Source: Marine Group I thaumarchaeote (lineage in GTDB: Archaea > Thermoproteota > Nitrososphaeria > Nitrososphaerales > Nitrosopumilaceae). From it: a DNA stretch of 32,788 bases. Position numbers and translations under genes: made by a program. The notes beneath the pieces were generated by a model. That model saw nothing but the letters and a program-made list of their open reading frames with translations. It was not told the origin of the DNA and searched no databases. The stretch's first letter is position 1, and each line of letters begins with the position of its first letter. The stretch spans positions 1-32,788 of the forward strand of contig JACATG010000011.1 in assembly GCA_013390905.1 (NCBI GenBank), in the 5' to 3' direction. Positions 1 through 32,788 of the stretch are shown in pieces.

Positions 1-379
1 TAGCTATAATATTTGTAATATCATTGGAATTAATAATAATTGGATCACTAGATGATACAGAAACTAAAATATCACCATCAAGATATGGTTGGGAGCAATT
101 TATACAACCACCTCCACCACCGGAAGTTTTACCACCAACCGCGAATGGAGATAATGATGTAACAATGCAAGTAATTTCATTTGCAGCCTCATCTATAGTA
201 CAATCATCTTCAGTAATCCATGCTCCATTCTCATAGTGCAACATAGTTAATTGAGATTCATTAGTTCCTTCTTGGATATTTGCTTCTTTGTATGGAAGAG
301 TAATAGTCATAAGACCACTATTTGCAGTACTTCCAGTTAAATCAAAGTCGATAATACTAGATATAGCAGTAATAACGTT
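1..379 (-). CDS. C-terminal continuation of the surface repeat protein, in a shifted frame; partial at window edge
   Basis: This minus-strand frame has no stop from about 382 to base 1 and is offset by one base from the frame of the large gene upstream. Its translation begins DNVITAISSIIDFDLTG, then shows a beta-rich segment, the stretch LHYENGAWITEDDC, the phrase TSLSPFAVGG and a glycine run ending in Cys (GGGGGC). This kind of C-terminal part, with a domain ending in SPFAVGG followed by a Gly linker, is one I recall from archaeal surface proteins. Deleting one base from the two Gs at 382-383 would join both frames without a gap. The only early ATG in the frame (codon 310-308) falls inside the domain, so an independent gene is less likely than a frameshifted tail. 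The end lies outside the window. Confidence 0.7.
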
Positions 380-3300
380 ATCCAAGTTTCATCTCTAATG
401 CTCCATCAATATCAAATGTAGCACCAGTATCTGTGACAATATCGTTAGGATCTTTTACAGTAACATCCATGTTACCATCAGTTGTAATACTTGAAAAAGT
501 CATAGAAATACCTAATCCATCAATAGATAATGTTGGGTTGTCTTTAGTTACGGTATTTTTAATTGCAGGAATAGTTGTTCCAGCAGCAATTACTTCACCT
601 TTAGATAAAATGTCAGCAGCATCAGCAGGAATACAGTCAGTTCCAGCACTACTACAAGTAGCAGTACTAAGGAGCAATCCAGCAGATAATACAGTACCTT
701 TAGGTAATGTTTGACCATCTGCAAACGTTGAACCTAACTCAAATTGTGAACCGCTTTGAATAGTTTGTGTGGCAAGAGTAAGATTACCTACTCCAAAATC
801 AACAGCACCACTAAAGGTTTGTGCTTGAGTAAATGTAACTCCTGTTTCAAATTCTGTACCTGCACCAAATGTGTTGGCACCAACAAATGTGGTAGTTCCC
901 TCAAAGTTTGGTGCATCTTTGAAATTTAATGCCTCAGCAAAGGATACAGCATTACCAAATGTGGTAAAGTTAGCAAAGACAGGGTCTTTATCTGCATCCC
1001 ATGATTGATTATCTGCAAATTCAGCACCGTTTGGGTAAGCTTGATCATCTGGGAAATCAATTACACCATCAAAATTAACATGTTCACCAAACACTTCTGT
1101 AGCATTAGCAAGGAACAAAGTACCTATTTTAAATGTCAAATCACTAGCTGACAAATCATGGTTTACATTACTTGTAAAGTTTTGATTTTCAGCAAATGTA
1201 GCTGAAGCACCAAATGTTTTAGCATTAGTACCAAAGTCTATAGATTCAACAGAACCAAAAGTTATACCAGTGGCACCAAGAGCAGTACTGTTAGTAAGTC
1301 CAGACAAGTTTTGTCCATCATCAAATGTTATACTTGAAGGAAATGTTTGAGCAGCAGTAAAGTTAGCATTGCCACTAAATTCAATTCCAGAACCAAAGGT
1401 TTGAACATGCTCTGAGAATTTTTGATTTTCAGCAAACTTCATGTTAGAACCAAATGTTTGAGCACCTGCATCAAAGTCTTGGGTTTTTGCTTGAGTGATA
1501 ATCATGGTATCACTAGAAGAAGTAGTGACATCAGTAATTCTGCCCAATTCACCATCATCAATTATTCCATTATCATTGGCATCATTGAAAAGTACTTCTT
1601 GAATTTTATCTTGTTTAGCAATATCAACATCAGAGAAAGTTATTGTTACAAGACCAGTTTCAAAACTTCCTGATGATGCAGAAATACTAGGAAATGCTGC
1701 GTCTTGTTTTACCTGAGTATTAATTAAAACATTAGTATCTATATCAGTAGGAGCACTAGTTACAATACCCATTGTAGAGAAATCTTGAGATGCTGCAAAG
1801 TTTGTACCTGCTCCAAATGTGTTGGCACCTGCAAAGGTTTGAGGTACAGCAAAGGTTTGAGAGGTTGCAAATGTAGAGTCTATACCAAATGTGTTGGCAC
1901 CATGGAAAAGTTGTACACCTGAAGTAAAGTTACCTGCTTCACCAAATGTTTCAGCTGTGGCAAAGTCACTACCAGTTCCATATTGTATTGCCTTGAAGTT
2001 GAAGTTATTGGCTGCACTTGTAAAGTCTTGATATGCAACGAAGCCCATATTAGGTGCAAAGGTCATTCCGCCAGCTGAAAAGTCCATAGTAGAAGTGAAT
2101 GGTTGACCTGGTGCAAAGGTTGTACCTGGACCAAAGACGGTATTACTACCAAAGTCTTGAACTGGGTCTTGTACAAAGGAGATGGTTGTACCTGCTGCAA
2201 ATCTGACTGAAGATGGTAAATCAGCGAGTTCACAAGCATCATCTGCAGTACCAGTACAATCAATGACACCATTGTTGTTACTGTCTGTAAAAGTTACATC
2301 GTTAATTTGAGAACCAAAAGTTACTGCACTAAAGTCAGCATAAATTATACCTGTATCATAAATACCACTGTTAGTTGCATTAATTGAAGTATGACCATCC
2401 ACACCATCATCATCTTCATCAATGAGTGCAATGATAGTATACCAATCAGTTGTACCAGTAGTTAATCCATTTAATCGTAAATTACCTGAGGTTTCAAACA
2501 TGCTACCAAAGTCTTGATTTACAAAGAACGTCATGGCATCACCAAATGTGTTGCTACCGGTAAAGTTTTGAGTGGCTGCAAAGGTTTGAGATGCTGCAAA
2601 TATAGAGTCTTTACCAAATGTGTTGGAACCTAAAAAGGTCATTATACCAGATGTAAAGTTTGCATCCATACCAAAGGTTTGGGCTGTTTTAAAGGTTGAA
2701 CCTAAACCATAGGTCATATCATCAAAGGCAAAGTTATGGTCAAATTTTGTAAAGTCTTGACCTGCAGAGAAGCCCATACCAGGTGCAAAGATCATTGCAC
2801 CATTTGTAAAGTCCATAGTAGAAGTGAATACTTGTTCATTTGCAAATGATGTTCCAACAGTAAATGCTGTGTTAGATCCAAAGGTTTGGGTGGAAGATTG
2901 ATCAAATAGTACAGTTGCAGTATTGGCAAATGCGACAGGTTTAGAAAGATCAGCTAGCTCACAAGCTCCATCACTGATACAGTCAATGATACCATTACTG
3001 TTAGCATCAGTGAATTGTACATCATTAATTGAGTTACCAGAAGTTACAGCACTAAAGTCCACATAAACTATTCCAGTAGAGTAACTATTACCAAAACCTA
3101 ATGCAGAAACAGTTGTTGCAGCAGAATCAAGGGACCGCAATATATCAAAAATGTTGGCAGTACCAGTACCATTTCCAGCAAGAGGTAGATCACCTGAACC
3201 CACTTTGATATCAGCAAAGTTTTGGACTGCGCCAAAGGATGTACCTGCACCAAATGTGTTGGAACCATTAAAGGTTTGAATGGCTGCAAATGATTGAGAT

Positions 3301-4667
3301 GCTGCAAATTTAGAGTCTTTACCAAATGCGTTGGCACCATGGAAAAGTTGTACACCTGAAGCAAAGTTACCTGCTTCACCAAATGTTTCAGCTGTGGCAA
3401 AGTCACTACCAGTTCCATATTTCATTCCCTTTCCTGAGAAATCATGGTCTACATTTAGTTGGTTAAAGTCTTGACCTGCAAAGAATTGCATTCCATCTTT
3501 AAAGTTCATTGCGCCATCTGCAAAGTTTTGAGTTGAACTAAATGTTTGACCTGGTACAAAGGTTGTACCTGCAGCAAAGACGGTATTACTACCAAATGTG
3601 TGAAATGGGTCTTGTTCAAAGGAGATGGTTGTACCTGCTGCAAAGGTTACTGGAGATGATAAATCAGCGAGTTCACAAGTATTATTTGCAGTACAATCAA
3701 TGACACCATTGTTGTTACTGTCTGTAAAAGTTACATCGTTACGTTGAGAACCAAAAGTTACAGCACTAAAGTCAGCATAAATTATACCTGCATTATAAGC
3801 ACCACCAATGTTAGTTGCATTAATTGAAGTATGACCATCTACACCATCATTACCTTCATCAATTAGTGCAATGATAGTATACCAATAAGTTGTACCAGTA
3901 GTTAATCCATTTAATCGTAAATTACCTGAGGTGTTAGTATTGCCACCAAAGTTTTGATTGTCTCCAAAGTGCATGGCATCACCAAATGTGTTGGTGCCAT
4001 TAAAGGTTTGAGCTACTGCAAAGGTTTGACCATTTGCAAATATTGTATTTGCACCAAAATTGTTGGCACCAGAAAAGTTCTGAATGCCAGAATTAAAATT
4101 GGCATCGTTACCAAATGATATGTTTTCATTAAAGGAACTATCAGCACCAAACTCCATATTATTGCTGACAAAGTTATGATTGCCAGAACCTTTGAAATTT
4201 TGACTGGATGCAAATTTTGAATTTGCACCGAAATTCTGTTCACCTGAAAATTCTTGTATATCACCTGAATGGTCTTCGGCACCATGTGCAGTACCAGTCA
4301 TAAATTGATTTGAGGCAATGGCAGTACCATGGCTATTAATTGCAGATACTCTAAATTTCAAGAAATCACCTTCTGATAGACCAGTTACAGTGTAAGTTAC
4401 AGCAGTACTGCCAGTGGTAGCTGTAACATTAGTATAAGCATTAAAATTAGTAAAACTAGTTTCAACAGCAGACTCTATCCAATATCCAGTAATAGTTTGA
4501 CCGTTATTTGCAGGTGCAGTCCATTTTAGGTAAATTTCAGTATCAGATGATAACTTAGATTTATCCAAATCAGTAATAGCATCAGGTGCTCCAGCAAATA
4601 CGGGAGAAATACCAAATATACAAGAAATAATAGCTAAAAGTAAGAACAACGAAAAGAGTTTATGCAT
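378..4667 (-). CDS. Giant secreted Phe-hexapeptide repeat protein, candidate S-layer/cell-surface protein (frame ends early at an apparent frameshift)
   Basis: The 1429-residue product opens with a signal peptide (Lys3, hydrophobic core to about 22, likely cut after VFA at 25) and a fibronectin-III-like domain (about 27-128). From about 140 on, Phe recurs every sixth residue: 146, 152, 158, 166, 173, 179, 185, 191, 198, 204, 210 and so on to 240, with motifs such as NTFGAGT and FAASQTF. Four insert modules spaced about 230-243 residues apart (centred near 318, 558, 800 and 1030) carry a DxNxNGxID loop of calcium-binding type. Three of them also have a Cys pair (C325/C331 in the first). The product should be exported, repeat-rich and possibly solenoid-shaped. 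The gene starts at ATG 4667 with a TATA-like box near 4695. It stops at 378-380, although homologous-looking sequence continues in another frame. An S-layer role is inferred from size, export and repeats. Confidence 0.85.
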   Translation of the reverse strand: MHKLFSLFLLLAIISCIFGISPVFAGAPDAITDLDKSKLSSDTEIYLKWTAPANNGQTITGYWIESAVETSFTNFNAYTNVTATTGSTAVTYTVTGLSEGDFLKFRVSAINSHGTAIASNQFMTGTAHGAEDHSGDIQEFSGEQNFGANSKFASSQNFKGSGNHNFVSNNMEFGADSSFNENISFGNDANFNSGIQNFSGANNFGANTIFANGQTFAVAQTFNGTNTFGDAMHFGDNQNFGGNTNTSGNLRLNGLTTGTTYWYTIIALIDEGNDGVDGHTSINATNIGGAYNAGIIYADFSAVTFGSQRNDVTFTDSNNNGVIDCTANNTCELADLSSPVTFAAGTTISFEQDPFHTFGSNTVFAAGTTFVPGQTFSSTQNFADGAMNFKDGMQFFAGQDFNQLNVDHDFSGKGMKYGTGSDFATAETFGEAGNFASGVQLFHGANAFGKDSKFAASQSFAAIQTFNGSNTFGAGTSFGAVQNFADIKVGSGDLPLAGNGTGTANIFDILRSLDSAATTVSALGFGNSYSTGIVYVDFSAVTSGNSINDVQFTDANSNGIIDCISDGACELADLSKPVAFANTATVLFDQSSTQTFGSNTAFTVGTSFANEQVFTSTMDFTNGAMIFAPGMGFSAGQDFTKFDHNFAFDDMTYGLGSTFKTAQTFGMDANFTSGIMTFLGSNTFGKDSIFAASQTFAATQNFTGSNTFGDAMTFFVNQDFGSMFETSGNLRLNGLTTGTTDWYTIIALIDEDDDGVDGHTSINATNSGIYDTGIIYADFSAVTFGSQINDVTFTDSNNNGVIDCTGTADDACELADLPSSVRFAAGTTISFVQDPVQDFGSNTVFGPGTTFAPGQPFTSTMDFSAGGMTFAPNMGFVAYQDFTSAANNFNFKAIQYGTGSDFATAETFGEAGNFTSGVQLFHGANTFGIDSTFATSQTFAVPQTFAGANTFGAGTNFAASQDFSTMGIVTSAPTDIDTNVLINTQVKQDAAFPSISASSGSFETGLVTITFSDVDIAKQDKIQEVLFNDANDNGIIDDGELGRITDVTTSSSDTMIITQAKTQDFDAGAQTFGSNMKFAENQKFSEHVQTFGSGIEFSGNANFTAAQTFPSSITFDDGQNLSGLTNSTALGATGITFGSVESIDFGTNAKTFGASATFAENQNFTSNVNHDLSASDLTFKIGTLFLANATEVFGEHVNFDGVIDFPDDQAYPNGAEFADNQSWDADKDPVFANFTTFGNAVSFAEALNFKDAPNFEGTTTFVGANTFGAGTEFETGVTFTQAQTFSGAVDFGVGNLTLATQTIQSGSQFELGSTFADGQTLPKGTVLSAGLLLSTATCSSAGTDCIPADAADILSKGEVIAAGTTIPAIKNTVTKDNPTLSIDGLGISMTFSSITTDGNMDVTVKDPNDIVTDTGATFDIDGALEMKLG
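1804..2600. repeat. Downstream copy of a ~0.8 kb internal repeat of the surface-protein gene
   Basis: This block is closely similar in DNA to 3241-4040, at an offset of 1437-1443 bases. Anchor words include catggaaaag at 1901 against 3338, gggtcttg at 2164 against 3607 and caatgacacc at 2261 against 3698. The offset changes by six-base steps, which keeps the reading frame. A middle part (about 1985-2100) is more diverged. It encodes Phe-hexapeptide repeats and the third DxNxNG module. Confidence 0.8.
3241..4040. repeat. Upstream copy of the ~0.8 kb internal repeat of the surface-protein gene
   Basis: Partner of 1804-2600. The two copies are separated by an intermediate block (about 2600-3240) that is itself more distantly related at about half the offset (for example aagcccat near 2041 and 2771). 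This indicates an A-B-A-like expansion of a two-module unit of roughly 480 codons. Confidence 0.8.
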
Positions 4668-4690
4668 TATATTTCCGATATAAAGCCGAA

Positions 4691-4700
4691 ATTTAAGTTT
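4691..4700 (-). promoter_or_regulatory. TATA-like box for the surface-protein gene
   Basis: AAACTTAAAT on the minus strand is centred about 28 bases before ATG 4667, which fits an archaeal promoter with a leaderless or nearly leaderless transcript. A second AT-rich word (TTTATAT, near 4680) lies too close to the start to serve the same TSS. Confidence 0.4.
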
Positions 4701-4757
4701 TAGGCAGACAAATATCTCTTTAATGGTAAATAAATTAGGCTCTTAGTTCCAGCATCA

Positions 4758-4877
4758 TTAAAAAATTACTAATTCTTCAAGGGTCATTGTTTTACCATCT
4801 TGAGAATTATTTCGAAACTCTTGGATATCATTAATTTCTTCAGGAGTTAAATCATCAATCTGTTTTGCTTTTGACAT
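4758..4877 (-). CDS. Small acidic 39-residue protein, unknown
   Basis: ATG 4877 opens a 39-residue frame rich in Asp, Glu and Gln (MSKAKQIDDLTPEEINDIQE at the start, QDGKTMTLEELVIF at the end). It sits 62 bases after the moeB-like gene and about 90 before the surface-protein gene, all on the same strand. The composition is protein-like: a TPEE helix cap followed by a helix, then a G-K-T-hydrophobic-EEL tail. It resembles the short acidic segments of antitoxins or small helical peptides, but I do not recognise a family. No toxin partner is visible and no Shine-Dalgarno sequence is seen. It could also be a chance frame in AT-rich DNA, though the codon use looks like that of neighbouring genes. 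Confidence 0.45.
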   Translation of the reverse strand: MSKAKQIDDLTPEEINDIQEFRNNSQDGKTMTLEELVIF

Positions 4878-4939
4878 ATTTTTATAAAATTTTCATATTA
4901 TTAAAATTTGATCACAAAAATAGATATCAAAACTAGATT

Positions 4940-6256
4940 CTATGCAAGTAATTCCTTGTATAGAGAAATGGCTGATTCCTCGTCTTTACTTCCAACAATA
5001 ACTGCAGAACCTTTTTTCATAAAACTAACTGAATAGTCATTATTCCTCAATAATAGTCCTAGCTCACCTTGATTATCAACTAGTAGCCCTTTGGATTTAG
5101 CTATTACAGTTACTGATGGAATATCTAAATCAAATGTACTAGTTGGAGTAATTGAGAAGGTTCTTTTCCCCTGATTTCTACCACACAACTCTTCAGTGAT
5201 TAATTCCTCTTTGACTGATTCTTCTAGTTTACCAGTACCACAAATTGGGCACTCTTCTGCTCTAAATGTTCTAGTGCTAGTGAAATCCATTGTTTCAATG
5301 TCTACATGTAGTATTTTATCAGACAAACTAGGTTTCTTGCCCATGATTACCTTAATGGCTTCAGCTACCTCAATGCCACCAATAATAGATAGAATTGATG
5401 GGTGTACTCCCTCCAAACTACAAGTGGGCATTGAATCCTCATCTAGATCAGGAAACATACAGTAGTAGCATGCAGACTCTTTTGGGAGAATAGTGAATGC
5501 TTGTCCTGTAACTCCAACTGCAGCACCTGTTACAAATGGAATGTTTAGTTTAACACATGCTTTGTTTAATGCATATCTTGCATCAACTGAATCCAATGCA
5601 TCAATTACTACATCACAGTCTTGAATCACTTCAAGTGCAGTATACTCGTTAACTGATATAGCTAATGCCTCAATAGTGCAATCAGGATTTTTTTCTGACA
5701 ACTTTTTTGCTGCCACCTCTACTTTGACTTTACCAACATCTGCTTCTGAAAACATTGTCTGTCTATGCAGATTGGATAATTCAATTACATCTCTATCAAC
5801 AATTCGTAGAGTGCCTACACCCATTGCAGCTAGTCCACTAGTAATTGGATTTCCCAGTCCTCCAACTCCAATTACACAGATACGAGAATTTTTTAATTTC
5901 AATTGTCCATTATATCCAATTTCCTCAAGCATTACTTGTCGAGAGAATTTATCTAGTTCTTTTTTGGATAGTTCCTCTGATCCACCAGCAACAGCTGGTA
6001 AAATGTATACATCATCGCCATCATGAAGTTCAGTCTCCATGCCATCTAAGAATTTTGCATTTTTACCATTAATGTAAATATTAATCAAAGAACGTGGTTT
6101 ACCATCAGATTCTAGTACTCTTCGCTTAAAGTCATCACCCATAATATTAGAAATGGCTGCAAATGCTTCTTGTAGGAAGTTTGCCTCAATGTCTGTTTTT
6201 TTCTCGCCACCGCCGGCATTTAATACAGAAGGAATTGTAAATGTGAGTTTTGCCAT
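4940..6256 (-). CDS. moeB: MoaD/ThiS-like domain fused to MoeB/ThiF-type E1 adenylyltransferase
   Basis: Residues 1-92 form a ubiquitin-like sulfur-carrier domain ending in the di-glycine AVAGG (91-92). Residues about 98-350 are a MoeB/ThiF/HesA adenylating enzyme: ATP loop GVGGLGNP (130-137), the ELSNLHRQ motif (159-166), GKVK (176-179), paired zinc cysteines C263/C266 and C336/C339, and TCSLEGV with the probable catalytic Cys279. About 80 residues at the C-terminus form an extra domain I do not recognise. The E1 part would adenylate the carrier glycine for sulfur transfer to molybdopterin, thiamine, tRNA or an amino-acid pathway. The fusion places the di-glycine internally, which is odd because the chemistry needs a free carboxyl end. 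ATG 6256 follows the threonine synthase stop by two bases, so the two are surely cotranscribed. Confidence 0.9.
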   Translation of the reverse strand: MAKLTFTIPSVLNAGGGEKKTDIEANFLQEAFAAISNIMGDDFKRRVLESDGKPRSLINIYINGKNAKFLDGMETELHDGDDVYILPAVAGGSEELSKKELDKFSRQVMLEEIGYNGQLKLKNSRICVIGVGGLGNPITSGLAAMGVGTLRIVDRDVIELSNLHRQTMFSEADVGKVKVEVAAKKLSEKNPDCTIEALAISVNEYTALEVIQDCDVVIDALDSVDARYALNKACVKLNIPFVTGAAVGVTGQAFTILPKESACYYCMFPDLDEDSMPTCSLEGVHPSILSIIGGIEVAEAIKVIMGKKPSLSDKILHVDIETMDFTSTRTFRAEECPICGTGKLEESVKEELITEELCGRNQGKRTFSITPTSTFDLDIPSVTVIAKSKGLLVDNQGELGLLLRNNDYSVSFMKKGSAVIVGSKDEESAISLYKELLA

Positions 6257-6258
6257 GT

Positions 6259-7473
6259 TTACACTACCATCTTTGCTATTTCAGTTATATCAGCTTTCAT
6301 AGTTTCAGGCTTTTGTAATACAGACATTATTGATTCAGTTGCTTTGAGTCCATTGCCTGTGACATAACATACTACCTTGTCGTTTTTGTCAATTTTACCT
6401 TGCTCCACCATTTTTTGTAGAACAGAAATAGATACTCCACCTGCAGGCTCTGTGAATATACCTTCAGTTTTAGCTAGTAACAATATAGCATCAAGAATTT
6501 CTTTATCATTACATTCTTCAGCTGCTCCATTGTATTGTGCAATTCTTTTTAGAACATATCTCCCATCTCCAGGGTCTCCAATTGCTAAACTTTTAGCTAC
6601 AGTGTCTGGTGCTTCTACTGGAATTATATCTGTACTGTTTTTCTTAAATGCATCAACTATAGGTGCACATCCATGTGGTTGAGCTGCTATCATGTGCATG
6701 TTAGATACATCATTTAACAATGATACTTGTTGTAATTCTTCAAATCCCTTACAAATTGCATTAAGCATTGCGCCACTACCCACAGGAACTATTAGTTGAT
6801 CAGGTACCTGCCAGTCAAGTTGTTCTGCAACTTCAAAAGCAAGTGTTTTAGAACCTTCAACATAATAAGAACGCATGTTGATATTTACAATTCCAATTCC
6901 TTTGGAATCACCAATCTGTGCAGCTATTCTATTTGCATCATCATATGTTCCATCAATTGCGATATAGTTTGCACCATAGGATAATGCCTGCGCAATCTTG
7001 GCCATCTCAATGTCACTTGGTGCAAATACATGACATGCAAATCCACCCTTTGCAGCATGAGCTGCAGTAGCTGATGCCAAGTTACCAGTGGATGCACAAC
7101 CAACAGCAGACAACCCAAATTCCTTTGCTTTTGATACTGCGACACCTGCAGGTCTGTCTTTAAATGAAAATGTAGGATTAACAGAATCGTTTTTGATGTA
7201 AAGATTTTTCAAACCAAGTTTTTCTCCCAGTTTTTCTGCTTTGCTTAATGGAGTCATTCCTGCACCAATGCTTACAATATTTGATTTGTCTTCTATGGGT
7301 AATAATTCAAAATATCTCCAGTATGTATGCTCACGGTTAGAAAATGTATCCTTTGTAACTGTTGGAAAGTCATACTTTACATCAAGTGGACCAAAGCATT
7401 CATCGCAGATATACTTGAAAGTAGACTCGTATTCCTTTTTACATTCTCTACATTGTAATGATGTTCTAGCCAA
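6259..7473 (-). CDS. thrC: Threonine synthase (PLP-dependent, with N-terminal zinc ribbon)
   Basis: The 404-residue protein begins with a zinc ribbon (C8, C11, C23, C26), as is common in archaeal ThrC. A fold-type-II PLP core follows, with the Schiff-base lysine K105 in FSFKDRP, the substrate-binding stretch CASTGNLASA (126-135) and the phosphate-binding loop PVGSGAML. It should convert O-phosphohomoserine to threonine and phosphate in the cytosol. The start is TTG 7473; no ATG lies near it, and the zinc ribbon requires this start. A TATA-like box sits about 29 bases upstream. The adjoining sulfur-carrier/E1 fusion leaves open a related reaction with a sulfur donor, since cysteine synthases of the same fold accept thiocarboxylated carriers. 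Threonine synthase is the best-supported call. Confidence 0.92.
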   Translation of the reverse strand: MARTSLQCRECKKEYESTFKYICDECFGPLDVKYDFPTVTKDTFSNREHTYWRYFELLPIEDKSNIVSIGAGMTPLSKAEKLGEKLGLKNLYIKNDSVNPTFSFKDRPAGVAVSKAKEFGLSAVGCASTGNLASATAAHAAKGGFACHVFAPSDIEMAKIAQALSYGANYIAIDGTYDDANRIAAQIGDSKGIGIVNINMRSYYVEGSKTLAFEVAEQLDWQVPDQLIVPVGSGAMLNAICKGFEELQQVSLLNDVSNMHMIAAQPHGCAPIVDAFKKNSTDIIPVEAPDTVAKSLAIGDPGDGRYVLKRIAQYNGAAEECNDKEILDAILLLAKTEGIFTEPAGGVSISVLQKMVEQGKIDKNDKVVCYVTGNGLKATESIMSVLQKPETMKADITEIAKMVV

Positions 7474-7496
7474 GACTAATTTTTCCTTTCAGAAGA

Positions 7497-7507
7497 TACA
7501 TAAAAAA
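7497..7507 (-). promoter_or_regulatory. TATA-like box for thrC-moeB
   Basis: TTTTTTATGTA on the minus strand is centred about 29 bases before the TTG start at 7473. A purine-rich GAAAGGA lies between and could act as a weak ribosome-binding site. The rest of 7510-7690 is very AT-rich DNA between two divergent genes. Confidence 0.4.
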
Positions 7508-7693
7508 TCCTAATATCAAGTTAAGCATTACTTAATTTTAATGAAGATAAAATATAGTAATAATTTTCGCACAAATTTAGAAAAAAGCTATAAAGTTGTT
7601 TATAGTTTTAAGAAATATTCAGGAAAAAGCTGCTTTTTGTTGATTTTTTATTAAGGGTAAGGTTTTTAGAATTTTTTTAAAAGAATCGCTCAT

Positions 7694-7759
7694 ATGAAAA
7701 TGAGTCTGGTGATAATAGTTGCTGTGGGAATAGTTATTCTTGCAATAATTTTAACTTAA
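7694..7759 (+). pseudogene. Signal/anchor segment cut off from the following gene by an in-frame TAA
   Basis: ATG 7694 opens a 21-residue frame, MKMSLVIIVAVGIVILAIIL plus Thr, ending at TAA 7757-7759. It is a textbook N-terminal signal or membrane anchor: Lys2 followed by an uninterrupted hydrophobic run. The stop is in the same frame as the 7763-8167 coding region, and after it the frame runs on directly as ILTSYQELED. The simplest reading is one exported protein interrupted by a single nonsense codon. A weak TATA-like TTTTTAGA lies about 28 bases upstream of the ATG, which supports this as the original start. Confidence 0.6.
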
Positions 7760-7762
7760 ATT

Positions 7763-8167
7763 TTGACATCATATCAAGAATTAGAAGATACAGATTACAA
7801 ACCGTTACCAAAAGATTGGCAGTCTTCAGGACCATTTAAGATTGATCGAAGTAAATACGCCATAGGTGAAAAGATCTTCTTGGTAGTTCATGAATTAAAA
7901 TTTGATGAAAAAGGACAGATTGACATAATGAGGCATGTGAATGCAACTCATCAAGTTGTATGGGATTCAATTCTATTTGATGGAGCTCAAAAATCAAGAT
8001 TTGATTTTTACTTTGAACCCAAAATTCAAAAGTATGATGTATTTTGTTCTGTTGATGACTTGATTGAAAAATGGTCATTTGTTTTTAGAGGAACTAATTA
8101 TGCAAACCTAGATTTTAAAATTGATAAAAGAGTTGTTTTTGGAACAAACATCGAACCAATTTGTTAA
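7763..8167 (+). CDS. Hypothetical small extracytoplasmic protein (body), lacking its signal because of an upstream in-frame stop
   Basis: The frame from TTG 7763 encodes 134 residues, including GPFKIDRSKYAIGEKIF, KSRFDFYFEP, FCSVDDLIEKW and VFRGTNY. I recall a family of small thaumarchaeal secreted proteins with similar phrases (YFEP, CSVDDL, FRGT), normally preceded by a signal or anchor; its function is unknown. Here the hydrophobic leader lies at 7694-7756, separated by a TAA. A TTG start at 7763 would give a cytosolic product, and although TTG starts are common in this window, nothing just upstream looks like a promoter for it. Stop-codon readthrough, a sequencing error or recent inactivation all fit. 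It ends one base from the hisI stop on the other strand. Confidence 0.7.
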   Translation: MTSYQELEDTDYKPLPKDWQSSGPFKIDRSKYAIGEKIFLVVHELKFDEKGQIDIMRHVNATHQVVWDSILFDGAQKSRFDFYFEPKIQKYDVFCSVDDLIEKWSFVFRGTNYANLDFKIDKRVVFGTNIEPIC

Positions 8168-8168
8168 A

Positions 8169-8498
8169 TTATTTTTCTAAATTATTGTGAAAGCAAACTC
8201 GCTCACCGGTATGACAAGCTGGTCCTGATGGTTCAACAAGATAGATAATTGCATCAGAATCACAATCTACTAGAATTTCTTTTACTTTTTGAGTATTACC
8301 TGATTCTTCACCTTTCATCCAAAGTTTATTTCTTGAACGACTCCAAAACCAAGAGTTTCTAGTTTTCTTTGTTAATTCAAGGGATTCCTTATTGGAATAA
8401 GCAAGTGTCAAAACATCTTTTGTAGTTGCATCTTGAACTATAATTGGGATTAACCCCCCACTTTTTTCAAAATCTATATCATCTATGGATTTCTGCAT
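8169..8498 (-). CDS. hisI: Phosphoribosyl-AMP cyclohydrolase
   Basis: The third step of histidine synthesis opens the purine ring of PR-AMP. The 109-residue protein shows the family core SRSRNKLWMKGEESGN (53-68), the metal-binding DCDSD (78-82) and the zinc cysteines C95 and C102 in PACHTGERVC. It is a stand-alone HisI with no HisE part, shorter than many bacterial HisIE proteins. It is the last gene of the his operon, 23 bases after hisF, with a clear ATG start. Confidence 0.95.
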   Translation of the reverse strand: MQKSIDDIDFEKSGGLIPIIVQDATTKDVLTLAYSNKESLELTKKTRNSWFWSRSRNKLWMKGEESGNTQKVKEILVDCDSDAIIYLVEPSGPACHTGERVCFHNNLEK

Positions 8499-8521
8499 AG
8501 TTATAATTTGAAAAATAGCTA

Positions 8522-9325
8522 TTATAATCTTACAGGGATTTCTTTGTCTTTTAGATGTGTCTTAACATCAATAACCCCATGAGCCTGATAGTGAAAAATT
8601 GAAGCAGCAAGTACAGCATCAACATTTGACTCTCTGAATACATCGACCATATCATCAGGCTTCCCACAACCACCAGATGCAATTACTGGAATAGATACAG
8701 AATCAACAATTGATTTTGTGAGTAGAATATCATAACCATCTTTTGTTCCATCTTTATCAATACTGGTTAGAAGAATTTCGCCAGCACCAAGATTTTCTGC
8801 TTTTTTCGCCCATGAAATGGCATCAATTCCTGTGCCTTCCTTTCCACCATAAATGAAAACTTCAAACCAGAATTTTTTATCATTTTCAGTAAAAATATTT
8901 TTTTCATTATCAACATTAAAATTTCTTTTAACATCAATTGCAACTACAATACATTGACGGCCAAATAATTCCATCAATTCAGTAATCACTTTTGGATTCT
9001 TTACAGCACCAGTATTGATTCCGACTTTATCAGCACCGTTTAGAAGAATATTTCTAGCATCCTCTAGTGATTTAACACCACCTCCAACAGTAAATGGGAT
9101 GTCAATTACTGATGCAACTTTTCTGACTAAATCTTTAATGATCTTTCTTTGTTCATCAGAAGCCGTTATATCTAAGAAGACAAGTTCATCGGCTCCTTCA
9201 TTGCTATATTTTTTAGCAAGTTCTACAGGATCACCTGCATCTTTTATTGATTCAAAGTGAAGTCCTTTTACTACTCTACCATTCTTTACATCAAGACAAG
9301 GAATGATTCGTTTTGTTAGAGTCAT
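8522..9325 (-). CDS. hisF: Imidazole glycerol phosphate synthase, cyclase subunit
   Basis: This (beta-alpha)8 barrel of 267 residues pairs with HisH to turn PRFAR plus ammonia into imidazole glycerol phosphate and AICAR. The N-terminal [15 protein letters not shown] carries catalytic Asp12, and VVAIDVKR carries the second catalytic Asp131. Phosphate-binding loops FTVGGGV (79-85) and VIASGGCG are present. Length matches the family except for a slightly longer loop around 135-150. ATG 9325 overlaps the hisA stop by four bases, which indicates translational coupling. Confidence 0.97.
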
Positions 9326-10029
9326 GCTATTTTCTTTGCCTCTTCGATTGATATTTTATTTTCATAAAGAGCCTTTCCAAGTATAACTCCAAATGCATTT
9401 TTTTCTTTTACATCTTTAACATCATTAACATTAGAAATACCGCCACTAGCAATTACATTAACATTATCTAATTGACATACTTGTTCTAGAAATTCTAAAT
9501 CAGGACCTTCCAAAGTTCCATCACGATTTACATTGGTAAGTAAAAATTCAGTAAAGCCCATCTCAAGAAATTCTTTGATAGATTCAATTAATTTAATTCC
9601 AGTTCTATCTTGCCAACCGTGTATTACAATTTCGCCATCTATGTGATCAACTGAAATTACGATTTTTTCAGGTCCTAAAGACAAAAGTAATTTTTTTAAT
9701 AATTCTTTGTCTTTAAAGGCCAAAGTTCCAATTACTACTCTACTTGAAATTTTAACAACATCCAAAATCAATGACTCATCGCGCAGACCACCAGCAACTT
9801 CAACTGGGATTGAGATTTCTTCCAGAATTTTCTTTATTATTGAAAGATTAGAGCCAATTCCTAAAGTTGCATCCAAATCCACTATATGTAACATATCAGC
9901 ACCATCTGCTTCCCATTTTTTTGCAATTTCAATAGGATTATCACTATAGACTGTTTTCTGTTTTGGATCACCTTTGTAAAGTCGAACTACTTGTCCATTC
10001 ATTAGATCAACTGCAGGAATAATTTTCAT
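9322..10029 (-). CDS. hisA: Phosphoribosylformimino-AICAR-phosphate isomerase (ProFAR isomerase)
   Basis: This 235-residue barrel is paralogous to HisF and catalyses the Amadori rearrangement of ProFAR to [24 protein letters not shown] places catalytic Asp8, and VISVDHIDG places Asp128. The phosphate loops EVAGGLRD (78-85) and VIASGGISN are intact. The start codon overlaps the hisH stop by four bases and its own stop overlaps the hisF start, so it sits in an unbroken coupled run H-A-F. Confidence 0.97.
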
Positions 10030-10634
10030 TTTTTACACACATCAAGAAAATTTTTTATTATTATTTTTCCTACAGAGCTAGATTTCTCTGGATGAAATTG
10101 GGTCCCAAAAAAGTTGTCTTGTTCAATTACTGCTGGAACTTTGATTCCACAATCAGATTCTGCAGTGATTATGTCATTGGAATTTGGTTTAACTCTATAC
10201 GAGTGTACAAAATAAACCCAAGAACCATTCTCAACCCCTTCTAGAAGTTTACCTGGTTTTTTTATCTCTAAATCATTCCATCCCATATGAGGTACTTTCA
10301 TAGTATTTGGAAGAACAATTACTTCACCATCAATTATTCCCAGGCCTTTTTCTTTTCCTTCTTCACTTTTTTCAAAAAACATCTCCATTCCAAGGCAAAT
10401 TCCTAAAACAGGTGTTGCGTCCTTTACAAAATTCTTGAATCCAGTTTGTGAAGATTGAGTAATGCTTTTGATGGCAGGATCAAAGTTTCCTACACCAGGA
10501 AGTAACAAACCAGAATATTCATTAGGTTTATCAAAATTAGTTATTATATCAACTGAAGCACCTGCATTTTCAAGAGAATTTTTAAGGCTGAAAATATTTC
10601 CAGCGCCATAATCAAATATTGCTACTTTGACCAT
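10026..10634 (-). CDS. hisH: Imidazole glycerol phosphate synthase, glutamine amidotransferase subunit
   Basis: This class-I glutaminase (202 residues) supplies ammonia to HisF. The triad is visible: Cys80 in LGICLGME, and His181 and Glu183 in FHPEKS. The N-terminal FDYGAGNIFSLKNSL is typical of HisH. It overlaps hisB by one base upstream and hisA by four bases downstream. Confidence 0.97.
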   Translation of the reverse strand: MVKVAIFDYGAGNIFSLKNSLENAGASVDIITNFDKPNEYSGLLLPGVGNFDPAIKSITQSSQTGFKNFVKDATPVLGICLGMEMFFEKSEEGKEKGLGIIDGEVIVLPNTMKVPHMGWNDLEIKKPGKLLEGVENGSWVYFVHSYRVKPNSNDIITAESDCGIKVPAVIEQDNFFGTQFHPEKSSSVGKIIIKNFLDVCKK

Positions 10635-11221
10635 TACATTGAACCTTTTGTGCTTGGAATGCCTTTTTGTTTTTTGTCATATGATGCAGCTGATCTAAAT
10701 GCAACAGCAAGTGACTTTATGGCGGCCTCAACTTTGTGATGATCGTTATCTCCATACTTTACAGTAAGGTGAATGCAGCAATTCAGATTTTGTAGCAATG
10801 ATTGGAAAAAGTGTTCAAGATCTTCTTTAGAGATGTCTTCGATTTTACTTCGTTTAATTAACAAAGTTAACTTCCAAAATGGACGTTTAACTAAATCAAT
10901 TGAAGCTTCAGCAAGAGATTCATCCATTGGAACAGATGCATAACTAAATCTTGTAATTCCACTTCTTGAGCTCAATGCTTTATCAATTGTTTGTCCTATT
11001 GTAATTGCAGTATCCTCAATAAGGTGGTGCTCAATTCCATCATTTGATTTTGCATCAACTTTCAGATCCATCATACTATGTTTACCAAATGATACAATCA
11101 AGTGATCAAGAAAATTAATACCGGTTTTGATGCTTGTTTTTCCAATTCCATCTAGATTAACAGACACTTGAACGCTAGTTTCTTTTGTACTTCGTTTAAT
11201 TGATGCCTTTCGCGGTTTCAT
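10634..11221 (-). CDS. hisB: Imidazoleglycerol-phosphate dehydratase
   Basis: The single-function HisB (195 residues from ATG 11221) dehydrates imidazole glycerol phosphate to imidazole acetol phosphate. Both manganese-binding histidine motifs are present: EHHLIED near residue 65, and DHHKVEAA in the C-terminal half, with FLDHL near 37. A GTG at 11230 would add three residues (MRN), but the ATG is preferred. No phosphatase domain is fused, unlike enterobacterial HisB; a separate HAD gene lies directly upstream. Confidence 0.95.
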
Positions 11222-11246
11222 ATTTCTCACAGATTATGTAATAGCA

Positions 11247-12221
11247 TTATTCTAAATTTAATACCTTTGGAAGTAGATTGATTGAATCTAAAACTAACAT
11301 AGCCTCGTTCTGCTCAAATAATTCAAGTTTTTCTTGAGGATTTTTGCTGGTGCCAATAATTCCACAAAAAATAGTTTTACTTCCCAAGTTAGTGACCTTC
11401 TTAGCCATGATAAAATCTTCCATAGAGTCTCCAACATACAGAGTAGAGACACTATTCATTCCTTTGATAGAATCTAGGAGTGATTGGGGATTAGGTTTTG
11501 CAAGTTCTCTTGACTCATCTTCTAGAAATATAGAATTTTTCAAGTCAAATTTTTCTAATAATGTCTTTAATGAATAACTGATAGATTCTTTTCCTCTACC
11601 TGTTACAATAGCAATTTTTGAATCAAATTTTTTTTGTAATTTTTCAATTAATGAATTGTTTAAAATTACATCATCTTGCTCGATTAATCCAGACTCAGAA
11701 AAATTTGAAGAATTTTTAAACAATTTTTGGTATAATTCAGGTCCATAGAAAAGTTGATCGAATATTTGATACAGAGGATTTTCATGATGCACCCCAGGAT
11801 AAGATAATTGCTTTTTGATATCAGAAATGTCAACTTGATTTTCAAGATATTTTTCTACAGATCTAATACCACTAGAATCAGCATTTTTGATTACATCAAA
11901 GATAAAACTTGTTTGATCTTTTTCTAATTTTTTTGCTGCAACCAGAGAAATTATTGCAGCATATGTTAGATCAACTTCATCATTGAATCCACCTGTTGAT
12001 TTGAATCCATCAATTATTTTAAAATCTACATCTATTGCGTCATTGATTTTTGCAAAATTCTCTAAAGCATATTGAGTTGTTTTAAGAATTACTCGATCAT
12101 ATGATTTTGAAACATCAATTAAAACACCATCGCAATCAAATATCACAGCATCGATTTCATTTAGAATATCAATACCAAAATTATCAATGTAGATTCCTTC
12201 AGATTTTTTTGTTAAAGTCAT
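11247..12221 (-). CDS. HAD-superfamily phosphatase, candidate histidinol-phosphate phosphatase
   Basis: All four HAD motifs are present in 324 residues: FDCDGVLID with nucleophile Asp29 and Asp31, Thr207 in IVTGRG, Lys242 in LAKPNP, and GDSMED with Asp265 and Asp269. The segment between motifs I and II (about 35-200) is a large helical cap. The gene lies inside the his operon, overlapping hisC by four bases and about 25 bases before hisB, and no other histidinol-phosphate phosphatase is seen. I recall related HAD proteins linked or fused to HisC in other microbes. Dephosphorylation of histidinol phosphate, between the HisC and HisD steps, is therefore inferred from context; the HAD fold itself is certain. 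Confidence 0.88.
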   Translation of the reverse strand: MTLTKKSEGIYIDNFGIDILNEIDAVIFDCDGVLIDVSKSYDRVILKTTQYALENFAKINDAIDVDFKIIDGFKSTGGFNDEVDLTYAAIISLVAAKKLEKDQTSFIFDVIKNADSSGIRSVEKYLENQVDISDIKKQLSYPGVHHENPLYQIFDQLFYGPELYQKLFKNSSNFSESGLIEQDDVILNNSLIEKLQKKFDSKIAIVTGRGKESISYSLKTLLEKFDLKNSIFLEDESRELAKPNPQSLLDSIKGMNSVSTLYVGDSMEDFIMAKKVTNLGSKTIFCGIIGTSKNPQEKLELFEQNEAMLVLDSINLLPKVLNLE

Positions 12222-13288
12222 CCCAACAAATCACGAATAGCCAGTAAAAATTTTGAGTTCATTTCTTTTGTTCCAATCGTTACTCTAAGACATCCTTCAT
12301 GATTTCCTATTTTTCCTAATTTTCGGATTAAAATTCCTTGCTCAGCAAGTGCTGAATAGACTCGTTTGTAGATTCCATGAGCGTCAAATAACACAAAATT
12401 AGCCTTGGAATCAAAGACTTCAAAGGTATCATATTTCCGTAAATTCTCAATAATTCTTTTTCTTTCAAGTTTGATGTTGGTTACTGCATCTCTCATTAGA
12501 TTTGATTTCTCTAAAGCTAGAATTCCAGATTCAATAGTGATAGTACTTAGAGGATATGGATATTGTAAAATATTCATAAAGGCATCAGTGAATTTTTTGT
12601 TTGCAATAAAATAGCCAAGTCTAAGTCCAGCCAAACCAAATGATTTTGAAAGGGTTTGTACAACAATCAAATTTTCTTGAGTTTTTACCATACTTGAAAA
12701 AGAATAATCACTAAATTCTCCATAGGCCTCATCAATTATTACAATACCATTAAAAGATTTGATGAGTTTTTGTAATTTATTTTTTGGAAATTGAAATCCA
12801 GTAGGATTGTTTGGAGAATCGAGATAGAGTATATCTGCATTTTTAGATTGTTTTACAAAATCTTTAATATCTAATTTCATATCATTTGAAAATGGAATTG
12901 CAATCAAGGGAATTGAATACAGTTTACAACGCTCTTCAAAAAATCCAAAAGTAGGATTAGAAATAAGAACTTTGGTCTGTTTTGATGCAAAATTACAAAG
13001 TATCAGATCTAAAATTTGATCTGAACCATTACCAACACCAATCATTGAAGAAGGTATTTTAACAAATTTTGATATCATCTGGATTAAACGTTCTACTCCA
13101 CCAAGTGGATATTCTCGTACGTCAGAAATTTTTCTTGCAGATGCTATAATGTCATTTTGGAACTGTTTTGAGATAACGTAGTTTTCATTGGAATCAAGCT
13201 TTAATGCATTCTGATTAAGTTCAGGTTTTTGATAACCTCCAATAGAAGAAAATTTCTTTGTTTTTTCTTTAAACCAGTTTTTTTTCAT
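12218..13288 (-). CDS. hisC: Histidinol-phosphate aminotransferase
   Basis: This class-I/II fold-type-I PLP aminotransferase (356 residues) transfers the amino group from glutamate to imidazole acetol phosphate. The PLP lysine is Lys215 in TLSKSFGLAGLRLGY. SPNNPTG (158-164), IDEAYGEF (185-192) and the N-terminal LDSNEN (31-36) are all HisC hallmarks. Its ATG start overlaps the hisD stop by four bases, and its stop overlaps the HAD gene start. Confidence 0.96.
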   Translation of the reverse strand: MKKNWFKEKTKKFSSIGGYQKPELNQNALKLDSNENYVISKQFQNDIIASARKISDVREYPLGGVERLIQMISKFVKIPSSMIGVGNGSDQILDLILCNFASKQTKVLISNPTFGFFEERCKLYSIPLIAIPFSNDMKLDIKDFVKQSKNADILYLDSPNNPTGFQFPKNKLQKLIKSFNGIVIIDEAYGEFSDYSFSSMVKTQENLIVVQTLSKSFGLAGLRLGYFIANKKFTDAFMNILQYPYPLSTITIESGILALEKSNLMRDAVTNIKLERKRIIENLRKYDTFEVFDSKANFVLFDAHGIYKRVYSALAEQGILIRKLGKIGNHEGCLRVTIGTKEMNSKFLLAIRDLLG

Positions 13289-14559
13289 TTTAATCTACCT
13301 CTAACTGCTTCAAAGTGATTAGGAAGTCCTTCAGCTCTCGTTAAAACTTCAAGATATTTTGAAATTTTAGATAGGGATGATTTAGAGCAAGTAACCTGCG
13401 TGTTTATCTTAATAAAATCTAAAACTGAAAGTGAGCCACGAATTTTTCCAAATCCATTGGTAGGAAGAATGTGATTTGAGCCTAAAACATAGTCACTAGC
13501 AGATGAAGGGGTATTATTTCCAAGCAAAATTAATCCTGGTGAAGTGATTTTTGAGGAAAGGGATTCAGGATTTTTTGTCATTATCTGTAAGTGTTCAGGG
13601 GCTAAAGAATTTGCAAGATCTATCATATTAGATTTAGTTCGACAAATTGCAATAAATCCATTATTTTTTAGACTGGATTTTACAAAATTTTTTCTTTGAA
13701 TTTTTGTTAACATTTCAGAAATAATATTGCAAACAGATTTTGCAAGTTTTTCAGAAGTCGTAATCAAATAACAAAAAGTATCACTGCTATGTTCTGCTTG
13801 AGAAATGAGATCTAACGCAACAAATTTTGGATTAGTCGAATTATCTGCGATAATCCCTAATTCAGTTGGACCTGCAATCATATCTATTCCAGTTTGATCA
13901 CTTATCAAAGATTTGGCAGTAGTAACAAATGAACCTCCAGGACCAACAATTTTGTCAACTTTAGAAATGGTCTTGGTGCCATATGATAATGCTGCAATTG
14001 ATTGGGCACCACCCGTTTTGTAAATTTCATCAGCACCACAAATATCTGCAGCAACAATTGTTAATGGATTTATTTTTCCATCTGAATTTGGAGGAGACAC
14101 TACTACAACTCTTTTAACACCAGCAATTTTAGCTGGAACTATGGACATTATTACAGAGCTTGGATATTTTGCCAAACCACCAGGTATGTAACATCCAACA
14201 CTTTGAATTGGAATAAATTTTTTAGAAATTTTAATTCCATTGTTGTTAATAGTTGTATTTTTTAATATGGATTTAATTACAGATTCTGTTTTTTCAAGTC
14301 GTGCTTTCGCTAAACGTAATGCACTAAGTTCAGTTTTAGAAACTTTAGAGTATGCATTTTTTATTTCTGTTTGAGTTAAACGTAATGAAGAAAGATTTAC
14401 GCCGCTAAATTTTTTTTCATATTTTCGGATTGCATTGTCACCATTTTTTTTGACATTTTTTAGAATAGACTCAACTATAGTTTTGTTTTTTTGAGGCTGT
14501 TTTGGTTTAATTTTGGCTGCAAATTTTTCAACATTAGTTACTTTGATTATTCTTATCAA
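13285..14559 (-). CDS. hisD: Histidinol dehydrogenase
   Basis: This NAD-dependent zinc enzyme (424 residues) oxidises histidinol to histidine in two steps. Zinc and catalytic residues are visible in SQAEHSSDT (Gln254, His257) and APEHLQIM, with the substrate loop GPTELGIIAD (230-239) and the GCYIPGG motif (122-128). The start is TTG 14559, which overlaps the hisG TGA. No nearby internal ATG would preserve the N-terminal arm, so the TTG start is well supported. Confidence 0.96.
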   Translation of the reverse strand: MIRIIKVTNVEKFAAKIKPKQPQKNKTIVESILKNVKKNGDNAIRKYEKKFSGVNLSSLRLTQTEIKNAYSKVSKTELSALRLAKARLEKTESVIKSILKNTTINNNGIKISKKFIPIQSVGCYIPGGLAKYPSSVIMSIVPAKIAGVKRVVVVSPPNSDGKINPLTIVAADICGADEIYKTGGAQSIAALSYGTKTISKVDKIVGPGGSFVTTAKSLISDQTGIDMIAGPTELGIIADNSTNPKFVALDLISQAEHSSDTFCYLITTSEKLAKSVCNIISEMLTKIQRKNFVKSSLKNNGFIAICRTKSNMIDLANSLAPEHLQIMTKNPESLSSKITSPGLILLGNNTPSSASDYVLGSNHILPTNGFGKIRGSLSVLDFIKINTQVTCSKSSLSKISKYLEVLTRAEGLPNHFEAVRGRLK

Positions 14560-15533
14560 TTTTCTTCGTCACGTTTAATCTCCTCAAGCTCTAGAATTTG
14601 TCTCGGTTCATGAACTACAAGACCTTGAGCAATCTTCCTCAGTTTAGGAATAAGTTTGTAAAATTCGTCTTTTTTTATGACTGTGTTTACTCCAAACCAT
14701 CCTTTCTCACTAAGTGGGCTAATAGTAGGTTTTTTGAGGGAGGGCATCTGTGTTAGAAGTTTTTTCAGATTTTTCTCTTCAACGTTTAGGTAAATGTGCA
14801 AGTATTTTCTGCCATAAACAGCACCTCTCATAAGGGTTAGAATATCAAATATTTTTTCACGTTTTTTTGGATCCTTTAATGATTTCTTGTTTGCAATCAA
14901 ATGTGCAGTTGAGGTAAGTACCTCATCAGCAATTTTCAATTTATTTTGTTTTAGAGTTGTGCCAGTTTCAGTAACATCCATTATTGCATCTACATCTTCA
15001 GGAGGTTTTGCCTCAGTTGCACCAAATGATAGATGAATTTGGACATTTTTGTTAGTTCCTAATCTAACCCATGGAGTTATAATTAGGGGATCTTTGGATC
15101 CATAATATTTTTTGTAAGATTTTAATTGTTTTAGAAATTTGGAGGTAGTAATAAGGTATTCTGTAGATATACGAAGTGTTTTTTTCTTTTTGGCATAATC
15201 TGCAATCATTTCATCAAGATTTTTGTAACGATATTTGTCTGGAAAAGCTATCACTAGTCTAATTTTACCATATTCTAAATCTAAAATGGGTTCAACATCA
15301 GAATTTGTTTCACCTACCCAGTCTTTGCCAGTAATACCCACATCATACAATCCTTCTGCAACCAAAGTTGGAATCTCTTGAGGACGAAGCATCTTGACGA
15401 TAATATTTGGATCATCTAGATAGACTCGATAAGTTCTACTCTTTCTGTTAACTTTGGTCCAAGATTTTTCTAACAGTTTGAAAGTAGCATCCTCTAGGCT
15501 TCCTTTAGGGATAGCAAATCTTACTTGAGACAT
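14556..15533 (-). CDS. hisG: ATP phosphoribosyltransferase, long form
   Basis: The first and committed step joins ATP and PRPP. The 325-residue protein begins MSQVRFAIPKGSLED, and DVGITGKDWVGE (66-77 of this start) is typical of HisG. The length and the C-terminal portion after about residue 215 fit the long form, which has a regulatory ACT-like domain that binds histidine, so no HisZ is needed. A TTG at 15539 would add two residues, but ATG 15533 lies 27-28 bases after a strong TATA box. It is the first gene of the his operon. Confidence 0.96.
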   Translation of the reverse strand: MSQVRFAIPKGSLEDATFKLLEKSWTKVNRKSRTYRVYLDDPNIIVKMLRPQEIPTLVAEGLYDVGITGKDWVGETNSDVEPILDLEYGKIRLVIAFPDKYRYKNLDEMIADYAKKKKTLRISTEYLITTSKFLKQLKSYKKYYGSKDPLIITPWVRLGTNKNVQIHLSFGATEAKPPEDVDAIMDVTETGTTLKQNKLKIADEVLTSTAHLIANKKSLKDPKKREKIFDILTLMRGAVYGRKYLHIYLNVEEKNLKKLLTQMPSLKKPTISPLSEKGWFGVNTVIKKDEFYKLIPKLRKIAQGLVVHEPRQILELEEIKRDEEN

Positions 15534-15555
15534 TTCCAATTGGTTTCACTTTTTA

Positions 15556-15565
15556 GGTATATAAT
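15556..15565 (-). promoter_or_regulatory. TATA box of the histidine operon
   Basis: ATTATATACC on the minus strand is centred 27-28 bases before hisG ATG 15533, in the 33-base gap after the HMG-CoA reductase gene. The spacing implies a leaderless hisG message and separates the his operon from the genes upstream, although readthrough is possible. Confidence 0.6.
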
Positions 15566-15572
15566 CGCATGT

Positions 15573-16829
15573 TTAAATTTGCTCAAGTAATTCTTTGGCT
15601 CTATCAAGTGAAATTTTCTTTTCTTCAATCATTTTTTGAACAATTTTATCTATCTGCTCAGATGTAGCTCCCGCAGCAGCAGCAAGATTTCTTGCATGTA
15701 GACGCATGTGTCCCTTTTGAATTCCCTCAGTTGCAAGAGCTCTAATGGCACTATAATTTTGAGCTAAACCAGTAGCAATCATTACACATGCAAGCTCTTG
15801 TGCTGTTGAAACACCAAGAATCTTTGTGCAGACTTTAGCAACGGGGTGAACATTTACAATTCCCCCTACAATTCCAACAGAAAGAGGAATTTCCAAGGTT
15901 CCAACTAGATTTCCATCATTATCTTTACTCCATTTACTAAGAGAACAGTATCTGCCAGATTTTGCAGCATAAGCATTTGCTGCAGCTTCAATTGCTCTAC
16001 TATCCTGACCTACTGCATTCGCAACAGCTATAATTCCATTGAGGATACCTTTGTTGTGAGTTACTGCTCTATAGACATCATTATCAGCAAATTCAAATGC
16101 TAAAATAATATCATTAACAACTTTTTCTCCTCCAACAGCCTCTTTTTCAAATACCGCTCTTGCTTTAGCAATTCTTCGAGTAGAATAATTTGATAATATT
16201 CGAAGTAATGTTCGTCCACCTGAAATCTTTTCAATCATGGGTGAAACAGCTTCACACATTGTATTAGTAATATTTGCACCCATAGCATCTCCAACATCAA
16301 TTAAGAGTTCAACAATAAGCATTTTACCAGATGGTGTATCAATTTCTTTACAAGAAATTTCTTTTGCACCTTTACCCATTTTAGACAAAGTATTGCTTTC
16401 GGAATTTGCTAGTTGAAGAATTTCATTTGAAGAATTAGTGATTTTTTGAATTGCAGAAGGAATGTCAATATCTAATACTTGTATTTGGCCAATGCTGTAA
16501 GATTCATCTGCTGTAACCTCAAATCCACCTTTAATTCTTGCAATTTTAGCTCCTTTAGATGCTGCCGCAATCACAGAGGGTTCTTCAATAACCATTGGAA
16601 TTATGTAGTCTTTACTATTAATTTTGAAATTTGTTGCAATTCCTAAAGGAAGTGAAAATGTGCCAATAGCATTTTCCACCATTTTATCTGCCTTATCATA
16701 TGAAATTCCTCCGTTGTTGCTTTGCAAAATATCTAATTCTTCGTTAGAAAGGTTTGCGAAATTTGCAACAATATCTAATCTTTCTTTTCTTGATTTTTCA
16801 AAAAACTTGGAAATTGACGAGTCTGGCAT
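15573..16829 (-). CDS. HMG-CoA reductase, class-II-like
   Basis: This enzyme reduces HMG-CoA to mevalonate for isoprenoid lipids. The 418-residue protein matches the class II pattern remembered from the Pseudomonas mevalonii enzyme: ENAIGTFSLPLGIATNF (52-68), IEEPSVIAAAS with the catalytic Glu (82/83), DAMGAN (181-186), THNKGI with Lys260, Asp276 in GQDSRA, LVGTLE and GHMRLHAR with His374/His378. There is no membrane anchor, so it is cytosolic. Some class II enzymes degrade mevalonate with NAD; in an archaeon with isoprenoid membranes a biosynthetic role is more likely. It starts one base after the beta-propeller gene stop, so the two form an operon. Confidence 0.93.
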   Translation of the reverse strand: MPDSSISKFFEKSRKERLDIVANFANLSNEELDILQSNNGGISYDKADKMVENAIGTFSLPLGIATNFKINSKDYIIPMVIEEPSVIAAASKGAKIARIKGGFEVTADESYSIGQIQVLDIDIPSAIQKITNSSNEILQLANSESNTLSKMGKGAKEISCKEIDTPSGKMLIVELLIDVGDAMGANITNTMCEAVSPMIEKISGGRTLLRILSNYSTRRIAKARAVFEKEAVGGEKVVNDIILAFEFADNDVYRAVTHNKGILNGIIAVANAVGQDSRAIEAAANAYAAKSGRYCSLSKWSKDNDGNLVGTLEIPLSVGIVGGIVNVHPVAKVCTKILGVSTAQELACVMIATGLAQNYSAIRALATEGIQKGHMRLHARNLAAAAGATSEQIDKIVQKMIEEKKISLDRAKELLEQI

Positions 16830-16830
16830 T

Positions 16831-17928
16831 TTATTTCATTATCCTCAATAATTTATCATCCGTGCTATCTGGAAAACCTTTTCCATCTGTATTTGAAGTA
16901 ATTACATAAAGACTTCCATCAGGACCTTGTACTACATCACGAACACGACCAATTCCACTGAGAATAGATTTTTGAGAGCTCAACCCCTCTTCAAAATCTA
17001 CCTGATAAAGACTGGTTGCCCTCATCGAGGCCATTATGAATGGAGATTCGAAATCAAGTTTATCTCCTGAATAAAACAAGATACCGCCTGGTTCTATGCT
17101 TGGATCATAACAAAGAATAGCATTTTCAAAGTTTTCATTACCAGAACATTGTTGTTCAGGCCAGCCATAGTTTTTTCCTGCTTGAATTAAGTTAATTTCG
17201 TCATTTTTTTCAGGTCCAATTTCTGCTACAAACATGTTACCGTCATCATCCCAAGTCATTCCTTGAGGGTTTCTATGTCCTAATGAATAAACTGGAGAAT
17301 CAGAAAATGGGTTATCATCGGGGATAGTGCCATCATCATTTAATCTTAAAATTTTTCCAGACAAAGAATCAAGATCTTGTGGAAGGTGAGATGAATCAGA
17401 AATGGTTCCAGTACCTACATACAATTTTCCATCAGGTCCAAATTTTATAAAACCACCATTTGTAAAAGTAGAGCCAGGAATTTTATCAAATATAGTTTCA
17501 GCATCTTGTAATTTATTTTCAAATTCAGTTATTTGCAAAATCTTATTCCACAAATATCCATCCTCTTCATAAGTCAAAAATACATAGATGTAATGGTTAT
17601 TTGAAAAATCTGGATGAAGTGCAATGCCTAACAATCCTCCATCAAATACATTAGCAGGACGAAATATAGCTAATGGTGATTCCAACAGAGTATTGTTTTG
17701 AATTACTCTAATGAATCCACCTTTTTCTGTAACAAAAATTCTGTCGTCAGAAATAGCAATTGCACGAGGTTTGTCAAGATTTTTAGCTAAAATACTTACA
17801 GACGCACTTTCAGAATTTGAAGTAGATAATGGTAATGGTAATGGGATAAGATCTGATGGAGAAGTTAAAACAAAAAAAGAAAATATCACAACAGCAATAA
17901 TAGCAATGACTCGAATTTTTTTATCCAC
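16831..17928 (-). CDS. Membrane-anchored or secreted sugar/sorbosone dehydrogenase-type beta-propeller
   Basis: The 365-residue protein has one N-terminal hydrophobic segment (about 5-25, after Lys3, Lys4 and Arg6) and a Pro/Ser linker, then a beta-propeller of the glucose/sorbosone dehydrogenase family. Its landmarks are GGLLGIALHPDF, LGHRNPQGMTWD, VAEIGPEKNDEINLI and KNYGWPE. In the family the calcium- and PQQ-binding propeller oxidises sugars outside the cytoplasm; PQQ use here is unproven and no PQQ synthesis gene is in the window. GTG 17928 is the start, with a TATA-like box 27 bases upstream. HMG-CoA reductase follows at one base. Confidence 0.88.
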   Translation of the reverse strand: MDKKIRVIAIIAVVIFSFFVLTSPSDLIPLPLPLSTSNSESASVSILAKNLDKPRAIAISDDRIFVTEKGGFIRVIQNNTLLESPLAIFRPANVFDGGLLGIALHPDFSNNHYIYVFLTYEEDGYLWNKILQITEFENKLQDAETIFDKIPGSTFTNGGFIKFGPDGKLYVGTGTISDSSHLPQDLDSLSGKILRLNDDGTIPDDNPFSDSPVYSLGHRNPQGMTWDDDGNMFVAEIGPEKNDEINLIQAGKNYGWPEQQCSGNENFENAILCYDPSIEPGGILFYSGDKLDFESPFIMASMRATSLYQVDFEEGLSSQKSILSGIGRVRDVVQGPDGSLYVITSNTDGKGFPDSTDDKLLRIMK

Positions 17929-17949
17929 AAAAAGATAATCTTTTCAAAT

Positions 17950-17960
17950 CTTATTAATTG
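17950..17960 (-). promoter_or_regulatory. TATA-like box for the beta-propeller/HMG-CoA reductase operon
   Basis: CAATTAATAAG on the minus strand is centred 27 bases before GTG 17928. It lies only about 25 bases from the divergent tRNA promoter. Confidence 0.45.
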
Positions 17961-17980
17961 CTTTCAAGGATTTGATAAAG

Positions 17981-17990
17981 CGTATATACG
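17981..17990 (+). promoter_or_regulatory. TATA box of the initiator tRNA gene
   Basis: CGTATATACG, itself a perfect palindrome, is preceded by a purine-rich AAAG (BRE-like). Its centre lies about 27 bases before the mature tRNA 5' end, so the primary transcript would have almost no leader. Confidence 0.6.
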
Positions 17991-18011
17991 GCTGATCCTC
18001 TTTTATCGATC

Positions 18012-18085
18012 AGCGGGGTGGGGAAGTCAGGTCATCCCGGCGGGCTCATAACCCGCAAATCAGTAGTTCAAATCTACTCCCCGCT
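18012..18085 (+). tRNA. Initiator tRNA-Met (anticodon CAT)
   Basis: The 74-base sequence folds as a cloverleaf: acceptor AGCGGGG with CCCCGCT, anticodon stem GCGGG with CCCGC around the loop CTCATAA, and T-stem AGTAG with CTACT around TTCAAAT. Three consecutive G-C pairs next to the anticodon loop and the A1-U72 end pair are hallmarks of archaeal initiator tRNA, which excludes the elongator and the Ile2 tRNA that also read CAT in the gene. The 3' CCA is not encoded. No intron is seen. Confidence 0.93.
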
Positions 18086-18087
18086 AT

Positions 18088-19416
18088 TTAGTTTGTATAA
18101 ACACAAAACCATGAAAGAGATTTATCGAATTTTGAGGTTTTGTTAGATATTCCAATACGCTGTAAAGGTCTTGTTAGGTGTCTATGAGCAGACATATTTG
18201 GAATATACAGTTGTTTTTTGACTTTTCTTGAAATTTCAACAGTTATCTTTTTGGAAGCTTTTTTTCCACATCGGATACACTGAAATCCTTGGTTCTGACC
18301 TTTAGATTTCATTTTTTTGTTACATTTTTTGCAAATGGGATTAGATTTTGAAAGATTCGTTTTAAGATGAATGATATCAATAAATTCAAGATTAATGATT
18401 CGAGGAAATTTTTTTGATGCTTTTCTAACACCACCACCTACACATATTTTATCTCCCCTAATCAAATTTGAAGCAATAGGTGAGATTCCTGTTGGTTTGT
18501 AAACAGCACACCAGAACTCATGATTTTTAGAAATAATTTTGAAAAAGACATGTCCGCCTTTTACAATTTTTGGTGTATTTGATACAATTCCAGTAATTTT
18601 TCCAGAAGCATAAGGTTTCATGTTTTCAAAATTTAATTCGTTTTTCAAATGATCTCCAGTACCTTGATTAGATTTGAAGATCATGTAGCCATCTAATTTT
18701 TCATCACTTTTCAGAATCTTCGTAGCATATACTAATGAACTGACATTTTCGCCTCTAACACCATAAAACACAGGATCAGGGCCGTGTGGAGTAATTAAAA
18801 TTCGTTCTTTCTTTGTGTCGAAACTATTAAACGTGTTTGGATAAGTTTTTTCTTGCATAATTTTTACACTCTCAGTAGAAATTTTTCTTTCTTTTCCAAA
18901 TTTTGTTCTTTTACGATAACTCAAAAGCTCTAATGTATGATCTTGAAAATCATATCCTATCGCACCAATTGCACCAACAAGTCCTTGACCATTTCCTCGG
19001 TAGAAAAATTCAAGATCATTTTTTTTAGCAAATCTTTTTGCATTATTTCTTTTAATTAATTGCCACATAGCTAAGTTAGTAAAATTTGTAAATTCAGAAG
19101 GAATTGTATCACTTTCAAAAAATACTAATCCAGGATTTGCTCCATTTTTAACATCAGAATATTTTAAAACAAGATTTTTAATTTGATTTTTTACCTTAGA
19201 GGGATTTCTAGTCTTTATTCTGATTGAAACTGCTCCATTACCACGAGTTTTCCATGGAATGTTAGGATTAAATCGAATTAATCTCGGAAAATCAAGAAAT
19301 TCAGTCTTATGTTTTAGAAGTAAATCAACAATTTTGTATGCTAAAAATGTTGTACACATTCCTTTAGGAGAATCAGTATCATCAAACCCAATATTGAGAA
19401 CAGTTTTTTCAACCAT
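18088..19416 (-). CDS. tiaS: tRNA(Ile2) 2-agmatinylcytidine synthetase
   Basis: TiaS uses ATP and agmatine to convert C34 of the CAU anticodon of tRNA-Ile2 to agmatidine, so that it reads AUA. The 442-residue protein has the N-terminal GFDDTDSPKGMCTT (10-23), the mid-region GNGQGLVGAIGAIGYD and TPHGPDPVFYGVRGE, an OB-fold region (about 270-355) and a zinc ribbon with Cys362, 365, 380 and 383. The length fits the family. It ends two bases from the initiator tRNA, another CAU tRNA that the enzyme must not modify. ATG 19416 is divergent from dph2 across 82 bases. Confidence 0.95.
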   Translation of the reverse strand: MVEKTVLNIGFDDTDSPKGMCTTFLAYKIVDLLLKHKTEFLDFPRLIRFNPNIPWKTRGNGAVSIRIKTRNPSKVKNQIKNLVLKYSDVKNGANPGLVFFESDTIPSEFTNFTNLAMWQLIKRNNAKRFAKKNDLEFFYRGNGQGLVGAIGAIGYDFQDHTLELLSYRKRTKFGKERKISTESVKIMQEKTYPNTFNSFDTKKERILITPHGPDPVFYGVRGENVSSLVYATKILKSDEKLDGYMIFKSNQGTGDHLKNELNFENMKPYASGKITGIVSNTPKIVKGGHVFFKIISKNHEFWCAVYKPTGISPIASNLIRGDKICVGGGVRKASKKFPRIINLEFIDIIHLKTNLSKSNPICKKCNKKMKSKGQNQGFQCIRCGKKASKKITVEISRKVKKQLYIPNMSAHRHLTRPLQRIGISNKTSKFDKSLSWFCVYTN

Positions 19417-19466
19417 AAATTAGTTGAACCATTCAGACATTTTTAGTTGTTGCAGAGTGCAGTTGA

Positions 19467-19477
19467 TTTAAATTAAT
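19467..19477 (+). promoter_or_regulatory. TATA-like box for dph2
   Basis: TTTAAATTAAT is centred 27 bases before the TTG start at 19499. This supports that start codon and a leaderless message. Confidence 0.45.
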
Positions 19478-19498
19478 AAAGTTCGATGCCAAGCTGAA

Positions 19499-20494
19499 TT
19501 GATAGTAATAGACGAAGAAAGAATTTTTAAAGAAATCAAAGATAAAAATCCAGTATCAGTTTCAGTAAATGGACCTGATGGAATTTTACCACAAGTTCAA
19601 GAAGTGGCTATGAAAATTACAAAAAAATTTGGAATCCCAGCATATGTGTTAGGAGATACAACATGGGGAACATGTGATCTGAATTCAATTGGCTCAAAAG
19701 TGCTTGGAGCAGAAATTCAATTTAACATTGGACATACTATAAACACAGAATCGCTAGAAAAAAATCTAGTCTTAATTGATGCCTTTGATGATGTTGAATT
19801 TGACAGTGTTGCAAAAAAATGTGGGAGTGTGTTAAAAGGAAAAACAATTTCATTAGTTACAGACAGTCAACATTTACACCAGATAGATAAAGTTGAAAAG
19901 ATTTTAACAAAAAACGGAATTAAAGTTAAAATTGGAAAAGGAAAAGGGCAATTAAATGATGGCCAAGTATTTGGTTGTGAGTTTTACCCTGCATCAGATC
20001 TAAAAAAAGAGGTAGATGCCTATGTATTTTTAGGACAAAGTAATTTTCATGCAGCAGGAATTGCACTATCAACAAATTTACCAACCTATGTTTTAGATCC
20101 TTACTTTAACGAAGTAAGAGAAGTTACAGAATTTGCACAGAAACTAAAAACTAAAGCTACTCTTGCAATATACAAAGCAGCTGAAGCAAAATCATTTGGA
20201 GTAATTGTAGGACTTAAAGAAGGACAACTGTCCAAGGTATTTGCTTTAAAAATTAAAAAAGAGTTAGAAAAAGAGGGAAAAGAAGTTCAGTTATTTGCAA
20301 TGACTGATATCACAAATGAGAGATTAAGAAATTTCAAAGGAATTGATGCTTTTATTCAAGTTGCATGCCCAAGAATTTCCACAGACAATCAGTTTGACAA
20401 ACCAGTATTATCATCACCTCAGGCAAATGCACTTCTCAAAATTTTACGTAAAGAAAGCATTGAAGGGTATTTAGAAATTCCACATTGGTTATAA
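19499..20494 (+). CDS. dph2: Diphthamide synthase, 2-(3-amino-3-carboxypropyl)histidine synthase
   Basis: Archaeal Dph2 is a homodimeric iron-sulfur enzyme that moves the 3-amino-3-carboxypropyl group of SAM to a histidine of elongation factor 2, the first step to diphthamide. All three cluster cysteines are visible, one per domain: Cys59 in GTCD, Cys160 in FGCEFYPA and Cys290 in VACPRIS. The length (331) is normal. The start is TTG 19499: the nearest ATG upstream (19486) runs into a stop after three codons, and the TATA spacing agrees. Its stop abuts the end of the convergent TPR gene with no spacer. Confidence 0.95.
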   Translation: MIVIDEERIFKEIKDKNPVSVSVNGPDGILPQVQEVAMKITKKFGIPAYVLGDTTWGTCDLNSIGSKVLGAEIQFNIGHTINTESLEKNLVLIDAFDDVEFDSVAKKCGSVLKGKTISLVTDSQHLHQIDKVEKILTKNGIKVKIGKGKGQLNDGQVFGCEFYPASDLKKEVDAYVFLGQSNFHAAGIALSTNLPTYVLDPYFNEVREVTEFAQKLKTKATLAIYKAAEAKSFGVIVGLKEGQLSKVFALKIKKELEKEGKEVQLFAMTDITNERLRNFKGIDAFIQVACPRISTDNQFDKPVLSSPQANALLKILRKESIEGYLEIPHWL

Positions 20495-21094
20495 TCACGA
20501 TACTAACTTTTGGAATCTAGAATGATCTAATAATTTTTCAAATGATTTAGATTTTTTTGCTTTAACTTTGTATTGAATTCCTTGAGAAATTACATGTTCA
20601 AGTAGATTTAGTGCTTCATCAAAGTTTGAAAGCATTACAAGATTGCATGATTTATCAAATAAAACATCGCCATTATCTGGATAATCTTTCAATATACTAT
20701 TACAACATAAAATTGATTCCTCAAATTTGTCCATAGAAAACAAAATTCGTTCTTTATGATATAAAACAATATTATATTTTGGATTGTCCTTTAAAATTTT
20801 ATCACAAAGTAATAATGCTTCAACAAAATTTCCTTGTTTACGAATAGTTGAGATTTTATTTACCAACACAGAAAGATCATTTGGATGTAGTTGAAGAGCA
20901 ACATCATAGCATTTTATAGCGTTATCAAAATCTTTGAGTTTACTTAGAGCATATCCCTTATTGTTAAGTGAACTAAGGTGTTCTGGATTATCATTTAGAA
21001 TTTTATCATAATATGTAATTGCTTCTTTTAGTTTTCCATGCAGAAATAATCTATTTCCTTCATCTAAAATTGAATTTGTTTTAGGATCTGTCAT
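20495..21094 (-). CDS. Tetratricopeptide repeat protein
   Basis: The 199-residue protein is made of about five TPR units of 34 residues (near 6-39, 40-73, 74-107, 108-141 and 142-175). Examples are GNRLFLHGKLKEAITYYDKIL and NNKGYALSKLKDFDNAIKCYD, each unit ending in a NP/HP/YP turn. There is no signal or membrane segment, so it should be a cytosolic protein-binding scaffold with an unknown partner. ATG 21094 is preferred over TTG 21100. It follows the MDR oxidoreductase stop by six bases and is probably cotranscribed with it. Confidence 0.88.
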   Translation of the reverse strand: MTDPKTNSILDEGNRLFLHGKLKEAITYYDKILNDNPEHLSSLNNKGYALSKLKDFDNAIKCYDVALQLHPNDLSVLVNKISTIRKQGNFVEALLLCDKILKDNPKYNIVLYHKERILFSMDKFEESILCCNSILKDYPDNGDVLFDKSCNLVMLSNFDEALNLLEHVISQGIQYKVKAKKSKSFEKLLDHSRFQKLVS

Positions 21095-21100
21095 TATCAA

Positions 21101-22177
21101 TCAAAAATTAGGTTTCATTAAGATTTTTCCAAAAAGTCCTTTACCTTTGAGCATTTTGGTGTGAGCCTCTGCTGCCTGTTCAAGTGGATATACTGAATCA
21201 ATTATAGATTTTATTTTACCTTGAGACATCCAATAGAGACCTCGTTCCAATTCAGCTCTTGTTCCTTGAGTTGAGCCTAAAATATTGATTCCTTTGAAGA
21301 AAATATGACGTAGGTCAGTCTTGGCATCATAACCTGTTGTAGCTCCAGTAGTTACAATTGTTCCACCATAATTTAGCAAAGTCAGTTCTTTGTTCCAGTG
21401 AGAACCTCCTATATGTTCAAAAATTACGTCAACTCCGGGTATATCTCCAAAAGGTTTTGGAATATTTTTTGTAATTGACCGCACTTCTTTGTGCCAGTTT
21501 TCATCTCTATGATTTATGGCATAATCAGCGCCAAGTTCCAATAATTTATCTAATTTATTAGGACTAGCAGTAGCAATTACAGTACATCCAAAAAGTTTTG
21601 CAATTTGAATTCCAAAATTTCCTACGCCAGAACTACCACCCATAATCAAAACTAATTGTCCAGGTTGAATTTTTGCTCTTCCAACAAGCATATGCCATGA
21701 TGTAACTAATGTCATTGATGCAGCTGCAGCAGCATCATATGATACACTTTCAGGAATCTTGACAACATTAACTTCTGGAAGATGAGTTTCCTCACAATAT
21801 CCACCCCAAAGTGGACCTGTTTCAAAACCCCAAATAGTTCGTTTTCTACAATCATATTCTCTTCCATCAGTACATGCTTTGCAAACTCTACATGATAAAT
21901 TTCCATGAGAAACTACTCTGTCACCTACTTTGATATTTTTTACATCACTACCAACTGCAGTAACTTCTCCCGCAGCGTCAGTTCCAGAGATATGTGGTAA
22001 TGGAATTGCCAATGGTTTACCTCTCATTCCCCAAATATCATCATAGTTAAGAGCCGCTACTTTTACCTTGAAAACTACTTCATTAGATTTTGGTTCAGGG
22101 GAGGGTATATCTTTAATTTTTAATATTTTAGAAAAATTATCATCCATAGTATATTGATCATATACTAATGCTTTCAT
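21101..22177 (-). CDS. Zinc-containing MDR-family oxidoreductase (alcohol dehydrogenase/enoyl- or acryloyl-CoA reductase-like)
   Basis: The 358-residue protein starts MKALVYDQYTMDD at ATG 22177; the frame is open further upstream, but that part is not protein-like and overlaps the divergent Csl4 gene. It has the GroES-like domain, four structural zinc cysteines (C96, C99, C102, C110) and a NADPH loop MGGSSGVGNFG (179-189). The usual catalytic zinc Cys is replaced by NYDD (44-47) and the GHE motif by PHISGTD, as in quinone or acyl-CoA reductases rather than true alcohol dehydrogenases. Acryloyl-CoA reductase of a 3-hydroxypropionate/4-hydroxybutyrate cycle is one possibility; the substrate cannot be told from sequence. 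A TATA-like box lies 26 bases upstream. Confidence 0.88.
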   Translation of the reverse strand: MKALVYDQYTMDDNFSKILKIKDIPSPEPKSNEVVFKVKVAALNYDDIWGMRGKPLAIPLPHISGTDAAGEVTAVGSDVKNIKVGDRVVSHGNLSCRVCKACTDGREYDCRKRTIWGFETGPLWGGYCEETHLPEVNVVKIPESVSYDAAAAASMTLVTSWHMLVGRAKIQPGQLVLIMGGSSGVGNFGIQIAKLFGCTVIATASPNKLDKLLELGADYAINHRDENWHKEVRSITKNIPKPFGDIPGVDVIFEHIGGSHWNKELTLLNYGGTIVTTGATTGYDAKTDLRHIFFKGINILGSTQGTRAELERGLYWMSQGKIKSIIDSVYPLEQAAEAHTKMLKGKGLFGKILMKPNF

Positions 22178-22198
22178 GAGTTTTTTCAAATTTTTAGA

Positions 22199-22208
22199 GA
22201 TATATGAT
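22199..22208 (-). promoter_or_regulatory. TATA-like box for the MDR oxidoreductase
   Basis: ATCATATATC on the minus strand is centred about 26 bases before ATG 22177, which supports that start over the longer upstream frame. Confidence 0.5.
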
Positions 22209-22233
22209 TTGCCAAGATCTTTCAGACCACAAA

Positions 22234-22244
22234 CAATTATAATC
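22234..22244 (+). promoter_or_regulatory. TATA-like box for csl4-pheA
   Basis: CAATTATAATC is centred about 26 bases before ATG 22265. Confidence 0.45.
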
Positions 22245-22264
22245 ATAACAATAAAAATCTCAGC

Positions 22265-22816
22265 ATGTCTGAAAATGCAACATTTCCAGGTGACAAAATA
22301 GCATCTATTGAAGAATATGAGGCGGGATACAATACTTTTGATGATGGAGATATGGTTCGAGCAGCAACCATAGGACAAAAAGACATCGACAAGACAACAC
22401 GCATTGCTAGTGTTAAACATCCAAAAACTCTATCAATTCCAAAAGATGGAGACATTGTAATTGGAACAGTTGCAGCAGTGATGTCATCTATGATTGCAGT
22501 GTCAATTGATTTCATTAATGGAAAACTTACTACATCAAAAGTAGAATGCATATGTGGAACACGAAATATTAGAATAAGAAATATAGCACTAGTAAATGAT
22601 ATAATAACATTAAAGATTCTTAGTCATCTTAATGGTACAATTCATGCAACAATTAATGAACCACATTTAGGAGTTTTATTCACAAAATGTAGAAAATGTG
22701 GAGGTAAAGTTGTACCGATGCGTGATGCCATAAAATGTACAGAATGTGCATGGATTGATGAAAGAAAACTTTCAACGAACTTTGGCAAAAGTGATTTCTT
22801 CAATTTGAGAGATTAA
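22265..22816 (+). CDS. csl4: Exosome complex RNA-binding subunit Csl4
   Basis: Csl4 is a cap subunit of the archaeal exosome that binds RNA and recruits DnaG. The 183-residue protein has the family order: an N-terminal domain with FPGDKIASIEEYEAG (7-21), an S1-type OB fold (about 61-136, GDIVIGTVAAVMSSMIAVSI) and a C-terminal zinc ribbon (Cys142, 145, 158, 161). The length fits. It starts with ATG and is followed three bases later by pheA, so it shares a message with an aromatic amino-acid gene. Confidence 0.93.
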   Translation: MSENATFPGDKIASIEEYEAGYNTFDDGDMVRAATIGQKDIDKTTRIASVKHPKTLSIPKDGDIVIGTVAAVMSSMIAVSIDFINGKLTTSKVECICGTRNIRIRNIALVNDIITLKILSHLNGTIHATINEPHLGVLFTKCRKCGGKVVPMRDAIKCTECAWIDERKLSTNFGKSDFFNLRD

Positions 22817-22819
22817 GAA

Positions 22820-23635
22820 ATGATTCATGTTTCGTTCCAAGGTGAACGAGGAGCATATAGTGAAGCTGCAGCAAGGTCATTTTTTAATGAAGAAATTGAA
22901 ACTATCCCTCATACAACATTTGCAGAAGTTTTAGAAAATACATCCCTGGATAAAACAGAATATGCAATCTTGCCTGTAGAGAATTCATTGGAAGGAAGTG
23001 TTGGTGAAAGCTATGATCTACTTTATTCAATATCACTAAATGTAATGGGTGAAATCTATCATAGAATTGAACACTGTTTAATTGGAATTGGTAAATTAGA
23101 AGAAGTAGATACCATTTATTCACATCCACAAGCTTTAGGTCAATGTAGAAAATTTATTGAACAGCATAACATGAAAACAATTCCTGCATATGATACAGCA
23201 GGTAGTGTAAAAATTATCAAGGAATTAAATAAGAAAAATTGTGCGTGTATAGCTAGTAGAGCAGCATCAGTCATACACAAGATGCCGATTATTACTGAAA
23301 ATGTTGCTAATAATTTGGATAATTATACAAGATTTTTGATATTATCAAAAACAAACAGTCCTGAAACAGGAAATGACAAAACTTCAATTATTTTTTCTAT
23401 TAAACATGAACCAGGTTCTTTGCACAGAATTATAGAGAATTTTCACAAGGAAAATGTCAATCTTACAAAGATAGAATCTAGGCCAACTAAAACAAATATG
23501 TGGGAATACAATTTTTATGTAGATTTTGAAGGGCATGAAAAAAATCCTCAGATTTCAGAAATGCTAGATAAAATAAAACGAGAGACTCTCTTCATGAAAG
23601 TTTTAGGTTCGTATCCTTCTGCAAAACTAAGCTAA
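22820..23635 (+). CDS. pheA: Prephenate dehydratase
   Basis: The enzyme decarboxylates and dehydrates prephenate to phenylpyruvate for phenylalanine synthesis. In 271 residues it shows the N-terminal FQGERGAYSE (6-15), PVENSLEGSVGE (52-63), the catalytic TRF motif (170-172, in NYTRFLIL) and a C-terminal ACT domain (about 187-271) with GSLHRII and the ESRP motif (219-222) that binds phenylalanine for feedback control. No chorismate mutase domain is fused. The gene lies three bases after csl4, and its stop overlaps the end of the convergent gene by four bases. Confidence 0.95.
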   Translation: MIHVSFQGERGAYSEAAARSFFNEEIETIPHTTFAEVLENTSLDKTEYAILPVENSLEGSVGESYDLLYSISLNVMGEIYHRIEHCLIGIGKLEEVDTIYSHPQALGQCRKFIEQHNMKTIPAYDTAGSVKIIKELNKKNCACIASRAASVIHKMPIITENVANNLDNYTRFLILSKTNSPETGNDKTSIIFSIKHEPGSLHRIIENFHKENVNLTKIESRPTKTNMWEYNFYVDFEGHEKNPQISEMLDKIKRETLFMKVLGSYPSAKLS

Positions 23636-24099
23636 AAGCCTTTAGGTTTTCTCATGGTAAAGCCCATACTAAATCCGATGATTACTATTCCAGTTATCAT
23701 TACCATTACATCATAGGTAAACCATATTGGATCAGAGCTTCTAATTAAAACTCCTGTGATTAATAATTCTGTATTACCTGTATTTTGGATCTGGATTTTT
23801 GTTTCACCATCTTCTAAATGAGTCCATTCTAATAACAATTCATTTTTGTAGGAAGTTTTTGGAATCTGTAATTCATTACCAGGACTTTCAAGTTTGAGAT
23901 CAAAAGCATCGCCAGTAATAGTCATAGATTGTGAGGTGTGCATAGGAGCAGGAATTGTATAGGATGCTGAATCACCAACTTCTACAACATAATTTTCATT
24001 AATAGTAAGTGTTCCAATATGTGTAATTAAAGAAGCACCACCAATTGTAATAATTGCGATTCCAGCTATTAATCCAATGATAGTTCTTTTTGATAACAT
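23632..24099 (-). CDS. Hypothetical membrane protein with two transmembrane segments
   Basis: The 155-residue protein has an N-terminal hydrophobic segment (about 7-27, GLIAGIAIITIGGASLI), an external-looking beta-rich middle of about 95 residues, and a C-terminal segment (about 131-148, VMVMITGIVIIGFSMGF) followed by a basic tail. Both ends would face the cytoplasm with the middle outside. I do not recognise the family. It has its own TATA-like box. No neighbour suggests a role. Confidence 0.75.
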   Translation of the reverse strand: MLSKRTIIGLIAGIAIITIGGASLITHIGTLTINENYVVEVGDSASYTIPAPMHTSQSMTITGDAFDLKLESPGNELQIPKTSYKNELLLEWTHLEDGETKIQIQNTGNTELLITGVLIRSSDPIWFTYDVMVMITGIVIIGFSMGFTMRKPKGF

Positions 24100-24120
24100 G
24101 ATTCAGTGATTTTACATACC

Positions 24121-24130
24121 GTTTAAAAAA
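24121..24130 (-). promoter_or_regulatory. TATA-like box for the two-segment membrane protein
   Basis: TTTTTTAAAC on the minus strand is centred 26-27 bases before ATG 24099. The stretch 24131-24355 holds no gene I can support. Confidence 0.4.
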
Positions 24131-24355
24131 TTAACTACATACAACCTTCATTGTTCTAGTTAATTATTTGTCTGTGCTATCCTTTTCGTCTAGATCATAG
24201 TTTTGTCTACTGGGACGTATTGGAATGTAAATTATTGTCATTTATTGTAAGATTACTCTTGGAATATAGTATAATTACTTTGTGAAGAAAAGATTCATAA
24301 TTGCTCTGTCAAAGTAAATGCTAGTTACTTGAATTTTGGTCTTCAATAACATAAT

Positions 24356-24607
24356 TTACTGAATCCCTAAGTGTTGTTTGATTTTACCAACATCTTCCCC
24401 TATCATTGCTATTTGACTGCTAAGGGCCCAAAGTGAGTTTCGTGCCTGAATATTTTGATTATTCAGGTATTTCACCAGTGTAATGGTAAATTCAGTATTC
24501 TTAGTCTTTTCAAGATATGTAATAATTTCATGAATTATTTGTGGTGGTAATCCTTTGTCTAATTTTGCAATCATATTTTTGCATTCCTCATCGTTTTGAA
24601 CTACCAT
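24356..24607 (-). CDS. Hypothetical small helical protein, 83 residues
   Basis: The product is predicted to be helical and soluble, with segments ECKNMIAKLDKGLPPQIIHE, NTEFTITLVKYLNNQN and MIGEDVGKIKQHLGIQ. It has one Cys, no signal and no motif I recognise. It starts with ATG 24607 and stands alone between two sparse stretches. Codon use matches the neighbours, and the sequence reads as a real protein with amphipathic helices. Function unknown. Confidence 0.65.
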   Translation of the reverse strand: MVVQNDEECKNMIAKLDKGLPPQIIHEIITYLEKTKNTEFTITLVKYLNNQNIQARNSLWALSSQIAMIGEDVGKIKQHLGIQ

Positions 24608-24700
24608 ATGGTACTAAGCTTACACATTTAGTTAAAGAAGATGCTTGTTTTTTAAAACAGAATCTATTCTAAGAATGTATAATTCAATTTTCCATATTTT

Positions 24701-24712
24701 TTTACATGTAAA
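24701..24712. promoter_or_regulatory. Perfect 12-base palindrome, possible operator
   Basis: TTTACATGTAAA is identical to its own reverse complement. It lies between two divergent small genes (starts at 24607 and 24745), 33-44 bases before the second, about where a TATA box or a dimeric regulator site would be. A regulatory role is inferred from position and symmetry only. Confidence 0.3.
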
Positions 24713-24744
24713 TCCGTAAATGTGATGGTGTGTATAGTAATTTA

Positions 24745-24867
24745 ATGAAAACTTCAGTAGTAGAAGAGTTAGTGTCAAAATACGAATTTTCATTTTGTCA
24801 TCAATGTAAAAAATTTCATGTTAATATGGAAGATGGTTTATGTGAACTCTGCCAAAAAAACTCTTAG
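24745..24867 (+). CDS. Tiny four-cysteine zinc-ribbon protein, 40 residues
   Basis: ATG 24745 opens a 40-residue frame with two CxxC pairs, Cys18/Cys21 (FCHQC) and Cys33/Cys36 (LCELC), separated by 11 residues with aromatic and acidic positions. This is a typical zinc ribbon or knuckle. An N-terminal helix (VVEELVSKYEF) precedes it. Such mini zinc proteins are frequent in archaea and often have unknown roles in transcription or RNA binding. The motif is very unlikely to arise by chance in AT-rich DNA, which supports the gene in spite of its size. Confidence 0.65.
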   Translation: MKTSVVEELVSKYEFSFCHQCKKFHVNMEDGLCELCQKNS

Positions 24868-24936
24868 TTGATAGTCTTTCAAGACAGTTACAAAAATACA
24901 AAGATCTAACTTAATGTAATTTCAAAGTTTAAGTAA

Positions 24937-26367
24937 CTAGATCAAAGAAACGTCGTGAGGCTGACTTTCTGCAAATCCAGCTCTTGACATTTTGATAAAC
25001 TCTGCATTATTTTGCATTTGAAGAATTGTATGTGCACCACAATAGCTCAGGCCTGAGCGTACACCACCTGTAAGTTGTTTTAGCATATCAGTTACAGTTC
25101 CTTTGTAAGGAACCATAGCCTCAACTCCTTCTGCAACATAGTCGTTAAGATCGTCATCAAGTGAAATTGAGCCTGTTAGTTTAGATTTTCTTCCTATTGA
25201 AGCAGCAAGAGAAGCCATTCCACGATAAACTTTGAAACGTTTCCCATTCTTAGTCAAAACTGTACCCGGTGATTCATCAGTGCCTCCAAACATACTACCT
25301 ATCATTACAGATGAAGCACCAGCAGCCAATCCTTTTGTTGCATCACCAGAAGTTCTTGTACCACCATCAGAAATTATTGGAATGTCATGATCCTTGCCTA
25401 TTTTTGCACAATCTATTACTGCAGTTAATTGTGGTACACCAGAGCCAGTAATCACTCTAGTAATACAAATTGAACCAGATCCTACACCAACCTTTACTGC
25501 ATCAACCCCTGCTTTTATCAAATCTTCAGTACCTTGAGCAGTTGCTACATTTCCTGCAATTAATTCACAGTTTGGGAATGCTTTTTTGATATTACGAACT
25601 GCACTTAATGCATTTTCACTATGACCATGTGCTATATCAACAACAAGAACATCAACTCCTGCTTCTAAAAGAGATTCGCTTCTTTCTAAAAAGTCACCTT
25701 TTACACCAACTGCTGCTCCAACTAATGGTCGTCCTTTCTTGTCTTTGGATGCATTTGGATAATCTGCATTGTTTGTAATATCCTTACTAGTAATCAATCC
25801 TTTAATTATTCCTGAATCATCAACTATTGGTAATTTTTCAATTCTGTGTTTATGTAAAATTTCTTTTGCTTCATCTAATGTAACTCCAGGTTTTGCAGTT
25901 ACAACATCTTTTGTCATTACATCCTGAATGTGATCATTTCGATTAGCAAATAGTAAGTCTCTCTCAGTTATTATTCCTATCAATTTAGTATTAGGGTCAA
26001 CTACCAAAAGACCAGAGATATCTTTATTTTCTGCATAGTCTAGAGCATCTTGAATAGACTTTTCAGGAGAAATAGAATAAGGATTTTCTATCATCACGCT
26101 ACCTGAACGTTTTACTTTGAGAACTTCGTCGGCTTGTTCTTGAATGGGCAAAAACCTGTGAATAATTCCTATACCCCCAGCACGAGCCATTGCCATAGCC
26201 ATTAAGGATTCGGTGACAGTATCCATATTTGCACTTACAAAAGGAATGTTAATTGAGATATTTCGAGATAATTTAGTACTCAGATCAGTTTGGCTTCTAC
26301 TTGTAATGTCTGAATATTTAGGTACAAGAAGAACATCATCAAAAGTTAATCCTTCTTTGAATTCCAA
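24937..26367 (-). CDS. guaB: Inosine-5'-monophosphate dehydrogenase
   Basis: GuaB oxidises IMP to XMP with NAD, the committed step to guanine nucleotides. The 476-residue protein has the N-terminal [10 protein letters not shown], two CBS domains (about 93-205) inserted in the barrel, and the active-site loop [11 protein letters not shown] with Cys301. [20 protein letters not shown] and the flap region follow. The start is TTG 26367, which gives the family's [11 protein letters not shown]. The gene lies about 2.3 kb from guaA on the opposite strand. Confidence 0.96.
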
Positions 26368-26385
26368 TGAAACCTTGTTAAGGAA

Positions 26386-26395
26386 GTAAAATATT
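26386..26395 (-). promoter_or_regulatory. TATA-like box for guaB
   Basis: AATATTTTAC on the minus strand is centred about 24 bases before the TTG start at 26367. Confidence 0.35.
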
Positions 26396-26412
26396 GATTA
26401 TAAGCCTTTGTG

Positions 26413-27264
26413 TCATCTTGAGAGTCTTGAAGCTATTGTAATTGCTTCTTTGGTAGCCTCAACATTATGAGTGCGAATAATGTCAGCACCATTTATGACA
26501 GATATAGCTTCAGCAGCTATTGAGCCAAATAATCGATCAGAAGGATTTTTTTTTCCTAAAAGATTTCCTAGGAAGGATTTGTTTGAAACAGAGATTAAAA
26601 TTGGATGATTCTGCTTTATAGAATTCAAGTTTTTGATTATTGATAGATCTCTTTCTACCCAATCTGATTTAATTTTTGTAAAAAATTGACCTTGCCCAGT
26701 TTTTACAAAGAACCCAATAGCAGGATCCAATACAATTTTTTCTGACGGAATGTTTGATTTTTTTGCAATTTTCAAGCTTTCTCTAAGAAGTTTTTTAGTT
26801 GTAGTAATAATATTTCCAAAAACAGTTTTAGAATCATATGCACATAAAATTAGAGATGGAACAAATTCTGAAACAACCTCTTGCATTTTTACATCATACT
26901 TTAATCCAGAAATATCATTGATTATCTCAATACCGTATTCTAAAGCATCTCTAGCAACTTTTGCCCTACATGTATCAACAGAAATTGGGAGATTAGAGAC
27001 ATTTTGAATTATTTTAATTGCATTAAGAATTCTTTTTGATTCAACTTTTTCTGAGACTGTTGTAGATAAATAAGGTGCAGTAGACATACCTCCAACATCG
27101 ATAAAATCTACACCTTCATCTTCCATTTGTATTACAGCATTTTTTATGTGAGTTTTGGTTGTATTGACAGATTTTTTGTAAAATGATTCAGGACTTGTGT
27201 TTAGAATACTCATTATGCGTACAGGATTTTTTCCACCTACTCGTACATTTCCAATTCTAGTCAC
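26413..27264 (-). CDS. folP: Dihydropteroate synthase-like protein
   Basis: This barrel enzyme would couple hydroxymethyl-dihydropterin diphosphate to p-aminobenzoate or a derivative. It has recognisable but altered DHPS motifs: MSILNTSPESF (for the usual NVTPDSF), DVGGMSTAP (STRP usual), SVDTCRAKVARDALEYG, IINDISG, DPAIGFFVKTG, SNKSFLGN (SRKSF usual) and RTHNV (RVHDV usual). The lost arginines suggest a different acceptor. The frame is open from TTG 27276; GTG 27264, giving the start MTRIGNVRVGG, is preferred because DHPS proteins usually begin near this point. It is divergent from mptE, a pterin kinase, which supports a pterin role. Confidence 0.85.
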   Translation of the reverse strand: MTRIGNVRVGGKNPVRIMSILNTSPESFYKKSVNTTKTHIKNAVIQMEDEGVDFIDVGGMSTAPYLSTTVSEKVESKRILNAIKIIQNVSNLPISVDTCRAKVARDALEYGIEIINDISGLKYDVKMQEVVSEFVPSLILCAYDSKTVFGNIITTTKKLLRESLKIAKKSNIPSEKIVLDPAIGFFVKTGQGQFFTKIKSDWVERDLSIIKNLNSIKQNHPILISVSNKSFLGNLLGKKNPSDRLFGSIAAEAISVINGADIIRTHNVEATKEAITIASRLSR

Positions 27265-27298
27265 ATGGTTTATCAAAAACTAAGGCAATTTGAGTTAT

Positions 27299-28036
27299 AT
27301 GATAATGTCAGGTTGGAGAAAGCGATATTCAGATATTTTGAATGAATTCAAGTATAGTGAAAAAAAGGATAAAGAGTCGGCTATTCTTTTAAATTCAATT
27401 TTAAAAAAATCAGATGTTAATGAAAAAATTATCAATTTAGTTAAAGGAAAAACCGTGTTTGTAATAGGTTCTGGACCTTCATTATCAACTGCCATTCCAA
27501 AATTAAAAAATTTTAAAAAATCAGTAAAAATTGCTGCAGATAGTTCAGTTAAATCTTTAGTAGAGAATGGAATTATTCCAGATATTATTATAACTGATTT
27601 AGATGGAGATGAAAATGCATTAAAAAAAATTGCAAAAACAAAATCAATATTTGTAGTGCATGCACATGGAGATAATATAAAAAAACTAGAATTTTCAAAA
27701 AAATTCAAAAATTGTATTGGAACAACACAATCAAAACCTTTTAGTAAAATACAAAATTTTGGTGGATTCACAGATGGGGATAGAGGAGTTTTTCTAGCTA
27801 ATCATTATGGTGCAAAAAAAATTATTTTATTTGGAATGGATTTTGGGGATCGGATTGGAAAATTTTCAAATACAAAAAAATCAGAAAGAAAAACAAAATT
27901 AATGAAATTAAATAAAGGAAAATTGCTTTTAGAATGGCTATCAACTATTACAAAATCAGAATTGTTTACTACATCAAAGCCAATTAATGGGTTTAAAAAA
28001 ATATCATACAAAGATGTAGACATTATAATTACCTAG
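27299..28036 (+). CDS. mptE: 6-hydroxymethyl-7,8-dihydropterin pyrophosphokinase, MptE-type
   Basis: MptE is the archaeal enzyme, unrelated to bacterial FolK, that activates 6-hydroxymethyl-dihydropterin with ATP. In about 245 residues it shows the family's GSGPSL loop, AADSSVKSLVENGIIPDIIITDLDGD, VVHAHGDN, GFTDGDRG and LFGMDFGD motifs. Starts at TTG 27290, ATG 27299 and ATG 27305 are all possible; 27299 is preferred because a TATA-like TTTATCA lies about 28 bases upstream. The start is within about 35 bases of the divergent DHPS-like gene, so their promoters overlap. Confidence 0.88.
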   Translation: MIMSGWRKRYSDILNEFKYSEKKDKESAILLNSILKKSDVNEKIINLVKGKTVFVIGSGPSLSTAIPKLKNFKKSVKIAADSSVKSLVENGIIPDIIITDLDGDENALKKIAKTKSIFVVHAHGDNIKKLEFSKKFKNCIGTTQSKPFSKIQNFGGFTDGDRGVFLANHYGAKKIILFGMDFGDRIGKFSNTKKSERKTKLMKLNKGKLLLEWLSTITKSELFTTSKPINGFKKISYKDVDIIIT

Positions 28037-28040
28037 AATG

Positions 28041-28050
28041 CATTTAATAC
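28041..28050 (+). promoter_or_regulatory. TATA-like box for the 28072 gene and guaA
   Basis: CATTTAATAC is centred about 26 bases before ATG 28072, just after the mptE stop. Confidence 0.45.
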
Positions 28051-28071
28051 CCATCCCTCATTTATCAAATT

Positions 28072-28647
28072 ATGAAATTCTCAGAGGAGCAAGTAAAAGA
28101 CATTGTTACTTTGAAGGAAAGTTTGATCGAGCAAATTGACAAACACCAAGAATCCATAGAAATGTTAGAAAAAAATATCATAATTTTGGATTTATTCTTA
28201 AAGGATTCTAGTTTTACAAAAGCTTCACATCTAGGAACAACAAAAAAAGCAGAGATTCAAAACAAACCAGATACTACAAAAAAACTTGTAGAGAATTCAA
28301 TTCCAATTAAAAGAGTGAGCGATGGTAAAGTAATTGCGAATGCCTATGTCACACCAGAACAAGTTTCCATAGTTTTAGGTGACGAAATTGAGATTAGTGT
28401 TGATACTCCACCTTTCAAATCATTCTTTTTAGATAGAATTATTGGAGAAATGAAAAAGAAGGATATTGCAGAAGCAGAGAAGGGAAAAATCCAAAAAGAA
28501 TCAATTATTAATTACATTATAAACAAAAATGGCTCAGACATAAGGGAAATTATTATCAAAAACTATAGGCAGAAAGAAAGAGTAAATGAGCTAATCAATA
28601 CAGCAGGGTGGTCATTAACACGAATGCTTGAAAATATCAACAAGTGA
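28072..28647 (+). CDS. Hypothetical coiled-coil protein in the guaA operon
   Basis: The 191-residue protein begins with a charged coiled coil (about 3-47, heptads through LKESLIEQIDKHQESIEMLEKN), then a Lys/Thr-rich linker, a central region with ISVDTPPFKSFFLDRIIGEM (about 107-126) and a helical C-terminus ending INTAGWSLTRMLENI. It is soluble, with no Cys motif. I do not recognise the family; it reads like a conserved thaumarchaeal protein that oligomerises through its N-terminus. It ends four bases before guaA, so the two are cotranscribed. Confidence 0.8.
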   Translation: MKFSEEQVKDIVTLKESLIEQIDKHQESIEMLEKNIIILDLFLKDSSFTKASHLGTTKKAEIQNKPDTTKKLVENSIPIKRVSDGKVIANAYVTPEQVSIVLGDEIEISVDTPPFKSFFLDRIIGEMKKKDIAEAEKGKIQKESIINYIINKNGSDIREIIIKNYRQKERVNELINTAGWSLTRMLENINK

Positions 28648-28651
28648 TAAC

Positions 28652-30175
28652 ATGGATAAAATTGTAGTTTTAGATTTTGGGTCACAATACAGTCATTTAA
28701 TTTGTAGAAGAATTAGAGAGTTTTCTGTTTATGCAGAACTTGTTCCTTATGATATTAGTTATGAAGAATTGCAGAAACATAATCCAAAGGGAATTATTTT
28801 TTCAGGAGGTCCATCAAGTGTTTATAATTCAGATGCCCCCATTCCAGAAAATAAAATTTTTGATATGAATTTACCTCTACTGGGAATTTGTTATGGACAT
28901 CAATTAATTGTAAACAAATACGGGGGTAAAATAAAAAAAGCAAACAAGGAATATGGTTCATCTTTACTTACAATTGATGATGATAAAGATCTTCTAAGTG
29001 GTATAGGAGAATCAGTAAGAGCATGGATGAGTCATGGTGATGAAGCGGAAGAAATTCCACAAGGATTTAAAGTAATAGGACATACACAAAGTGCAAAAGC
29101 TGCTGCAATTGCATCAGAGGAAAAATCAATCTATGGAATTCAATTTCACCCCGAAGTGGTGCATACAGAACAAGGTGCTAAAATTCTTAAGAATTTTGTT
29201 TTGAAAATATGTGGAGCAAAACAAGATTGGACAATGGAGGGTTTTATAGATACAGTTGTAGAAAAAATTTCAAAAATAGAGGGAAATGTACTTTGTGGAG
29301 TCAGTGGAGGCATAGATTCTACTGTAGCAGCATTACTAATTCACAAAGCAGTTGGGGATAAGCTCACATGTATTTTTGTAAATAATGGTTTGTTACGATT
29401 AAACGAAGAAACAGAAATTGAGGAGATGTTCAAAGATAATTTTAAGTTAAATTTTACAGCAGTAGATGCAGCTGATGAATTTCTTGAAAAGCTAAAAGGA
29501 GTAGAGGATCCTGAGAAAAAGAGAAAGATTGTAGGAGAGGAATTTATTCGTGTTTTCACTGAATTTTCTGAAAAAAATGGTCCCTTCAAATGGTTAGCTC
29601 AAGGTACACTTTATCCCGATGTAATTGAAAGCGGAGTTTCAAAAGGACCAGCATCTGTAATTAAATCTCATCACAATGTAGGAGGATTACCAGATTGGCT
29701 CAATTTGGAAATTTTAGAACCATTAAGAGAGTTGTATAAAGATGAAGTAAGAAAGATTGCAAAAATTCTAAACGTTCCAAAGAAACTTCTCATGAGACAC
29801 CCATTTCCTGGTCCAGGGCTAGCTGTAAGGATAATTGGGGAAGTTACTCCAATAAAACTACAGATTGCCAAAGCAGCAAGTAAAATTGTCGAAGATGAAT
29901 TAATGAAGGCAGACTTGTATGATAAAGTATGGCAAGCTTATGCTGCAGTTGGAGATGATAAAGCAGTAGGTGTTGTTGGGGATGAACGAAGATATGGAAA
30001 CATAGTTATGATTAGAGTCGTAGATTCAATAGATGCAATGACTGCAGATTGGACAAGACTTCCACATGGTCTTTTAGAAAAAATGAGTAATAGAATAACA
30101 AATGAAATTGAAGATGTCACATGGGTGACTTATACCATTTCAAGTAAACCTCCTGCAACAATTGAGCCACAGTAA
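28652..30175 (+). CDS. guaA: GMP synthase (glutamine-hydrolysing), single-chain
   Basis: GuaA aminates XMP to GMP. The 507-residue protein carries both parts in one chain: the class-I glutaminase (Cys80 in LGICYGHQ, His166 and Glu168 in FHPEVVH) and the ATP pyrophosphatase (SGGIDST at 218-224), then the dimerisation domain with RHPFPGPGLAVRIIGE and the C-terminal end KPPATIEPQ. ATG 28652 is the start; the frame extends eight codons upstream to a TTG inside the preceding gene, which is not needed. Many archaea split these two domains into separate genes, so the fused form resembles the bacterial arrangement. Confidence 0.97.
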   Translation: MDKIVVLDFGSQYSHLICRRIREFSVYAELVPYDISYEELQKHNPKGIIFSGGPSSVYNSDAPIPENKIFDMNLPLLGICYGHQLIVNKYGGKIKKANKEYGSSLLTIDDDKDLLSGIGESVRAWMSHGDEAEEIPQGFKVIGHTQSAKAAAIASEEKSIYGIQFHPEVVHTEQGAKILKNFVLKICGAKQDWTMEGFIDTVVEKISKIEGNVLCGVSGGIDSTVAALLIHKAVGDKLTCIFVNNGLLRLNEETEIEEMFKDNFKLNFTAVDAADEFLEKLKGVEDPEKKRKIVGEEFIRVFTEFSEKNGPFKWLAQGTLYPDVIESGVSKGPASVIKSHHNVGGLPDWLNLEILEPLRELYKDEVRKIAKILNVPKKLLMRHPFPGPGLAVRIIGEVTPIKLQIAKAASKIVEDELMKADLYDKVWQAYAAVGDDKAVGVVGDERRYGNIVMIRVVDSIDAMTADWTRLPHGLLEKMSNRITNEIEDVTWVTYTISSKPPATIEPQ

Positions 30176-30537
30176 TGATTAATTTGGAATACGAAAAAAT
30201 TTGTGATGAAATTCTTGAATGTGACAAAAAAATCAGATATGTAGGAGTATACGATTATGGGAAACTTTATGACAAGATGAGGCCAGGATTAAAGAGTCAT
30301 TTATCAAGAGAAGAAACTGAATTGTCTTTGTCTCAAGCAATTTATCGATGGTCTACACGTAAAAAAACAGCAAAAAAAATTGGAAAACCTATTTTTTCAT
30401 TAGCAAAATATGAAAAAATTTATCGAGTAACTGTACCTATGGGAGGAGCAGGATTAATTTTGATTAGTACAGAATTAGATTCAGACGTAATTAAAATTGT
30501 TGATAAGATTTTGAAAATCAAAAATGAATACTCTTGA
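30175..30537 (+). CDS. Hypothetical small protein, DUF6659-like
   Basis: The 120-residue protein starts in a TAATG overlap with the guaA stop and is surely cotranscribed. Features are IRYVGVYDYGKL (about 20-31), a polar middle with SREETELSLSQAIYRWSTRKK, and a beta-rich end VTVPMGGAGLILISTE. It resembles a family I remember as DUF6659 in ammonia-oxidising archaea, often present in several copies, with a fold like small roadblock/profilin-type sensors. Function unknown; the match is from memory. Confidence 0.75.
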   Translation: MINLEYEKICDEILECDKKIRYVGVYDYGKLYDKMRPGLKSHLSREETELSLSQAIYRWSTRKKTAKKIGKPIFSLAKYEKIYRVTVPMGGAGLILISTELDSDVIKIVDKILKIKNEYS

Positions 30538-30539
30538 TA

Positions 30540-30550
30540 TTTTTTTAATA
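30540..30550 (+). terminator. T-rich terminator of the guaA operon
   Basis: A run of seven Ts begins at 30540, directly after the last stop codon of the operon, in the 32-base gap before the convergent ROK kinase. Archaeal RNA polymerase terminates at such U-runs without a hairpin. Confidence 0.35.
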
Positions 30551-30569
30551 GTAAGAATATTCTGAATAA

Positions 30570-31439
30570 CTAAATAAGAAGTGCTGCACCATATACTCCT
30601 GCAGAATCACCCAATTTGTTTTTCAGTATTGGAGTATCAACTAAATCTGAAAAGACTTTACTGTAAACTGATTCTTTTCCTTCAGTATACAAAAAATCAA
30701 TATTTGACAAACCACCACCTAAAACTATTACATCTGGATCTAAGATGTCTATAACGTTAGCAAGCCCATATCCAAAATTTTCTAAAAATTCACCTTTCCA
30801 TTTTTGGCCAATCTCATTATTAATGTTAGAAAGGATTTCAGGAAGAGTTTGAGATTTTCCAGTTAGTTTTGTCCATTGTTTTTCCAATGAAGGACCACTG
30901 ATGTAGGTCTCTACGCATCCAGTTTTACCACAATAACAAGAATTTCCATTACGATGTAAGGTATGGTGTCCCCATTCTCCTCCAATGTTAGTTCTACCAG
31001 GATGAAGTTTTCCATCAATCACAATTCCACCACCAACACCAGTACCCATAATCACTCCAAAGACTACATCAAATCCACTAGCAACACCCATTTTAGCTTC
31101 AGCTATTGCAAAACAGTTTGCATCATTTTCTATGGATATTTTTTTTTCTAGTTTATTTTCTAGATCTTCTTTAAGTGATTTTCCAATCAAGCATTGTGTA
31201 TTACTATTTTTAATTAATCCAGTTTGTTTAGAAATTGCACCAGGTGTACAAATACCAAAAGAAAAGTCAGAAATGTTTGTAGATATCTCTAAGACCAAAG
31301 ATGATATAGTATTGATAATTTTTTGATAATCATTTTGTGGTGTTGGAATCCTTTTTCTTTCTAAAACATTTAGATTTTCATCAAGTAGAACAGCTTCTGT
31401 TTTAGTGCCACCTAAATCAACACCAATTTTGTACAACAA
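30570..31439 (-). CDS. ROK-family sugar kinase (glucokinase-like)
   Basis: The 289-residue protein has the ATP loop VDLGGTKTEA (7-16), catalytic Asp106 in ENDANCFA, GTGVGGGI (132-139), Glu155 and His158 in GEWGHH, and the ROK zinc motif CYCGKTGCVE (168-177). The C-terminal VIVLGGGLSN closes the nucleotide site. It phosphorylates glucose or a related hexose such as fructose, N-acetylglucosamine or N-acetylmannosamine; sequence alone does not choose between them. The start is TTG 31439, directly followed by a second TTG codon; no ATG is near. Confidence 0.9.
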   Translation of the reverse strand: MLYKIGVDLGGTKTEAVLLDENLNVLERKRIPTPQNDYQKIINTISSLVLEISTNISDFSFGICTPGAISKQTGLIKNSNTQCLIGKSLKEDLENKLEKKISIENDANCFAIAEAKMGVASGFDVVFGVIMGTGVGGGIVIDGKLHPGRTNIGGEWGHHTLHRNGNSCYCGKTGCVETYISGPSLEKQWTKLTGKSQTLPEILSNINNEIGQKWKGEFLENFGYGLANVIDILDPDVIVLGGGLSNIDFLYTEGKESVYSKVFSDLVDTPILKNKLGDSAGVYGAALLI

Positions 31440-31478
31440 TAATTTATAAAAGTTAAAAGGCTTAAGTTTTAACTAAAA

Positions 31479-32788
31479 TTATCCCATTGGAGGCATACCG
31501 CCGCCACCTGGAGCTCCAGAAATAGCAATTACATCATCTATTCTAAGAATCATACATGCTGCTTCTGTTGCAGATTTGATAATCTGTTCTTTAACTACAA
31601 TTGGTTCTACAACATCAATCGCGAACATATCAGCAATCTTTGTGTTTCTGGCATCAATACCAGTCCATTTATGACCTTGGTTTTGTTTTGCTCTGAGATT
31701 AGCCATTGTATCAATTGGATCCATTCCTGCATTTTCAGCAATAGTTAATGGAATTGTTTCTAATGCTTCAGCAAATTTTTTGATTGCAAGTTGCTCTCTT
31801 CCATCAAAATTATCAGCCCATTCCTTAAGTTGTGAGGCTGCAAATGACTCAGGTGCACCTCCACCTGCAACAATTTCAGGCTTTTCAATTACATCTTTTA
31901 CTACCATTAGAGCGTCATGAATTGAACGATCAACTTCATCAATTACTCTTTGAGAACCACCACGAATTAGCAAAGTGACTGATTGTGGGTGTTTACATCC
32001 TTCAATGAATACCCATTTGTCAGATTCTACTTTCTTTTCATGAGCCAAATCAGCAAAGCCAAGATCTTTTTCTGAAAGATCATCTAGATTGTTAATTACA
32101 CGTCCACCTGTAGCTTTAGAAAGTTTAGTCATGTCACTTTCTTTGACACGACGAATTGCCATAATGCCATGTTTTGCAAGATAGTGTTGTGAAATATCAT
32201 CAATTCCTTTTTGACAAATCAATACATTAGCACCAACATCATGTAGCTTGTCAACCATAGTCTTTAGCATTCGATTTTCTTCTTCTAAGAACATCTGCAT
32301 TTGAGTAGGATCAGTAATTCTAATTTCAGCACTCATTTCAGTTTTTTCAATTTCTAATGCGGAATTTATTAATGCAATTTTTGCCTTTTCAATTTTTCTA
32401 GGCATTCCACTATGAACAATTTCTTTATCTAAAACAATACCCTTCACAATGTTTGTGTCTTGAATTGAACCACCTGCTTTCTTTTCAACTTTAAGGTTGT
32501 CAAGATCAATAGTATAATCATCACCTTTCTTGATTACAATGCTAAGAATTGCATCAACTACGATTTTTGATAGAGTGCCACTGTCTTCAGAAATTAATTT
32601 TGATTGCATACTAGTATTTGCAATTTTAAGAAGAGATTCTTTATCATCAGGTTGTATTTTCTTGGATAATTCTGAGTAAATTTCAAGGGTTTTTTCAGCA
32701 GCTGCCTGGTAACCTTCAACAATGATTGAAGAATGAACATCTTTTTTGAGTAGATCCTCTGCTTTGGCTAATAATGCCCCTCCAAAAA
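31479..32788 (-). CDS. Thermosome (group II chaperonin) subunit, 5' part outside the window
   Basis: The frame stays open from the internal Met at 32609 to the right edge; the added 60 residues (GGALLAKAEDLLKKDVHSS and on) are the equatorial domain just after the nucleotide loop, so the true start is beyond the window. Visible are the apical domain with the helical lid (about 32,350-31,950), VAGGGAPE of the second equatorial half, and the Gly/Met tail GGGGMPPMG at the C-terminus. Thermosome rings fold proteins in the cytosol with ATP. About 436 residues of an expected 540 or so are present. Confidence 0.95.
   Translation of the reverse strand, partial: FGGALLAKAEDLLKKDVHSSIIVEGYQAAAEKTLEIYSELSKKIQPDDKESLLKIANTSMQSKLISEDSGTLSKIVVDAILSIVIKKGDDYTIDLDNLKVEKKAGGSIQDTNIVKGIVLDKEIVHSGMPRKIEKAKIALINSALEIEKTEMSAEIRITDPTQMQMFLEEENRMLKTMVDKLHDVGANVLICQKGIDDISQHYLAKHGIMAIRRVKESDMTKLSKATGGRVINNLDDLSEKDLGFADLAHEKKVESDKWVFIEGCKHPQSVTLLIRGGSQRVIDEVDRSIHDALMVVKDVIEKPEIVAGGGAPESFAASQLKEWADNFDGREQLAIKKFAEALETIPLTIAENAGMDPIDTMANLRAKQNQGHKWTGIDARNTKIADMFAIDVVEPIVVKEQIIKSATEAACMILRIDDVIAISGAPGGGGMPPMG

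What the first reader, a model, noticed from the sequence alone, without database searches (positions are those of the whole stretch)
360..400. Frameshift splits a giant surface-protein gene: error, pseudogene or recoding
The minus-strand frame stops at 378-380 after AAA CTT GGA TAA C, yet one base out of register an open frame runs to the window edge and encodes a typical surface-protein C-terminus (SPFAVGG, Gly run, Cys). Removing one G at 382-383 restores a continuous product (KLDNVITAI). Alternatively a +1 slip of the tRNA on GGA, with the TAA waiting in the A site followed by C, would fuse both parts, much as in bacterial prfB. If this is an abundant surface protein, true loss would be costly, so either a sequence error or real recoding is worth settling.
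Basis: partly seen in the sequence, partly recalled or inferred. Interest (0 to 1): 0.7.

Follow-up and report, generated by a model that had tools for sequence, protein, structure and literature searches.

The report
Broken surface-protein gene near contig end
A large cell-surface protein gene of a Nitrosopumilus-type archaeon is knocked out of reading frame 378 bases from the end of its assembled contig; relatives carry the same region unbroken and nothing about the site looks like programmed frameshifting, so it is most likely an assembly or consensus error, or failing that an ordinary recent mutation.

Summary
The minus-strand frame 378-4667 (1429 aa, signal-like N-terminus, FN3 domain, then AQTFG-type repeats) ends at TAA 378-380. 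A second frame, 2-385, continues to the edge and encodes the rest of the same domain. Three homologues in the same genus read through this point in one frame (about 43% identity, no stop), so the halves belong to one gene. The change of frame must lie in 8 bases, 381-388.

Recoding is not supported. No homologue shares the site, it is not prfB-like (CUU is not next to the stop, GGA to GAU is a poor re-pairing), and RNA structure is unremarkable. A gene boundary is excluded.

The window is a whole contig and the break lies 378 bases from its end. Synteny suggests the next gene across the gap is the main S-layer gene, which starts contig C14; in this assembly it has an in-frame TAA, although relatives are intact. 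A third surface gene, 0.9 kb from the end of C7, has a TGA where nearly all relatives have Trp. In 250 kb sampled I saw only these three breaks, all in surface genes near contig ends. Local assembly or consensus error is most likely; a real recent null allele is second. Reads would settle it.

The parts
378..4667 (-). 5' part of the surface-protein gene, 1429 aa: signal-like N-terminus, FN3 domain, AQTFG/FGxxTxF-type repeats, first half of a C-terminal-region domain
   Evidence: ORF list and translation; Pfam fn3 E 1.1e-9 at residues 31-120; homologues G017/G071/G069
4308..4577 (-). FN3 domain
   Evidence: Pfam PF00041, residues 31-120
378..380 (-). TAA that ends the upstream frame
381..388 (-). 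8-base bracket (AACTTGGA) in which the frame must change
   Evidence: last stop of the downstream frame is TGA 391-389, first stop of the upstream frame is TAA 380-378
2..385 (-). 3' part of the same gene in the other frame, cut by the contig end
   Evidence: 128 aa open frame; E 4e-26, 53% to an uninterrupted G017 protein; junction alignment A1
4940..6256 (-). Upstream neighbour, ThiF/MoeB-like protein with a MoaD-like N-terminus, named from its sequence; in relatives the main S-layer gene follows it directly
   Evidence: translation; synteny

Best explanation
The frame break is most likely a local assembly or consensus error, probably from low coverage or mixed strains in a hypervariable surface-gene region at a contig end. 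The gene in the living organism would then be a single uninterrupted frame encoding a large secreted or anchored surface protein. Shown: the break exists in this sequence, relatives are uninterrupted, the break is 378 bases from a contig end, and two other surface genes near contig ends of the same assembly are also broken. Inferred: that reads would not support the break.
For: Three congeneric homologues read straight through the junction. The window is the whole contig C6 and the break is 378 bases from its end. G000 contig C14 starts at residue 28 of the S-layer protein, and in nine relatives with the junction readable the S-layer gene directly follows the ThiF gene that flanks this gene, so C6-left and C14-left probably face one gap. 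The only S-layer copy found in G000 has an in-frame TAA at C14:1902-1904, while full-length relatives run about 1,525-1,565 aa without a stop. A third surface gene has a TGA at C7:98899-98901, 0.9 kb from the end of C7, where nine of ten aligned relatives have Trp. An ab initio scan of 250.6 kb of G000 gave only these three breaks that I could not explain as ordinary gene boundaries, antisense or random frames. Antonov et al. 2013 (PMC3711429) expect unclustered frameshifts validated by BLASTp to be sequencing errors rather than genuine indels.
Against: No reads or second assembly of this species could be examined. Most sampled bases were contig ends, so enrichment at ends is suggestive only; internal sampling was the rest of the window and one 19 kb stretch. 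The two other breaks are in-frame stops, not indels. The sampled assembly has no general indel problem, and the site has no long homopolymer.
Confidence: 0.64

Rival explanations
1. The break is real: a recent frameshift mutation (null allele or early pseudogene) in a dispensable, patchily distributed surface-protein gene. The product would be a truncated, probably unanchored protein.
For: The gene is rare in the genus (3 of 94 other held genomes) and absent from this slot in nine relatives, so it is plausibly dispensable. There is no general indel problem in the sampled assembly.
Against: No other stop or frame break in 1429 + 128 codons; coding periodicity is intact on both sides (GC3 0.20 and 0.16). 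The same assembly also breaks the S-layer gene, which is unlikely to be lost.
Confidence: 0.29
2. Programmed +1 ribosomal frameshifting fuses the two frames.
For: Both frames are coding. The stop lies immediately after the possible slip site: only 3.2% of simulated single-base insertions in this ORF give a bracket of 8 bases or less.
Against: No homologue has the break or a two-frame arrangement. CUU is separated from the stop by GGA, and re-pairing of a GGA-reading tRNA on GAU leaves one Watson-Crick pair. Flanking RNA folds are unremarkable (z -1.6 to -1.9). The only confirmed archaeal cellular case is a -1 shift in fucA1 (PMC8211752).
Confidence: 0.05
3. Phase variation by slipped-strand mispairing switches the surface protein on and off.
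For: Surface proteins are common targets of phase variation (general knowledge).
Against: No repeat tract at 381-388; the longest runs at the site are AAA and GG.
Confidence: 0.01
4. Two separate genes that overlap by a few bases.
For: A TTG codon lies at 385-383.
Against: The split falls inside one conserved domain, uninterrupted in all three homologues; the 3' frame has no signal sequence.
Confidence: 0.01

Closest known systems
Singleton frameshifted genes explained by sequencing or assembly error (GeneTack singletons, Antonov et al. 2013, PMC3711429)
   Same: One genome only, homologues intact, both halves match one protein
   Different: Close to a contig end and accompanied by other broken surface genes in the same assembly
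prfB (release factor 2) +1 programmed frameshift
   Same: A stop codon closely follows a codon CUU, and a +1 frame carries on
   Different: CUU is not adjacent to the stop, no Shine-Dalgarno-like stimulator seen, site not conserved, archaeal surface gene
fucA1 of Saccharolobus solfataricus (-1 programmed frameshift; PMC8211752)
   Same: Archaeal gene split in two frames
   Different: -1 direction with a slippery heptamer A-AAA-AAT, stem-loop and rare codons; none of these here
   Same: Same C-terminal-region domain and repeat type; FN3 domain shown in G017
   Different: Uninterrupted there; 837 to about 1,020 aa against at least 1,557 codons here

Membership tests
Programmed +1 frameshifting (prfB-like) | Frameshift site conserved among homologues | tested here: not met
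   Three homologues uninterrupted at this point
Programmed +1 frameshifting (prfB-like) | P-site codon that re-pairs well one base on, with the stop in the A site | tested here: not met
   Sequence is CUU GGA UAA; GGA to GAU leaves one Watson-Crick pair (sequence)
Programmed +1 frameshifting (prfB-like) | Stimulatory signal: SD-like element or strong RNA structure | tested here: inconclusive
   No prfB-like SD element seen by eye; folds z -1.6 to -1.9, 7-12 of 200 shuffles as good
Programmed +1 frameshifting (prfB-like) | Fused product observed | not testable with these tools
   No proteome or ribosome profiling data
Phase-variable gene | Tandem repeat or homopolymer tract at the switch point | tested here: not met
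   AACTTGGA bracket, no tract
Sequencing or assembly error | Break limited to one genome with intact homologues | tested here: met
Sequencing or assembly error | Break absent from raw reads or an independent assembly | not testable with these tools
   No reads; the genome collections hold one genome per species and the scans found no near-identical record
Pseudogene | Further disabling changes or loss of coding signature | tested here: not met
   No other stop in 1429 + 128 codons; GC by codon position 0.46/0.46/0.20 and 0.41/0.44/0.16

The most novel reading that the evidence does not exclude
A lineage-specific +1 recoding site that controls how much of a giant archaeal surface protein is anchored to the cell; it would be the first confirmed +1 programmed frameshift in an archaeal cellular gene.
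Probability: 0.04. Interest if true: 0.75.

Novelty: not a real feature. Interest (0 to 1): 0.12.

Why it matters
It matters mainly as a caution. In this assembly three surface genes next to contig ends are broken, among them the only S-layer gene found, so gene calls and inferences of 'loss' or recoding from such ends should be checked against reads. If the break were real and recoded, it would be a rare archaeal case.

Tried and rejected
A scan of genome contigs with the segment just upstream of the break found no relative. A scan with the four-sequence alignment found only the same three homologues plus a short match in an Actinomycetota MAG. No other G000 contig overlaps the first 120 bases of the window, so the contig could not be extended. 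AlphaFold2 on the intact homologous domain gave pLDDT 47 and was not used. No PDB match for the domain profile. A possible second frame break in a small ORF upstream of the gene (4758-4877) could not be judged: only weak partial matches. Paper search for contig-end error rates gave nothing directly usable. prfB-like recoding, phase variation and separate genes were considered and rejected as described.

Full report
Observation. The minus-strand ORF 378-4667 ends in ATG AAA CTT GGA TAA, and a second frame is open from 388 to the edge of the window. The last stop of the second frame is TGA 391-389 and the first stop of the first frame is TAA 380-378, so the frame must change in the eight bases 381-388.

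The two frames are one gene. The 2-385 frame matches an uninterrupted 837-aa protein in a congener (G017) at E 4e-26 and 53% identity. A query across the junction, with X at the junction, matches G017, G071 and G069 in one frame without stops, at E 1e-31 to 5e-27 and 42-43% identity over the domain. The break falls inside a conserved domain whose other end is the TSLSPF(G/A)VG motif. Nine matches to the end of the G017 protein exist in G000, all on other contigs; I did not find one placed as the continuation of this gene.

Position in the assembly. The window is the complete contig C6 of a 1.23 Mb, 20-contig, 98.5% complete genome, so the break is 378 bases from a contig end. No other contig overlaps the first 120 bases.

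What lies across the gap. The gene's upstream neighbour is a ThiF/MoeB-like protein with a MoaD-like start (named from sequence). In nine relatives in which the junction can be read (G006, G097, G029, G023, G100, G115, G017, G113, G111) the main S-layer gene follows this neighbour directly. In G000 the S-layer gene is on contig C14, whose first bases encode residue 28 of that protein. C6-left and C14-left therefore probably face the same gap, with the giant gene lying between ThiF and the S-layer gene; this adjacency is inferred.

Other broken surface genes. The S-layer gene on C14, the only copy found, has an in-frame TAA at C14:1902-1904, inside one continuous tblastn alignment to the 1525-aa G006 protein. 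The relatives aligned across this column have other residues there, and the full-length ones are frames of about 1,525-1,565 aa. At C7:98899-98901 a TGA interrupts another surface gene 0.9 kb from the end of C7; nine of ten relatives aligned there have Trp in GGPLWK-type sequence. An ab initio scan of 250.6 kb of G000 listed about 40 candidate pairs; the others read as ordinary gene boundaries, antisense frames or random frames, judged by eye. All three breaks are in surface genes within 2 kb of contig ends. Most sampled bases were contig ends, so the association with ends is suggestive, not measured.

Recoding. In favour: both frames are coding and the bracket is tight; 3.2% of simulated single-base insertions in the same ORF give one as tight or tighter. 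Against: no homologue shares the site; CUU is separated from the stop by GGA; re-pairing from GGA to GAU leaves one Watson-Crick pair; flanking RNA folds are unremarkable (z -1.6 to -1.9). In archaea the only confirmed cellular case is the -1 shift of fucA1, with a slippery heptamer, stem-loop and rare codons; a +1 event has been reported in a haloarchaeal virus (PMC8211752). Antonov et al. (PMC3711429) require at least five genes and a conserved site to call a programmed frameshift and expect singletons validated by BLASTp to be sequencing errors.

Error or real null allele. Both halves retain coding periodicity and no other stop, so a real break would have to be recent. The gene is rare in the genus (3 of 94 other held genomes) and might be dispensable; the S-layer gene is much less likely to be. 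Because both are broken on the two sides of one presumed gap, a shared local cause, such as low coverage or mixed strains in a hypervariable region, is more economical than two independent losses. The weak point is that the other two breaks are in-frame stops rather than indels, and no reads were available. I put error at 0.64, a real null allele at 0.29 and recoding at 0.05.

Conclusion. A correct observation, most likely with an ordinary cause. The site should be checked in reads before any biological meaning is given to it. 'Not a real feature' is chosen as the novelty class because error is the leading explanation; it is not proven.

Noticed in passing
L050 (G000:C14) 1902-1904: The only S-layer gene copy found in this assembly has an in-frame TAA; relatives aligned there are uninterrupted. 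Contig C14 begins at residue 28 of this protein.
   Followed up: yes
L086 5112-5114 (G000:C7:98899-98901): In-frame TGA in a surface gene 0.9 kb from the contig end, where nine of ten aligned relatives have Trp.
   Followed up: yes
window 378-4667: Large FN3 plus AQTFG/FGxxTxF-repeat surface protein, found in only three other congeners held and absent from the ThiF to S-layer slot in nine relatives; internal repeat units up to 88% identical over 199 bases. No Pfam family covers the repeats.
   Followed up: partly
window 4758-4877, minus strand: Small ORF (MSKAKQIDDLTPEEINDIQEF...) just upstream of the giant gene, ending after a run of six T; only weak partial matches elsewhere, so it may be a degraded or frame-broken small gene.
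   Followed up: partly
L034, L036, L037, L070-L078: The slot between the ThiF gene and the S-layer gene is variable in the genus: direct adjacency in some genomes, several kb of envelope or glycosyltransferase-like genes in others (G080, G107).
   Followed up: no
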